A stretch of 64,000 nucleotides of DNA from a bacterium (lineage in GTDB: Bacteria; Armatimonadota; Zipacnadia; Zipacnadales; Zipacnadaceae), in NCBI GenBank assembly GCA_030603495.1, contig JAUVXR010000004.1, forward strand, positions 1 through 64,000, written 5' to 3'. The notes under the pieces are model-generated. The model saw only the letters and a program-made list of their open reading frames with translations, did not search any database and had not been told where the DNA came from. The position numbers were made by a program, and so were the translations under genes. This document shows positions 1 to 64,000 of the stretch, in pieces. The first letter of the stretch is position 1, and each line of letters starts with the position of its first letter.

Positions 1-801
1 GAGCACGGGGTTCGCGCCATCAGGACCGCTACGTCGCCGGATTTCCGCCAGTGGACCGACCTGCGCTTCCTGATATATCCCAGCGCGCCGGTCGAACATC
101 CTGTTGCTGAACATCTTTACACCAACACGATTCAGCCCTACTACCGCGCGCCGCATTTCTATATGGGCTTTCCCATGCGTTTCACGCCCAAGAGGCAGTC
201 CTGGTACTATGAGAGGTACAAGCTAGAGCTGGGCGTCTCCGACGTGGTTTTCATGGCCAGCCGCGACGGTATTACTTTCCGGCGCTGGGGTGAGGCGTTC
301 ATTCGCCCCGGACCGCAAAGGCATCGGTGGGTCGCTCGCGACAACATGGTCGCTTGTGGGATGCTGGTGACGAAGTCTGACCGGCCCGGAGCGCCCGACG
401 AACTGTCCCTCTACTCAGTGGAAGGCTACTTCAGCCGTTCTCCGGACATTGACTACCAGCTACGCCGCTACACGATACGGATGGACGGCTTCGTTTCCTT
501 AAATGCGCCGCTGGCGGGTGGCGAGGTAGTGACCAAGCCGATCAGCTTCGACGACAAGCAGTTGGTGATCAACTTTGCCACCTCCGCCGCCGGCAGCATC
601 CGCGTTGAGTTGCAGGACGCCGAGGGCAAGGCAATTCCTGGATTTGCGCTGAACGATTGTCCGGAAATCTTCGGCGACGCCATCGAGCGGGTTGTCCGGT
701 GGGAAGGCGGCTCTGACGTCAGCGAGCTGGCGGGCATGCCGGTCCATCTGCGGCTGCTGCTCAAGGATGCCGATCTGTATTCGATCCAGTTCCGTCCCTA
801 A
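1..801 (+). CDS. Partial (5' truncated) secreted glycoside-hydrolase-like (five-bladed propeller type) protein, hypothetical
   Basis: Frame 1 is open from base 1 (EHGVRAIRTATSPDFRQWTDL...) through the 163..801 ORF; 'SPDFRQWTD' and 'MASRDGITFRRWGEAFI' look like GH32/43-type propeller blades. Confidence 0.6.
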   Translation, partial: EHGVRAIRTATSPDFRQWTDLRFLIYPSAPVEHPVAEHLYTNTIQPYYRAPHFYMGFPMRFTPKRQSWYYERYKLELGVSDVVFMASRDGITFRRWGEAFIRPGPQRHRWVARDNMVACGMLVTKSDRPGAPDELSLYSVEGYFSRSPDIDYQLRRYTIRMDGFVSLNAPLAGGEVVTKPISFDDKQLVINFATSAAGSIRVELQDAEGKAIPGFALNDCPEIFGDAIERVVRWEGGSDVSELAGMPVHLRLLLKDADLYSIQFRP

Positions 802-979
802 GTCGGGTTCATCCGGGGATGGTCAACCTTCTGAGCCTAGGTCGGCTCTGCGCCAGCGCACGGAGTACGCTGCACCGGAGGCGACGTGGGCGGCCATGCT
901 TGCGGGTAGCATTCTGCTCGCGGCAGGCTGGATCCACACCCGCCTCGCCGGCTATGGTGAACTGCTACCGAGGCTGTAA

Positions 980-1085
980 GGGCGGAAGCCACGCGCAAGA
1001 CCTCCAACATCGCCTGTCTATCCGCCTTGTACTGGAACTGCACCACGAAATCGTCGGCATAGAGCAGCATCAGCCTCTGCCCACG
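980..1085 (-). pseudogene. Group II intron-type reverse transcriptase fragment (YADD box)
   Basis: Minus-strand peptide RLMLLYADDFVVQFQYKADRQAMLEVLR matches the RT catalytic YADD motif context; no flanking RT domains remain. Confidence 0.65.
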
Positions 1086-1404
1086 GACTCCGCCGCACCC
1101 TCGTTCTTCTCTATCTTCTAGTAAACCCCCACATTTTCTCAGAATTTATGTTGGATAACATCAGGAAATGGGTATACTTTCATCGGCGTAAGCTAAAGAT
1201 AGCCTCTGGATATATAGCAGCACGTCGGAAACGCGATGAAACTTTGCTGCTGCATTCATGACGTACTAGGCGCCGTGAAGACAAGCCGCGCTTACGACGC
1301 GTCACAAACTGGTTTCGCTTGGGGACCTGCCCTGGCGGATTGCACTATGGACAGTCCGGTAGGTAGCCAGTTCCACGGGGGGCTGAGGAGGGAAATCGAT
1401 CGGC

Positions 1405-2163
1405 ATGATAACGATGACTACGTTAGGTTGTGCAGTCTGCGCGGCCTTCCCGGATCACAAGGGGACACATTATTCGGTAGACGAGATCTGGGCTCGGCTT
1501 CGCTACCACCGGCTCAGGTCGTGGGGCAAGTCAAAATGGATAGAGCTCCCCGACTGCTACAGCGCTAACGACTGCGCGATAATGGCAACGGCGCACATGA
1601 CCAACCACCCGGGGCTTCACAATGTGACGACCGGCTGCTACTTGTGCGAGGCTACCGCTGATTTTGACCCCGAGGCCTATAGTACAATCGAAGAGGCCAG
1701 CGAGGAATTGCTGGAAGATGAAGAGGTGGCCGAAGGCTTGGTGCAAACCGAAGCGCTGGCCCCGGACACCGACGTAGATGCAGAGCTCAAAACAGAAGAC
1801 GAGATTGCCGCTCCAGACGAGACTACGGAGCGGCTAAGACAGGAGGCCAGGCTGATGGCTGACCAAGACGCGAAGGGATATGTTGCATGGGTGAATGGCG
1901 GACTGCAGGTGGAGATACGGGCCAGTTCCAACGGTGGGTCTGGGTCTGATGTGGCGGCGCTGAAGAAGGCTCTGACGCGGTACGAGCCGCCCGATAACGT
2001 GCTGGTCACGGTGACCGAGACCCTGGGCAAAGGAGAAGCCTGGGTCACCATCGCCGTGAACTCCGGCGGCCAGGGCGCTCTGTTGGTGTCCGCGGGCAGC
2101 ATCGTGGACCAACTAGTGGATGCGGGCGTCTATGATGAGATCTTGCTGGTCAACGGTGGATAG
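1405..2163 (+). CDS. Hypothetical protein with two CxxC pairs in the N-terminal half and an acidic linker
   Basis: 252 aa ORF; CAVC and CYLC motifs; no competing long ORF with better composition. Confidence 0.5.
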   Translation: MITMTTLGCAVCAAFPDHKGTHYSVDEIWARLRYHRLRSWGKSKWIELPDCYSANDCAIMATAHMTNHPGLHNVTTGCYLCEATADFDPEAYSTIEEASEELLEDEEVAEGLVQTEALAPDTDVDAELKTEDEIAAPDETTERLRQEARLMADQDAKGYVAWVNGGLQVEIRASSNGGSGSDVAALKKALTRYEPPDNVLVTVTETLGKGEAWVTIAVNSGGQGALLVSAGSIVDQLVDAGVYDEILLVNGG

Positions 2164-2352
2164 CAAGTATTGTCAACCATGACGCAGCAGTCAGCTTGGC
2201 GCTTGCCGTTGGGGCTGTGACAGACCACCGCGGCACCCGGGCAGCGGCCCAGCAAGGAGCAGTTGATGCCAATGCTTCATCGAAGACGCGCACAGGCGGC
2301 ACCGGCGCAACTGACAGAGCCGGAGCACAGCACAGACACAAGGAGGAATCAG

Positions 2353-2655
2353 ATGGACCCCAAGCCGATGATCGAGATAATCGCGGGGAAGCGCTACCGA
2401 ACCGAGGCTGCAGAGCTACTTGCCGCCGATTCCTACTTCGATGGCGACAGCTATGAGCGCGCGGGTCGCAACACGTTCCTATTCCGCACCCCCAACGGGA
2501 ACTACTTCATGCAGCACCAGACAACCTGGGAGCGGGAGCGGGACTGTTTGACCCCTCTAGCGCGCGACGAAGCAGTGCGCATCTTCACTGAGTTGCCGGT
2601 GAAGAAGGCTGACTTTGAGGACGCCTTCCCTGGCATCAAAGTGGAGGACGCCTGA
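2353..2655 (+). CDS. Hypothetical small protein
   Basis: AGGAGG at 2341 followed by ATG at 2353; MDPKPMIEIIAGKRYRTEAAELLA... Confidence 0.6.
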   Translation: MDPKPMIEIIAGKRYRTEAAELLAADSYFDGDSYERAGRNTFLFRTPNGNYFMQHQTTWERERDCLTPLARDEAVRIFTELPVKKADFEDAFPGIKVEDA

Positions 2656-2997
2656 GTCGTCGGTTGCGGGGTCGCTGTTGGCGTCTACGCCTGCTTGCCT
2701 GGCCGGCTACGGCGACCTGCTGCCGAGGCTCTGAAGACGCGAGCCTGCCCCCCAAACTGTGGTAACGTCACGACATCCGTGGAGCAATCGCCGTTGACCT
2801 CTTCTCCGGCCGGCTCAGAATTCCTCCTCACTGGCACCAATCCCGAGAAGGTTTGCCGCCAGCATAAGAGAAATATCTCTGGCAAACGGAACTTTTTGCA
2901 GGTGTTAGTTGTCTATCAGTATAATAGTAGACTGCATAGCTGGTGATGTAGCAGCCAGCCCTCGATAGCCTCACCACGATAGCGGAGGTGGGTAGTG

Positions 2998-4143
2998 ATG
3001 GTAAAGACCACAGGAAACGCTAAAGCACTGTTCGTATCTTTGCTTCTCCTGACTGCCCCGCAAATCGTCCTCGCTTGTGTCTGGTATCCGCACACAGCCA
3101 TTACCGATGTGGAGATCACTGCTCCTGCTGATGGTGCGAAAATCTGCGCCTCCTTGCCGTCCGCAGATACGGAAGTAGCCTGTTCGTGCACAGAGGAGAG
3201 CGATACTGACAAGCGGGTAGCCGACACTACGACGTACCCTGCCGATTGTCTGACCTATACTTGGTCAAAATCACGCGGGAGTTGGAAAAACGGAGTAAAC
3301 ACAGGTCGTAATGTGACCTGGATTGCCCCGGATACGCCTTCGGGTTCCGTGAACGGCGATTGGATAAAAGTAACCATCACCGACGCTGCTGTCATCCCGC
3401 CAGGTGAGAGTGGCGACCGTGATGACGAGGACGAAACGGCCACTATCTATGTAACGGTTCACGGAGGGGGCATCTACTCTGATGCTCCGGAGGGCGAGTG
3501 GCTCTATCTGAAGTGTCCAGCTAGTTCCTCTCCTACCCAATGCTGGTGGGTATTGGAGCAGCCTGCAGGTACGACCTACTTATGGGAGATTACCCAAGGG
3601 GACACTAAAGCCCACATTGTAGGCTCCAGCAGCAATCGTACGGTAATACTCCAAGGCGATGCGGCAAGTGCAGCGAGATTAGACGTTCACCTTCAGGTGA
3701 CTTGCACTGTTGGCGGACATAGCTGCGAGTCAACTTGCGCTCTAACCGTGCACACACCAAGCCAAGCTGAGAGCAGCCAGGCGATCCTGGGCTTTCAATC
3801 CTGGTCCGGGCCTCCCCTCTGGGAGATGCAGAGAAACGTGAGTTATTACATTCGTAACCAGTTTAGCATAGCTCTCGTGGGAGCTTGGTGGGATGAAACC
3901 TGGAGCAACCAAGTAGGTCCTGGGTGTGCCTCGATTGGGCAGGGCGATGGTTCCTCGGGTGCAGGTGGATTAGTTACTGACGTCCTTTATTGGTGGCAGA
4001 CTTTTGCGTGGAGAGGCGCCGGATTTGGCATCTGCCAAGCGGATCAAACCATCAGTGTGGATGGATGCCCGTCAGCTGGCGACTTCTGGGCGAATGAGCT
4101 TACATATACAGAAGAGCCCATGATCACAGTCACGCCCCAATAA
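2998..4143 (+). CDS. Hypothetical secreted protein (signal peptide, Ig/PKD-like segments)
   Basis: GGAGGT upstream of ATG; hydrophobic N-terminal signal ALFVSLLLLTAPQIVLA|C. Confidence 0.65.
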   Translation: MVKTTGNAKALFVSLLLLTAPQIVLACVWYPHTAITDVEITAPADGAKICASLPSADTEVACSCTEESDTDKRVADTTTYPADCLTYTWSKSRGSWKNGVNTGRNVTWIAPDTPSGSVNGDWIKVTITDAAVIPPGESGDRDDEDETATIYVTVHGGGIYSDAPEGEWLYLKCPASSSPTQCWWVLEQPAGTTYLWEITQGDTKAHIVGSSSNRTVILQGDAASAARLDVHLQVTCTVGGHSCESTCALTVHTPSQAESSQAILGFQSWSGPPLWEMQRNVSYYIRNQFSIALVGAWWDETWSNQVGPGCASIGQGDGSSGAGGLVTDVLYWWQTFAWRGAGFGICQADQTISVDGCPSAGDFWANELTYTEEPMITVTPQ

Positions 4144-4264
4144 GCTCGGAATTATAGAAAGAACTGAGCGCATGCAGTGAAAAGGTATAATGTGGACAAT
4201 ACAGGAAACTCTTAATAGAACCAAGTGGCGGTTGGCGGACAAACTATAGTGAAGGTGGTGCACA

Positions 4265-5137
4265 ATGATGCAGAATTGGTTCCGACACAACATTTTGGTG
4301 GTTGTCGCGGCGGTTATTTTGCTGGGTGTTGGTATGAGTCTTGGTTTTCGAGTAACGGGTGAATCAATGGCAGAAGAACAGGCGGGAGCTCCGGCAAAGA
4401 CGGGGACGCCGTCGGAATTGGCTTCGCCAGATGAAGTTGTTGTCGGAGTGTCTCCAGGCCCAGGGGAGGATGCCATATGGCTAAAGCACTTCCCACCGGC
4501 CAAGCCAGCGCTGCACTTGACTGACACCATTGAAAGTTTCTCGGCCACGGACGACTGTGTCCCCAATATATTGAGGACCCTAGCCAATAATTTTGGGCTG
4601 CGGTATGGGATCGAAGTGATTCCTTGGAAAACTCCTGCACAGCCGGGCAAAAGCGGTTCACTAGATGTCGAGAATATGAGCGTGCGTGAAACTCTTGACG
4701 AGATTCTGACCATTGATTCTCGCTACACGTGGAACAGGGATAGGGAATATGTCAACTTTGTGTTGGGCGATGCCTACAAAATGCCGGACTATCCGCTCAA
4801 TATTGTCATTCCCAAGTTCGAAGTTACGGAAGAACCGTATGCACGCGCGATTCAGAGAATAATGGTGATCGTTCAGGAAGAGACTGGCTTCGGAAGCGGT
4901 ATGGGGCTCCGCCATCCACCCGACTTTGGACCTCAGGTTACTACCTTTCTTGAGGATGCCACACCACGGCAGATACTGAATGAGATAGCTCGTCAGAGCT
5001 CTATGTCCTGGGAGATTCATAGTTTTGAGCGTGACAAGGGAGTTGTCATAATGGGTCGCAAGGTAGGAGTTCCTGAAAAGGGTTGTGGCTGCGGTCAAGA
5101 CAGCACTGCTCCACAACCGGCCATAGCGACCGACTGA
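4265..5137 (+). CDS. Membrane-anchored hypothetical protein, secretin/TonB short N-terminal-like repeats
   Basis: N-terminal TM segment; SLDVENMSVRETLDEILTIDSRYTW resembles STN/secretin N-domain patterns. Confidence 0.5.
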   Translation: MMQNWFRHNILVVVAAVILLGVGMSLGFRVTGESMAEEQAGAPAKTGTPSELASPDEVVVGVSPGPGEDAIWLKHFPPAKPALHLTDTIESFSATDDCVPNILRTLANNFGLRYGIEVIPWKTPAQPGKSGSLDVENMSVRETLDEILTIDSRYTWNRDREYVNFVLGDAYKMPDYPLNIVIPKFEVTEEPYARAIQRIMVIVQEETGFGSGMGLRHPPDFGPQVTTFLEDATPRQILNEIARQSSMSWEIHSFERDKGVVIMGRKVGVPEKGCGCGQDSTAPQPAIATD

Positions 5138-5296
5138 GTGTCTCTTCCTAACTAAGGCCCTGCATGTAGAAGGCGATGTAGACAGCGGTGGGGGCTCTGT
5201 ATCGCCTTGTTGCTGACTCTGGAACTTCTCCAGCTTGCACTGTGCCTCCTCTTTTAGAAGGGGCATCCTTGCCCCGACCTCCTTGCGTGACTCCGA

Positions 5297-7651
5297 CTAG
5301 ACCTTCTCCAGCCCGGCGTACTCCGCCAGCAGCCTCTTTACGCCCTGGTCGGGGAAGGCCACGACGAGCGTAGCGCCGGTCTTCTCTTCCTTGATGCTGA
5401 CGACCATGCCCTCGCCGAACTGCGCATGCTTGACCTTGTCACCGACTGAGTATTCCCCGGCGGCGTATGGCTCTGTCTTCTGGCGGACTTGGGCCTTGCG
5501 GCGCTTCTTGGGCTTCTTCTGAGCGTCGCCGCTGGCGGCGGTGCCCCGTGCCTGCGCCCGCGAGAGCACCTTGGTCAGGTCGAGACGACGGCCGGTCATC
5601 TGCATCTCAGATTCGAGTTCCGGCGTTGCGATGAGCTGACGATCGGCCAGCGGAGTTCCGCATTCCTGCACAATATCGGCGGGCAGATGCTTCAGGAAGC
5701 GCGAAGGCAGCATCGGGCGGGTCTCGCCGAAGATTGTCCGACGGCTGCAATGGCTGATATAGAGTCGCTTCTGGGCCCGGGTTATTCCGACATAGCACAA
5801 GCGGCGTTCCTCCTCCAGCTCTGCCGGGTCGCTCATACTGCGATAGTGGGGGAGGACCTCTTCCTCCAGGCCGACCAGAAAGACCCGGGGGAACTCCAGA
5901 CCCTTGGCGCTGTGCAGGGTCATCAGCGAGACGGCTGAGTCCAGTGACTCCGCCTGGTCAATGTCGGAAATGAGGGAGATACGCTCCAGGAAGGCCGCCA
6001 GGGAGGGCTCTTCGGCTGAGTTCTCAAAGGCAGCCGCTGCGGTGATGAACTCCTCAACGTTTTCGGCCCGCTCAGCGTCGTCGGCTCGCTCTGACTGGCG
6101 CAGCCGTGGCAGGTAGCCACTGCGCGTGACTACCTCCTCGACGAACCTGCGCAGCCCCAGCTTGTCGCGGCGCCGGCGCAGCGCAGTCATCATATCGTAG
6201 AAGTCGGCTACCGCGTGTTGTTGGGCAAGCCGCAGCTCCTCGTGGACCTCGGGTATCCCGCAGACTTCGAGCAGAGTATTGCCCAGCTTGTAGGCGGCGG
6301 CGTCGAGCGTCTGGAGTGTCCTAGTCCCGATGCCACGCGTTGGCCGGTTGATGATGCGCCGCAGCGAGAGCGAATCACTGGGGTTGTACAACACCTTCAG
6401 GTAGGCGATCACGTCCTTGATCTCGGCCCGGTCGTAGAAGCGTACGCCCCCGACGATCTCGTAGGGGATGCCCGCGTCGAGCAGCACTTCTTCGAAGACC
6501 CGCGACATCGCATTGGTCCGATACAGTATGGCATAGCTGCCCGGGGCGACGTTGTGCACGAGAATCTCAGTGTGAATCTCTGCGCCTACCCACTCAGCTT
6601 CTTCCTGTTCGTTGACCGCGTGGTAGAGGAGAGGGCGGTCACCGGGGGGGTTGTCAGTCCACAGCTTCTTCTCGGCGCGGCTGGGGTTATGCCGAATTAC
6701 CTCGTAGGCACAGTTGATGATATTGCCGGTCGAGCGGTAGTTCTGTTCGAGCTTGAAGATTTGGGCCTCGGGGAAATACTCTTGGAAGGCCAGGATCAGT
6801 TGCACGTTGGCCCCCCGCCATCCATAGATGCTCTGGTCGTCGTCGCCGACCACGCAGAGGTTGCGGTGCTTGTCGGTAAGCAGCCTGATCAGGGAAAACT
6901 GCGCGAAGTTGATATCCTGGTACTCGTCAACCAGTACATATTTATACTGCTTGTGGTACTTCCTGGCGGTTTTGGCGGAATCGCGCAGCAGTCGGACTCC
7001 GTGCAGGATCAAGTCGTCGAAATCCAGCGCATGATTGGCCCCCAGCCGCTCCTGGTAAGCACGGTAGACGCGCTTGGCCTCGAGCTGGAGTGGATTGCCT
7101 TGCGCTGGCGAGTAGTCCGCCGGCTCCAGCAGGTCGTTCTTGGCGTTGCTAATCTCCCAGTGGATACTGTCTGGGCTGCATAGCTCGGCGTCAATATTGA
7201 GCGCTGACAGCGTCTCCTTGATGAGCATACGCTGGTCGGCCTCGTCGTAGATGACGAAGTCAGGCTCGATGCCAATGATATTGCCATCGGCGCGCAGCAT
7301 CCGCGCACAGAACGAGTGGAACGTCCCCGCCCAGACCCGGGCCGCCCCTTCGCCCACGAGCTGCTCAATGCGCTCTTGCATCTCCCCGGCGGCCTTGTTC
7401 GTGAAGGTCACCGCCAGGATCTGCTCGGGGGGCACGTCCAGCTCGTGAACCATATAGGCAATGCGGTAGGTGAGCACGCGCGTCTTACCGCTGCCGGCGC
7501 CGGCAAAGATCAACACCGGCCCGTCAGTGGCCTGCACCGCCTCGCGCTGCTCTGGATTGAGGTCGTCGAGAATGGTCAAAAGCGTATCACCGTGAGAACT
7601 GCTGGATTTCACACGCACTGGCCGAAGGCTGTCAGCAACAGCGGCGGCCAA
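5297..7651 (-). CDS. pcrA: UvrD/PcrA-type ATP-dependent DNA helicase
   Basis: LNPEQREAVQATDGPVLIFAGAGSGKT, VDEYQDIN, GDDDQSIYGWRGA, LMTLHSAKGLEF, YVGITRA motifs. Confidence 0.97.
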   Translation of the reverse strand: MAAAVADSLRPVRVKSSSSHGDTLLTILDDLNPEQREAVQATDGPVLIFAGAGSGKTRVLTYRIAYMVHELDVPPEQILAVTFTNKAAGEMQERIEQLVGEGAARVWAGTFHSFCARMLRADGNIIGIEPDFVIYDEADQRMLIKETLSALNIDAELCSPDSIHWEISNAKNDLLEPADYSPAQGNPLQLEAKRVYRAYQERLGANHALDFDDLILHGVRLLRDSAKTARKYHKQYKYVLVDEYQDINFAQFSLIRLLTDKHRNLCVVGDDDQSIYGWRGANVQLILAFQEYFPEAQIFKLEQNYRSTGNIINCAYEVIRHNPSRAEKKLWTDNPPGDRPLLYHAVNEQEEAEWVGAEIHTEILVHNVAPGSYAILYRTNAMSRVFEEVLLDAGIPYEIVGGVRFYDRAEIKDVIAYLKVLYNPSDSLSLRRIINRPTRGIGTRTLQTLDAAAYKLGNTLLEVCGIPEVHEELRLAQQHAVADFYDMMTALRRRRDKLGLRRFVEEVVTRSGYLPRLRQSERADDAERAENVEEFITAAAAFENSAEEPSLAAFLERISLISDIDQAESLDSAVSLMTLHSAKGLEFPRVFLVGLEEEVLPHYRSMSDPAELEEERRLCYVGITRAQKRLYISHCSRRTIFGETRPMLPSRFLKHLPADIVQECGTPLADRQLIATPELESEMQMTGRRLDLTKVLSRAQARGTAASGDAQKKPKKRRKAQVRQKTEPYAAGEYSVGDKVKHAQFGEGMVVSIKEEKTGATLVVAFPDQGVKRLLAEYAGLEKV

Positions 7652-7680
7652 TGCATCAACAAACGATGGGGGGGCGCTTC

Positions 7681-8175
7681 TCAGTCCTCAGTGGGGGGCG
7701 GCGCTGTCCACTTTGGTGCTTCGGTTGGCATTTGGCAGCTTTCTTGGTCGGCTGCTTCTGCTGGCGCCGTTTCTTGTGCCGGCTCTTCGTCCTCTGCCAC
7801 CGGCGTCTCGTCCTCAAGATCCAGCACTAATTCCTCACCGGGCCCGGCCTCGCGGCGGATCTCTTCAATTTGCCCCTGGAGCTCCCTTGTCTCCGCCCCG
7901 ATTTCGTCTATGTGCAGGCAATCGCTGAGGATGTCACGGTTGCGCACCTTGCCGCGAGTGTGCAGCGAATAGGCCTTCTTGCCCATCGTCAGCAGAAGCT
8001 GGTGGCGCTCGCGGCGGAGCAAGCGAATCTGGGCGGCGAGCCTCTGAATCCCCGCCTGGCGATCAATCGTTTCGGCCAAGCCGGAGACCCTCTCCCTACT
8101 GCCGCGGAAGAACTCGCTCAGGACCTGTTTGATTTGTCCCCAGAGGCTATCTGTAGATGTGTCAGAGCTGCTCAT
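7681..8175 (-). CDS. Hypothetical coiled-coil protein
   Basis: 164 aa ORF, charged helical middle and acidic/proline-rich tail; co-oriented with neighbours. Confidence 0.55.
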   Translation of the reverse strand: MSSSDTSTDSLWGQIKQVLSEFFRGSRERVSGLAETIDRQAGIQRLAAQIRLLRRERHQLLLTMGKKAYSLHTRGKVRNRDILSDCLHIDEIGAETRELQGQIEEIRREAGPGEELVLDLEDETPVAEDEEPAQETAPAEAADQESCQMPTEAPKWTAPPPTED

Positions 8176-8225
8176 ATTGTACTATCACCTCACACATGGT
8201 GTCATCGCCGCCAGATGCTGCCCGT

Positions 8226-9173
8226 CTAGTCGCGCAGAACCGAAAGCGGCCGTTCATCCAGCCGATGCAGGCCGGCATCCAGCGCTGCCTGCACCGCGTC
8301 CCGATACTCGGCTAAAGTGGGGCGCCGGTTGATCTCGTTGACTTCCCCGGCCCGGTAGCAGGGCCGGTACTGCGCCATCACATTGACATACGTACCCGTG
8401 CTTAGGTTCGCCAGGAAGCGCATTATGCCTTCGCTGCCGGCTAGATTGTTGGGCAGGACGAGGTGCCGAACCAGCAAGCCGTGCTGCGCCAGACCACGTT
8501 CGTCAATCTGTAAGTCCCCCACCTGCCGGTGCATCTCGGCGATGGCCGCTTTCATCCGCTCTGGATAGTCCGACGCGCCGGACAGGCGAGCCGCGACCAG
8601 GCCGTCGCTGTACTTCGCATCGGGCATATATATATCTACAACGCCTGCCAGCAGCGTGAGAGTCTCCACTGACTCGTAACCGCCGCAATTGTAGACCAGT
8701 GGGACTGCCAACCCTTGCTCGGCGGCAATCACCAGCGCTTCGAGTATCTGGGGGACGAAGTGAGTCGGCGTCACCAGATTGATATTGTGGCAGCCGAGGC
8801 GCTGTAGCTCAAGCATAGAGTCGGCCAGCCGCTCGTCACTGACCGCCCGCCCGCGTCCCAGGTGGCTGATGTCATGGTTCTGGCAGAATATACAGCCCAG
8901 CGAACAGTTGGTGAGGAAAATCGTCCCCGATCCGCCCAGACCGACCAAGGGTCGCTCTTCGCCGAAGTGGGGGCCGTGGCTGGCAACCACTGCCTCGCGG
9001 CCGCTACGGCAAAAGCCCGTCTCGCCGGAAAGCCGATTGACTCGACACTCCCTGGGGCAGAGGCGGCATTCGCTAAGCACCTCCACCGCGCGATCGCGGC
9101 GTTTGGCCAATTCACCTGTGCGTAGCAGCGCTTGGTAGGCTGGCACAGACCTATCACCAGTCACGCAGACCAT
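8226..9173 (-). CDS. Radical SAM protein, PflA-like (COG1313 type)
   Basis: CRLCPRECRVNRLSGETGFCRSG and radical SAM CxxxCxxC in NCSLGCIFCQNHDIS. Confidence 0.85.
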   Translation of the reverse strand: MVCVTGDRSVPAYQALLRTGELAKRRDRAVEVLSECRLCPRECRVNRLSGETGFCRSGREAVVASHGPHFGEERPLVGLGGSGTIFLTNCSLGCIFCQNHDISHLGRGRAVSDERLADSMLELQRLGCHNINLVTPTHFVPQILEALVIAAEQGLAVPLVYNCGGYESVETLTLLAGVVDIYMPDAKYSDGLVAARLSGASDYPERMKAAIAEMHRQVGDLQIDERGLAQHGLLVRHLVLPNNLAGSEGIMRFLANLSTGTYVNVMAQYRPCYRAGEVNEINRRPTLAEYRDAVQAALDAGLHRLDERPLSVLRD

Positions 9174-9921
9174 CCATCAGTGAGCCGAGATTACCCAGGT
9201 CCTGGTAGCTGGTCACGTCGAAGTGAGCAGGTGTAATCGAGATCTTGTTTTCGGCGATTGCGGCAATGTCTGTGTCTGGGGCACTGTCGGACTCTTTGGG
9301 GTCTCCGGTGAGCCAGTAGTAGACGTCGCCGCGTGGGTCTTGGCGCTTCTCAATACGGTTAAGGTAAGCTCGGCGGCCCAGCCGGGTAATGGCGATGCCC
9401 GCGATCTTCTCGTAAGATACGGCCGGCACATTCACGTTCAGGAAGCAGTCGGCGGGCAGAGCAGTATCGGGCAGGACGCTGGCTAGCTTGGCGGCGAAGC
9501 GGGCCGCGGGGCCGAAGCTAACTTCGTTGTAGGAGGTAACCGAAATCGCAAAGCTGCGTATCCCCTGGATGGCCGCCTCCATCGCCGCCGAGACCGTACC
9601 CGAGTAGAGCATCTCTTCACCGAGGTTCGCCCCGCCGTTGATGCCGGCAATCACCAGGTCTGGGGGGGCTGCTCCGGTCAGAGCGCCGAGGATCACACAG
9701 TCTGCCGGTGTGCCGTTGCATGAGAAGACCTCCCCGCGCACATCGGGGAGGTTCACTGGCTGCATTCGTAGCGGCTTGTGCAGCGTGACGGCGTGGCCGG
9801 CGGCGCTCTGCTCGCGTTCAGGTGCGACGACCCGGACCTGGTTTGCCTCTTGCAGGCTGATGACCAGGGCATGCAGCCCGGGCGCATGAACTCCGTCATC
9901 ATTGGTTACCAGTATGCGCAT
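9154..9921 (-). CDS. surE: 5'/3'-nucleotidase SurE
   Basis: MRILVTNDDGVHAPGL...APEREQSAAGHAVTLHKPL...ADCVILG...GINGGANLGEEMLYSGTVSAAMEA. Confidence 0.96.
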   Translation of the reverse strand: MRILVTNDDGVHAPGLHALVISLQEANQVRVVAPEREQSAAGHAVTLHKPLRMQPVNLPDVRGEVFSCNGTPADCVILGALTGAAPPDLVIAGINGGANLGEEMLYSGTVSAAMEAAIQGIRSFAISVTSYNEVSFGPAARFAAKLASVLPDTALPADCFLNVNVPAVSYEKIAGIAITRLGRRAYLNRIEKRQDPRGDVYYWLTGDPKESDSAPDTDIAAIAENKISITPAHFDVTSYQDLGNLGSLMDGLRDW

Positions 9922-10232
9922 CTCTGTGACCTTTCGGGGCGGCGGGTATCACAGATTTGTTGCTATTGTCGAATCACGTGTTCCTAATCCGTTTCACTCA
10001 ATCCGCTACCCCAGGGCTCGATCAGGATGGCCCTCGTGCTCGTGCTACCACAGTCGGTGGCAAGGTAGGCCAGAAGCGTAAGCTTATGGTTCTCCCGACC
10101 CGGCGTTGTCCTGTCTCATGCTGTCGGGTATGCATTTCCTTGCCCTCCCCTCTACCTCAAACGGCTTACCTACTGCATGGTGGGTGCGGCAGACAGTCAA
10201 GCTGTCAATGAGCGGCGAATACCTTTGTGCCA

Positions 10233-11195
10233 CTACGGCTTCTCGGCCGGCAGTGCATTTACTGGCCAGCGTGGCGGCCGGCCCTCCAGGACGTCAACGA
10301 CCTGCTGCGCGGCATCCACGGCGACGTTTACCTGCGCTTCAGTGGTTGAAGCGCCCAGGTGAGGGGTAGCGACGACGTTATCCAGCGCCACAAGCTCGGG
10401 ATTGGGCTGCGATCCGCCCGCAAACACGTCCAGGGCGGCTCCGCCGATGCGGCCCTCTTTCAGAGCCTCCACAAGTGCGTTCTCCTCGACAATGCCGCCC
10501 CGGGCACAGTTAATGAGAATCGCGCCTGGCTTCATCAGTGCGAGCTGCGCGGCGCCGATCATACCACGGGTATCGTCGGTCAGAGCCGGGTGGATAGTCA
10601 GGAAGTCGGTGCGCTTGAGGACCTCTTCCAGGCTCAACATCTCGGCGCCCAGATTGTCAGCATGCTGCGGGGCGATGTACGGATCGTAAGCGACGATTCC
10701 CATGCCCAGCCCCCGCCCGCGGCGGGCCACTTCCGAGCCGATCTTGCCCAGCCCCACGATGCCCAGTGTCTTGCCGGTCACCTGCCGGCCCATGAAGCGC
10801 TTGCGCTCCCACTTGCCTGCCTGCAAGCTCGCGTGGGCCTGGGGAATATTGCGGGCAGCCGCGAGCAGCATTGCGATGGTGTGCTCAGCAGCGGCTACAG
10901 TATTGCCGGTGGGGCAGTTGACCACCAGCACGCCTCGCCGCGTCGCGGCTGGTATGTCAATGTTGTCCACGCCCACGCCAGCCCGCGCGATGATCTTCAG
11001 CTTGTCAGCGGCTGCGATGATCTTTTCGGTAACCTGTGCGCCACTGCGCACTACCAGCGCGTCCGCCCCGACGACTGCCTCGGCGAGTTGGTCCTCGCTA
11101 AGCCCAGGCTGAAGTTCTACCTGGGCGATCGCCTCGAGTATTGCCACGCCTTCGTCCGCCAGCGGATCACAGACTAGCACTCGGTAACTACTCAC
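10233..11195 (-). CDS. serA: D-3-phosphoglycerate dehydrogenase (short form, no C-terminal ACT domain)
   Basis: RSGAQVTEKIIAAADKLKIIARAGVGVDNID, GLGKIGSEVARR, NCARGGIVEENAL, TPHLGASTTEAQ. Confidence 0.9.
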   Translation of the reverse strand: MSSYRVLVCDPLADEGVAILEAIAQVELQPGLSEDQLAEAVVGADALVVRSGAQVTEKIIAAADKLKIIARAGVGVDNIDIPAATRRGVLVVNCPTGNTVAAAEHTIAMLLAAARNIPQAHASLQAGKWERKRFMGRQVTGKTLGIVGLGKIGSEVARRGRGLGMGIVAYDPYIAPQHADNLGAEMLSLEEVLKRTDFLTIHPALTDDTRGMIGAAQLALMKPGAILINCARGGIVEENALVEALKEGRIGGAALDVFAGGSQPNPELVALDNVVATPHLGASTTEAQVNVAVDAAQQVVDVLEGRPPRWPVNALPAEKP

Positions 11196-11212
11196 AGCTT
11201 TTCTCCCGCGAA

Positions 11213-12355
11213 CTAGGCATTGGCAGCAACTTCTTCGATAGCATCAAGCGCCGCTTCCACTGTGCATTGGTAGCCCAGGTCAGCTAGGCTAGAGGCCACG
11301 GCCTGGATCGTGCGTCGCATCTCTGTCAGACCGGCGCAACCCAGATGGCCGAGGCGGAAGATCTTCCCCTTGAGGTCGCCCTGGCCGCCAGAAACGAGGA
11401 TGTTATGCTCGTCACGTATGTGCTTTACCAGGTTGGTCGAGTCCAGGCCTTCGGGCGATTCGACTGCGGTCACCACATCGGAAGCGTATTGCGGGTCAGC
11501 GAAGAGCGCCAGATCCAGCGCTTGCACCGCGGCCCGTGCGGCTTCGCCCATCTGATGGTGGCGGCGGTAGACGTTGGGCAGCCCTTCAGCCTGAATCAGA
11601 GCTACGACCTCAGCGAGCGCCACCATCATATTGACGTTCGGCGTGTACGGAGTCTGCCCCTTCCTGGCGGACTTTTTCGCCTCTTGCAAGTCAAAGTAGA
11701 ACCGGGGCATCTGGGCACTCTCTACGGCTTGCCACGCCCGTTCGCTCACTGCGACGAAGCCCAATCCCGGGGGGAGCATCAGCGCCTTCTGCGAGCCGGC
11801 GATCACTACGTCCACCGACCAATCGTCCATCTCAAAGGGGATCCCCCCGAGGCTGCTGACGGCGTCCACGATAACCAGCGCTCCGTGGCTGTTGGCCACC
11901 TCGGCTAGGGCTGCCACGTCCTGGCAGACACCAGTGGAAGTCTCGTTCTGCACCAGCAGGACAGCGTCCGGCTTGCGGTCAGCGGCCAGTGCAGTCAGTA
12001 CTTCGGGCGTGGCGGCCCGCCCCGGCTCTACCGTCAGCCAGCTTACCTGGGCGCCGAAGGTCGCGGCGATCTCGCCCAGCCGTTCGCCGAACTTGCCGCT
12101 GCTGATGGCTATCACCCGGTCGCCGGGCGATAGGAAGTTGACCACGCCTGCCTCCATTGCGCCGGTGCTGGATGAAGTCAAAATCAGCACATCACTATCC
12201 GTGCCGAACAGCGGCTTGAGGCCCTCCGTGCACACGTCAAGCAACTGGGCGAACTCACTGTCGCGGTGATAGATCGAGGGCTGACCGAGTGCCTCCCGCA
12301 CGGCGTGGGGCAGATTAGTCGGTCCGGGAATCATTAGCAGCGGCTCACGGTTCAT
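11213..12355 (-). CDS. Class-V pyridoxal-phosphate aminotransferase (alanine/serine-glyoxylate type)
   Basis: MNREPLLMIPGPTNLPHAVREALGQPSIYHRD; start set to 12355 because the annotated upstream extension overlaps the next gene. Confidence 0.9.
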   Translation of the reverse strand: MNREPLLMIPGPTNLPHAVREALGQPSIYHRDSEFAQLLDVCTEGLKPLFGTDSDVLILTSSSTGAMEAGVVNFLSPGDRVIAISSGKFGERLGEIAATFGAQVSWLTVEPGRAATPEVLTALAADRKPDAVLLVQNETSTGVCQDVAALAEVANSHGALVIVDAVSSLGGIPFEMDDWSVDVVIAGSQKALMLPPGLGFVAVSERAWQAVESAQMPRFYFDLQEAKKSARKGQTPYTPNVNMMVALAEVVALIQAEGLPNVYRRHHQMGEAARAAVQALDLALFADPQYASDVVTAVESPEGLDSTNLVKHIRDEHNILVSGGQGDLKGKIFRLGHLGCAGLTEMRRTIQAVASSLADLGYQCTVEAALDAIEEVAANA

Positions 12356-13382
12356 AAGTGCAAAGCACTCCTCTGGTCTGACTGTGTCCGTCAGCAACAA
12401 CTTCGTTCTCGGCGACGACGACCGATTCCAACGCGGCGTTAGCTCCGATGACAGCCCCCGGATGGACAATGCAGTCGCGCAAAGCCGCCCTCTCGCCCAC
12501 TTGTACATCGTGACCGAGTGTAACGAAAGGCCCGATCTGCGCGCCGGCGCCAATGCTCACGTCCTCGCCGCAGCAGGTGGGCCCCTGAATTGTGACATCG
12601 TCTTTTGCCTGGTCGGCGGAGCATTCTGGCCAATTGGCCCACGGCAGCTGGCCGCTGAGCAGATCACGGTTGGCCGCCAGGTAAGTCTCGGTGCGGCCGA
12701 CATCCGTCCAGTAACCTTCCCGCGCGGGCAGATGCCCGTACATCGGTAGTCCCTGCTCCAACAGCGCTGGAAAGAGGTCAGTCTCGTTGGAGTATGGTCG
12801 GTCAGCCGGGATGTGGTTGAGCACCTCTGATGCCATCACGTAGACGCCGGCGTTGACCGTATTCTGCCCGGTTTCGTCATCTGGGACCTTTTCGTGAAAC
12901 GCAGTGATGTAGCCGCGGTCGTCGCGCTGGATCAGCCCGAAGTGAGTGATGTCCTCCACGCGCCGCAGCAGTATTGTCACTGCCGCCTGTGCCTGCCGGT
13001 GTGCCTGGGCAAGCTCGGTCAGGTCACAGTCCAGAATCAAGTCACCGTTGAAGGCAAAAAAGTCACCCGCGATGAGCAGTTCGGCGTTCTTGATCGCGCC
13101 GGCGGTGTCCAACGGCCGTTCCTCCTGCACGTAGGTGAGCCGCAACCCCCAGCGCCGGCCCGTGCCCAGTGCGGGCCGGAGCTTGTCGGCGTGGTAGGCG
13201 GTGGTCAAGATGGCCTCCGAGACCCCGTAGCGCCCGAGCAGTATCAGTTCGTAGGAGATGAGTGGCTGATTCAGCACCGGCAGCAGGGCCTTAGGTGTCC
13301 GATAGGTCAAGGGACGCAGCCGTGTTCCCTGCCCACCGGCCAACAGTACCGCCTGCGATATGGGAGACTGGTTTGGCGCCAT
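12345..13382 (-). CDS. Sugar-phosphate nucleotidyltransferase (mannose-1-P guanylyl / glucose-1-P type)
   Basis: QAVLLAGGQGTRLRPLTYRTPKALLPVLNQPLI; C-terminal hexapeptide-repeat region. Confidence 0.92.
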   Translation of the reverse strand: MAPNQSPISQAVLLAGGQGTRLRPLTYRTPKALLPVLNQPLISYELILLGRYGVSEAILTTAYHADKLRPALGTGRRWGLRLTYVQEERPLDTAGAIKNAELLIAGDFFAFNGDLILDCDLTELAQAHRQAQAAVTILLRRVEDITHFGLIQRDDRGYITAFHEKVPDDETGQNTVNAGVYVMASEVLNHIPADRPYSNETDLFPALLEQGLPMYGHLPAREGYWTDVGRTETYLAANRDLLSGQLPWANWPECSADQAKDDVTIQGPTCCGEDVSIGAGAQIGPFVTLGHDVQVGERAALRDCIVHPGAVIGANAALESVVVAENEVVADGHSQTRGVLCTYEP

Positions 13383-13400
13383 TGCGTGCCTCCGGCCTGA

Positions 13401-13802
13401 CTACCCCGGTATCACCGTCACCGTCACGCGGCGGTCGCGGGGGCCATCGAGCTCCACCAGCATTATCCGCTGCCACGTGCCCAACTCTATCTGACCGCCA
13501 CTGATCGGCAGACAGACGCTATTACCCAGCACCGAGGCGGCCAGGTGCGCTGCGGCGTTGTCGTCAATGCGGTCATGCCGCCAGCTCCTGTCCGAGGTCA
13601 GCTTGCTGATTAGCTCCAGCGTATCGGCCACCAGGCTGCTCTCATTCTCGTTGACGTAGACTGTGCAGGTACAGTGGGATGCGGTCACACAGACCAGTCC
13701 CTCGGCACAGTTCGCTTCCCCCACAGCCTGCTGCACCCTATTGGTTATGTCCACGATCTCGCGATGACTGGCCGTGCGCGTGTGAAATCCGTGTACGGGC
13801 AT
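13401..13802 (-). CDS. yjbQ: YjbQ/UPF0047 family protein (secondary thiamine-phosphate synthase-like)
   Basis: GLVCVTASHCTCTVYVNENESSL...HLAASVLGNSVCLPISGGQIELGTWQRIMLVELDGPRDRRV. Confidence 0.92.
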   Translation of the reverse strand: MPVHGFHTRTASHREIVDITNRVQQAVGEANCAEGLVCVTASHCTCTVYVNENESSLVADTLELISKLTSDRSWRHDRIDDNAAAHLAASVLGNSVCLPISGGQIELGTWQRIMLVELDGPRDRRVTVTVIPG

Positions 13803-13811
13803 GGCGATAGG

Positions 13812-15542
13812 CTAACCTCCTTGGTTCGGGTCACCGGGACGCACGGCTTCCAGGCGCAATTGCAGCTCCTGACTACCCTTATATTCATTGATCTCTGGCG
13901 TAAAGCATAGGTCAACTCGCTGGCCGGGTCCTATCCACCCAGCGGTTGATGCCAAGCCGAAGCCGATACAATCCCAGGCACGGCCATTGGACAGAACTTG
14001 CAGCTTGAGGTGCTGCTCTCGCTTACCGACCGCGCGGCAGCCTGTGACCTCGAGCCCCAGAGATGCAAACAACGGCTGGGGATTGTCCTGCCCGCATGGC
14101 TCCACAGTCTGCAGGTCCGCCAGTAGTCGCTCGTCTATCTCCCCGAGCGTGACCTGCGCGTCCACCCGTAACGTTGGGCCTCTCGCCTCCGGTCCGATGG
14201 TTTCGGTGGCCAGTTCACTAATGCGTTGGCCGAAGGCGGGCAGGCATTGGCGGCTGATCGTCAGCCCCGCGGCTGCGGCGTGCCCACCGTGGCGCACCAG
14301 TAGGTCGGTACATCTCTCGAAGGCCTCGGCGATGTCAAAGCCTTCCACGCTCCGGGCCGAGCCCCGGGCCTGGTCACCTTCGTGGACCAGTAGTATCGCT
14401 GGCCGGTGGTAGTGCTCGAGGAGCTTGGAGGCGACAATGCCCACGACACCGATGTGCCAATCGGGCGAATCGAGCACCAGAACCGGGCTCTGCTGGAGCT
14501 CTTCCTGCTCGTCAATCATCGCCAGCGCGTCCAGGTAGACCCGCTCCTGCTCCTGCCGCCGCTCGCGGTTGATACTGTCCAGGTATAGCGCCAGCCGGCG
14601 GCCCTCTACCTCGTCGTCGGTCAGCAACAGTTGCAGAGCATCAGTGGCGTCACCCAGCCGGCCTACCGCGTTGAGCCGGGGCGCGAGGCGATAGCTAATG
14701 TCCTGAGCGTTGACCGTCGAATTAAGCCGGCATATATCTATCAGCGCACGTAGCCCGGCTTTGCGTGTCTGCGGCAGCAGCTTCAACCCCAGCGCAGCCA
14801 TCACTCGATTCTCACCGCGCAGGGGGACCATGTCGGCCACTGTGCCGAGGGCGACCAGGTCAAGGAAAGCGCGCTGTAGTGAGCTCTGTGAGATATCCAG
14901 CGCCTGGCAGACCGCCGAGGCTACCTTGAAACAGAGCCCCACTGCGGCCAGTTCACGCTCTGGATAGTGGGAATCGCTGCGCTTGGGATCAACGATCCAG
15001 GCATCTGGGGCTGGCTCCGGGCCGGGCTCGTGATGGTCTATCACGATGACGTCAACTCCTGCCGTCCGGGCAGCCGCTATCGGCTCGTGCGCGCGTACGC
15101 CGCAGTCAACCGCTACTATCAGCCTGATTCCCCGTGCTATGGCCTGGGCCACTGCCTCCTGGCTCAGTCCGTACTGGTCTTTGACGCGATGGGGAATGTA
15201 GTAGCTGACGTTTAAGCCCAGAGTTGATAGGAATCTGGTCATCAGCGCACAGGCGGTGACGCCGTCCACGTCGTAGTCGCCGTGGACCAGCACGTGCTCG
15301 CGGTTGGCGATAGCGCGGCACAGCCGCTCGACCGCTGGCTCGATGTCCGGCAGCGTATCGGGGCTATGCAAGTGTTCTACGGCCGGATGCATGAACTCCT
15401 GAATGGCTGCGATGCTGTTCAGACCGCGATTGCGCAGCGTCGCCGCTGTCAGGGGATGAATGCCAGCGGCCTGCGCAATATGTTGTTCAGACTCGTGATC
15501 TCGCGGTGGTATCAGCCACTCGTTGGCCACGGGCAGAGGCAT
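13812..15542 (-). CDS. recJ: Single-stranded-DNA-specific exonuclease RecJ
   Basis: VLVHGDYDVDGVTACALM, VIVIDHHEPG, APRLNAVGRLGDA, GGHAAAAGLTI. Confidence 0.96.
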   Translation of the reverse strand: MPLPVANEWLIPPRDHESEQHIAQAAGIHPLTAATLRNRGLNSIAAIQEFMHPAVEHLHSPDTLPDIEPAVERLCRAIANREHVLVHGDYDVDGVTACALMTRFLSTLGLNVSYYIPHRVKDQYGLSQEAVAQAIARGIRLIVAVDCGVRAHEPIAAARTAGVDVIVIDHHEPGPEPAPDAWIVDPKRSDSHYPERELAAVGLCFKVASAVCQALDISQSSLQRAFLDLVALGTVADMVPLRGENRVMAALGLKLLPQTRKAGLRALIDICRLNSTVNAQDISYRLAPRLNAVGRLGDATDALQLLLTDDEVEGRRLALYLDSINRERRQEQERVYLDALAMIDEQEELQQSPVLVLDSPDWHIGVVGIVASKLLEHYHRPAILLVHEGDQARGSARSVEGFDIAEAFERCTDLLVRHGGHAAAAGLTISRQCLPAFGQRISELATETIGPEARGPTLRVDAQVTLGEIDERLLADLQTVEPCGQDNPQPLFASLGLEVTGCRAVGKREQHLKLQVLSNGRAWDCIGFGLASTAGWIGPGQRVDLCFTPEINEYKGSQELQLRLEAVRPGDPNQGG

Positions 15543-15726
15543 GATGGTGGACCCTTCAGGGATCGGTGCGTTGGTCCCCAGTATAGGCCACTGATTTGAT
15601 TTCTGTCAACGGACTCGCTGCCGGCGTTGGGAGACGTGCCCGGCCGTCTGTGCAGGCGGAGAAGGACTCTAACTGGGTTACAGGGAATATGCAACACCTA
15701 CCACCGGTGAGGAAGAGGGACAGATA

Positions 15727-15964
15727 GTGAGCCGAGCGAAGGTTGCTGTCACCGATCATATTGAGCCTGTTCTGGACTGGGAGGCTACCGAGCTGGCGCG
15801 GCACTCACCGGCGCTGCCCTGCCCGCCAACAACTGGACGGTGGACCAGGGCAACGCGCCCGCCCCGCCCTGGAGATCGCCTTGGCTATGTACAAGTCGGC
15901 AGATAGCGGCGAGCAAGTATCCCTGCCGCTGGATCCGTCGTTACGCGCTCTAGGCCACGGGTAG
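15727..15964 (+). pseudogene. Composite remnant: 2-hydroxyacid-dehydrogenase-like N-terminus next to a Gfo/Idh/MocA-like C-terminus
   Basis: GTG start at 15727 with upstream purine-rich RBS gives MSRAKVAVTDHIEPVLDWEATELA; a different frame downstream gives ALEIALAMYKSADSGEQVSLPLD, typical of oxidoreductase C-termini. Confidence 0.45.
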
Positions 15965-16029
15965 GCCATTTGGTGTGTCATGACGTGGCTGGATTGTGAG
16001 GACGCTCTATCTACCGAGGAGGAACTGCT

Positions 16030-19000
16030 ATGCGGGACTTGGCACTGGTCGGTTTGATTCTGTTGCTTGGTGTCCTGCCCGTCGTAGTTGAGGCTGCCTT
16101 GCCTGAAGGCTGGCAGGCTACCGGCAACTTACAGCCTGAGGACGGCTGGCTCATCGCCGACGGCAAGGTCGAGATAACTGCGCCGCTGCCGGACAATACC
16201 GCCACCGAACTAAAGGTGCGCATGGGGAAGAAGGGCAGCGTCCTCACGCTGCAGGTACACGGCCCCGATGAGCAGTCGCGGCAGCTCTTGCTGGATGCGC
16301 GGGACGAGTGCTTCAACGACCCTGATAACCCCGAACTGACCGATGCGGCGATCCGGATCATCGCCAAAGATTCGGTGGGCACCACCTTCGTCTGCGCTCC
16401 TTACTTCATCCGCCCCACGCCCCGCTACTACGCTGGTGACGACCAGAAAGACCTTCTCGAGCGCTGGGATGAGTTGCCCCCCGCCTCGCAGCAGCCATTG
16501 ACCGTCCGTATTGAGCGCAGCGCCGAGCAGATGAGATTCTGGGTGGAGGATCGCTTCATTGCCGGCTGGGACAGCGGCGCAGGCTTCGAAACAATGACCA
16601 TCACGATGAGCAAAGCCAATGCGCTGGGTCCGATCACGACGACGCCCTTCACCTATGACCGCCGCTTCCTGCCCATTGCTCTGGCCAGCTACCGCCGCCC
16701 CAGCGAATCGCTCAAAAGCGTGACGCTGGAACCTGGTGTGGGGAGGCTGGATGGGATTCCCTTGTGGGTCGCCGCTCCTGGAGATAGCGTTGACGTGGGC
16801 GTCTCGCGCTGGCTCAATCAAAAAGGTGGCTTGAGCCAGTACTCCGACCAGTACTTCGCCCGCAGCGCCTTTGACAATAACCCCGAGAGCATCATTTTCG
16901 ATATTCCTACTGATGATTACTCATATGCTCACCTGCTCTGTGCCGTTGACCCCGACCTGGCCAAGACACCCGCATTGACGTTACGGCTGTGCCGCTACCG
17001 GTGGGCTACAGGGGCCGGGGGTGGCCGCGGCGAGGCCATCGCCGACACCGAGGTGCGCATCGAACAGGTCAAGGGGAAGTGGCCGGAGTGGATACGACCT
17101 CTGCCGGGAGCCAGCGCACGTATCGGCGGCCAAGATGTACCCCTGCTGCACGCCGTCATACCGATTCGAGGCGGACAGATCCAGGACTTGCTGGAAGAAC
17201 CGGGCGGGGACAAGCGCTATTTCGGTAAGTACTGGCGCTGCCGGTCTACCCATCACCTCAACCTCGAGTTGACCAAAGAACTACACCAGATAATGACCTC
17301 CGTCCATTCGCACCATTCAATGAAGCCGCTCGGCAAACCCAGTGGTGTGCAGGTCGTCGGCCTAACGCTAGAACGGGCCCCGGTCAAGGTGCGTGTCCGC
17401 CAGGAACCAATCGCGCCGGTATTCTATCACTCCGAGCAGCCGGCCTTTCGGGTGGAGATGACGCCGCTTTGGGGCCAGCCCTTCACCGGCACGCTGGCGG
17501 TAACCATCACCGACTTCGAGGGCAACACCGAGGAGCAGCACCAGCCGATAACCGTTCCGGCAGCAGTCGAGCAGGCTCCGTATACCTATACTGTTGACCT
17601 TGACCAGCCTGACTACGGCTGGTACAAGTGTGAGCTGCGCCTGACCGACGAGCAGGGCCGCTATGTCTGGGAGCAGCCCACCGCGTTTGTGATCTTGCCG
17701 CCTGACACCCGCAAAGCAGGCAACGAGTCGCCTTACAGCCTATGGTGGTTCCGCACCCACCACGGTGGCACGGCCTCCATGGCGGAAATGGGCCCGCTGT
17801 TCCGCAAGCTCGGTATCCGTCACACCACGCCTGGTCGGGGAGGTGACCCGCCTCAGGACGAGATGACCCCCTACGGGGTTACACCGATCCAGATCCAGCA
17901 TCTCGCTATCTCCAGGAAGACTGATCACGAACTGGACCTGGAGAAGGCGGAGGCCGCTATCGCCACTCAGGTGGTGCAATACCCAAACACCAAGTGGGCA
18001 CTCGTCTTTCACGAACACGGATGGAAGGGAGCTGCTATTGGTATCCATGAGTTCCTGGGCAAAGAACCGCCGAAACTCACCGAAGCGCAGCAGGCCCACT
18101 TCCAGCGGCTATTTGACCAGGCAGTTGCCCTGAGCCAGCTCTATCGCGAGAAAGCGCCGGACATCAAGCTGGTCGTGGGCAATAGCGGGCTCAGTCTGGC
18201 CCAGGAGTTGATGCGCCAGGGCTACCCCAAGGAGTATGTTGACGCTTTCGGTGACGAGGACGCCGGGCAGAAGATCATGCCCGAGTATCCGCCTGCTGCG
18301 TTCAAATCGATCTTCTGGCTCAAGGAGTACGCAAAGCTGTACGGATACGACGTGCCGGTAACGGCCTGCCTGGAGTGGCGCCATCGCGGCACGGAGATCG
18401 GCAACCTGAGCGGGGAGACACAGGCCCAGCTCTATGCGCGTGACATGCTCCACGGCCTAGCCTTCAGGATGCCGCACATCTGTCCAGGGCAAACGTATGA
18501 CACCGACGATGCGTACTACTACAGCCGGTGGGGGTCTACCGGGGTAATGACCCGTTATCCGCTGCTGACTCCCAAGCCGTCGTTCGCCGCCATGGCCACG
18601 CTCACCCAGCAACTCGACCAGGCCGAGTTTGTGCGCTATCTGCCCACCGGCTCGCCCACGCTGTACTGTATGCAGTTCAAGAATGGTGACGGTTTCGTCT
18701 ACGTCCTGTGGTTGCCGCGGGGAGAACGCCCGGTGACACTACGCCTTGCCCGAGACGCCGAAGTCACCCATACCAACATGGTTGGTAAGCAGCAGAAGCT
18801 CACGACCAAGCAGGCCAGCCTGGGCCTGGAGGTCTCGGCCTCGCCGTGTTATGTCGTTACGTCTGTGCCCCTGAGTTCGGTGGAGTACGGACCAACGCGG
18901 TGTGAGCCGCCGCCGGCTGGATTGCGTGTGGTTGATAGCTTGGCCGACCCGCCTGGCTGGGCAATCGCGCAGGAGCCTGAACCAGAGCTGCACAAGCATT

Positions 19001-19566
19001 TTGACTTGCCCCGCCTCCCTGGCAAGATTGACCGCCGGCCGGTAGCTGACCCCGAGAAGAAGCGCGCCTTGGAGCTGACTCTCCAGCTCGAGCCGGATAT
19101 CGCCTGGCCGTACGCCCGCTACATCGTGCTCGAGGCGAAAGATCCCCAACCGATCCCCGGCGAGCCGACGGCGATCGGCGTCTGGGTCAAGGGCAATTCC
19201 TGCTGGGGACAGCTATTCTGGGAATTTGAGGATGCCCAGGGCGAGAGATTCCTGTCCGTGGGGGCGTCTGCCGGCGGCTGGAGCGTGGGGGATTGGCGGG
19301 CATTGACCTTTATCAACTTCGACGGCTGGAACTATCTATCGGTGAAGCTCCCATTCAGATATGAAAATGGTCATAGCGGACCAACGTGGAACAACTGGAA
19401 GCCCATCGGTGAGGGCGACCGGAGCGTGGACCATCCCATCAAGCTGACACGGCTGATCGTGGCCCTGCGCGACCACGTCGTCCACTTGACTGATATGATT
19501 TCGGTGCCGGATACTTCAGTGCGGCTCAAGGACCTGAGCGTGAGCTACGAGCCGTTTGATTACTAA
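16030..19566 (+). CDS. Large secreted hypothetical protein, glycoside-hydrolase-like architecture
   Basis: GAGGAGGAACTGCT-ATG; signal peptide LALVGLILLLGVLPVVVEAA; 1178 aa uninterrupted. Confidence 0.8.
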   Translation: MRDLALVGLILLLGVLPVVVEAALPEGWQATGNLQPEDGWLIADGKVEITAPLPDNTATELKVRMGKKGSVLTLQVHGPDEQSRQLLLDARDECFNDPDNPELTDAAIRIIAKDSVGTTFVCAPYFIRPTPRYYAGDDQKDLLERWDELPPASQQPLTVRIERSAEQMRFWVEDRFIAGWDSGAGFETMTITMSKANALGPITTTPFTYDRRFLPIALASYRRPSESLKSVTLEPGVGRLDGIPLWVAAPGDSVDVGVSRWLNQKGGLSQYSDQYFARSAFDNNPESIIFDIPTDDYSYAHLLCAVDPDLAKTPALTLRLCRYRWATGAGGGRGEAIADTEVRIEQVKGKWPEWIRPLPGASARIGGQDVPLLHAVIPIRGGQIQDLLEEPGGDKRYFGKYWRCRSTHHLNLELTKELHQIMTSVHSHHSMKPLGKPSGVQVVGLTLERAPVKVRVRQEPIAPVFYHSEQPAFRVEMTPLWGQPFTGTLAVTITDFEGNTEEQHQPITVPAAVEQAPYTYTVDLDQPDYGWYKCELRLTDEQGRYVWEQPTAFVILPPDTRKAGNESPYSLWWFRTHHGGTASMAEMGPLFRKLGIRHTTPGRGGDPPQDEMTPYGVTPIQIQHLAISRKTDHELDLEKAEAAIATQVVQYPNTKWALVFHEHGWKGAAIGIHEFLGKEPPKLTEAQQAHFQRLFDQAVALSQLYREKAPDIKLVVGNSGLSLAQELMRQGYPKEYVDAFGDEDAGQKIMPEYPPAAFKSIFWLKEYAKLYGYDVPVTACLEWRHRGTEIGNLSGETQAQLYARDMLHGLAFRMPHICPGQTYDTDDAYYYSRWGSTGVMTRYPLLTPKPSFAAMATLTQQLDQAEFVRYLPTGSPTLYCMQFKNGDGFVYVLWLPRGERPVTLRLARDAEVTHTNMVGKQQKLTTKQASLGLEVSASPCYVVTSVPLSSVEYGPTRCEPPPAGLRVVDSLADPPGWAIAQEPEPELHKHFDLPRLPGKIDRRPVADPEKKRALELTLQLEPDIAWPYARYIVLEAKDPQPIPGEPTAIGVWVKGNSCWGQLFWEFEDAQGERFLSVGASAGGWSVGDWRALTFINFDGWNYLSVKLPFRYENGHSGPTWNNWKPIGEGDRSVDHPIKLTRLIVALRDHVVHLTDMISVPDTSVRLKDLSVSYEPFDY

Positions 19567-19638
19567 AGGCGAGCCGGAACGCCCCAAGTGGACCTTGACT
19601 CACTCCCGAATCTGTTCCATAAGCGCTGATGTCAAACC

Positions 19639-20052
19639 TCACTGCTCCTGCTCCAGTGTAATTTCCAGGAAAGTCTGCTGACCAAGAGTATGCTGGAACT
19701 GTCTTTGGGCCTGTTGCAAACCGGATCCGGTCAGCGGATTCACTACCACCTGGTATTGGCCAGTATAAGGGTCCTCAAACCGGAAGAAGCCGCCCTCGCC
19801 GGTGACAGCTCTTCCTACTTGTTGCCCGCTGCGGAAAAGAAGCACCTCTGCGCCCTGTACCGGTGTCGTCACCTGAGTTGCGGCGACGCTACCGTTCGGG
19901 ACTTCGGCCAGTACCACTCCGCCAATATCCCCGTCACCCGGGGGCAATCCGCCTCCCGTGTAGGCTATGAGCAGGTCCGAAGCGCCACAGCCACATAATA
20001 TGAGGACTACGAATAACTTCACAGTAAGAATGGCGCAGGCTCTGCTCTGCAT
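19639..20052 (-). CDS. Lipoprotein-like protein with carboxypeptidase-regulatory-like (beta-sandwich) domain
   Basis: LFVVLILCGCGASDLL lipobox-like; GGFFRFEDPYTGQYQVVVNPLTG. Confidence 0.6.
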   Translation of the reverse strand: MQSRACAILTVKLFVVLILCGCGASDLLIAYTGGGLPPGDGDIGGVVLAEVPNGSVAATQVTTPVQGAEVLLFRSGQQVGRAVTGEGGFFRFEDPYTGQYQVVVNPLTGSGLQQAQRQFQHTLGQQTFLEITLEQEQ

Positions 20053-20065
20053 AGTCTCTACACTC

Positions 20066-21889
20066 CTATTGCCCAGGGGTCAATGTGCGATTGATTGCGT
20101 CAACGCTGTATTGTTCCAGTCGTGCAGCTTTCTCCGGCTCCCCCGCGCTGCGGTAAGCTGTAGACACACGCGCCTGAAGGGCCAATTCACCTTCGAGTAA
20201 GGCAGCACGGTCCACATTGTCTAAGCTGGTCACGGCCCTAGTCTTGAGTTCAAAGCAACTTTGTACCAGTTCGGCTGCGCGCTCGGTCTGACCGTGGCCC
20301 AGCCGAGCTTCGGCCTCGGCCAGCATTGCTCCACACTCACCCCAGAAGTAACCCGCGGATCGCGCCATCTCTATGGCTGTTACAGCAAGCTTACCGGCTC
20401 GTTCCGGGGTCTCTAGACGCGCTAACTCGATAATGACATCTACGTGCAAGTCGTCATAACCATGCTGAGAAATGGCATCGGAGACATCTGCAAGTGATTC
20501 TCCCGCATTGAGAGCTTGTTCGTTCGCAGCGATACGACTCAGGGCAAGCTGTGCTGCAAGCTCGGGCCGTCGGAGCTTCAGCTTCTCGGATCGTGAGGCG
20601 CACCTGGCCAGGTGGTACTTGGCGTCATCCAGTTGGCCTTCTTGCCAGTATGCTTCACCCAAAACCAGCTCGGCCTCAGCCAATATCTGCCCGCGCCGTG
20701 CCTCGGTGGCCTCCTCTATCGCTGCGTGTGCCAGTTTCTTTGCTTCGGGCAGATCTCCACAACGCCGCGACAGTTCAGACTGGAAAATCTTTGTTAGTGC
20801 GGATAATCGCTTATCCGGCGACATAGCCGCCCATTCCGCCAACATCCGAAGTTGCTCCGATGCTCGCTCCAGTTTACCCAGACGCAATTGCACTACTGCA
20901 AGGTTGAGGGCTGCCTCCCGGAGTTGGTCGGGCAGACTTGCTTGGCCAGCCAGTGTCCCGAGAGTCTCGCCAAGGTGGAGGGCCTCCCGGTAACGCCCAT
21001 GGGCCAGGGCAACGTTGGCCTGGTTAGAGACAATGTAGGCACGTGCCACCGCCTTTCTCTCTGCGGGCTCATCCGCTTCCTCAACCACAGAAGATGCTGC
21101 ATCCAGATGAACTTGTGCAGTGTCCAGTTCACCAGTTTGTTCAGCAAGCGCTGCCAGGGACACAAGCCCCGACCAGCGCGGCCACCAAAGCTCGGATTCT
21201 GCGAGGGCCAGTGCCTGCCGACGCGCCTCCTCGTTGTGTCCAGAAGCCTGCAGTACACGTACCATTTCTTGGCGCACGGACTGTTCGGCCCGGGCATCAC
21301 CGAGGGCCGTGGCGACTGTCAGAGCGGCGCCCAGAGCCCGCTCGGCTCGCGCAACCTCTCCCGTCAGAAACCAGGCGTGCCCTATTTGCAGATTCGCTTC
21401 CATGACCGCCCGGTCGTCGCCACTTTGGCTTGCCAGTTCCATCCAGCGTGCTGCGATCTCGAGCATGCTGGCGGCGTCGCCCGAGCGCCGATGGGCAAGG
21501 CAGGTCTCACGTAACGCGTGCATGAGTGTGGTGCGGTGGTCTGACACCTCGTTGAGACGCACTTCTCGTTCATCACCCAACTTGCGCTCCAGTTCTGCTG
21601 TCCGGGCTGCGCATCTATCCCGCTCGTCCTCCAGAACAGCTACTTGCGCTGATGCCGCCCGCGGATCGGCGACTAGGAACCAGTCAAGATTCTTCCCGGT
21701 GTGTTCTGCTACTTGCTGCAACCGATCGAGCTGGACCAGCACTTTGCCGTTGACGTACTGATAGATGAGTGCGCGCGACCAGCCCAGCTTCTGGGCAAAC
21801 TCCGGCAGCGACGCGAAGCCTGCGCCCATTATGGCAGATTGGATGCGTCTGCCCAACTCTTGTCTTCCTTCTAATGTTCTCAGATCCAT
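20066..21889 (-). CDS. XRE-type HTH plus tetratricopeptide-repeat regulator
   Basis: LPEFAQKLGWSRALIYQYVNGK HTH followed by TPR-like helices; start set to 21889 because a promoter occupies the ORF-track 5' extension. Confidence 0.8.
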   Translation of the reverse strand: MDLRTLEGRQELGRRIQSAIMGAGFASLPEFAQKLGWSRALIYQYVNGKVLVQLDRLQQVAEHTGKNLDWFLVADPRAASAQVAVLEDERDRCAARTAELERKLGDEREVRLNEVSDHRTTLMHALRETCLAHRRSGDAASMLEIAARWMELASQSGDDRAVMEANLQIGHAWFLTGEVARAERALGAALTVATALGDARAEQSVRQEMVRVLQASGHNEEARRQALALAESELWWPRWSGLVSLAALAEQTGELDTAQVHLDAASSVVEEADEPAERKAVARAYIVSNQANVALAHGRYREALHLGETLGTLAGQASLPDQLREAALNLAVVQLRLGKLERASEQLRMLAEWAAMSPDKRLSALTKIFQSELSRRCGDLPEAKKLAHAAIEEATEARRGQILAEAELVLGEAYWQEGQLDDAKYHLARCASRSEKLKLRRPELAAQLALSRIAANEQALNAGESLADVSDAISQHGYDDLHVDVIIELARLETPERAGKLAVTAIEMARSAGYFWGECGAMLAEAEARLGHGQTERAAELVQSCFELKTRAVTSLDNVDRAALLEGELALQARVSTAYRSAGEPEKAARLEQYSVDAINRTLTPGQ

Positions 21890-21901
21890 AGATGCACATA
21901 C

Positions 21902-21931
21902 ATTATACAATAGCCATACCCCAGATGTCAA
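21902..21931 (-). promoter_or_regulatory. Consensus sigma70-type promoter, -35 TTGACA / 18 bp / -10 TATAAT
   Basis: Reverse complement of 21902-21931 reads TTGACA-N18-TATAAT, ending 12 nt before ATG 21889. Confidence 0.8.
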
Positions 21932-22064
21932 TGATTATCGTCAAAACACGCGATAGTCTGGTGGCAATAGACTAATATCTCTCTCCGATAGACTCTCCCC
22001 TTGAATTATGGTATAATGGATACAGTGCAGGCGAAATGACAAAGATCAGAAAGGAGGGATAGAC

Positions 22065-22421
22065 ATGCTCAGACGAATCATCACTGCGCCTCATTTGCTC
22101 GTCATGTTGTGCTTGCTTCTGTTGACCACCGCTTTGGCAGTATCGGCAGAGCCGGATCGCATTCGCAAGCCCGACCGGGATCGCACGCAGTTGCGGGAAT
22201 GTGGCGACATGGATCGTGACCGCATCCGCGACCGAGACGGGGACCCTGACCCAGACCGCAGTCGCATCCGCGATAGAGAACGGAACCCTGACCCAGACCG
22301 CAATCGTATCCGCGAGCGAGAGCACACACACAGCCACGGATCCGTGAGCGAGTACGTCAATCTGTATCAGAAGAACCGGTATCGCGAGCAGCAGCGTTAC
22401 CGCAGTCGCTACGGTCAATGA
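22065..22421 (+). CDS. Secreted Arg/Asp-rich tandem-repeat protein
   Basis: AAGGAGGG RBS and ATG; signal peptide then DPDPDRSRIRDRER/NPDPDRNRIREREH repeats. Confidence 0.65.
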   Translation: MLRRIITAPHLLVMLCLLLLTTALAVSAEPDRIRKPDRDRTQLRECGDMDRDRIRDRDGDPDPDRSRIRDRERNPDPDRNRIREREHTHSHGSVSEYVNLYQKNRYREQQRYRSRYGQ

Positions 22422-22460
22422 CGAAGCGATGCAAAACGATTACTGTGGGCTCACATACAT

Positions 22461-22491
22461 GGGAGGGACAGGCACTTACCCTGTCCCTCCC
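22461..22491. terminator. Perfect 12-bp stem hairpin GGGAGGGACAGG/CCTGTCCCTCCC (terminator-like or mobile-element stem)
   Basis: Perfect inverted repeat with 7-nt loop just downstream of the 22065 gene; no clear T-tract. Confidence 0.5.
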
Positions 22492-22843
22492 GTGTCCGTT
22501 CTAGTGAGAACAAGGAAATATGGTCCAGAAGGACTGACTTGCCCCCACCAACAGTACCACTGATGGGGGCAGGTCACTCTTCGGTGCTAAGCCACCCCTG
22601 GGTCACCTTCCTATCCTGGTGCATCTGCTGCCGCAGCGTCTCACCACGCTTCTTCCCCGGCGCCTGCCCGGCCTCACTGCTACTGGCCGTTTCCTCAATC
22701 TGCTCACTCTGGGCTTTCATGCCCTGCTCCTTTTTCAATCCTGCACTTCTCCCAGGCAGCAGCTAGCCCCTCTTTCACCCACCCAAATCGCAACATCCCT
22801 TCTGTCTCATTGTCTCTGAGGCCGTACATGATGGCGACTGTGG

Positions 22844-25765
22844 TCAGGGCTCCAAAGTTACACCGTGCCGGGCGCACCACGCCCGGGCGTCGCGCAGAAT
22901 GGTGATGGTCTCATCATGGCAAGCCGGCTCCCCTGATCCGGTCCTGGCCCGTTCCCCGTAGAGATCGAACTCAAACGCGTTCCGTTGCGGGTGCGGGTAC
23001 ACGCGGAACCAGCCGCCGTTTTGGTATTGGTCGAGCTCCCAGACTAGGCCCCTGTTCGTCTGCGGATCGATGACGGCCACCAGGCCGGTGGGACCCCAGC
23101 CGCCGCTCATGCATTCCCAGGAGTTGCGCAGCAGCTTGCTGTGCATCTTTCCCTGGCCGTCGCGATACACCAGGTAGCCGTCGGCGACGTTTCCGCCCAC
23201 CTGGAACACCAGCCGCGTCATGAAGGCATCGGAAGCCGGCTCCGGGCTATCCTGGGTCATACGCGATGACACCTGGAATGACGGGCCGGTGGCAGAGAGC
23301 GTTATCTTCTTAGTGATACTGCGGCCCTTCCAGGTTCCCGTGAGCTTGACCTCGTGGCTGTCCGCCACCTGCACCTCCAGCGGCGCATTGAGAAGCGGGT
23401 ACGTTACATGAGCGGGCTTGTAGCCCGGCCCCTTCCTCATAACCAAGCGGGCGACCTCCAGCCCCGTCTTCAGGTCACGGATGCGCGCCAGTGAACCGGC
23501 CATCTCTGGTAGTACCAGCACTTCAAGCTCGCCGTTGTCGAGGACGAGCACCCTCTGATCGAGCGTGAACTGCTCGCGCGTGAAGGATTTCTCATCCCCG
23601 ATGCTCTGTGCCAAACCCTCAATCCGCGCCAGGAGGGTCTGCGCCTCAGGCGTATTTGCCTGTCTCCGGACATGGCCGTCGCTGATTTCCCACTGGGTGG
23701 TAAGCAGGAACAGCTTCTGTGCCACTACTGCTCGCATGGTCTCGTCAATCTTGCGACGAGCGAACTCGCCGCGGGCCAGTCCCCGCGCCTCGCTTACCAG
23801 CCCCTCCAGCTGCTCAAGCCACTCGCGTTGGCTGCCGGGGTCTTTGGGCGGTGCAGTGACTGCATAGTAATACTCCAGCATCTTGCGACCCGCGGGCCGC
23901 CCGTAGTAGCCCTCGTGGAAGTCGCGCACGACCGCCTCCGCGTCCGCGTCGGGGTTCCACCACAACTTGCTCACCAGGTACATACGCAGATCGTGATACG
24001 GTGCGTCCCGCTTGCCAAATTCAGCAAATACTCCCTTCACTCCGGCTGCCCGCAGCGCCCGGTAGTCCGGCGCAAATATCTTCGTGTCCGTGGACAGACT
24101 GTTCCAGCCCTGCATGTGGTACATCCACGCGTACGGATGCTCGCATTTTTTTGCCCAGTCCTTGAGCATCTCCAGGTAGTATTGCCCAAACGGGCCGGCA
24201 TCAGTAATGCCCGTGCCCCCCATGAAAGTCCACGGCGTGCAGATGAACAGGACGACATTCGGCGCGTAGCTGAGCGTGCGCGGCGGGGTCAGGGTGTAGT
24301 GATAGGCGAGGGTCATGACTTGCCGGTCGGGGTGGGCCTGCGCCACGGCAGCCGCCACTTGATTCACGAAATACACCATGCTGGCCGTGGTGGACCCTTC
24401 TTGAGCGTCGAAGGCGTTGGTGACCGGGTCCTGCGACCAGCCCAGCCCATCCCTCTGGCTGACGTAGACCTTGGGCCAGTCCGGGTTGAGCGTGAGCGCC
24501 TCCACGGTCCCGTCAGCAACAACCTTTATCAGGTCCTGATTGTGGCAGTTGACCTGCCCGGTAAACCAGATGCCATTCTGGTAGGAATACCACTCCGGAT
24601 GCTCGTCAAAGTAGGTCTTGGGTGGAGCGAGCGTGTAGAGGGAATGTGGGCTCAGGTTGAAGTTTGAAGGGTTCTGCCCCCACACCCCGCTTGTGTGCGT
24701 GAACCGCCGGGCCGCGTGGTAGATGTCCCCGCGCGAGACATACGGCCAGCGCACCTCGAAGGCCGGCTCCTCCCGGCGGCTAGGCACGTTGAGTGCCAGC
24801 GTCTTCCCTCTGGGGATAACGATGCGCTCGGCCGAGTACCAACGGTAGCCCAGGTCGCGTTCCAGGTAGTCCATGACGGCGTACAGCACTCCGCGCTCAG
24901 GTGCGCCGGTCAGGACGAGTCGCCCGCCCCGGTTGGCCACAATGAAACCGTCATAGGCCAGACCCTTGGGGTCGGCACCTGCCCTTGCCGCCAACCAGTC
25001 GCCATCAACCACTAGGCAACCCTGGGGCAACGGATCGGTCCTGCCCACCGGCACGATCGGCAACGTCTGGCCAGTGGCCTGTTCGACGTACTGCTTCAGT
25101 ACGCGAGCGGCATTCCACACCAGCGCGCCACAGGTTTCCTCGGCGATCAGGATCCGCGGGCCGCTGGGCGGAATGTCCGCGTACACGATCTCCAGGTAGG
25201 GGGCCTTAGCCGGGTCCGCCGCGCTGGGCCCGGCCAGGCGCATACCCCGACGACCGGGGCCGCCTTGCTCGAGTTGAATAGTAAGCGACTGCCCAGGCCC
25301 CTCGCCGGGCATGAACAGGTAGCCGCCCACCTCTACATCATACCATTCATCCTGGTCGCCCAGGGGTCTTTGAAGCAGCACACGCCGCTCGCGGTACATG
25401 GGGAACGGAGCCGGGCTACGGGCGGACCACTCATCGTTCGGGATGTAGCTCAGGAGCATCCGACACTTGTACTCTGACACAAAGCCCAGATTGTAGGCGT
25501 GGAAGGTAGCGCCGAGGATCGAGGTGCCTGCCAGTTGCTCCGGAATGTCGAACTTGACGTACGCGTAGTGGTCGCCCACGCCAGTGGGGCCCCAGTATCC
25601 GACATAGGCAACACTGCCCGCGACCGTCGCGCTCGGCTCGCCACCGCTCGCCGGGCGCACTACGTCTGCCCAGTCCGACACCGGCAACTTGATTGTCTCG
25701 GCATAGGCTGTCCCAGCCAGTACAGTGCTAATGACCAGTGCCACCAGTATCAGCTTCTTGCTCAT
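22844..25765 (-). CDS. Secreted DUF4838-like/alpha-glucuronidase-like protein with N-terminal CBM-like domain
   Basis: ILIAEETCGALVWNAARVLKQYVEQATGQTLPIV...GRLVLTGAPERGVLYAVMDYLERDLGYRWYSAE; N-terminal signal peptide. Confidence 0.85.
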   Translation of the reverse strand: MSKKLILVALVISTVLAGTAYAETIKLPVSDWADVVRPASGGEPSATVAGSVAYVGYWGPTGVGDHYAYVKFDIPEQLAGTSILGATFHAYNLGFVSEYKCRMLLSYIPNDEWSARSPAPFPMYRERRVLLQRPLGDQDEWYDVEVGGYLFMPGEGPGQSLTIQLEQGGPGRRGMRLAGPSAADPAKAPYLEIVYADIPPSGPRILIAEETCGALVWNAARVLKQYVEQATGQTLPIVPVGRTDPLPQGCLVVDGDWLAARAGADPKGLAYDGFIVANRGGRLVLTGAPERGVLYAVMDYLERDLGYRWYSAERIVIPRGKTLALNVPSRREEPAFEVRWPYVSRGDIYHAARRFTHTSGVWGQNPSNFNLSPHSLYTLAPPKTYFDEHPEWYSYQNGIWFTGQVNCHNQDLIKVVADGTVEALTLNPDWPKVYVSQRDGLGWSQDPVTNAFDAQEGSTTASMVYFVNQVAAAVAQAHPDRQVMTLAYHYTLTPPRTLSYAPNVVLFICTPWTFMGGTGITDAGPFGQYYLEMLKDWAKKCEHPYAWMYHMQGWNSLSTDTKIFAPDYRALRAAGVKGVFAEFGKRDAPYHDLRMYLVSKLWWNPDADAEAVVRDFHEGYYGRPAGRKMLEYYYAVTAPPKDPGSQREWLEQLEGLVSEARGLARGEFARRKIDETMRAVVAQKLFLLTTQWEISDGHVRRQANTPEAQTLLARIEGLAQSIGDEKSFTREQFTLDQRVLVLDNGELEVLVLPEMAGSLARIRDLKTGLEVARLVMRKGPGYKPAHVTYPLLNAPLEVQVADSHEVKLTGTWKGRSITKKITLSATGPSFQVSSRMTQDSPEPASDAFMTRLVFQVGGNVADGYLVYRDGQGKMHSKLLRNSWECMSGGWGPTGLVAVIDPQTNRGLVWELDQYQNGGWFRVYPHPQRNAFEFDLYGERARTGSGEPACHDETITILRDARAWCARHGVTLEP

Positions 25766-25987
25766 TGTGCCACTGCCTCCTGGACGTCATATTTTGTGTC
25801 TCCGTGGTGTGCCTCTGGGAGACTGTTGCAAAAGATACCTTTTTATTATAGAGGTGGGGGGCTTGCTGTCAAGGAGCGGTTGTGCTGGAATCATCACGAG
25901 TTCTGGAAACTTCATCGGTTGGCGATTTGAGCAATCCAAGTGGTCGGCGATCTGCCGCCGCAGTGCGCGGCCCTTGACATCACCAAT

Positions 25988-26360
25988 GTTGCGGACTTAC
26001 GCCATCCGGGCAGCAAGCTCTGCCGATGATCGCGGTACCGCATGGAAGATGTTTGTGCAGCTCCAGAAGGACTATCCCTATGAACCGAGGACATATGGGG
26101 CCAAGACGTCATTGTTGCTGGTGGATGGGAAGTACCAGGAAGCCCTGGCAGCAAGCGAGATAGGAGATAGCCTCAGCTCCAGAAAGGAAGCTGCAAGAGC
26201 ATTTACGCGGGCACTTTGCTACTACGGCATGGGGGAGGTAGCCAAGGCACGGCAGGTGGCTGGTCCCCAGCTGTGGCCGACAGTGCTAATGTGGTTTTCG
26301 TCAAGACAGGAGCAAGCTAATCAACTACAGAGTGACCCGGACTCCCCCCGAGAACACTAA
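25988..26360 (+). CDS. Small TPR-like hypothetical protein (start uncertain)
   Basis: AWKMFVQLQKDYPYEPRTYGAKTSLLLVDGKYQEALAASEIGDSL resembles TPR helices; no clear RBS. Confidence 0.35.
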
Positions 26361-26422
26361 ACTATCGTCCAGGTATTGCACCGCCTCGGAGCCTTGTTGG
26401 GTGGCGCAGGCCGGCAGCTACT

Positions 26423-27211
26423 CTAGCCAGTGGCAGGCGGCGTTTCGGCGGATTTGAGCCCCTCGGTGAGCGACAGCAAAGCGTTGATGACGAGCACGCC
26501 GATGACGACCGCGCTGATTATTATCATAGTGCCGCCTGCGCTCTTGATGTCTTCGTCCGCACTGAATCTCAGCGCTATGCCGACTATTAGCCCCAAAGGC
26601 GGGCAGAAGAACGCCGTGAGCAATAACCCCCAGTAGGTACACACAGCCAGCGAGAGGATTGTTGGCCTTGCGCCCTCGCTGACCTCGCGTATCGCTCGCC
26701 CAGCACCGATAGCCCGCTGGATAAGTCCGACGAAGGCCAGACAGCCAGCCAGGCCCACACCGGTGGCCACCAGAGCAATGACGCGCTGGTCTCCGAATGC
26801 CGTGGCCGTACGCAGGTCAGCCAGGCTGAGCGTCTGAATCTCAGCCAGACCTACGGCGTGTAGCCGAAGTATGCCCAGGATCAGGGAAGCCAACGCGGGA
26901 AGCGCCACTATCCCGGCGGTGACGTAACAGCTCAGGCGCTCGTGGGTCAGTCGTTCGGCCTCCTGCTGGTCGAAGACCCGCAGCCGAGTCTCATCAGCAC
27001 TTTCGTTGGCATTAGCAACTCCAGCCCGAGCTCCGCCCGCCCGACCGCCACCAGCCACCTCGGCCGCGCGGCGCGCTGCTACCGAATCCTCCTGCAGGTC
27101 TTTCTTCTTCTCCAGTTCGGCCTGAATGAGGTCAGCGCCACAACTCATACAGACCGTGTCGCGGAGCTGTATCGGCTCATTACACTTCGGACACCTGGTG
27201 ACTATCTTCAT
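26423..27211 (-). CDS. Zinc-ribbon membrane protein
   Basis: MKIVTRCPKCNEPIQLRDTVCMSCGADL plus four hydrophobic segments. Confidence 0.75.
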   Translation of the reverse strand: MKIVTRCPKCNEPIQLRDTVCMSCGADLIQAELEKKKDLQEDSVAARRAAEVAGGGRAGGARAGVANANESADETRLRVFDQQEAERLTHERLSCYVTAGIVALPALASLILGILRLHAVGLAEIQTLSLADLRTATAFGDQRVIALVATGVGLAGCLAFVGLIQRAIGAGRAIREVSEGARPTILSLAVCTYWGLLLTAFFCPPLGLIVGIALRFSADEDIKSAGGTMIIISAVVIGVLVINALLSLTEGLKSAETPPATG

Positions 27212-27330
27212 AGTAATGACTCCTTGGCCACACTGGCAGCCCGCAACTCAGCCGCCGCAACACCAAGGGGCAAATAGCACCGCCCAGAAGAGGGACAATC
27301 CCTGCGCTGCCCGGCGGCTGGGCTATCCAT

Positions 27331-28410
27331 CTACGGATAACCCGCCTTGTACAAATCGTAGAACTGCTGGGTGACTTTGACGATGTAGCGACGCGTCTCA
27401 GAGAATGGCGGCACGCCACCGTACTTTTTTACCGCATTCGGACCAGCGTTGTAACAAGCCAGCGCCAGCGCACATTGCTCGTAGTTGGATTTGTCCTGAT
27501 ACTCTCTCAGGTACTTGGACAGGTACTGAACGCCGCCACGGATATTCTCCGGGAAGTAAAAGGAATCCTCAACGCCCAGGCCTCGCGCTGTGCCCGGCAT
27601 GAGCTGCATCAGGCCCTGCGCGCCGGCATGGGATACGCAGTACGGGTCGAAACTCGACTCAGCCAGAATAACACTGAAAATCAGGCGGTGATCCACACCG
27701 AAGTCTCGCGAATGATACAGCACCCAGCGGACGATCAGCTCCCGGTCGCTCTCCGATAGCCTGGGGTTGTGCCGGCCAATCCATTCCTGCCAGACTGCTA
27801 TCTTCTCCGGATTGTATAAGTCAGTCGCCGCCGCAGGCAGGGGCGGGTGGCCCCGATCGGCAGGCGGTCCCGGCGCGGCCGGCTCTCCGGAGTTGCTTTC
27901 TGCCAGGCCGGAGTCCTCCCGGGGCTGTGCCTCGTCCTCAGAGATGGCGGCAAGCAGGTCCTGTTCCGGAATAATGTGCTCGACCACGAAGTGCCCCGAC
28001 CTTTGGGGGTCGTCACAAAGCCGCGCCAGCGCGGCTACCCTTTGCCCTACCCTGAACATCTCGGGGGCCTGGGCGTAGTCCAGCGGTATGGTCACGCCAA
28101 GCTCGGTCTGCAGCAGCAGGCAAGTAGGCGAGGAATCTGCGGCGCTGGGCTCGGGGGTAATGATGGCGACTATTTCGCCGCGCAGTTCCAGCACTATCCC
28201 GCGGAAGGTAGGGTCGGGGCTGGCCAAAGCATGGGGCGGAACATCAGTGGCGGCGTCGAGTTCCTGCCGGGCCGCCAGGTAACGAGCCACTGGTGAGTCT
28301 GGTTCGGGGCTGGCAGCAAACGCCCCACCAGGCGCAAACGCGGCCAGAGCTACCAGTAGCAACGGCAGCCACCGGACAGCTAGGTTGTCGGGCCAGCCCG
28401 CCATCCTCAT
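27331..28410 (-). CDS. Lytic transglycosylase, SLT domain
   Basis: VDHRLIFSVILAESSFDPYCVSHAGAQGLMQLMPGTARGLGV...ALACYNAGPNAVKKYGGVPPFSETRRYIVKV. Confidence 0.93.
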   Translation of the reverse strand: MRMAGWPDNLAVRWLPLLLVALAAFAPGGAFAASPEPDSPVARYLAARQELDAATDVPPHALASPDPTFRGIVLELRGEIVAIITPEPSAADSSPTCLLLQTELGVTIPLDYAQAPEMFRVGQRVAALARLCDDPQRSGHFVVEHIIPEQDLLAAISEDEAQPREDSGLAESNSGEPAAPGPPADRGHPPLPAAATDLYNPEKIAVWQEWIGRHNPRLSESDRELIVRWVLYHSRDFGVDHRLIFSVILAESSFDPYCVSHAGAQGLMQLMPGTARGLGVEDSFYFPENIRGGVQYLSKYLREYQDKSNYEQCALALACYNAGPNAVKKYGGVPPFSETRRYIVKVTQQFYDLYKAGYP

Positions 28411-28918
28411 AGCTTAACCTATTATACCCCCTGCACCGGGGCCTATACAACACATCCCATAGCCGCTCGCACAAAAAAATGGTACCCCTTAGTGGACTCA
28501 TTTCGAACTCAGGCGGTGTCACCGTCTAGCGATGTGCGGACTTCATGCACACTTGCCAGTCAGATATTGCTATGAGGCCGAAGCACGACCTGCCTGGCCG
28601 GGGCTGTTCGCCTGACCTCGTCTCCCTCTATCCGTCCAGATGTTACAGATACCAACATTATTCCTGGACTCGTTCTTGGGTACAAGGTCCGGGCATGAGT
28701 CGGGCGTCCGACTGTATAGTACCAGAGATAGGAGAATAACTAGGAAGGGATAAGCATGGACGCCGACGCGTACAATCTAATGGAAATATTCGCCTATCAT
28801 CGGCAACTGAGGACTGCGTTATCTCGACAGCCTCGTGTGGGGGGGGAAGAGCCAGGGGGCCGCCTTCTCTCAAAGGAAGAACAGGCCCCCCGGTTAAGGT
28901 GTTGATCAGCGATCCGTA

Positions 28919-30625
28919 CTACTTGGGCGCCAGCGCGAAGGCGCGCACATGGTGAGCATCCAGTCCATTGAGCCGGTGGTGCCAGCCATTGGTCGCTTTG
29001 GCGTAGACGTGCAAATTGGCCGAGAACGCCGCCTTCTCAGGACACTTTGACCCCAACAGTTGGGTCCGCAGGAATTTGTGTTGGAAGTGCCCGTGTCCGT
29101 CTCCGGTGTAAACTCCGGCCGTCCCAGCGGCGACTTCCCCGTTGGCAGTGGAAGCGGTCTGGATGCCGCGCACTATGCGGAACCTGAACACTGCGCGGTT
29201 GTCCGGGTGCGTTGCGAAGAATGAAATCCGCACCTTTGCTGCATTGTCCGATGCCGCTATGGCTGGATCATACAGCAGGAATCCGCATTCGTCGGTCACG
29301 GTTGTCGTGCCGATCGCTGGCGGATCGACGAACGCCCCACACGCGCGGTTGTCCACGTGCACGGGGAAGGCAAAGCCACCGTCAGGGGTAGGAGAACCCA
29401 CCGCGGTGGTGATCGTGCCATCGCCCAAGGTCCCTGTGGGAACCAGGAAGCGGAAGCTCGCGGCTGACGGCATCACCTTGTTGCCATAGGGGTTGAAGAC
29501 CTCTAGTTTCATCTCATGCTTGCCATTCACCAGAGCTCGTGAATCCAAGAAGCCGCTGTAGATGTCGCCAAACCAGTCGCTGGTCGGCCACGATGTGATT
29601 GCACCCGGGATGGTCGGCGCATTGTGCGGCTTGAACTCGTACAGGCTCATACCGTTGATGCTGTGCGGGCCAAGGGTGTACACGGGGAAACTAACCACGG
29701 CTCCTACCTTCTTGCTGTAGTGCACGCCCACTGGCGCGGTGAATTCCTCCCAGACCGGCGTTCCGACGCGCCTATGTGTCCACCGATAGTAGGCGATGGC
29801 AGCGTTGGGAAGCCGACTGTCATATCCATGCCGCAGCCCCAGACGCGAGCCGAAGGGCGCATTGACCATGTTCCGCCCGCTTAGGGTGTCTACGTAGTCG
29901 GTCAATCCGGTGTTCTTGATATTGTTGATGGTTGTGTTACCTACCGCATAGGGCATCACCCACATATCAACACCCTGCGGAACTCGTGTGCCTGGGCCCT
30001 CCGGCACCCCGATGCGAATCCTGTAGTACGCGACGTTGTTGTTCTCTTTGGATTCCGCCACGTTCTCGCCTGCGTCCACGACAGCGGCGAGATAGTATAT
30101 GCCCGGCGGGGTTCGCGCCGGTATGTGCGTACTGAGGGTGTAGGTGGTTTGCTTGCCGGCCGCAATTGTCCAGGTGTTGCTTATCCTGGCGCCAAGCATC
30201 AACATATCTTCGACGAAGTCATCTTCAGTCAGCCCGGCATAGACAGGCTGCGTGGCCCACTCCACAGGTATGACAGTATCCTCTGACAGCACGATGTCCA
30301 CCATATACGCCTTGTCTGCACTTGTGTCCTTGGTTCCTGGGGCCTTGGCATTGCCCTTGTTGTAGGCGGTTATCTTCAGGTTTATGTCTTCTCCCTGGAT
30401 TGCCCGGGACGGGCCACTGACTGCGACCTGCAGGTCAGGAGCGAGCCGCAGCATGAACCCGGGTAGTCTGAGAAGAACCGGGGTCGGCTTTACCATCACG
30501 GGCACCCGGGGCAACCGCACTTGGGCCACTGCTACGGCCAGCATGCAGCAACAGAGGCCTACGGCGACTATGAAAATCCCTCCACCAGGTACTCTCTTGC
30601 GTAGTCTTCGCAGCATTTGCATCAC
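28919..30625 (-). CDS. Secreted protein with CARDB-like domain
   Basis: LQVAVSGPSRAIQGEDINLKITAYNKGNAKAPGT...PPGIYYLAAVVDAGENVAESKENNNVAYYRI. Confidence 0.8.
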   Translation of the reverse strand: MMQMLRRLRKRVPGGGIFIVAVGLCCCMLAVAVAQVRLPRVPVMVKPTPVLLRLPGFMLRLAPDLQVAVSGPSRAIQGEDINLKITAYNKGNAKAPGTKDTSADKAYMVDIVLSEDTVIPVEWATQPVYAGLTEDDFVEDMLMLGARISNTWTIAAGKQTTYTLSTHIPARTPPGIYYLAAVVDAGENVAESKENNNVAYYRIRIGVPEGPGTRVPQGVDMWVMPYAVGNTTINNIKNTGLTDYVDTLSGRNMVNAPFGSRLGLRHGYDSRLPNAAIAYYRWTHRRVGTPVWEEFTAPVGVHYSKKVGAVVSFPVYTLGPHSINGMSLYEFKPHNAPTIPGAITSWPTSDWFGDIYSGFLDSRALVNGKHEMKLEVFNPYGNKVMPSAASFRFLVPTGTLGDGTITTAVGSPTPDGGFAFPVHVDNRACGAFVDPPAIGTTTVTDECGFLLYDPAIAASDNAAKVRISFFATHPDNRAVFRFRIVRGIQTASTANGEVAAGTAGVYTGDGHGHFQHKFLRTQLLGSKCPEKAAFSANLHVYAKATNGWHHRLNGLDAHHVRAFALAPK

Positions 30626-30960
30626 CTCTTCCTTCCTTGATTATGCCTCATCAGACCAAATTGGCGAACCCAGTGGGACATCCATGCCTCTGCCAGCTCG
30701 ACCCTGGAGGCGAGCCGCTTCGCACCCCAAGAGGACGCCCTCGCTTGGCCTACGGCCCAGGGATAAGCGTGCTCGGCCCCGCCAGCGGCCTCAGTAACAG
30801 TGGCCCAGTATTGTATTCCTCCAAGCTACGCCGGACCCGCTTATCAGACGTTCGCTTCGCCACCCGCAACAGCTCCACAGGTCCCAACTGTTGGCGCCGG
30901 GGGCCCCCCTGTGGTTGACTCTCGAGCTTCTTCAGTACGTCCCGGTGGGCGGCACAACGG

Positions 30961-31497
30961 CTACTGTTCGTCTTGGTCGACCGGGATGGTAAGCTTCACT
31001 CGCGGTCCCGCCTTGAACACTACTCCTGCCGGCCACATCGGCTCGGGGACTTCCTTGAGCGCGGGGATGCACTGTTCATAGGGAACCTTCCAGGAATTCT
31101 CACCTGCCCGGCCGTATGCAGTGCCTTCAAACACGTATACTGGCTGCAGGAACTCCTGCGACTGCACCGCCGATTTGCTGAAGTAAGCCACCGATTTGTC
31201 CGCAATGACAATGCGGCCGGGTATAGTGAGGGTCAGGGTCGTAAGCGCCCCGCTTGCCTACCAAGGTTGCACGTCGTCAAACCCTTTTGGGACATGAGGG
31301 GACTTCACAACAAGGTGTACTCTGGCCCCCCGCCCCGATTCGTTCACCTCCTTTACTGGATAGCGTAGGGCTATACTAACATCTTCGTTACTGACCTTCG
31401 CCGTTGGACCTCCTTTCTCCTGCTCAGAACTTGACGGGATCGGTCGTGGTAGCTGTTGACCAGGCGTGCGTTGGTAAGCTGTTTCCATGTATGCCAC
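30961..31497 (-). pseudogene. Secreted/hypothetical protein interrupted by an in-frame TAG
   Basis: ORFs 31258..31497 and 30961..31191 share a frame; translation reads ...VPKGFDDVQPW*ASGALTTLTLTIPGRIVIADKSVAYFSKSAVQSQEFLQPVYVFEGTAYG... Confidence 0.45.
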
Positions 31498-31841
31498 CAG
31501 TTGTCATGACTGAGCTGCCCCCATTAGTAGTACCAGTTGTTATGTTGCCGTCCGCGCGCCAGACAGCGCGAATGATGAGACGTAGAGTACTGTTCGCCGC
31601 AAACGCGGGAAACTCCTTCTTGTTGGCACTTCCTGATGGCTCAACGCTACGGGGGCTACAGACTCAGCTTGATATTGGCTGACACTCCCACACCGCCGAC
31701 GCCACATACACTTCGGGGGTACGCTTTCCTATCCTCGGACGCGGACGATGTTCGACGAACGCCAGCAACTCCTATCCTTTGTCGACCTCGTGCCCAAATA
31801 GGGCGCCACCCTACACTCCTGCGAAAGCTTCCAAAGGTCAG

Positions 31842-32807
31842 TTACTGTTGTGTTTCCCAATATATCACCTGCGACCGACGGCCCGGAACTCTCCACTTGA
31901 TCTCACCATAGAAGAACGATAGCCAATCGTAGAGGATGTGAGTGTTCTCCTTTATCTGCCAACGATACGGGAGAGGCACGTCCGCGCAGTGTTGATGAAT
32001 CCACTCGTTGACCTCACCAAATCGCATTTCCTGTCGAGCCCGTATCTGTCCCACTATAGATTGTACGAAGGGTTGCGCACAAAAGCGTTCTTTCAGTAAC
32101 ACACGAAAACTCTCCGAGCTTGTGCTCTCGTCTATGCCATACAGGGCCAAGTCGTGAATGGCCCTTCGAATAATCTCCGGCTCATACTCGCTCTGCCTGT
32201 CCGATACAAAATACTTCTCAAGCTGAAGGGGGTTTGTGGTAGCTGGCAAAGCATTGACAGAGAAGCTCTTCCGCGAATGCTCAAACGGCCCGATCTGTGG
32301 GCGCTGCTCCTGAGGCTTATCATTTTCGTGTAGGAACTGGCTCGCCTGCTCAAAGATACCGTCATCGACAAGGATGCTACCGTCGATGATGTGGAACACC
32401 TGTGCCCAATCGTGCGGAGTCAACAAGGACCAGCAGCCGACCTCAATGTTCTGGATCGGCCCGTATCCTAGTCCCGCGTTTGTCACATTGGCGCTGCCGA
32501 CAAAACACTCATTTGATGCAAACACCATCAGCTTGAGATGTATCCGGTCGTTAACATACAAAGGAATACGGCGCGCACTCAATTCCTCATATATACTGAG
32601 ATCGGATACCTTAGATAGGATATCTTCTGACCGCCACCTCGTTACAATCTTGAGCTGTCCAGTATGCTTGCACCCGTCTAGGAGCCGGACGAGACTCCCC
32701 CGCTGAATGAATGGCACGATCAGCAGCAAACAGTCATCGTGGGCCAATACCTCTTCCACAGCCGAGCCCACGGGTTGCCACACAAGCGGATAACTATCGT
32801 CGGGCAT
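31842..32807 (-). CDS. PLD-family (single HKD) nuclease-like protein, putative defence effector
   Basis: RIHLKLMVFASNECFVGSANVTNAGLG (HxK...GSxN); 6 nt downstream of the GHKL gene. Confidence 0.82.
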   Translation of the reverse strand: MPDDSYPLVWQPVGSAVEEVLAHDDCLLLIVPFIQRGSLVRLLDGCKHTGQLKIVTRWRSEDILSKVSDLSIYEELSARRIPLYVNDRIHLKLMVFASNECFVGSANVTNAGLGYGPIQNIEVGCWSLLTPHDWAQVFHIIDGSILVDDGIFEQASQFLHENDKPQEQRPQIGPFEHSRKSFSVNALPATTNPLQLEKYFVSDRQSEYEPEIIRRAIHDLALYGIDESTSSESFRVLLKERFCAQPFVQSIVGQIRARQEMRFGEVNEWIHQHCADVPLPYRWQIKENTHILYDWLSFFYGEIKWRVPGRRSQVIYWETQQ

Positions 32808-32813
32808 CGGGGA

Positions 32814-34604
32814 CTATTCCTCTGATTCCTGCAGAAAATCACGTGCTATCCGACCCCAGTCACTTCGTATATCTTCAAGCTGCTGCCGAAGCGGGTCTCC
32901 CGCTACATCTTCTAGCCGAGCCCAAGCGGTAAGCAGCAACTTGAGCGCAGTAAGGGCTGGAGTGTCATCATCCTGATCCTTAAGGATATCGAACAAATGC
33001 TCGCTTGCAGGATGCCGCGAATTGATCAGGATAATGAGAATGCCTCCTCTTGACCGAATATCAAAAAACGCGAAACCCGGAACGGGGGCGTCTTGAAACA
33101 AGAACTTCGTGTTTCGCTTCACGTATTCAACAGCGATTTCCTTAGCATCCCTTTCATCCACCCCCTCGGCAATCAACTCCACGGCCAATTCCTTCTCTCG
33201 TTCCTTTTTCGGCAGCTTCTCGTCTTGGTCACTATTGCTTTCCTCCCCAGTTTGCTCACGACGCCGCTTGGTGGCCTTTGTTGCTATATCCTCAGCCGAA
33301 CCAGGAGGAGGAGCAACGCCCCCACTACGCGCCCCTTCCCGTAGCCGCTTGATCTGTTCTCGCATCGTGCGCAGTGTCTTCGTGATCTCTTGCGAGACCT
33401 CGTAAATCACTAGCCGCGGATCACTTGATTCACGTAGCATCTCCCGATACTCCCCGGGCGTCAAACCTTCCATTTTGGCATCCTCATCGAGATCGCATTG
33501 CCCAAAAGCCGTGGCCGCCTGCTTGTTGTTTGTGACGCCAAAGATGTTGTCCAGTTCCGGACCGAATTGCACTTCTACACCCCACCACCTCTCTACCGGA
33601 TCATAACGAATGTCGAAAGTATTGTTCATCTCTATTTCGCGACTTGCCCTAACAATTGAGACGCCTATATTCCTATTGGTGTGCTTCCCAATTGGATCAC
33701 TCCCACCGCGTTCGCGGGCCTCTTTGGTAGATATCGAAAAACGCAAAACCACCTTGTGTGTATCACTGTTTGTGCTGACCTCTAAATCGTACTCCGTGAA
33801 CAAATCAAACGCTGCTTTTTCATCAAACGGAGGCGGAGCGCATGTTCCTGTCATGACGTATAGTGGATCGTTCGGTAGAACATCGCGATCAATCTTGTTT
33901 GTGGTCTGTCCAGCAGATCCCTCAAAAGACGAAAGGCGGATTCTAGCTTTCCCGCCTTTAAGGAAATAGCGGTACATGCGTCCGACGAGCAATTCAGCAT
34001 TGTTCAAGAAGGCAGTGCTAGTCTTCCATCGTATTCGATCAATGGTCGACCACACAACCAGCGTTCCATGCTCCCCAATATCGTCCCTTACCAATTTCCG
34101 CCACTCGTCAGGAATCTCAGATGCCTGAGGCTCCGGAACGCTTCTCAACGTGCCCGCAAGTACCTCGTCAATATCAAGGTAGGTATGCAGGCACTCGGAA
34201 TTCTGCCAAGACCAGACATCGACGCGTCGGCATTGAGAAATAGAAGCATTGGGAAGGCCCATGCCGAATTTGCCGATGCCATATTGGGTCTCAGCCTGCA
34301 GATGAGTTCCGTTTCCAAACTGGAGGGCCATCCGAAGGGTATCAGCATCCATTCCAGAAGCATTATCATACACGGCAATCTTGCTGATGAACTGACGACG
34401 ACGTTCTGTCACAATGTCAACGGCATCTACGCAGAGAAGCTCAACCTCCGTGCATTCATTGACGTCGCGGCCAGCCTGGATGCTGTTGTCAACAAGCTCA
34501 GCTATCGCGTGCGCCGTATCGCGGTAGCCAGAGTCCCGCATCGACCTAATCGCTAGATGAGGCGGCAGGATCTCGTAATCGCCTGTCGAGTTCTGTGCTG
34601 TCAT
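32814..34604 (-). CDS. GHKL (HSP90/MutL/MORC-like) ATPase, putative defence protein
   Basis: AIAELVDNSIQAG (N box), VYDNASGMD (G1), YGIGKFGMGLPNASIS (G2); start chosen at RBS-spaced ATG 34604. Confidence 0.88.
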   Translation of the reverse strand: MTAQNSTGDYEILPPHLAIRSMRDSGYRDTAHAIAELVDNSIQAGRDVNECTEVELLCVDAVDIVTERRRQFISKIAVYDNASGMDADTLRMALQFGNGTHLQAETQYGIGKFGMGLPNASISQCRRVDVWSWQNSECLHTYLDIDEVLAGTLRSVPEPQASEIPDEWRKLVRDDIGEHGTLVVWSTIDRIRWKTSTAFLNNAELLVGRMYRYFLKGGKARIRLSSFEGSAGQTTNKIDRDVLPNDPLYVMTGTCAPPPFDEKAAFDLFTEYDLEVSTNSDTHKVVLRFSISTKEARERGGSDPIGKHTNRNIGVSIVRASREIEMNNTFDIRYDPVERWWGVEVQFGPELDNIFGVTNNKQAATAFGQCDLDEDAKMEGLTPGEYREMLRESSDPRLVIYEVSQEITKTLRTMREQIKRLREGARSGGVAPPPGSAEDIATKATKRRREQTGEESNSDQDEKLPKKEREKELAVELIAEGVDERDAKEIAVEYVKRNTKFLFQDAPVPGFAFFDIRSRGGILIILINSRHPASEHLFDILKDQDDDTPALTALKLLLTAWARLEDVAGDPLRQQLEDIRSDWGRIARDFLQESEE

Positions 34605-34785
34605 TTCCATGTCTCCTTCTTGTTGCCCTGATTCTCTCGACTCGTACTGTACTGCACCCAGCATGGACACAGTCTTAGCATTAGGCAGTGGCTTGTGTCA
34701 ATACACGGTCCCGCTGCTGGGATAGCGCCAGCACCCAACGTGCAGGTTCTTTGTCTTGTCTCCAAGACAGTCAGAGGCAAGTTAG

Positions 34786-36405
34786 TCATTCCCATATCTC
34801 ATCCCAATAGTTGAACGCCTCGGCAATGCTTCGAAAACCAGGTAATTGATCCACAACCGTGACAACCTTGCACGTTTCGTTGCCACCAGCCTTCGGGCCT
34901 CGTGCGGCCCGGCCAACCATTTGACTGTAAAGGACAACAGACTTCGTGGGTCGTGCAATCACTGCACAGCAGGTTCTTGGCGCGTCAAATCCCATTGTTA
35001 GCACACCATAATTACAGAGGATTTGGATGCCGCCCGGTTTTTTGTAGTGCGCAATAAGTTGCCGTCGCCTCGCAGGGGGCGTATTGCCAGTTACAGCCGC
35101 AGCGCGGAGTCCTTTGGCTGCCAATATACTCGCAAGCAATACTGCGTGCTCAACAGAACACGCAAACACGATTATCTTCCCTTCCGTTCTTGCCTCTTCA
35201 AGCAAGCGGGTAACGATGAGGAAGTTGCGTTTATGATCTTGTCCGAGGCGAGCGATGATCCAATCTGGAAGCTCCAGTTCTGTGCGAAGTCGACTAATCT
35301 CCTCGCTCGTGAGAACCAAGTCCTCCCCGGGCGCATAGCGGATGTAGTCGTACTCGACCTTTGCCAAATACCCTTGATCCTGTAGATAATCCACTGGACT
35401 GTCGTAGCCATCTACCTTCAGCGTGACCTTCTGTCGTTTAAAGAACTGTGCCAACTCCATGTCTTGATGAGCGTCGAGCAAACTTCGCCCTGGAGTAGCC
35501 GATAGTCCAAGAATGCCCGTTCTAGGATCTACCGCCAGGAGATTGAGCAGGTGCTGGTATGTCGGAGCAACGGCTTGATGGGCTTCATCCATTACCACCA
35601 ATGTTACTCGGCGGGCTAGTTGCAGGAATACTTCCTGCTCCGACAAACTTCTTCTGTATAGAAGCTGCAATCCTCCAACGAGAAAACCACCGGAGATTTC
35701 TTTGAGATCCGACCGATACTGGCCAAAGGCGCGATGCACAGATACGGAACGGTTGCCAAGGATACCCCATGCTCTTTCGAACTCCTCAGCAGCTTGCTCG
35801 CAGAGCTCTTCACTGTGTGCCAACCACACCACTACTTCACTCTCACCGAGCCGGTCACGCAGTAGATGAGATATGACATTCATCGCCGTCCTAGTCTTCC
35901 CTGCGCCCGTCGGCATGTGAAGGAGAACTCTCGGCCGCATCTCTTCACTGAGGAAAGAGATCATTTCACGACATGCCTGTATTTGATGGGTAAAGAGACT
36001 GTAATCCGGCACAATCTGGACCGAAGACGGCTTCGCAGTTCCATCGCCACGGTCTTCAGGAAGACTGCACCCAAAAAAAGCAAAAATGACTTCGCACACA
36101 ACACTGCCTTTGGGAATCGGGATGTTTCGGATCGACTCCCAAGGATTATCCGCAGGAGAAAGACCGAGAAGTCTGGCTAGCCTCTCGGCATCCTTCCGGG
36201 ACAACGCATCAGTAATATCACAGCGGCGTCGTTTGTCCAGAAGAAGATCCTCTGGACCGATCTGTTCTATGACCAGTTCCGCGAGCTGGGAGGGCTGAAG
36301 GTGCTTGAGCCCGAGAAGCTCCAAAAGAGTCACTGTGCTCTCGCCCATCAATCTGGCAAGTTCAGCAGCTCCAAGGCGCGCTAATGTCTTTGACAGTTTC
36401 GTCAC
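34786..36405 (-). CDS. SF2 DEAH-box helicase (type I/III restriction R-subunit-like)
   Basis: LLHMPTGAGKTRTAMNVI, VVMDEAHQAVAPTYQHLL, LGLSATPGR, YSQMVGRAARGPKAGG. Confidence 0.92.
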   Translation of the reverse strand: MTKLSKTLARLGAAELARLMGESTVTLLELLGLKHLQPSQLAELVIEQIGPEDLLLDKRRRCDITDALSRKDAERLARLLGLSPADNPWESIRNIPIPKGSVVCEVIFAFFGCSLPEDRGDGTAKPSSVQIVPDYSLFTHQIQACREMISFLSEEMRPRVLLHMPTGAGKTRTAMNVISHLLRDRLGESEVVVWLAHSEELCEQAAEEFERAWGILGNRSVSVHRAFGQYRSDLKEISGGFLVGGLQLLYRRSLSEQEVFLQLARRVTLVVMDEAHQAVAPTYQHLLNLLAVDPRTGILGLSATPGRSLLDAHQDMELAQFFKRQKVTLKVDGYDSPVDYLQDQGYLAKVEYDYIRYAPGEDLVLTSEEISRLRTELELPDWIIARLGQDHKRNFLIVTRLLEEARTEGKIIVFACSVEHAVLLASILAAKGLRAAAVTGNTPPARRRQLIAHYKKPGGIQILCNYGVLTMGFDAPRTCCAVIARPTKSVVLYSQMVGRAARGPKAGGNETCKVVTVVDQLPGFRSIAEAFNYWDEIWE

Positions 36406-36471
36406 GCGTTGTCCCTGTAACAGCCCGAGTTATGCTTATCCAATGGGCAAAGCATCGTGTCCTCTACAGTA

Positions 36472-37284
36472 TCAGAGATGGCAGATGGCGCAGCCTTCGA
36501 TTTCATCCATCGACGGGACTTCGTGTCGAGGCATGCTAGTTATATCATCAAGGGTCCGCCCGTCTTTCCAGGTGAACCGCTTGCCGTTCAACTCTGTCTC
36601 GTATTCCTTGGCTTTCTCAAATAGGTCTGGATGGCGTTCCCGTAGGCCTTGCCATTCCCCAATTTGCTGATAGAAACAGAAGTAACATCCAGACCGTGAT
36701 CTCCACTCGTAGTATTTCGGAAGGCCAAGCCCGGATTCCTCGAGGATGCGTTTCACGTCCGCAAGCTGGATACCATCATCCTTGAAGGGGTATACCGGCA
36801 CAATGTTAGGGCGCTCAGACAGCTTGGGAGGTTTCTTCGGCTTGTAGCCATCTCTGTCCTCATCAGCTCGTATGCCAATGTAATTGAAGGTATTGTGTTC
36901 ACCGACATAACGCTCAAACGGAGCAATCTTAAGAACCCTTGTGCACCAGCGGCTTCGCGGACTAGGCAAGAAACCGCCATAGACCTCTCGCAGCCAAATG
37001 TCGAAGGGGTTTCGGCCAGGCTTGGCTTGAATCTGTAAGGTCTCGAGAGCAGTGAGACGCGTGACCTGCACCCCTAGCAAACCCTCCAGTCGCTTGATAT
37101 ACTCATATGTTTCCGGCAATTCACAGCCGGTGTCACAAAAAACGTATTCAGTCGGAAGTTCTGGATAGTTCTGCCTAAGGTAGATGGCGAGTGCGGCAGA
37201 GTCCTTTCCTCCAGAAACGCTCACAATATGCTTGATCTCCGGCTGCTCTGTAATCACAGCAAGTGCTTCTTTAAGTGTGGTCAT
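36472..37284 (-). CDS. sspD: PAPS-reductase-family/ATP-pyrophosphatase, SspD/DndC-like
   Basis: PP-loop SVSGGKDSAALAIYL; Cys positions SRWCTR, SGCYFCFYQQ, GCAIC; overlaps the sspC-like stop. Confidence 0.75.
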   Translation of the reverse strand: MTTLKEALAVITEQPEIKHIVSVSGGKDSAALAIYLRQNYPELPTEYVFCDTGCELPETYEYIKRLEGLLGVQVTRLTALETLQIQAKPGRNPFDIWLREVYGGFLPSPRSRWCTRVLKIAPFERYVGEHNTFNYIGIRADEDRDGYKPKKPPKLSERPNIVPVYPFKDDGIQLADVKRILEESGLGLPKYYEWRSRSGCYFCFYQQIGEWQGLRERHPDLFEKAKEYETELNGKRFTWKDGRTLDDITSMPRHEVPSMDEIEGCAICHL

Positions 37285-40200
37285 TATTGCTACCTTTCAT
37301 GATCTTCTGCAGGATCATGATAGACTTGTGCGAGCCGACCAAGTCAGCAAGCTGTCCGTAGAAATGCCCGATTCGCTCAGTAACAAATTGTGCCAACCCC
37401 TCGCGAATCTCCTGTGACTCGCTCAGGTCAAGAACATCCGTGCTATTGCTGAGGACGGCAGTTTCGATCCTGTGAGTGAGCTCCTGAATCTTGTTCTCAA
37501 ACTCAATGGCCGTGCTATCATCCCAGTCCTCCGTAGAACGGCCGACAAGCAATAACGCAAGAGAATTCACAAAAATGACCTCATCCTCATAGGCCATCTT
37601 CATTCGAGACAACAACCCACGGGCTATGCTTGGCAAGCGGGTTGAAGTAATTGATTCTGGAAAATAACTCGCCCACTGCTTCGCTGTCTTTTGTATGCTA
37701 GGCATCCGATCTGCTTGGTCGCGTGACAACGCCTGGTAGATCGAATCACAGGCCTTCCGCACGTATGTGTGCGACACGCTCTCGATCTCGTCCTTTAATG
37801 GTTCAATCACTTTCCGCGCCTGTCCGTTGTGTCGATAGTCGAACCCACATGAAGAGGGCAACGCTTGCAGAAGGAATGCGAGAGGGTCAGATGTACGTGA
37901 GTCTCTGAGGAGCCGTTGAAACTCACGCGCTTCCGGCGACAATGATTCAGCTGAGAGCGAAGCCTTGGGTAGTTGGAATAGCCAACTCTGGATCGCATCA
38001 TAGGTCGCGCGGACGGCATCTGTATCTGAATCCACTCGTTGCCGTCCAAGGAAAATACTGCGTATTTCTCCGAAGTATGAGTCGATGTGCTCGTCAAGCT
38101 CGATAACCACAAGCTCATATTCATCTGGATGCCTACACACGTCTTCAATCACAGTCGGCAATATGTCTGTGATATATTCCTGATTGCGGCAGAGTGATAC
38201 GGCCTTTGCGAAGGCTTTCAGCCCTGCCCCAAAAAATATTGGCAGTAGGCCTCTCCGAATGCCGTACGGCGGCAACATGAGCGTCTTGAAAAGTTCGGAT
38301 GGCTTTTTGGGGTCACCGGAAGGAATTTCAAAGAACTCTCGAAGCACGCCCCAGATACTCTTGAGGCCAATATCATCACCTAAGCTGCTTGTCTTGCCTG
38401 AGCAATATCCGTAATCACCCGATGCTTCCTCGCGATAAAGGCCAGTATTGCACAAGATAGTCCTGAACATGGACGCATCAGGTGTTGTTGCTTTGAGACC
38501 CAAGTCACAGGTTCCGTGCCTCTCCAGAATGCCCATAAGCAGCTTCTTACGGGAGTTCACAATCGTACCGCTAGGTTTATGGCGGTTGATGAGCTCGTTG
38601 TGGATACGAGGAGTATTGGAGAATACATCGAGAGTTATCCGCGATAACTCTCGACGCATATCGCTAGGGCTCTCTATAGCCAACTGCTCCCCTTGGTGGA
38701 ACCAGCAGGGCCCGTCCGCCATCGGTCTTAGTAGTTTGTCGAGTGTCGCTTGGAGATTGCCCCGCGCATCGTCCAGCATTTGCTGAATCTCTGGCAACAC
38801 AAGCGGGTCTTCGCCGGTGATATCCGAGTTATGTTGCATGTTGGACAGGCACCAGACTTCCAGGGCTGCCTCACGCAGGTTGAGGGGAGTGCTCGGGATG
38901 GCAGTAACGATTTGGGGATTATGTATGTGATTCTCTGCGGCCTCCCTCGCATCACAGAGCTCCTCGCCTGTTTCTGCGACTAGATGGATGATTTTCCCAT
39001 CACAGCCAATATCAACACCAGTCAACTGATTCCCGTTGCCCAAGCCTGCAAAGTCATCGGCTGTTATGTAAACGCCGGACCAGTAACGATTCACGCCATG
39101 AACCGTGTTGTATTCGATAGGCTTCCATGCCTCGGGCCTCGCCTCCTTGTTCAAGAACGCCAAGACATCGAAGACAGCACGATGACGTGCCTTCTCGTCG
39201 GCGAGACGACCTCGAAGGTCCACATCAGTTCCGTGCCAAACGGCAACTTCCTGGCTATGTGTTCGATACAGTAGTAGCTTTTCATTGATAAGCTGCGAGA
39301 CGGCTACGTTCCAAGGTTTGCTCCCCCCGTAACCCTGAACCGACCATATCAGTGTAGACTTCTCAACACGAGAGCGCTCCCCTTTGGTGCCCATGCCAAG
39401 CAGGCAGGCTGTCTTTAGAACGTTAATACACCGTTCGTCCCCGCCCGTCTTCGTTATGGCACTTTCGGTTTCGAGCCACTGCTTGTGTGTGCCGCCAATT
39501 GCTGTATCCCCACGCATCGACGGAGCGAAGTAGTCGTAGAGATCAGAAACGCCGAACCCATCGCCCAGCATAGTCGCATACAGGAAGGTGAACAATGTGC
39601 GTTCATTCTGTGCAACACGGGCCGATACCCGTGGAAGAAGGTACACTGCTGCTGGATCGGCGGGAAATGTACGTTTGAACAACGAGGCAAGATCGTCAAG
39701 CGTGAAGTCAGCGAAGAGGCCATGCTTGTTCTTGGCAGTCCTCGCAAGTAACCGAAGCACATTCTTGGTCGGCAGGTTAACAGACCCACGGTTTGACTCA
39801 ATGATTTCCGCAAGCAATCGGTATGTTTCCTTACTATCGTCGACATACTGAATCACCTCAAATCGGCCGGATATCTTTTGCCATTCTGCTCTAACGGCCT
39901 GCGTCATCTGTTGAGCGTAATGCAGCATGCTCTGATGCAGTGTCAACCCAAGTGTGACCGGTAAATCACGCGAACGGGACGCGTACTCCGCTATGACTTG
40001 GATATCCGATAGCTCAGCCGCGCGACCGTCTGATAATAGCGTCTCTAAGTGACGCCCCGATTCGTCCCAAAGGATGCAAATCTGGTCGAGACCCGCTTTG
40101 CCACATGTTTTCTTTAGTTGATGAAGGAAGGCCACCGCGTCCTCAATGGTGGAGACTTGCATATTCTGAAGCGATCTGCTCTGTCGCCCTAGCTTGTTGC

Positions 40201-40627
40201 GGGTCACGGCAGCCATAGCAGCATCACGCAATGCCTGCGCTAGGTTACCTTGGAAACCATGCAACGCCAGGACAATTCCCCGTTTCCTAGACCGTCTTCT
40301 CGCCAATAGCATCTTGCGTAAGCCTGGGCTCACTGCCTCAACGCGCTTCTCGATTGCCGAAAGCACGGTTTGTGCGTTAGGTCTGTTTTCGATAACTTGG
40401 AGTAAATAAGTGAGTGTCAGCGATTTTCCGGAGCCGTAGGGTGCCACGACCAGGAAGGATCGCTCCTTGGTGTGACCAAGGAGTCCGCGAACAAGAGGGA
40501 CGCTCTTTGTTGTTGGCCTGTAATGAGCAATACGCTCCGGCTCATCGGCATCGAAGCAAAGGTTGATCGAGCGCAGGAACGCTTCGGTATCAAGATTTCC
40601 TGTCATGGACAGTTTACGCTTTGGCAT
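37271..40627 (-). CDS. sspC: Large P-loop ATPase, SspC-like
   Basis: Walker A VVAPYGSGKS, Walker B-like ICILWDESG; 1118 aa; TAATG overlap with the upstream DUF4007 gene. Confidence 0.65.
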   Translation of the reverse strand: MPKRKLSMTGNLDTEAFLRSINLCFDADEPERIAHYRPTTKSVPLVRGLLGHTKERSFLVVAPYGSGKSLTLTYLLQVIENRPNAQTVLSAIEKRVEAVSPGLRKMLLARRRSRKRGIVLALHGFQGNLAQALRDAAMAAVTRNKLGRQSRSLQNMQVSTIEDAVAFLHQLKKTCGKAGLDQICILWDESGRHLETLLSDGRAAELSDIQVIAEYASRSRDLPVTLGLTLHQSMLHYAQQMTQAVRAEWQKISGRFEVIQYVDDSKETYRLLAEIIESNRGSVNLPTKNVLRLLARTAKNKHGLFADFTLDDLASLFKRTFPADPAAVYLLPRVSARVAQNERTLFTFLYATMLGDGFGVSDLYDYFAPSMRGDTAIGGTHKQWLETESAITKTGGDERCINVLKTACLLGMGTKGERSRVEKSTLIWSVQGYGGSKPWNVAVSQLINEKLLLYRTHSQEVAVWHGTDVDLRGRLADEKARHRAVFDVLAFLNKEARPEAWKPIEYNTVHGVNRYWSGVYITADDFAGLGNGNQLTGVDIGCDGKIIHLVAETGEELCDAREAAENHIHNPQIVTAIPSTPLNLREAALEVWCLSNMQHNSDITGEDPLVLPEIQQMLDDARGNLQATLDKLLRPMADGPCWFHQGEQLAIESPSDMRRELSRITLDVFSNTPRIHNELINRHKPSGTIVNSRKKLLMGILERHGTCDLGLKATTPDASMFRTILCNTGLYREEASGDYGYCSGKTSSLGDDIGLKSIWGVLREFFEIPSGDPKKPSELFKTLMLPPYGIRRGLLPIFFGAGLKAFAKAVSLCRNQEYITDILPTVIEDVCRHPDEYELVVIELDEHIDSYFGEIRSIFLGRQRVDSDTDAVRATYDAIQSWLFQLPKASLSAESLSPEAREFQRLLRDSRTSDPLAFLLQALPSSCGFDYRHNGQARKVIEPLKDEIESVSHTYVRKACDSIYQALSRDQADRMPSIQKTAKQWASYFPESITSTRLPSIARGLLSRMKMAYEDEVIFVNSLALLLVGRSTEDWDDSTAIEFENKIQELTHRIETAVLSNSTDVLDLSESQEIREGLAQFVTERIGHFYGQLADLVGSHKSIMILQKIMKGSNNDHT

Positions 40628-41502
40628 TACCGTCCCTTCCTTCGGCTGCGGTAATACTCAGCGACCCACTCAAGCGGTTTCCACTGTGGGACAGCTATCG
40701 CTCTCTGCCCAGCATGGCCCCGAATGCGAATATTGTCGCAATCTTTCATGAGTTCGACAAGCATCTCATACAATGATTCGCTGGTCAGTACGAAAGCACG
40801 ACCAGGCCCGCCCGGCTCACGCATCAGCCGTTGGATGGCAATGTCACCTTGACCCGCATCAGGAAACGCCCTTGCTACACAGTATCCAAACACACTAGGT
40901 GGTATGTTTTTCGGTGCGTGATGCAGTTGGTAATACCCCGATGATCGATAGTAGCTCATGAGTCCAAGTTCGCGGAACGGGCAATCTCTAACATCCTCTG
41001 GATCAGTGTTTTCTGTCGGGATCTGTCGAGAGTAGCTTGACAGCAAACAAGCCACATCGCGCTCAAGGGTGTTTATGCTGGGGACTCGCCCGTTACCTAG
41101 TTGGATGTAATGCCGGAGGTTCTCCGCTACGACTGCACGGTCAAATCGTTCGAGGTTGAACGAGTTAAAGAACCAATACCACGTATCTGCGTATGGAGGA
41201 TGGCTGATCAAATTGGTGTGAAGCAACCACCATGTGCCTGTATCGACGAAGTACCGATCATGCTTAAACACGGTATCCGCAAAATCCGTCTGCAGGAGAT
41301 GGCCTCTCTGGTCCGGGTGCGCTGCGGCTAGACCGGTAGCCTGCAGCCAGTGGCGAATTGACTTCGCCATGTTCGAACCGACACCAAGGAAGTCGGCAGC
41401 ATGCTCGTGGAACAGCTTATCGGGCTCTTCGATAAGCATTTGAAGGCCTTTGTGCAGCCAGCCTTCTCTTACCGAAAATGTTTCGTGGCCTGAGAATCGC
41501 AT
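40627..41502 (-). CDS. sspB: DUF4007 protein, SspB-like
   Basis: MRFSGHETFSVREGWLHKGLQML is the canonical DUF4007 opening; operon position between desulfurase and ATPase. Confidence 0.75.
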   Translation of the reverse strand: MRFSGHETFSVREGWLHKGLQMLIEEPDKLFHEHAADFLGVGSNMAKSIRHWLQATGLAAAHPDQRGHLLQTDFADTVFKHDRYFVDTGTWWLLHTNLISHPPYADTWYWFFNSFNLERFDRAVVAENLRHYIQLGNGRVPSINTLERDVACLLSSYSRQIPTENTDPEDVRDCPFRELGLMSYYRSSGYYQLHHAPKNIPPSVFGYCVARAFPDAGQGDIAIQRLMREPGGPGRAFVLTSESLYEMLVELMKDCDNIRIRGHAGQRAIAVPQWKPLEWVAEYYRSRRKGR

Positions 41503-41517
41503 TCTATCTCCAGTTGA

Positions 41518-42732
41518 TCATGCGGGGCTTCGTGCCACCATGAGTCCTTTCAACTCCGAATATGTTCCGGTAATCACTTGAACAGCTTCGTCAACTTCTT
41601 CAGGGACATTCTGCTCGGAGAAACTAAAGCGAATGCTCTCAAATGCCTGTTCCGCCGTCAGCCCCATTGCCAGCAACACGTGCGAGGGTTCAGGAATCTG
41701 GGAGGTGCAAGCGGAACTCTGCGAACAGTATATACCCCTGTTGTTCAACCTTGCCATGAATGCCTGTCCGTCCACGCCTGGAAAGCGAAGATTCGAGGTA
41801 TTGCACACTCTGCCGGCATTCCCCGAGTTCACGACGACCCCCTGGCATCGAGCCAATATTGCATTCTCAAACCGATCTCGAAGGTGGGCAAGCCGAGTGC
41901 AGATATTAGGCATTCGGCACCGTCGCAACGCCGCCGCCTTGCCGATTCCTGCGATTCCCAGCAGATTCTCCGTTCCCGGACGAAGACCGGATTCTTGGGT
42001 TCCACCACCGAGCATTGGTGAAAGCGGTGTTCCCGGGCGGCGATACGTTACTCCGATACCCTTTGGAGCGTGAAACTTGTGCCCACTAAACGTCATGTAG
42101 TCTATCGGGATATCCGTAACCGCTATCTGCAGTTTTCCGACGGCCTGAGCTGCATCCGTATGGAATAACACACCACGGGATCGGCAGATAGCGGCAATGT
42201 CACTAATAGGCTGAATTGTACCGGTTTCATTGTTCACCCATTGAATCGAGACCAATGATGTGTCAGGCGTTACCAACTTGTCCGCGGCATCAAGCAGGAC
42301 CAGCCCGTTGTCATCAACAGGAATCTCGTGAACCGTCACGCCCTCGGCTTTTAGAAAGCCCGCTTTCTGGCGGATCGACTCGTGCTCGATAGGAGTAATA
42401 ACAACCTTGGAGGGACGTTTTCTAGTGAGTGCGTGTAGTACCCAGTTGTTGGCCTCGGTCCCGCTGCTAGTGAAGAAGATGTGCTCAGTGGAAGCTCCGA
42501 TCAGTTCCGCAACCGCCTCGCGAGCGATAGATAACACGTGCCGTGCGGCATCGCCAGCTTGGTGCGCACTCGACGGGTTTGAGGGGCCAATAAGAAGAGC
42601 CTCCTGGATTGCGCCATGGACTTCTGGCAAGAGAGCTGTTGTTGCATTGTTATCGAGGTAGATCACCGTCTCATCGCCCACGTGATCCCGCAGAATCTCC
42701 AGATTATCCCCAAATACAGCTTGTTTCTCCAT
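41518..42732 (-). CDS. sspA: Cysteine desulfurase, SspA/DndA/IscS-like, with an atypical N-terminal extension
   Basis: VIYLDNNATTALLPEV, WVNNETGTIQPIS, HTDAAQAVGKL, FSGHKFHAPKG, SSACTSQ. Confidence 0.88.
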   Translation of the reverse strand: MEKQAVFGDNLEILRDHVGDETVIYLDNNATTALLPEVHGAIQEALLIGPSNPSSAHQAGDAARHVLSIAREAVAELIGASTEHIFFTSSGTEANNWVLHALTRKRPSKVVITPIEHESIRQKAGFLKAEGVTVHEIPVDDNGLVLLDAADKLVTPDTSLVSIQWVNNETGTIQPISDIAAICRSRGVLFHTDAAQAVGKLQIAVTDIPIDYMTFSGHKFHAPKGIGVTYRRPGTPLSPMLGGGTQESGLRPGTENLLGIAGIGKAAALRRCRMPNICTRLAHLRDRFENAILARCQGVVVNSGNAGRVCNTSNLRFPGVDGQAFMARLNNRGIYCSQSSACTSQIPEPSHVLLAMGLTAEQAFESIRFSFSEQNVPEEVDEAVQVITGTYSELKGLMVARSPA

Positions 42733-42807
42733 TTACTATACATAAACGGCCCCAATCCCCGACATGATAGCTACTGCCTGCGACAACAGTAACTCGCTCT
42801 CTCGAGC

Positions 42808-43875
42808 TCACAAAGAACTGCCAAAGGCAAGTCCGCGATCCCCAAGACTAATGCCCGACTCCAGCCCCGGCAAGTGTTCAATCGGGATATTGCCTCGTTC
42901 GAGGTCTTCCTCGTGGTGTACATAGTCGCCTGCTCGCCACTCTCCCTGCACATAGACTCCGAACTCCACCGGCTCTTGTTCCTCTACATACACCTGGCCG
43001 ACCAACTGGAGGCGACACCAGCCGTCATATCCTTGCTGCTTAGGGATATGGAAGTCAAGGTACATGCATTCGTCCGCGCCCGGCAATATCGGCCTCCTTG
43101 GCTCCCATGCCAATACCCACCTCCCGGGAGTGGTCGACACCAAACTCCGCCACTCATCCTGTGGACGCCGATGGACTGGTTGGCTGCCTCGCCCGTTTAC
43201 TAACCGAAGTGCTACATTTCTGGCTGGTGCCATCCCTGTGTTTTTCACCCGCACGCATAACCGGATCGACACTTCCGCTCCCCCTGGAACTATGTTATAC
43301 CATGGTGGATCTATTGTCAGCCGGGGGCGCCGCCTCGCCCCCACCATGTCCATTATCTCGTAATCCAGCATTGGTACGCAGCCTGCGCATCCACGCCTGT
43401 AATAGATCGCACGCTTGCGTACTTGATGCGGCGCTGTATAGCTCCGCGGCACAAATATCACATATCCATGTCGACCCTCAGACTGATTCGGGTCTGGGAA
43501 CTGGTGCATCCTGAAGTTCTCAGGCGGCACCGCCGGCAGCAATCCACTCAACAGAATGTCCTGCAGCCATTGCAGCGAACGCTCCTTGGTCGTCCCCTCA
43601 ATTTTGCTTGGTTTTCTGTATCCCTTATCATCATCCGTCCCTTCTTCTTTCACGCCGACAATAATAACACCACCTTCTGAATTCAAGAAAGAACATACTG
43701 CCCTGCAAAGGTTTACAGGGTCCTCCTGCAGGACCTGAGCGCTCTTATACTCTAGGTTATGGGCTTCCTCCTGCTTGTCGGCGACGAGTTGCTGAATGTG
43801 TGCTGACTCGCCAGCCGGGAAGTCCTCCGGCTTGTACCCACCGTACAGCTTTTCCTTTTCCCCTTCATTCGGCAT
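42808..43875 (-). CDS. AlbA_2/Schlafen-like putative DNA-binding protein
   Basis: EEAHNLEYKSAQVL...VCSFLNSEGGVIIVGVKEEG...IYYRRGCAGCVPM; start at MPNEGEKEK (43875) preferred. Confidence 0.75.
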   Translation of the reverse strand: MPNEGEKEKLYGGYKPEDFPAGESAHIQQLVADKQEEAHNLEYKSAQVLQEDPVNLCRAVCSFLNSEGGVIIVGVKEEGTDDDKGYRKPSKIEGTTKERSLQWLQDILLSGLLPAVPPENFRMHQFPDPNQSEGRHGYVIFVPRSYTAPHQVRKRAIYYRRGCAGCVPMLDYEIMDMVGARRRPRLTIDPPWYNIVPGGAEVSIRLCVRVKNTGMAPARNVALRLVNGRGSQPVHRRPQDEWRSLVSTTPGRWVLAWEPRRPILPGADECMYLDFHIPKQQGYDGWCRLQLVGQVYVEEQEPVEFGVYVQGEWRAGDYVHHEEDLERGNIPIEHLPGLESGISLGDRGLAFGSSL

Positions 43876-43895
43876 TGCTTGTCCTCGCCCACAGT

Positions 43896-44012
43896 TTACG
43901 CCTGTCCACCGCTTGCTGTCAATCGCCACACACACCGCCGCTGCATGTCCAGAGAGACGCCTTTGCGGGCTTGCTCCTGTGTGCTAACTGGCGTATAGAG
44001 TGCAGCTTTCAT
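43896..44012 (-). pseudogene. Serine recombinase N-terminal stub
   Basis: MKAALYTPVSTQEQARKGVSLDMQRR matches the resolvase N-terminus (YTxVSTxEQA...GxSLxxQ), then unrelated sequence and a stop. Confidence 0.8.
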
Positions 44013-44557
44013 TTCCTCGCGAATGTCGCCGACACAAAGGGCGGCGCAGGCGATACCGAGATCTGGATCTGCTTCAAGAGTTGCTCCAACGGGGTCCCAA
44101 GGAGCTTCGTCTGGATGTCCTTCTCCAGCGAAGACAGCGTCACCTCGCCGCTCCTCAGGGTGTCGTGCAGTAGTTTGACACAATCCTCACGCTGTCGGGC
44201 GCTCAACGAACCAAGCACAATCAGTCCGTATTCCGGGTCTCGCTGAGTCCCGTGCTTCTTAGCTTCCTGGAGCTATTGCGGCGGCACCTTGGTAACAAGC
44301 AGAATCGGGAACTTGAAGTACATCTCCTCCTCTTGGGCCGCATCGAGCTCGCCCAGATACGCATCAATGACCTCGGTGCAGAACAGCGGGTACTCCTCGG
44401 CGCCTACCAACAGTATGTCGTCGCCAAGCTGCGCGCCCATCCTATAGAAGTCGTCATTGGCCAGCCTGTGCTCTTCCGTCAGGGCGTCCTCAAGGACGAA
44501 CACATAGTAGCCCTTTTCCGTCGGCACGCGGTTCAGACACGAGCAGCGGTAACTCAC
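44009..44557 (-). pseudogene. Hypothetical protein split by one in-frame TAG; overlaps the recombinase start by ATGA
   Basis: ORFs 44273..44557 and 44009..44218 share a frame: ...LLVTKVPPQ*LQEAKKHGTQRDPEYGLIVLGSLSARQREDC... Confidence 0.55.
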
Positions 44558-44813
44558 TGGTCATCCCTCCTCATGGGGTGTTCGCTCGCTGGGTTGGCCC
44601 CACACCGAATCGCCAACACCTCCTTGCCCCCAGTCTGCGCCTGTCCACCGGTTGCGGAATGAGAGCGTGCGGGGCCGCCTGTTCTTGTCTCAGCCTTCCG
44701 CTTCTTTTCGGCCAAAACAGGCGATTTATCCCTATCTCTACCCTTGTTCGCCTCCCTTTCGTCGCGTCTACGGGCTTCCTGTGCGCTTCTGCGATTACCT
44801 TATCGCCTGCCGC

Positions 44814-45143
44814 TCACTTATGGAGTCTGAACCTTGCGTCGCCCAGCGGCTCGAGTTCCAGTTCAGGCGGATGTCCAGTAGGCCACGGCGCGAGTCCTTC
44901 ACGTAGCATCCACGCTCCTATTCGTGGGGATCGCAGTTCAATACACGAGCGCCAGAACGAGGGCGACACATTTATGGCTACGTCCTCTTGCCCATCCAGG
45001 TCCACAATTACCGTTTTCCAATTCGGCTCAAATGATTGTCCGCGATCCTGCCGGCTTATTCGGATGCCATACCCAGCGCCAGTCTGGTTGTTCGGCGATC
45101 CACCCCACCATCCAGCGACTTTCATAACGATCCCCGGTCTCAC
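44814..45143 (-). CDS. Hypothetical small protein
   Basis: MRPGIVMKVAGWWGGSPNNQTGAGYGIRISRQDRGQSFEPNWKTVIVDLDGQ...: coherent composition. Confidence 0.55.
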   Translation of the reverse strand: MRPGIVMKVAGWWGGSPNNQTGAGYGIRISRQDRGQSFEPNWKTVIVDLDGQEDVAINVSPSFWRSCIELRSPRIGAWMLREGLAPWPTGHPPELELEPLGDARFRLHK

Positions 45144-45597
45144 TATACTATTCTCTCAAAGCTTCTGTGCTCAACCGACGGCATCCAGGGCCTCGGCTCT
45201 TGCTGCCCGCTGCTCTTTGGACAGGTTCACCAGGGCTTCGGCAAGCCACTGCGCCTCGTCGCCTTCGGTACCCGCCCGACCCGTGTCTGTACTTCATCGC
45301 CTCCATCGAGGACACCTGCCCCGCACGGGCAGTCCGCACTCGTTGCGCCACTATTCTTCGGCCAGCGCATCCACCTGCTCCTGCAGTTCTGCAAGCTGCT
45401 GCTGCAACTCGGCGATCTGCTCTTGGCGCTTGTGCTTGCCGTGTATCTTTGCTTGCAAGGCTACCGGGTTGACGTGCGTGTAGACCTGCCAGGCGCTGTA
45501 AGCCCCGTTTTGCCCCAGGGTAAAAAACACCACATCTCTCCTCGCGGCACGTTCTGGGGCCTCTGGTGGCCCACCGGCAACCTTCTGAGAGGTTATG

Positions 45598-46495
45598 TCG
45601 GGAGCAATCAGTGCAGGGCACAGAGAATGTTGTGCGCAGCAGGAAAGGATATGGAGAATCGCAGCTAGTATCGGGGTGTATTGGGTAAGTTATGCGCAGC
45701 AGGGAGGAATTGGTGCAGGACACAGAGAATGTTAGACGTAGCAATAGAGCATATGGGAAATCCCAGGTACTGAGCGGTTGTAGAGTCCTGTTCCATGACC
45801 CAAGCGGCCACTGAATAGCCATCTCTGCACGCACTTGGTGCTGCAGAATAGTACCCAGAGAAGCGCGATCTTGGCCCGAATTTGGAGGTATGACTGATGA
45901 AGAGCTTCTGTTGCTGCCGTTTCCTACTGGCTGTAGCGATATTGGTAATCTCCCTGGTCTGGTGGACGACAGGCTGGGGGCAGATTGTCGTAGCTATCGC
46001 CGCCGCCCTTCTGGTCATAATGAGCATCTTCTCCAACTGCTGCTGTTGTCGGGGAAAACAGAATGAATCGGCTTGCGTGACCGGGCCGCCGTCTTCCCCC
46101 GAGGGAGACTGGTAGACCAGCGCAGGAAGCGGTCTAGGGACCGTGCCACGCTTGAGCAAGGCTTAAAGCATAGGCAGACCGCGAACGGCGCGTCTTGGGC
46201 GTTCTGTGGGACGCGCGACGGGCCTGTCCTGTGGCCCTGCCTATCTCCGCCCCCCCACAGTTGAATGTTGCCCACGCGCGCCGTCGTATTCCCCTTATTT
46301 AGTCCACTCTGAATAATCTGCAAGAACTGGGAAAATCTTAGAAAAATTCTCTTCGCCGAAGTAACCCTTGACGCACGCTAACGGTGAATCTGAGCAGCCA
46401 ATGATCTGTAGTCTCGCTAACAGTCGGCAGGAATCAGTGCTGCAAACAGAGAATGCTAAACGCAGCAACAGAGGGGATGGGAAATCCCAGCTAAG
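45598..46495. repeat. Three dispersed ~70-bp repeats (45598-45666, 45695-45766, 46424-46495)
   Basis: Shared core GGAAT(C/T)(A/G)GTGC..(A)CAGAGAATG(T/C)T...CGCAGCA...ATGGGAAATCCCAGCTA. Confidence 0.75.
45897..46115 (+). CDS. Small Cys-cluster membrane protein
   Basis: GGAGG then ATG; MKSFCCCRFLLAVAILVISLVWWTTGWGQIVVAIAAALLVIMSIFSNCCCCRGK. Confidence 0.6.
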   Translation: MKSFCCCRFLLAVAILVISLVWWTTGWGQIVVAIAAALLVIMSIFSNCCCCRGKQNESACVTGPPSSPEGDW

Positions 46496-46515
46496 ACGTA
46501 TTTGAGGAACTCCGT

Positions 46516-47955
46516 ATGGCGACCATCTTCGTGAGAGAATCACTGACTGATAAGGTAGGCGCCCTCTGGCTGTACCGAGATCTGCTCTTTCACTATGGCC
46601 TCAGGTTCAGTGAAGTCAAAGTGTGCAAGCAGCTGCCCCAGAGAATCACGCCGCAGGATTTCCTGCTCTGGGAGGGCGAAGCGGCTCGGCTCCCTCCTCT
46701 CCCTCGACACACCACTGGCCAAATCCGCTCCCGGAAAAGCGGTTCCTTCGGACTCGTTCATGCACACACTCGTGCGGACTTCGACCTCCTGGTCAGCCGC
46801 TGGGATGAGGTAGAGGCTGCCGCTGGTCACCTTTTCTTTGCTGGCGGTGTCACTGAGCAAGAGCAGGGCACGAATGACCTGCGCTGGGTGCTGGACCGCC
46901 TGGTACAGTGCCACTCACACTCCTACCTGCGGTCGGTGGATTGGGAAAAGCTCGAAAGAGGAGCGCGCCGGCGAATCGAGTCCGCTGACGACGCATGCGC
47001 GCACTTCCAGGCCTGGGCATGGCTCTTTGCCCAACTCAAAGACGGTCATACCAAGCTCGTTAGGGTCGAGGGCACAAGCGCCTGCTGTCGTGTGCACTGC
47101 GGCGTCTACGGTCGTTTCGTGGACCGTCATTGCTTCTTGGTGGAAACGGTTTGTCCCCAAAGCGCGGCTGAAGAGGCCGACATCACACCGGGCGATCAGG
47201 TAGTGGCAGTCAACGGCTGCGATTGGCCTACCTATCTGCGGCAGGAAGGTAGCTACTGGGCCGCGGGCACTGCACATTTCCGTCGTGCCTGCTGGCCCTT
47301 CATGCCCTGGTATCAACCTGTGGGCACCTGTCTGGAGCTAGAGACTTGCGATGGAAAGCGGACTCTCCATTTCGGTGAAGAATCATATCCCGGCTTCTTT
47401 CACTGGCTCTATGAGGGTCGCCCTGAGCCTCTATCCTTCCAGCGACTCGGCCCTGACCGATACCGTTTGCGCATTGCCTATTTCCCAGGCGATGATGAGT
47501 TCGTCTCCTGCTGCAAGGAAGCGCTGATGGCGGTCCCGGAGAAGGCGGAGCTCGAGCTCGACTTGCGGGCCAATGGTGGCGGCAACGCCGTAACTGGGCG
47601 GAAGGTGGCAGGCATGCTATTGCCTCGAGGGACTCCTCTATCCCGACACCGGGGACGACGCGTGGGTGGTTCATTTACTCCCTGGGTAGTCTGCCACAAC
47701 GAAGACGATCCGGTTTACCTGGGGCCACTGACAGTCATGATGAATGAACTGTGCGCGTCCGCAACGGAAGGAGTGTTGGGCGCGTTGAAGGCGGCGGGCC
47801 GCGCGAAACTCGTCGGGCGCCGATCCGCCGGTAGTTCCGGCGACCACCGCACTTTCCTATCGCCAGGAGGGATCCGATTCACGTGTTCTTCTTGGGAGGA
47901 AACGACGCCCGCCGGTGAGCCAATCGAGGGCCACGGCATCACGACTAGGGGTTAG
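46516..47955 (+). CDS. S41-family (C-terminal-processing-like) peptidase
   Basis: VDRHCFLVETVCPQSAAEEADITPGDQVVAVNG (PDZ-like), LDLRANGGGNAVTG, MMNELCASATEGVLGALK, GRRSAGSSGD. Confidence 0.75.
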   Translation: MATIFVRESLTDKVGALWLYRDLLFHYGLRFSEVKVCKQLPQRITPQDFLLWEGEAARLPPLPRHTTGQIRSRKSGSFGLVHAHTRADFDLLVSRWDEVEAAAGHLFFAGGVTEQEQGTNDLRWVLDRLVQCHSHSYLRSVDWEKLERGARRRIESADDACAHFQAWAWLFAQLKDGHTKLVRVEGTSACCRVHCGVYGRFVDRHCFLVETVCPQSAAEEADITPGDQVVAVNGCDWPTYLRQEGSYWAAGTAHFRRACWPFMPWYQPVGTCLELETCDGKRTLHFGEESYPGFFHWLYEGRPEPLSFQRLGPDRYRLRIAYFPGDDEFVSCCKEALMAVPEKAELELDLRANGGGNAVTGRKVAGMLLPRGTPLSRHRGRRVGGSFTPWVVCHNEDDPVYLGPLTVMMNELCASATEGVLGALKAAGRAKLVGRRSAGSSGDHRTFLSPGGIRFTCSSWEETTPAGEPIEGHGITTRG

Positions 47956-48870
47956 AAGCCGGCTCTAGCCGTGGAGGGTATTGTCGTGGGTCGGTGGACG
48001 TACCAGGTGTAGACTAGGGTAAGCGGCAACCGCTCTATGGCCAGCATGATTGGGAAAACGTGCTCTTCTGGCTGACCGCCAGGGCCCACTCCTGCCACAA
48101 TGCCCCAACCATCGCGTTTGCAGGCGCTGCAAGCTCCGTTCTGCCCTCAGGTAGGGTAAAACCCTTGCAACCCCCTGTCGGTACGTGCTGTGGCCTACTG
48201 TGGCCCATCAATGGGCGCCTCTGTGCCCTCTATGGCCGAACACAGACGGTATCGGTTGGGACGCGCTTTAGGCTCGGTCTGATCTCGCCATCCTCGGTAT
48301 GCCTTTGGTACGGGTTTGGTTGGGTGTGTAAGCGGGCGCCGAAGGCATTCACGTTTCTGGGTTGACCATCGAGGTACCTCAGCCGCAGAGCCTGTACGTC
48401 CAGGAGGCGCGAGACCCCGAGAGCGTCAGACGCATGCTCCTGTCGATGGGTCTGCGTTCCGAGCTTGTGGCGAGCTACCACGGTCCCGATCCCGGAAGAA
48501 CCGGCAGCGGCACAATGAACTACCACGGTCTCTCTTACAGGCTCCAGTGCAATGTAATGCGCGGTCGGCGTACCGTGACTGCTGTCCGTTGTGGCGGCAC
48601 ATATTCTGCATCGGACAGGTGAGCAGCCTGCGGCGCGGGCTAGACCTGCTGGCCGGCGGGAAGGTCAAGAACACGTGTGCCGAGGGTTACAGTGACGACT
48701 GGCCTGCTTTGCCTGAGGACTAGCCGGATTGTACCTGACTACTCCGAGCCGGGCCGTGGGATCCTCCAGTTGGTACAGGTCTGGTACGGGTGTGAGAGCG
48801 TGGTCGCAGCTTGCACCCGGTTTGCACTTGCACTGTGCCTCCCGCACTTTACACTCGGTTCACCCCCGCT

Positions 48871-49185
48871 TTATCGCCTCAACCTCAGCCACCCGTGCGT
48901 GCCGGCCGGGGTGGTGCAGCGGTATGCTGGCGGATCCGGCCAGCTGCAGAGCCCGCCGCCCGGTCGGTGCGGCCAATCGTATGCAACACAGGTACAAGGC
49001 TTGTACCGGGCAGGTTTGTGCCCAGGCCGTAGTGGTAGTGGTGGCATAGGGCCTCTGTGGTGCCGGCCGGCGTGCGCCATGCAACGCTGCAACGGGTCCT
49101 CCCACATTGCCCAAGCGCGGCAGCGTTGGCCGTCCTTGCGGGTGGCAGTACATCGTCTCAGCTTCCGTGCTTTCTCGCTATACAT
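48871..49185 (-). CDS. Cys/His-rich small hypothetical protein
   Basis: RRCTATRKDGQRCRAWAMWEDPLQRCMAHAGRHHRGPM... regular C/H spacing. Confidence 0.55.
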   Translation of the reverse strand: MYSEKARKLRRCTATRKDGQRCRAWAMWEDPLQRCMAHAGRHHRGPMPPLPLRPGHKPARYKPCTCVAYDWPHRPGGGLCSWPDPPAYRCTTPAGTHGWLRLRR

Positions 49186-49465
49186 TTTCGCTACTCTTTT
49201 ATGGCACGCTGTGTGTCGAAATTCCCACTATCGCCCACTTGGTGACGATCATCGGTCTTTCCTATAGTCTCGCGACACTCTCCCGGAACAGTCACTACTA
49301 GGGATGTCGCCGCTGGTCTATAGAATGCAGCTCTACCCTCTTGGCACTAAGAGAATTCAATTAGCCAATTCATTGAAGTAAACAAGTTGAAGTCAATGAA
49401 TTGCGGAACATACAATTCATAGAAGTAACTCTAATAGTATTGATAATCACATTAGTTCAATGAAT

Positions 49466-50452
49466 TCAACTTTCTGCTTCTGCCGCTCTCTTCAGCTTGG
49501 CCTTCTCTTCTATCCTTGCTGCAATTCGCTCTGCACATGCAACGCGCTCTGTTGCCGTTAACCTATCGGCAACCTGCGCCTCCTCATCTTCTTGGATTTC
49601 CTCTATTTCCTCTTGGGTCAGGTTCTCGCCGCCAGTCGCCTGCTTCCAGTCGCTAGGAGGCTTTCCGACTTTCGGGTATTTACCACCTGGCCAGACTATG
49701 ACGCGTGGCGGCATTCCTAGCGCGTGCTGCAGTTGATCCTCTAGTTCGGCCTCATCCTCTAACCGCTCGCAGTTGATCGGCTCATTGTCGCCGTAACTTC
49801 TAGTCGAAAAATCCTTGTTGGCAAAGATATGTACGCGCTGCTCCGCAAGAGGTATTCTGCCACGACCCCCTTCATATCCCTCCCGAATCACTTTGTAGTA
49901 ATTGGCGCCTACCTCCCTTAGCTTCTGATACCGCCGGTTCCAATCCTGTGCCGGAAAGTAGTCGTGATACACCATATTGCTCTGGCTATACTCCTTTCGC
50001 AGCGCGTGCCACAGGATGCGCCCTATTCGATTCCTTCCCATCGCGCCACATTCTCGGCAGAGACGAGCGCCGCACTTATACGTCCCAATGAATGAATCAC
50101 CTGTCTTCGTGTTGTACAGATAGCACGGCGCATTCCCGCATAGCTTCATGGCTTCTGTTTGTACGATCCCTGGCCGCCAAAGAGACTCGAATCTGTCATA
50201 GCGGTCGAACCTCTTATGACTCAGTGTTAGCCGTATTTCTGGTATGCCTGTTCGGTTCGATGCTTCCTCCAACAGGTACCCAGGCAGCTCTATCTGTTCT
50301 AGCTCGATGTAGACAAGTATCGAATCAGCAATGTCGGAGGTCGGCTTGCCCGCCCTCGCGGTTATCTCATGCCTTCGGACTAACTTCCAAAGCTCGTGAT
50401 CATAATCTCGCAAGTCTTGTTGCGCTCTCGACGCCACGGCACGGCTCTCCAA
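49466..50452 (-). CDS. Hypothetical protein with CxxC zinc-finger-like segment (weakly Rep-like)
   Basis: CGNAPCYLYNTKTGDSFIGTYKCGARLCRECGAMGRNRIGRILWHAL. Confidence 0.6.
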   Translation of the reverse strand: MESRAVASRAQQDLRDYDHELWKLVRRHEITARAGKPTSDIADSILVYIELEQIELPGYLLEEASNRTGIPEIRLTLSHKRFDRYDRFESLWRPGIVQTEAMKLCGNAPCYLYNTKTGDSFIGTYKCGARLCRECGAMGRNRIGRILWHALRKEYSQSNMVYHDYFPAQDWNRRYQKLREVGANYYKVIREGYEGGRGRIPLAEQRVHIFANKDFSTRSYGDNEPINCERLEDEAELEDQLQHALGMPPRVIVWPGGKYPKVGKPPSDWKQATGGENLTQEEIEEIQEDEEAQVADRLTATERVACAERIAARIEEKAKLKRAAEAES

Positions 50453-50736
50453 TCCTGGGTTTGGGGGAGTGGCCGGGGATCCCAGGGCCTGAGAGCATTA
50501 GGCGAAAGCCCCAGCCCCTCCCCACATCAACTACACAGCAGCTTCAGCCGATGCCTTACTGCCTCTCTGCTGCTGTCCAATACGTTCTTGCATATCCTGT
50601 GCGAAGTCCCCCACCGGGCAAGTCGGTCTGCCATAACCGCTCAGGCCAGGGGACGCCGACTTCTTATTCTGCCGTTGCATTCTTCCTCTCATCCACCGCC
50701 GCTACCGTCTGCTCCTCGCCCTCTCGCAGCACCCAC

Positions 50737-51243
50737 TCAATCCCTCCAACGTCTGAGATGCGCTTCGCACTCATCTGCAGGAAGGCGAGCTCCCCGGCTT
50801 ATCATCATCTCCAGGCTTTCGGCTGCCCGGAGCCGATGTATGAGGCTGTGCTCAATAAGCTCTTCCAGCAACCACAGTATGCCAGAAACGTCTACTCCCT
50901 CTGCCTCAGCGGCATCTCGCAGATCGCCGTCCCCGGTCACAAGCTGTGTAGACATCAGCCGGGCATGCAGCAGTGCGTGTAGGTCAGCATTTCCTGGCTT
51001 TGGGTGCTTTCTTCTTAGCTTCTGCACCTCGAGTTCATCTTCTGGACTGCTCACCACAACCGTCAAGCCCAAGCCTCGTATCTGAGTTTCCAGGGGGCAA
51101 CCCAGTTCGGCAACGACTACGTCCGGAGTTACGAAGTCGTGTGGCAAGAGGAATGCCTCAAGAACGAGTCCCCCGTGGTCAAGCTGGATCCAAATGTTGG
51201 CATCGGTTACTATCCTCAGCCCTCTTTGCGCCCTTCTGGCCAT
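50737..51243 (-). CDS. PIN-domain putative toxin
   Basis: IVTDANIWIQLDHGG...GNADLHALLHARLMSTQLVTGDGDLRDAAEAEGV acidic PIN-like residues; overlaps the upstream gene by 28 nt. Confidence 0.7.
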   Translation of the reverse strand: MARRAQRGLRIVTDANIWIQLDHGGLVLEAFLLPHDFVTPDVVVAELGCPLETQIRGLGLTVVVSSPEDELEVQKLRRKHPKPGNADLHALLHARLMSTQLVTGDGDLRDAAEAEGVDVSGILWLLEELIEHSLIHRLRAAESLEMMISRGARLPADECEAHLRRWRD

Positions 51244-52286
51244 CCCATCTCGCCGTAGACTTCGATCAATGGTTTGTTCAAGAAATCAGCCGCCCGTGAG
51301 ACCGAAATACGGTCTTCGGCGACAGCTCGATGGACAAGACGCTCCAGCCGCCCGGTGTGTTCGCAGGGCACTTGCTCACCAGGCTCTCTCAGTTTCCACC
51401 CTTTGTCTTTAAACAGTTTCTGCACGCTGCAGTGCTGTTGGACAGTAACAATCCCCAGTTCGCTCAGCCGATGCATCCAAGCCTGTATACTCAGGCCCCA
51501 TTTGTGCTTCAATGAGTGTAGCTCATCGAAGGTTATGGTTGTACGCCTGCTTCCGATCTCGCGAAGAACCGCTGGCCGAGGGACAAGGAATGCGCCGGCA
51601 AACCTGTGAGCCGCCGCCTCATCATCAACATCTTCGTCAACGGTGAGCAACAGATGCCCGAGTTCGTGCGCTAGGTTAAACCGTTGGCGGTCGCCAGGAA
51701 GGTCATCGGTCATTCTACTGGCTACCACTGGTATTGTCTCATTCGCCCAACAGGAGAACCCACTAACCTTGGCGTGGGCCTCTGGCAATAGGACAACCTT
51801 GACGCCCTGATCCTCCAGCACCTCGGCAAGATTCGCGATCGGGTCCTCCCCCAGCCCCCATTCTGCCCTCAGATCTTCTGCGACCTGTTCCACACCCTCC
51901 AACGTGCGAACAGGAGTCCGAGAGGCCTTGGGTATGGAGAAGCTAGCAACGTCCCCCGGCTCGAAGACCTCCTCCACGGCCAGATATCGTTCCATCAGTC
52001 CGATGATCTGGTTCTCTGTAGCCTGCTGCGCCTTCTTCGACAGACGCGGCTCCTTCCGATATGCAGGACAGTGAAGCTTTACTGTGGTCGGCTTGAGAAA
52101 ATAATCATGCTTTACACCCAGGGCTGACGCCAGGCGAAGCAATACATCTGATCCAGGGACGGCTTTGTCCCTCTCATACTTTGAGATTGACATCGCCGAG
52201 AGCGGCGCTGCTGCTTGGGCAAGCTCGCGTTGGCTAAGACTCCTTGCATGCCTGGCCTGTTTGACGCGTTCTCCTATCGTCTGCAT
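51216..52286 (-). CDS. XRE HTH plus ImmA/IrrE-type metallopeptidase, putative antitoxin/regulator
   Basis: RVKQARHARSLSQRELAQAAAPLSAMSISKYERDKAVPG HTH; FNLAHELGHLLL zinc motif. Confidence 0.9.
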   Translation of the reverse strand: MQTIGERVKQARHARSLSQRELAQAAAPLSAMSISKYERDKAVPGSDVLLRLASALGVKHDYFLKPTTVKLHCPAYRKEPRLSKKAQQATENQIIGLMERYLAVEEVFEPGDVASFSIPKASRTPVRTLEGVEQVAEDLRAEWGLGEDPIANLAEVLEDQGVKVVLLPEAHAKVSGFSCWANETIPVVASRMTDDLPGDRQRFNLAHELGHLLLTVDEDVDDEAAAHRFAGAFLVPRPAVLREIGSRRTTITFDELHSLKHKWGLSIQAWMHRLSELGIVTVQQHCSVQKLFKDKGWKLREPGEQVPCEHTGRLERLVHRAVAEDRISVSRAADFLNKPLIEVYGEMGWPEGRKEG

Positions 52287-52309
52287 TTGTCATCGCCTCC
52301 CTTTCCGTA

Positions 52310-52345
52310 GTTTACAGTATACCAGAAATGTGGTAAAATGTAAAC
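52310..52345. promoter_or_regulatory. Palindromic operator candidate in the 52286/52383 divergent intergenic region
   Basis: GTTTACAGTATACCA gaaatg TGGTAAAATGTAAAC, 13/15 arm match; overlaps TTTACA and TAAAAT-like promoter elements. Confidence 0.7.
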
Positions 52346-52382
52346 CGAACAAGACACTTCATATCAGAAAGGAGATGCTAAC

Positions 52383-52469
52383 ATGGCGAAGAATCGGCCC
52401 GTCGGTGACGGACGCCGCCGTGGAGCCGTCAGAGGCCGGTCCCAGGCCGCGGGCTCCCTTAGCTCTTAA
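52383..52469 (+). pseudogene. Truncated copy of a short MAKNRPxGDGxRxGAVRxRSQ-type protein
   Basis: AGGAG RBS, ATG; MAKNRPVGDGRRRGAVRGRSQ then unrelated AAGSLSS*. Confidence 0.5.
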
Positions 52470-52916
52470 CTCGGCTATCTCAGCAGGCGTCGGGCCAGGC
52501 TTGTTATTGCGATCTGCTTCTTCTCTTGCTGTGGTCTTCGTTTCACTGCGGCTTCCTATTCTAGTCGCTATCGGGAGACGCCACTATCATCAGAGCGTCT
52601 AAGTCTTCCTGCTAGCAATTCCCCTCCACCTCTTTCCGGTCCAAAACAGTCGATCTACCCCAAGCCCTTACCTATCCCTAGAAAACTGCTCTACGACCTT
52701 ACATATGGCATCCCAACTCTTACGGTCGTTAGAGCGCAGGAACGCAGCCATATCAAGCAGTTTGTCGGTTGTGCTCGCGCCGGCATGGTCTTCTATTTGC
52801 GAAAGAAACTGAAAAGAATTATAGATAGTACCGCTGTGCCGGTGTACCGCTGTCATTCTTCCGTCTAATAGCCCCGATTTACCCCACCAACCCCATCCCT
52901 TGCGCTAACTTCCGCC

Positions 52917-53738
52917 CTACGGGCCTCCTGTGCGATTGGGGGCCACTTGCAGTCGCCGCAGCCGCGCGGCTAGCCCGAGCAGCCCTAGGCCGAATAGTGC
53001 GATCGTCCCGGGTTCAGGTACGGCTTCGGTGGCGATGTGTATTTCATCGATATACCAGGACCCGGGAGAAGAGAAAGTCCATGTTATAAGCTCAAATGCC
53101 GGACTTGGCACGATCTCTATGTACCAAGTATCACTTACCCAGCCATCGCCCAGCTCATCGCTAAATCGGAGTTCAGGCCCGTTCCACCGGTATGCCAGCT
53201 CTGGCCCGCCGATTAACTGGAGGTTCTGATGATATGTTCCACCTGGCGGGGGCCGCATAATGGTCTCAATCCAGATATGCTTTGGGAGTACATCTCTGGG
53301 GGAATTGGCGAAGTATAAATATATGTCGCCGGAGCCCTGATACTCGATGACGCCGGTACGACTGCTGCCCTTCGGGTCATCGCTATGCCAAACCGGGGCG
53401 GAGGGGTAAGCCACACTCAAACCATCGCTTCCCATTCCCCAAAATTCAGGGGGGTACAGACTATTGTGCAGGCTATCATCATCCCAGCCATGAATCTCGT
53501 AGTTGACACCAGGGATTAAATCCTTCCCCACGAAAAGAGTAGGATCCTCTGGCCAGGTGCTAGGATCGGTCGCGAAGTCAATCGTGGCATTGCGCGGGTA
53601 GGGGTAAGGGCTTTCCCACTCTCCGGGTGCGGTGCTGCTCTCGGGCGGGTGCACGAACACATCGGCGGCAACCAGGGTAGCCGAAAACGCCAGCAATAAC
53701 ACGCCGAGGATACGTGTTACTACTCGATAGCGGGACAT
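52917..53738 (-). CDS. PEP-CTERM sorting domain protein
   Basis: C-terminus VPEPGTIALFGLGLLGLAARLRRLQ; GGAGGG RBS before ATG 53738; signal peptide. Confidence 0.9.
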   Translation of the reverse strand: MSRYRVVTRILGVLLLAFSATLVAADVFVHPPESSTAPGEWESPYPYPRNATIDFATDPSTWPEDPTLFVGKDLIPGVNYEIHGWDDDSLHNSLYPPEFWGMGSDGLSVAYPSAPVWHSDDPKGSSRTGVIEYQGSGDIYLYFANSPRDVLPKHIWIETIMRPPPGGTYHQNLQLIGGPELAYRWNGPELRFSDELGDGWVSDTWYIEIVPSPAFELITWTFSSPGSWYIDEIHIATEAVPEPGTIALFGLGLLGLAARLRRLQVAPNRTGGP

Positions 53739-53816
53739 ATCCAGACCCTCCTTACCCATGCTAACCATTCCACCTGCTGGCTCGGAGCCACCCCCCAAAA
53801 AGCCGGCCTCGCGGTC

Positions 53817-53901
53817 TGCACCTAGCTGGTAGCCGGAGCTACTAGTTAGAAGACCATCGAAGCCGGCCTTACAAACGGCCGCTCCGGTCCAACTAGGTGC
53901 A
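53817..53901 (-). ncRNA. Candidate structured 5' leader of the PEP-CTERM gene
   Basis: Long interrupted inverted repeat: TGCACCTAGCTGGTAGCCGGAGC (53817-53839) / GCTCCGGTCCAACTAGGTGCA (53881-53901). Confidence 0.45.
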
Positions 53902-54264
53902 CCAGCAATTATAATATCAGACCTGAAGAAAAGCAACCTTCCACTGCTTCAACCGACGAATGAACAGCCACCGGATGAGGAAGATTGCTTCTTCGTAATG
54001 ATCACACCACAATAGAGAAGACTTATATGGGCGTCCATCCTCCTCTTCTGGCAGTCTGCCAAATGGGAACTCAGACTACCATTTGTTCTTTCAGGCGCTT
54101 TTCCAGACGACGCTCGGGTGAAAAGACACCCCATCCCCGCCGGCGCATACCCCCACTTGCCTCTGCTGCTTTCTTGTGTGTCACGCAGCCCACTGGCCAG
54201 TCGAACCTGCCCGCACCGATCCTGTCCCCTACTACCTAGTAGTACCTTGCATACACCCCTCGCG

Positions 54265-54320
54265 GAGCGTAAACTGTAAACAGAGCGTATACTTGTAAAC
54301 AGAGCGCAAACTGTATACAA
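54265..54320. repeat. Three tandem 18-19 bp repeats GAGCGTAAACTGTAAACA
   Basis: Units 54265-54282, 54283-54301, 54302-54320. Confidence 0.8.
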
Positions 54321-54388
54321 GGGCTTACCCAGTAGGTCCTTCTGGCATCTGTATGTGAAAGGCGAGAAGGGCGGCAATAGCCTGGGTG

Positions 54389-54610
54389 CTACCACCGGTA
54401 CCGGCGGCGTTCGGCAAAACGCTGCGCGGCAATGCGCTCGGGCGACAGAGCCGCCCGCGGGTCGGGCTCGACTGCGATAACGCGAATGCCCGCTCCCTCT
54501 GGGCTAGGGACATTGGGCGCAGCCGCCCGAGCCTCACCATCGAACGTGAAGGTTATCTCACCGCGAATCGGCAGGTCAGCCAGAGCTCTGCACCCTCCTC
54601 CGTAGTCCAT
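54389..54610 (-). pseudogene. Terminase large-subunit C-terminal tail fragment
   Basis: ITFTFDGEARAAAPNVPSPEGAGIRVIAVEPDPRAALSPERIAAQRFAERR parallels the TerL tail FSFSFDGDP...YPAGTAGVHVIEEAAIPQPELVNVNPEELAKKRFAQAR. Confidence 0.55.
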
Positions 54611-55118
54611 ACGTGCTCCAGTAACTAATCATCTCCCCGGGCGAGGAAAGCGATTCCCCTACGATCCTCCCTGTCTGCACTCTCGTTTCTGGCCGATAAT
54701 CGATGTTGAGATCACCCCTCTCTTAGTCATGTCCCGGAGACATGAGTCAGAAACGAGCGCGGTTTTCCCCGGTGCGGAGTTTCGCAGACATTTTAGCGGA
54801 AGGCTACTAGAGAATGGTCAGTTGACAGGCTCAGAGGGCTATGCTACAGTAATTCTATTCTGCTGGGGTCAATGCGCCGTCGGCGCACACAACGGCCACG
54901 GCAGAATACCCACCCAGGGCAGGCCAGCTCCTCGGAGTTGGTCTGTTCTGCTGCTGGGGGGAGGCGAAACGCTCAGCGCATCAGTCGACGGCTGACGAAG
55001 CAGAGACTGACAGCTACTATGATCGAAAGTAAGAGTCCGGCTGCGAGCGCCATTTGCTCACCACCTTTTCTTCGGCTTAGACTTGCTGCTGCTATTGCGC
55101 CGCCTTTCGAGCTGCGTT

Positions 55119-56753
55119 TCATCGTCCCCAGTTCCACCCTTGCCCGGGCAACTGACCTTTGCGCGCCTGGGCGAACCGCTTTTTGGCGAGTTCTTCTGGG
55201 TTTACATTTACTAACTCCGGCTGCGGAATTGCAGCCTCTTCGATCACGTGGACGCCGGCAGTGCCAGCCGGATATCGCTCCTGTGGGGTCTGCGTCCGCA
55301 CCTTGCCATCGCTCCCGATGATGGTAGTAGGATCACCATCAAATGAGAACGAGAAGCCCCCGCTATCGGGTTGGCTGTCGGCTGCCTCAGTGCCCCATGC
55401 GGCCGAGTAGACGCTATCATCATGCCCCCGCTGCGAACCGAACTTCAGCATATTGCCACTCTCGGCATCATACTGAAAGTTGATCAGTTGCTCTTTGAAC
55501 AATTGGAATCTGTTGGAGAAGGCGATGCGTCCCTCGACGAAGAGCCTCGCCAACCGCGAGAACAAGCCCTGCTGCCTCTGAGCACTCGGACTTTCCAGCG
55601 TTGCCCCCCGGCATTTGTCCACGATGTCGGAGCAATTGTACGCTTCGAAATGCAGCGCATCGGGTTGCCCGAAGATCTCTCGCGTCCGGCGGTCACATGC
55701 CAGGATCTCGGCCTCTGCCCCAGTGGGCAAAATCTCCTGGCCGACAACCCGAAATAGCGCCTCACCTTCCGGCGGCGTGAACCTTGCTACAACCGTCCAG
55801 ATCGTCTTGTCGCCCGAAGCTGAGACGCCTGCCCTGTCCAGCCCCACGCCAATTGAACAGTACCCCCAGCCCCAGGCCGCCTTGAGCTCCTCCCACTGTT
55901 CGCGAGTCCGCGGCGGCTCGAAGTCAATCGCGGCCGCCTCGACGTCCTCGGCACTGATCAATCCCAGTCCCGTCTGGCCCCAGCGGTTGCGCCATAGATA
56001 ATCATATTGCCCGCTGAGCAATTCGGCCTTCGCCTCAGCCGCCAACCGCTTCCCCCACGGCGTCGACACATGATCCCGATAGTCAAACAGAATATGCTTT
56101 GCCTTCGCATTGTAGAGCCGCCAGAGTGGGTTGGCATCTATCGGTGCGCCCGCCTGCGAAGAGATCACTACCTGCGCGTCCAGAGCCTCAGTCTGCTGGC
56201 TGGCGTACAAGTAGCACTGCCCATTGTCTTCCGAGGCATGGAGTTCGTCCACGCAGATCAGGTCAAACTGGATCCCCTGGATCGTCCGATGGTTGGCGGG
56301 GTAAACCCTCGCTGTATTCCCTAGCTCAGGCATGCTCAGCTCGTGCGCCCGGAACGAGTCCTCAGTCACATAGTCGGCCAATGCCGGGCTGTCCCGATAG
56401 ATAGAGACCAGCATGTCGAAGACGTTGCTCTGCGCCTGCAAAGCTGAGTTCGCAATGATCCCCACGTGCTGACCCTCAAAACAAGCCAATCTCCAGGCCG
56501 CTATAATTGCAGATGAACTGCTCTTCCCCTCGCGTTTGGGCCATGATGCTACCACTACCCGATACACAAAGTTCCCCCGCTTGTTCCGCTTCGTCGCCTT
56601 CCTCAGCCACGCCTTCTGATGGGGCGTGAACTTCACCAGCCCCACTTCACCAGTCTCCGGACTCCTCAGATATACATTCGCCTCTGCCCACGCAACTACG
56701 TCATTCCTCCAATTCTTCTGCTTCTTGCTCATTGAGCTTTCGCCTCCTCTCAC
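55119..56753 (-). CDS. Phage terminase large subunit
   Basis: VVASWPKREGKSSSSAIIAAWRLA (Walker A-like), FDLICVDELHASED, GVGLDRAGVSASGDKT. Confidence 0.85.
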   Translation of the reverse strand: MRGGESSMSKKQKNWRNDVVAWAEANVYLRSPETGEVGLVKFTPHQKAWLRKATKRNKRGNFVYRVVVASWPKREGKSSSSAIIAAWRLACFEGQHVGIIANSALQAQSNVFDMLVSIYRDSPALADYVTEDSFRAHELSMPELGNTARVYPANHRTIQGIQFDLICVDELHASEDNGQCYLYASQQTEALDAQVVISSQAGAPIDANPLWRLYNAKAKHILFDYRDHVSTPWGKRLAAEAKAELLSGQYDYLWRNRWGQTGLGLISAEDVEAAAIDFEPPRTREQWEELKAAWGWGYCSIGVGLDRAGVSASGDKTIWTVVARFTPPEGEALFRVVGQEILPTGAEAEILACDRRTREIFGQPDALHFEAYNCSDIVDKCRGATLESPSAQRQQGLFSRLARLFVEGRIAFSNRFQLFKEQLINFQYDAESGNMLKFGSQRGHDDSVYSAAWGTEAADSQPDSGGFSFSFDGDPTTIIGSDGKVRTQTPQERYPAGTAGVHVIEEAAIPQPELVNVNPEELAKKRFAQARKGQLPGQGWNWGR

Positions 56754-57276
56754 GGTCCTCCCTGTGCTCGTCCAGCACAGCGGCGATCACTGGACTCAGG
56801 GGCTTCCCAGACGCCCCCAACTTCTGCCGGGCCGCCGGATTCAACCCCAACCTGTCCGACAGCCTGGCTAGATGGCTGGCATATGTTATTCGTCGATGGA
56901 GGATGGGTGTGAGATCTGGACCCTTCTTTGTGGTCTGAAACATCCCCGTTTCGGTTACATAGCGGTCGATTATTTGGAGCATAATAGCCATTTTGACATA
57001 CTCGCAGACTAGCGCGAAGTCCTGCACCGGGTCCACTTGCGGAAGGTCGAGAATCTGTCTGAGCAGATACCTCTGGGCCTCCGCCGCCGGTCGGCAGATT
57101 GCCCCCTCGGCAGAATCATATTCCGGGCATCGTTCCCGTAGCACACACCGATTGCACAAGGGCAATAGCCCCAGGCCCTGACCATCTGTATTCTCCAAAT
57201 ATCGGTAGGCTTGGTGCTTTAGTGGCGCTACTTCTCCAGGCAGTAGATTCTCCGGTGTACCTCTCGGGTTTGCCAC
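56701..57276 (-). CDS. Putative terminase small subunit with Cys cluster
   Basis: Overlaps the TerL start; CNRCVLRERCPEY; helical C-terminal half. Confidence 0.55.
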   Translation of the reverse strand: MANPRGTPENLLPGEVAPLKHQAYRYLENTDGQGLGLLPLCNRCVLRERCPEYDSAEGAICRPAAEAQRYLLRQILDLPQVDPVQDFALVCEYVKMAIMLQIIDRYVTETGMFQTTKKGPDLTPILHRRITYASHLARLSDRLGLNPAARQKLGASGKPLSPVIAAVLDEHREDRERRRKLNEQEAEELEE

Positions 57277-57370
57277 GATGGTCTCCTCCTAATACACAGG
57301 CGGCTGGGAGCAGTCTCCTCCCAAACCGCCTGATTAGCCTTGCGGCAGATTGTGCTAGCAATCTAGCTCG

Positions 57371-58054
57371 TCAATCTTCAATCAACGCATCCATCGCCTC
57401 TGCGACTCTCCACGGGTGCACATGAGCATACCGCTCGGTCATCCGGCTGTCACTATGCCCGGCCACATCCTGGACCAGCCGCAGATCAAGGGTCTTGTCG
57501 TATAGCGCGGTCAACGCCGAATGCCTAAGCATATGTGGATGCACGCGGCTCCGAATGCCCGCCTTCGCGCCCAGCCTCGCTACTAGTTGCCTGACATAGC
57601 GAGAGTTCAGTGGGCGACCTGGACGCAACTCCGTCTCGGCCTGGCCTTCAGTAAAGCCTTTCTCGCTAGGCTGGCCGTGAACGCACTTGCCTCTGCTGAT
57701 AGTGCAGAAGAGCTTGCGGCCTCTGATGCCCAGGCTCCTACGCTTCTCTGCCCACCGGTCCAAGGCCAGGCGAGTGGCTGCTGACAGCGGAATGCCTTGC
57801 CTTTCCCGATTCCCTTTGGTGGCTCGCCGGGGCAGTCGCAGCACCCATACCCTTACTTGCTTACCATTAGTTTCCCATGTCTCGCGGCAGATGTCGGCTG
57901 GCTCGACGTTGAGGGCCTCACCGCAGCGAATGCCCGTCTGACTCATAAGCTGGAGCAGCGCGTAGTTGCGAGCACCGCTCGGGGTCCGTGTGTTGATCTG
58001 ATTAAGCAGACTGTCTAGTTCTGCAGTTTCCAGCACTGGGGTTCGTTCAATCAT
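57371..58054 (-). CDS. Tyrosine recombinase/integrase
   Basis: LLQLMSQTGIRCGEALNV, VHPHMLRHSALTALYDKTLDLRLVQDVAGHSDSRMTERYAH. Confidence 0.93.
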   Translation of the reverse strand: MIERTPVLETAELDSLLNQINTRTPSGARNYALLQLMSQTGIRCGEALNVEPADICRETWETNGKQVRVWVLRLPRRATKGNRERQGIPLSAATRLALDRWAEKRRSLGIRGRKLFCTISRGKCVHGQPSEKGFTEGQAETELRPGRPLNSRYVRQLVARLGAKAGIRSRVHPHMLRHSALTALYDKTLDLRLVQDVAGHSDSRMTERYAHVHPWRVAEAMDALIED

Positions 58055-58650
58055 CAGTCTGCCTTTCGTTTTGATATAGCTACCACAAAGCCTTGTTTCT
58101 GGTAGTATATACTATACAGGCGGACTTGTCAAGTGCTTGATTACAGTTTTCGGTAGCAAATACAACATTCTATCTTGGGCCAAATCGGTTTTGAGAGTAC
58201 GCTCTTACCAGTGCTGAAAGGGCAGGGAACGCTTACATCGATGGTCAATACAGGGAATTGAGGGGCTATTGGGGCTAGCTTAGACTGGGAAGGTGAGCTG
58301 ATTGTGAAAAGAGGTAGCAAATATGCGTAGTAGCGGTGCCAAAGGCCGTCTGGCGGGAACACGCCGTTGGCGCGGTTTTCGGACCCGTCTGGGAGGGTAG
58401 TGTTCATTGTCAGACCAGACTCTCGGGACTTCCACCGGTGTCCTTCGGGTGCTTGTTTATCAACCATCGGCTGCCGCGCGGGCCTGGCGGACACGTGCCC
58501 ATTGGCAAGCGGGCCCGGGGCGGATATCACTCGCAATCATGGGTTCGCTGGCACGAATCGCAGGGACTCAGCAGAGTAGTCTCTGTTTTGGGGTCCACTT
58601 GCGAGAAGGCTGATCGGGGCGCACCGCGAATAGTAATATGCGAGGAGACG

Positions 58651-60765
58651 ATGGCGATGTCGAGTAACAATCCGCATCAGTTCGATCTGCACTACGGGCC
58701 ATTCCTATCAAAGCCCTCCAGTGACGACTGGGACACTGAACCCGAGGAAACACTGCGGACGGACCGAGACCAGTTCTTGGAGTTGAGGCAAAAGCCGGGC
58801 GGAATGGACGAGTTCGAAGAGGTGCTGGCAGCGCGGGACGGCTCGGAAGACTATGTCGAGTGGTACAGACAGTACGACAGGGCCTTGGCACATATCGAAC
58901 AAGAGGCTCAGGAACTGGCAATCAGGTTTGCACTGGATCAGGCGCGAATTCAGCGGATACTCGAACGGAGTTCGTATCATCGTCTGGCAGATCCCCTTGA
59001 CAGATCCTTCACGAGGTTCGAGGATGCGGAGAGGCACGGTGTGTGGATTCGACCGAAGTTGGTTGACGCTCTGGAATCGTTGCCAGCCGAACAGGCGCTA
59101 TCACTATATGAGGCTGCTGACTTGAGTGATTTGTCGCAACGGGTCCTCGTCACCGAGAGCCTCGATAACGCCCGGCTGTACACTCTTGAAGAACTTGAAG
59201 ACCTCCTCGACCGATTCCTCAGCTACCTGCTACGAAATCAAGGCCATGTAGTCAGCACGGGCTTTCCGAAGACGAGCTTCGAACGGTTCCCCTGGCTGGA
59301 ACGCAAGCTGAGCAAGACGTACTACACGAAGCTGCCGACGGAAATCAGGAAAGAAATGCTGCCGGTATCGGAGGGTGGCGTTCGCCCGGTAAGACCCGAT
59401 GCCGACTATCTCGCTCCCGAGCGTCGCTATGTTCTAGAATGGCAGGCAGCAGGCAGGTTGGACTGGCTGTCGGCCGAAGACGCCGAGCGTTTGAGCAGCT
59501 TGCGCGAGCAGCTAGTTGAACTGAAGGCCAGCATCCTTGCCGCCATCGTCGATGGTGTTAAGGACCGCGACATTCCGAGAATGTGGATGGATTGCCTGCG
59601 GTTGTTGACAGACGCCCTGACCCTCGAACAAGTTGAGTTTCTGCTGGGTGTGGACAGTCTGTACAAGGCCCATTCGATGGAGCTTCAGCTATCATGCCCT
59701 CCTCTGACATTCGTCGGCTGGGAGCCTGGGGGATTGTCCCAAGTGTTCGAGGCTATCTGGTACGTTGAGGAGGAGCTGACTGTCGGGCTTTGGCGGCGCA
59801 CCCGCGAGGCACTGGGAGACCTCGTAGAACTGGATAGCCTGGGCCGGCCCCAGCCCACGGTGCGAGACTACTTCCGGGTCATCGGGAAGCCGCAACAGCA
59901 GTTGTTGGATGATGCGCTGGACCTGCACTTCAGAGTGCGTGAGGAATTGGCTGAACACGCCGACGTGTTCGAGCGGCGAATACATGACCTTGCCGAAGAG
60001 CTTAGCGAACAGCCAACGCTGCCAGATGGCCATCGTGAAACAGGCCAGTTCATAATCGAGTCTGTCAAAGAGGCCTTGCCAGGGCTTCTCGCCGAACTCC
60101 CAGGGTCGGCACCCGCTGGTTGGACCGGATCAAGGCAATCGGCCGAGCCGCCAGAGCCACAGCAATACGTATTCGTCAAAGAGAACGATGTCTGGGGCAT
60201 CGTCTACGAAGGCAAAGAGCAACTTGTCCCGCACAGAAAGGGCATGTACGATATCGGCCAATTGCTCTCTAATCCGGGTAAGCTACTGGCCGTAGAATGG
60301 CTCGACTACCTAGTGCCCGAGCCAAAAGCGAGGACGGGCAAAGCGCCGTATAAGATCAGGCAGGAACTGGAAGAATTAGGCTTAGTAATCTCTGGGCCAG
60401 GACACGTCGGCGAAGCTTTTGTCCGGGCAGATAGAGACCAGTTAGAGGAGGCCCGAGACAGGTATCGGCAAACTGCGGAAGAAGCAGCGGCGCTAGGTAA
60501 GATGGAAGAAGCTCAAGATGCGCGGGACCAAGCAGCGAAGATTGACGACTACATATCCAAGAACATAGACCTGAGAGGCCGTCCCCGGAAACAAGCTGAT
60601 GAAGCTGACAAGATACGCAAGAGGGTGTCGAAACGGATCCACGAGACCATCGGCCATATTGGGGCCGCAGGCCATGAGGCCCTGGCTCAACACCTCGACG
60701 GCTGCCTCAGGACTGGATTTGACTGCATCTATGCCCCAAAGCCCACCATTCCCTGGATGACGTGA
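58651..60765 (+). CDS. Large hypothetical protein of the integrated element with an AfsR/adenylate-cyclase-type C-terminal domain
   Basis: GAGGAGACG-ATG at 58651; C-terminal WGIVYEGKEQLVPHRKGMYDIGQLLSNPGKLLAVEWL...DQAAKIDDYISKNIDLRGRPRKQADEADKIRKRVSKRIHETIGHIG...HLDGCLRTGFDCIY. Confidence 0.7.
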   Translation: MAMSSNNPHQFDLHYGPFLSKPSSDDWDTEPEETLRTDRDQFLELRQKPGGMDEFEEVLAARDGSEDYVEWYRQYDRALAHIEQEAQELAIRFALDQARIQRILERSSYHRLADPLDRSFTRFEDAERHGVWIRPKLVDALESLPAEQALSLYEAADLSDLSQRVLVTESLDNARLYTLEELEDLLDRFLSYLLRNQGHVVSTGFPKTSFERFPWLERKLSKTYYTKLPTEIRKEMLPVSEGGVRPVRPDADYLAPERRYVLEWQAAGRLDWLSAEDAERLSSLREQLVELKASILAAIVDGVKDRDIPRMWMDCLRLLTDALTLEQVEFLLGVDSLYKAHSMELQLSCPPLTFVGWEPGGLSQVFEAIWYVEEELTVGLWRRTREALGDLVELDSLGRPQPTVRDYFRVIGKPQQQLLDDALDLHFRVREELAEHADVFERRIHDLAEELSEQPTLPDGHRETGQFIIESVKEALPGLLAELPGSAPAGWTGSRQSAEPPEPQQYVFVKENDVWGIVYEGKEQLVPHRKGMYDIGQLLSNPGKLLAVEWLDYLVPEPKARTGKAPYKIRQELEELGLVISGPGHVGEAFVRADRDQLEEARDRYRQTAEEAAALGKMEEAQDARDQAAKIDDYISKNIDLRGRPRKQADEADKIRKRVSKRIHETIGHIGAAGHEALAQHLDGCLRTGFDCIYAPKPTIPWMT

Positions 60766-60852
60766 TCCTCCTCACTTTGCTGCGTTTTCTCTAAGTTGCT
60801 ACCCCCGTTGTAGCATTGCTACCTCATTTGTGGCGCTCTTTCTAGTAGTAAA

Positions 60853-61038
60853 GTGCCTACACACAGCGACCAGACAATCCCGCAGGCGATGAACTTCTGG
60901 TCAGAGCGGACCGGCGGGAAAGTGTCCCGCGAGGATGCGCGCGAAGCGATCAGAAACGTGGCCGCATTCTTCAGCCTGCTAGCGGAGTGGGACCAAGCGG
61001 CCCGCACGAAACCTACCCAAGCAGAAGACGAGGAGTGA
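60853..61038 (+). CDS. Small hypothetical protein of integrated elements
   Basis: MNFWSERTGGKVSREDAREAIRNVAAFFSLLAEWD. Confidence 0.55.
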   Translation: MPTHSDQTIPQAMNFWSERTGGKVSREDAREAIRNVAAFFSLLAEWDQAARTKPTQAEDEE

Positions 61039-61043
61039 CACTG

Positions 61044-62567
61044 ATGGCAAGAGGCAGCCAACGCAATGCCCAAGCGCTACCATTCCTGCAGCCCGACACA
61101 ATCAGTAAGAACGTGGCTTCCGACAATTGGGACGGCGAGCTTAAGCAGGCAGAGCAACTCGTCCGTATTGTGGAAGGCAACTCTATGGAGCTCTTCACCA
61201 GCGAAACCGACGAAGCGTTCGTGCAAATTCCTGTGGATGATCATCTCGAAACTTGGCCGGTGGCGAGGCGCCAACTGAGGCGCTGGCTGTCGAGGGAGTT
61301 CCGCCGCCGAGAGGGCAAGCCGCCGAGTCACCAGGCTATCTCGGATGCGCTGCTCAATGTCGAGGGACTCTGTGCCGAAGGACCCGTCCACGAACTGCAC
61401 AACAGGATGGCATGGCACGATGGCACATTGTACTATGACCTGGCGGACAGACGATGGCGTGCCGTACAGATCACCAAAGAAGGGTGGCAGATCGTCGACA
61501 AGCCACCGACGTTCTTCCGGCGTTACGAACACCAATTGCCACAGGTGGTGCCTGTCCAAGGTGGCACGGTGGCCGCCCTCCTGGACTTCCTCAACCTCCC
61601 CTCCGAGTCCGATGAACTCCTGCTTCAAGTCTACCTGGTATCGTGCTTCGTCCCGGATATCCCACGCCCCATCCTCGTTGTGGTCGGTCCCCAGGGCAGT
61701 GCTAAGAGTAGCTTCTGCCGAATACTGCGTACCATCATTGATCCGTCAGCCACCGCAACTCTCTCCTTCCCCCGCGACCAGGCTGAACTCGTTCAACAAC
61801 TCCAGCACAACACCGTCGGCTACTTCGACAATGTGACAACAATGCCCGCTTGGCTGTCAGACACTCTCTGCCGAGCCTCCACGGGTGAAGGGTTCACCAA
61901 GAGGCGTCTGTACACGGACGACGAAGATGTGATCTACGCGTACAAGCGGATAGTAGGAGTCAATGGGATCACCAACCCGGCTACCCGGCCCGACTTCCTG
62001 GACCGCGCCATAATCTTCAATCTGGAGCGCATGGCCGACACAAGGCGCCGGACGGAGAGAAAACTGGATGCTGACTTCAGCCGGCAACGACCCGCTATCC
62101 TGGGCGCATGCTTCGACGCCCTCTCCCACGCGATCAAGAAGCACCCAACGATTCATCTGCCCGAGCTGCCTAGAATGGCCGACTTCGCCACCTGGGGCGT
62201 GTGCATTGCCGAGGGGCTGGGCTATACCCAGCACGACTTCCTGAGCCTCTACCGCGGGCATATCTCGGATCTAAACACCTTGGCCATCGAAGGCCAGCCT
62301 TTCATCCAGGCCGTCATTGAACTGGTGAATAGTAGCACGAACGGGTGGCGGGGAACTGCCAGCCAACTGCTGCAGGAGGCCACCAGGGCGGCAGAGCGAG
62401 AAGGCATTGACACCAGGAGTAAGGCTTGGCCGAGGGGCGCACGGTGGGCATCCACTCGGCTTGACGAGGGAAAAGCCAATTTGCAGCAAACGGGAATCGA
62501 GATCGACCGCGTCACCGAACAAGGACGACGGCTGATCATCTTGAGGAAGGTGCAGCGAGGGGTGTAG
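61044..62567 (+). CDS. P4/D5-like phage-plasmid AAA helicase (no primase domain seen)
   Basis: ILVVVGPQGSAKSSFCRIL, TVGYFDNVTTMPAWLSDTLCRASTGEGFTKRRLYTDDEDVIY, RPDFLDRAIIFNLERM. Confidence 0.8.
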   Translation: MARGSQRNAQALPFLQPDTISKNVASDNWDGELKQAEQLVRIVEGNSMELFTSETDEAFVQIPVDDHLETWPVARRQLRRWLSREFRRREGKPPSHQAISDALLNVEGLCAEGPVHELHNRMAWHDGTLYYDLADRRWRAVQITKEGWQIVDKPPTFFRRYEHQLPQVVPVQGGTVAALLDFLNLPSESDELLLQVYLVSCFVPDIPRPILVVVGPQGSAKSSFCRILRTIIDPSATATLSFPRDQAELVQQLQHNTVGYFDNVTTMPAWLSDTLCRASTGEGFTKRRLYTDDEDVIYAYKRIVGVNGITNPATRPDFLDRAIIFNLERMADTRRRTERKLDADFSRQRPAILGACFDALSHAIKKHPTIHLPELPRMADFATWGVCIAEGLGYTQHDFLSLYRGHISDLNTLAIEGQPFIQAVIELVNSSTNGWRGTASQLLQEATRAAEREGIDTRSKAWPRGARWASTRLDEGKANLQQTGIEIDRVTEQGRRLIILRKVQRGV

Positions 62568-63083
62568 CTACGGGTGTCGCTATCGCACTAAAGGGCGGTG
62601 TGACGAAGCCTTTTCCTACAAGCCTTCATCAGGTCACCGGAGTGAGGGTGCAGCTAAGGCAGCTAATTTCGCTACCTCTCTTATATAAGGCCTTGGGAAA
62701 AAGAGGAGTCATAAGAGGATACGGGGCCGGTAGTGAGAGACACGCATTTTAGCTGCACTAGCGACATAGCCGCATCGTCGATCGTCGCAAGATGCTCTGA
62801 TCCTCTGCAATGGGGGCAACGTCGTGTCACAAAAAACTGCTGAAATCCCAGATAACGCAGGTCAACGTCGGAGGGCAGCAGGTGAACGTGGTGAACATAG
62901 AGGGTGCGTCCGCAGAGAACGAACCGGCCAAGCAGACGCCCGGGGAAACAACTGACCAAATAATCTGACATTGCTCCGACATCGAGGTTCAATCCGTGCC
63001 CGATCTTATAGCCAAAATAAGCTCCGCTCTGGTGAAGAAACACACAATGGAGGAAGTAGTACCTGCGGGCTTCCCTATCCTTC

Positions 63084-63296
63084 GTGCTATTCAATTTGTT
63101 GTCCATTACGGCCTACCACGCACTAGTGGTAAAAAATGTACGGGTCAACAGGTCAACTCTCTATCGCTGGCAGAAAGAGGGCAAGCTGAAGGTCTACAAG
63201 CTAGGCAGGCAGCGGAGATATCGGCAGGGCGACTTGGATGCCTTGGTTGAGCCAGGCCCGGGTGTGAGCCTTATCCCCGGAGGAGGAGAAGAATAG
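63084..63296 (+). CDS. Excisionase-like HTH protein
   Basis: VRVNRSTLYRWQKEGKLKVYKLGRQRRYRQGDLDALV. Confidence 0.7.
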   Translation: MLFNLLSITAYHALVVKNVRVNRSTLYRWQKEGKLKVYKLGRQRRYRQGDLDALVEPGPGVSLIPGGGEE

Positions 63297-63434
63297 CCGT
63301 CGACTTCTTGGGACAACTTGTGGCGCAGTGGTACGAATACTGTGCTCATTGCGTTCTGTCAAATCTGAACGTAGATTTCACGCTTGTCTGAGACCATGGC
63401 AGGCGAACGTATATGGTATAGGAGGCATTAGGGA

Positions 63435-64000
63435 ATGTCAGCGGATGTTTTCTTCAGCCAACCTACAGAACAATCACAAGTTAAGACCGCGATTGTCGAG
63501 AAGTATTTTGAGGCCTGGGCGAGAGTCATGATCAGCCAGGCAAATGACAGGATAGCATACGTAGATTTGTTTGCCGGTCCTGGCTACTATGACAACGGTA
63601 CCCCGTCCACGCCCATTCTGATATTGAGGAAGGCTATCGAAGACGAAGATCTGCGCGAACGACTCGTTGCCGTATTCAACGACAAAGACAGTGATGTGTG
63701 CGATGCGCTGGAAAACGCGATACAACAGTTGCCCGGCATTGAGCAACTTAAGTGTCCCCCGCGGGTGAGAGTTTCTGAGATTGATGACGCAATCGTGGAG
63801 TTTCTCTCGCAAACACCGCTTGTTCCGACGCTTTTCTTCATGGATCCTTTTGGGTACAAGGGGCTGTCACATGTGTTATTTAGCTCAGCATTGAAGGATT
63901 GGGGATCCGAGTGCATCATCTTCTTCAACCTGAATCGAATCCGCATGACTTTGCACAACGAACTGTTCCAAGAGCACATGGACGACCTCTTCGGAGAGGA
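63435..64000 (+). CDS. tcmP: Three-Cys-motif partner protein TcmP-like (3' truncated by window end)
   Basis: Not in the ORF track because it runs off the end; ATG 63435: MSADVFFSQPTEQSQVKTAIVEKYFEAWARVM...IAYVDLFAGPGYYDNG...LFFMDPFGYKGLS. Confidence 0.75.
   Translation, partial: MSADVFFSQPTEQSQVKTAIVEKYFEAWARVMISQANDRIAYVDLFAGPGYYDNGTPSTPILILRKAIEDEDLRERLVAVFNDKDSDVCDALENAIQQLPGIEQLKCPPRVRVSEIDDAIVEFLSQTPLVPTLFFMDPFGYKGLSHVLFSSALKDWGSECIIFFNLNRIRMTLHNELFQEHMDDLFGE

What the first reader, a model, noticed from the sequence alone, without database searches (positions are those of the whole stretch)
31842..42732. Phosphorothioation-type (Ssp-like) modification module in one operon with a helicase, MORC-like ATPase and PLD nuclease
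Seen: seven co-oriented, tightly packed or overlapping genes encoding cysteine desulfurase, DUF4007, large P-loop ATPase, PAPS-reductase/PP-loop protein, DEAH helicase, GHKL ATPase and single-HKD PLD protein. Established: a desulfurase with a DndC/SspD-like PP-loop protein and SspB/C-like proteins makes DNA phosphorothioate. Known partners I recall are DndFGH, SspE, SspFGH and archaeal PbeABCD. Inference: here the restriction arm is helicase + GHKL + PLD, a combination I do not recognise as a described PT partner.
Basis: partly seen in the sequence, partly recalled or inferred. Interest (0 to 1): 0.92.

Follow-up and report, generated by a model that had tools for sequence, protein, structure and literature searches.

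The report
Phosphorothioate defence with helicase–MORC–nuclease arm
A seven-gene bacterial operon pairs the known machinery that marks a cell's own DNA with sulfur with three genes (a helicase, a MORC-like ATPase and a nuclease) that recur beside that machinery in at least eleven bacterial phyla and look like an undescribed type of DNA-cutting arm for this anti-phage system.

Summary
In detail: seven co-oriented genes at 31842-42732 (-). The first four are SspA, SspB, SspC and SspD (PADLOC E 1e-94 to 1e-157), a single-strand DNA phosphorothioation (PT) module. The last three are a RadD/PbeA-like SF2 helicase, a GHKL ATPase whose nearest solved relatives are eukaryotic MORCs, and a single-HKD PLD nuclease with an intact active site. 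They are not SspE and not SspFGH: SspF/SspG models hit a control locus at E<1e-140 but not these proteins. PADLOC and NCBIfam have no model that claims them, and I found no paper describing the combination. The trio is not a chance neighbour. Of 80 GHKL relatives from genomes, 66 lie within 10 kb of SspB/C/D, as do 12/12 full-length plasmid hits; 28 loci carry all seven genes, and the association spans at least 11 phyla. The trio sits where SspFGH sits in sister modules. The nuclease slot is swappable: in one large group the PLD is replaced by a Cap4-like PD-(D/E)XK nuclease and the helicase changes with it, while the GHKL stays. Best reading: a third SspABCD restriction arm in which helicase and GHKL license a nuclease against DNA lacking the PT mark. 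The mechanism is inferred, not shown. New variant of a known kind.

The parts
41518..42732 (-). SspA-type cysteine desulfurase (sulfur donor)
   Evidence: PADLOC SspA E=2e-120 (DndA 7e-118); Pfam Aminotran_5
40627..41502 (-). SspB, DUF4007 DNA-binding/nicking subunit
   Evidence: PADLOC SspB E=4.7e-102; Pfam DUF4007 E=4.3e-71; only DUF4007 in the assembly
37271..40627 (-). SspC large P-loop ATPase
   Evidence: PADLOC SspC E=5.2e-157, 522 bits, against BrxC 219 bits
36472..37284 (-). SspD PAPS-reductase-like sulfurtransferase
   Evidence: PADLOC SspD E=1.2e-94 (DndC only 2e-5); Pfam PAPS_reduct
34786..36405 (-). SF2 (ResIII/DEAH) helicase with an unassigned N-terminal ~130 aa, RadD/PbeA-like core
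   Evidence: Pfam ResIII, DEAD, Helicase_C; NCBIfam RadD 119 bits, below the equivalog cut-off of 720; PDB RadD 6jde E=1.8e-24; PADLOC PbeA 78 bits over the helicase part only
32814..34604 (-). GHKL (HATPase_c_3) ATPase, MORC/paraMORC-like; ORF open to 34670, likely start ATG 34604
   Evidence: Pfam HATPase_c_3 E=1.4e-18; profile hits human MORC2/3/4 in the PDB; ATP-site motifs and TNNKQ lysine invariant in 12 relatives; start site
31842..32807 (-). single-HKD PLD-family nuclease with a helical C-terminal half
   Evidence: Pfam PLDc_2 above cut-off; catalytic H90 K92 S105 N107 N120 E122 in 64/64 sequences; AF2 model pLDDT 92; Foldseek: SauUSI, NucT, Nuc

Best explanation
This is a phosphorothioate-based restriction-modification system. 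SspABCD puts a sulfur into the backbone of host DNA, probably on one strand at a short motif. The last three genes form its restriction arm, an alternative to SspE and SspFGH. The most likely cycle (inferred): the GHKL protein dimerises around DNA as an ATP-gated clamp, as MORC and MutL proteins do; the helicase translocates or unwinds DNA; together they license the PLD nuclease to cut DNA that does not carry the PT mark, so incoming phage or plasmid DNA is damaged and self DNA is spared. Shown here: gene content, intact active-site residues, conserved association with SspBCD, use of the SspFGH position, and joint exchange of helicase and nuclease around a constant GHKL. Inferred: PT chemistry in this host, DNA cleavage, reading of the mark, and which subunit reads it.
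For: SspABCD by profile. Conserved trio next to SspBCD in 12/12 full-length plasmid hits and 66/80 genome loci, 44/49 when both flanks are at least 8 kb. Helicase adjacent to the GHKL in 76/80. Genome-level association in a cyanobacterial order, p=2e-7. Sister SspABCD modules carry SspFGH at the same place. PLD active site invariant in 64/64; nuclease-type PLD fold, best match the ATP-dependent restriction enzyme SauUSI, which joins PLD and helicase in one chain. In 16 loci a Cap4-like nuclease (PADLOC effector endonuclease E=2e-15; Foldseek Cap4; invariant E39, D48, Q62-x-K64) replaces PLD, and the helicase differs too (24% identity between classes, 45-46% within) while the GHKLs of the two classes still share 43%.
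Against: No experiment. A substantial minority of loci, notably the Nostoc group, lack both nuclease types next to the GHKL, so the nuclease may sometimes be elsewhere or dispensable. Two Anaerolineae loci have a helicase-GHKL pair with no Ssp genes. The census started from GHKL similarity and kept only the best 80 of 296 hits. Some SspABCD partners (SspE) are activated by PT rather than blocked by it, so the direction of discrimination is a guess.
Confidence: 0.72

Rival explanations
1. The trio is a PT-sensing (SspE-like) arm: PT-marked host DNA activates it, and it then nicks any replicating unmodified DNA. Without PT it is silent.
For: SspE, the best studied SspABCD partner, is stimulated by PT. 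Helicase-GHKL pairs persist without SspBCD in two Anaerolineae loci, so the pair at least is tolerated without PT.
Against: Multi-subunit ATP-driven partners (SspFGH, DndFGH) attack DNA lacking PT and are toxic without the modification genes. No SspE-type domain is present. The Anaerolineae pairs have no PLD or Cap4-like nuclease next to them, so their harmlessness says little.
Confidence: 0.2
2. The trio is an independent defence system (a type IV-like or MORC-type restriction system) that merely travels with SspABCD in defence islands.
For: MORC and paraMORC ATPases occur with SFII helicases and nucleases in methylase-based R-M operons. Agrobacterium L009 carries the trio beside an FtsK-type (SspH-like) gene set.
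Against: Association is specific and tight: SspB/C/D within 10 kb in 66/80 loci, on plasmids and chromosomes of many phyla, with the same gene order and strand in seven loci. Three distant GHKL relatives were checked: one lies beside DruA instead, one has a PAPS-reductase gene near it, and one lies near SspC/SspD.
Confidence: 0.15
3. The trio belongs to the modification side: GHKL and helicase load or regulate SspBCD, and the PLD protein processes or repairs PT sites.
For: DndB-like regulatory genes sit between SspD and the helicase in several cyanobacterial and planctomycete loci. Some loci lack an adjacent nuclease.
Against: SspABCD modules exist without the trio: closest sister modules have SspFGH instead. 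Exchange of PLD for a Cap4-like nuclease fits an effector slot.
Confidence: 0.07

Closest known systems
SspABCD-SspFGH (Vibrio anguillarum FF-93; PMC8092258)
   Same: Same modification module; a three-gene arm at the same position beside SspD; sister modules with 60-62% identical SspD carry SspFGH there.
   Different: SspF/G/H are a Walker-A protein, an unknown and an FtsK-like translocase; none of the three genes here matches SspF/G/H models.
SspABCD-SspE
   Same: Same modification module.
   Different: SspE is one GTPase-nuclease protein; no such protein lies in this operon. One GmrSD_N protein of 431 aa lies on another contig.
DndCDEA-PbeABCD (archaea; PMC6459918)
   Same: PT-linked; PbeA has PLD plus ResIII helicase domains; among defence models the helicase here is most like PbeA's helicase part.
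   Different: PLD and helicase are separate genes here; GHKL in place of the SMC-like PbeC; Ssp, not Dnd, modification.
MORC/paraMORC restriction-modification operons (Iyer 2008, PMC2292703)
   Same: GHKL ATPase with SFII helicase and RE-fold or HKD nuclease in R-M operons.
   Different: Those are described with DNA methylases; PT genes are not mentioned in the text searched.
SauUSI (PDB 7CLG), ATP-dependent type IV restriction enzyme
   Same: PLD nuclease plus SF2 helicase; best PDB match of the PLD protein and a match of the helicase.
   Different: Single chain, cuts modified DNA (own knowledge), no GHKL, no modification genes.
VcSduA (GHKL-Shedu; PMC12137116)
   Same: GHKL ATPase proposed to gate a nuclease in phage defence.
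   Different: Nuclease fused to the GHKL; no helicase; no PT genes.

Membership tests
SspABCD phosphorothioation module | SspA, SspB (DUF4007), SspC and SspD encoded together | tested here: met
   PADLOC E 2e-120, 5e-102, 5e-157, 1e-94 in one co-oriented run
SspABCD phosphorothioation module | PT in host DNA | not testable with these tools
   needs LC-MS/MS
SspFGH | three genes homologous to SspF, SspG, SspH (FtsK-like) | tested here: not met
   No SspF/G/H model hit; same library hits SspF and SspG of a control locus at E 4e-167 and 2e-145
SspE | GmrSD-type (DUF262) GTPase-nuclease beside SspABCD | tested here: not met
   absent from the operon; the only GmrSD_N protein in the genome is on another contig, 431 aa
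PbeABCD | PbeA: PLD fused to ResIII helicase, with SMC-like PbeC, next to Dnd genes | tested here: not met
   PLD and helicase separate, no PbeC hit, no DndD hit among the operon proteins; helicase partly like PbeA
BREX type 4 | PglZ and BrxL with BrxC, PAPS reductase and DUF4007 | tested here: not met
   no PglZ or BrxL hit among the eight proteins scanned; SspC model beats BrxC 522 to 219 bits; the rest of the window was not scanned for them
MORC/paraMORC GHKL ATPases | GHKL ATPase motifs followed by S5 domain with conserved lysine | tested here: met
   invariant E58, D61, N62, D102, G106, G131/G133, K383; MORC2/3/4 are the PDB hits. The S5 assignment rests on the motif only
MORC/paraMORC GHKL ATPases | assignment to a paraMORC1-5 subfamily | tested here: inconclusive
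   618 aa with no Pfam match outside the GHKL domain, so no sign of the paraMORC3 C-terminal nuclease; reference sequences not available
MZA system | MzaB-E with Z1 helicase-like and AIPR proteins | tested here: not met
   GHKL region scores 64-70 bits with MzaB against a cut-off of 850; no other Mza hit
PLD (HKD) nucleases | HxK...GSxN...E active site in a Nuc-like fold | tested here: met
   invariant residues, AF2 model and Foldseek matches NucT, Nuc, SauUSI

The most novel reading that the evidence does not exclude
A third class of PT restriction arm built on a MORC-type GHKL clamp: the GHKL is the constant sensor/gatekeeper that reads the SspABCD mark, and interchangeable helicase-nuclease cassettes (PLD or Cap4-like PD-(D/E)XK) plug into it. 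Prokaryotic MORC relatives would then be readers of a DNA backbone mark.
Probability: 0.4. Interest if true: 0.78.

Novelty: new variant of a known kind. Interest (0 to 1): 0.64.

Why it matters
In a 2021 survey (PMC8092258) only about 15% of 2,678 SspBCD loci had SspE or SspFGH nearby, so the effector of most Ssp systems was unexplained. This trio is a widespread candidate: 13 of 55 DUF4007-bearing genomes in a sampled cyanobacterial order have its GHKL. It also gives a specific modification partner for a family of prokaryotic MORC relatives, and the nuclease swap makes the roles of the subunits directly testable.

Tried and rejected
SspFGH, SspE, PbeABCD, BREX type 4 and MZA membership were tested and rejected. 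A single-protein scan of viral contigs found nothing; the alignment found five, four of them with Ssp genes. Promoter and terminator counts were no better than shuffles. hhalign found no relation between the PLD and the other third-gene family; Pfam had no confident name for the latter, while PADLOC and Foldseek did. Its AF2 model is mediocre (pLDDT 78, pTM 0.51) and most top Foldseek hits are all-beta matches I discount; only Cap4 agrees with the motif and the PADLOC hit. The upstream Schlafen/AlbA_2 gene (42808-43935) was considered as an eighth component and left out: no relative in any other fetched locus.
Full report
CHECK OF THE OBSERVATION. PADLOC, Pfam and NCBIfam agree on the domains. 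SspA, SspB, SspC and SspD are hit at E 2e-120, 5e-102, 5e-157 and 1e-94, so the modification half is a regular SspABCD module. The genes overlap or nearly abut from SspA to SspD; gaps of 66 and about 115-180 bp flank the helicase, and 6 bp separate GHKL and PLD. The GHKL most likely starts at ATG 34604. A promoter/terminator scan was uninformative.

THE THREE LAST GENES. The helicase has Pfam ResIII, DEAD and Helicase_C domains, its nearest solved relative is RadD, and among defence models it is nearest to the helicase part of PbeA. The GHKL protein has all ATP-site motifs, and an alignment profile finds human MORC2, MORC3 and MORC4 in the PDB. The PLD protein has one HKD motif; H90, K92, S105, N107, N120 and E122 are present in all 64 aligned sequences, while the Asp of HKD is not kept. 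Its AlphaFold model (pLDDT 92) matches SauUSI, NucT and Nuc, with a helical C-terminal half not covered by Nuc-type nucleases.

NOT KNOWN PARTNERS. The SspFGH paper describes a Walker-A protein, an unknown protein and an FtsK-like protein. PADLOC models for SspF and SspG hit a Microvirga plasmid module at E 4e-167 and 2e-145 but none of the three genes here. Pbe is PLD and helicase in one protein with an SMC-like partner and Dnd genes. The 2024 and 2026 surveys of PT and BREX systems do not mention a MORC/GHKL partner in the text searched, nor did other literature searches. Iyer et al. 2008 described MORC and paraMORC ATPases with SFII helicases and nucleases in methylase-type R-M operons. Subscription journals are not in this library, so absence there is not shown.

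CONSERVATION. tblastn of the GHKL against plasmids gave 12 records with at least 80% coverage. I read 11 of these loci plus one partial hit from Treponema: all 12 loci have a helicase before the GHKL and Ssp genes nearby; the twelfth full-length record was read later and has the full set too. They come from Alphaproteobacteria, Cyanobacteria, Bacteroidota and a spirochaete. A genome scan with a GHKL alignment found 296 relatives and kept the best 80. 66 have SspB, C or D in the fetched stretch, 44 of 49 when both flanks are at least 8 kb; 76 have the helicase adjacent. Record titles show Armatimonadota, Chloroflexota, Planctomycetota, Proteobacteria, Gemmatimonadota, Cyanobacteria, Bacteroidota, Elusimicrobia, Actinomycetota, Acidobacteriota (Pyrinomonadaceae) and Firmicutes. 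28 loci have all seven genes and seven have them in the window's order and strand. Of the five full-flank exceptions, two genomes have DUF4007 elsewhere, one locus (L093) has SspA nearby, and two Anaerolineae/Chloroflexi loci hold a helicase-GHKL pair among metabolic genes with no Ssp.

UNBIASED DIRECTION. In 291 genomes of the window's phylum (Armatimonadota, judged from shared contigs with titled records) 16 have DUF4007 and three have the full-length GHKL; two of the three have DUF4007, and the third sits on a contig cut inside SspC. In 196 genomes of a cyanobacterial order 55 have DUF4007 and 14 the GHKL, 13 both, Fisher p=2e-7. In 11 of these 13 the two genes lie on the same contig within about 20 kb. 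Related genomes are not independent, so this p is optimistic. Most Ssp genomes lack the trio; it is one of several partners.

SAME SLOT AS SspFGH. The plasmid SspD proteins nearest the window's (60-65% identity) were inspected in two cases, Microvirga and Sphingomonas; both carry SspFGH-type genes directly after SspD (models confirmed for Microvirga). The window's SspC is nearer to theirs (30%) than to those of many trio loci (23-24%). Restriction arms have thus been exchanged between SspABCD lineages.

SWAPPABLE NUCLEASE. In 16 loci (Burkholderiales, Pseudomonas, Xanthomonas, Rhizobiales and others) the third gene is a ~360 aa protein with no detectable relation to PLD. It has invariant E39, D48 and Q62-x-K64, matches a PADLOC effector endonuclease over its first 95 residues (E=2e-15), and its model matches Cap4 in the PDB (model confidence only moderate). 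In these loci the helicase is also different (mean 24% identity to the PLD-class helicases, against 45-46% within classes), while the GHKLs of the two classes share 43%. Because loci were found by GHKL similarity, GHKL conservation is partly built in; the joint change of helicase and nuclease is not.

MECHANISM. The simplest reading is a PT-based restriction-modification system with a GHKL-gated helicase-nuclease arm that cuts unmarked DNA. Gene content, active sites, association and module exchange are shown; PT chemistry, cleavage and mark reading are inferred. The main rival is a PT-activated (SspE-like) arm.

VERDICT. Real, conserved, and as far as I can see undescribed as a PT partner; its parts belong to known families. 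New variant of a known kind.

Noticed in passing
window 32001-44000: The island has GC 0.52-0.54 against 0.58-0.62 to its left, and none of six genus mates has the GHKL or DUF4007: likely horizontally acquired.
   Followed up: partly
window about 43896-44080 (-): Fragment AALYTPVSTQEQARKGVSLDMQRR, which by eye looks like the start of a serine recombinase, out of frame with its surroundings; Pfam gives no hit. Possible remnant of the element that brought the island.
   Followed up: partly
window 42808-43935 (-): Schlafen/AlbA_2 domain protein 75 bp upstream of SspA on the same strand; no relative in any other fetched locus.
   Followed up: yes
L083 and L102, around 8.4-11.8 kb: Two Anaerolineae/Chloroflexi loci keep a helicase-GHKL pair between rhamnose isomerase and a glutamyl-tRNA synthetase gene, with no Ssp, PLD or Cap4-like gene; possibly a domesticated pair.
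   Followed up: partly
L009 5705-20997: Agrobacterium plasmid with helicase-GHKL-nuclease directly followed by an FtsK-type (SspH-like) gene set and SspD: two restriction arms beside one modification module.
   Followed up: partly
L016 7866-10169, L025 5965-8298, L069 6961-8325: DndB-like proteins between SspD and the helicase in cyanobacteria and a planctomycete, although the modification genes are Ssp, not Dnd.
   Followed up: partly
L111 11977-25002: Rhodobacteraceae plasmid with a distant GHKL (29%), a PbeA-like helicase and a DrmC-like PLD protein in a different order, near SspD and SspC: a possible third variant.
   Followed up: partly
L104: The closest relative (GHKL 71%, SspD 82%) is on a contig classed as viral in IMG/VR, with an Mrr-type restriction endonuclease gene after the PLD gene.
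   Followed up: partly
window 45600-46506: Three diverged copies of an 81-nt direct repeat just outside the island.
   Followed up: no
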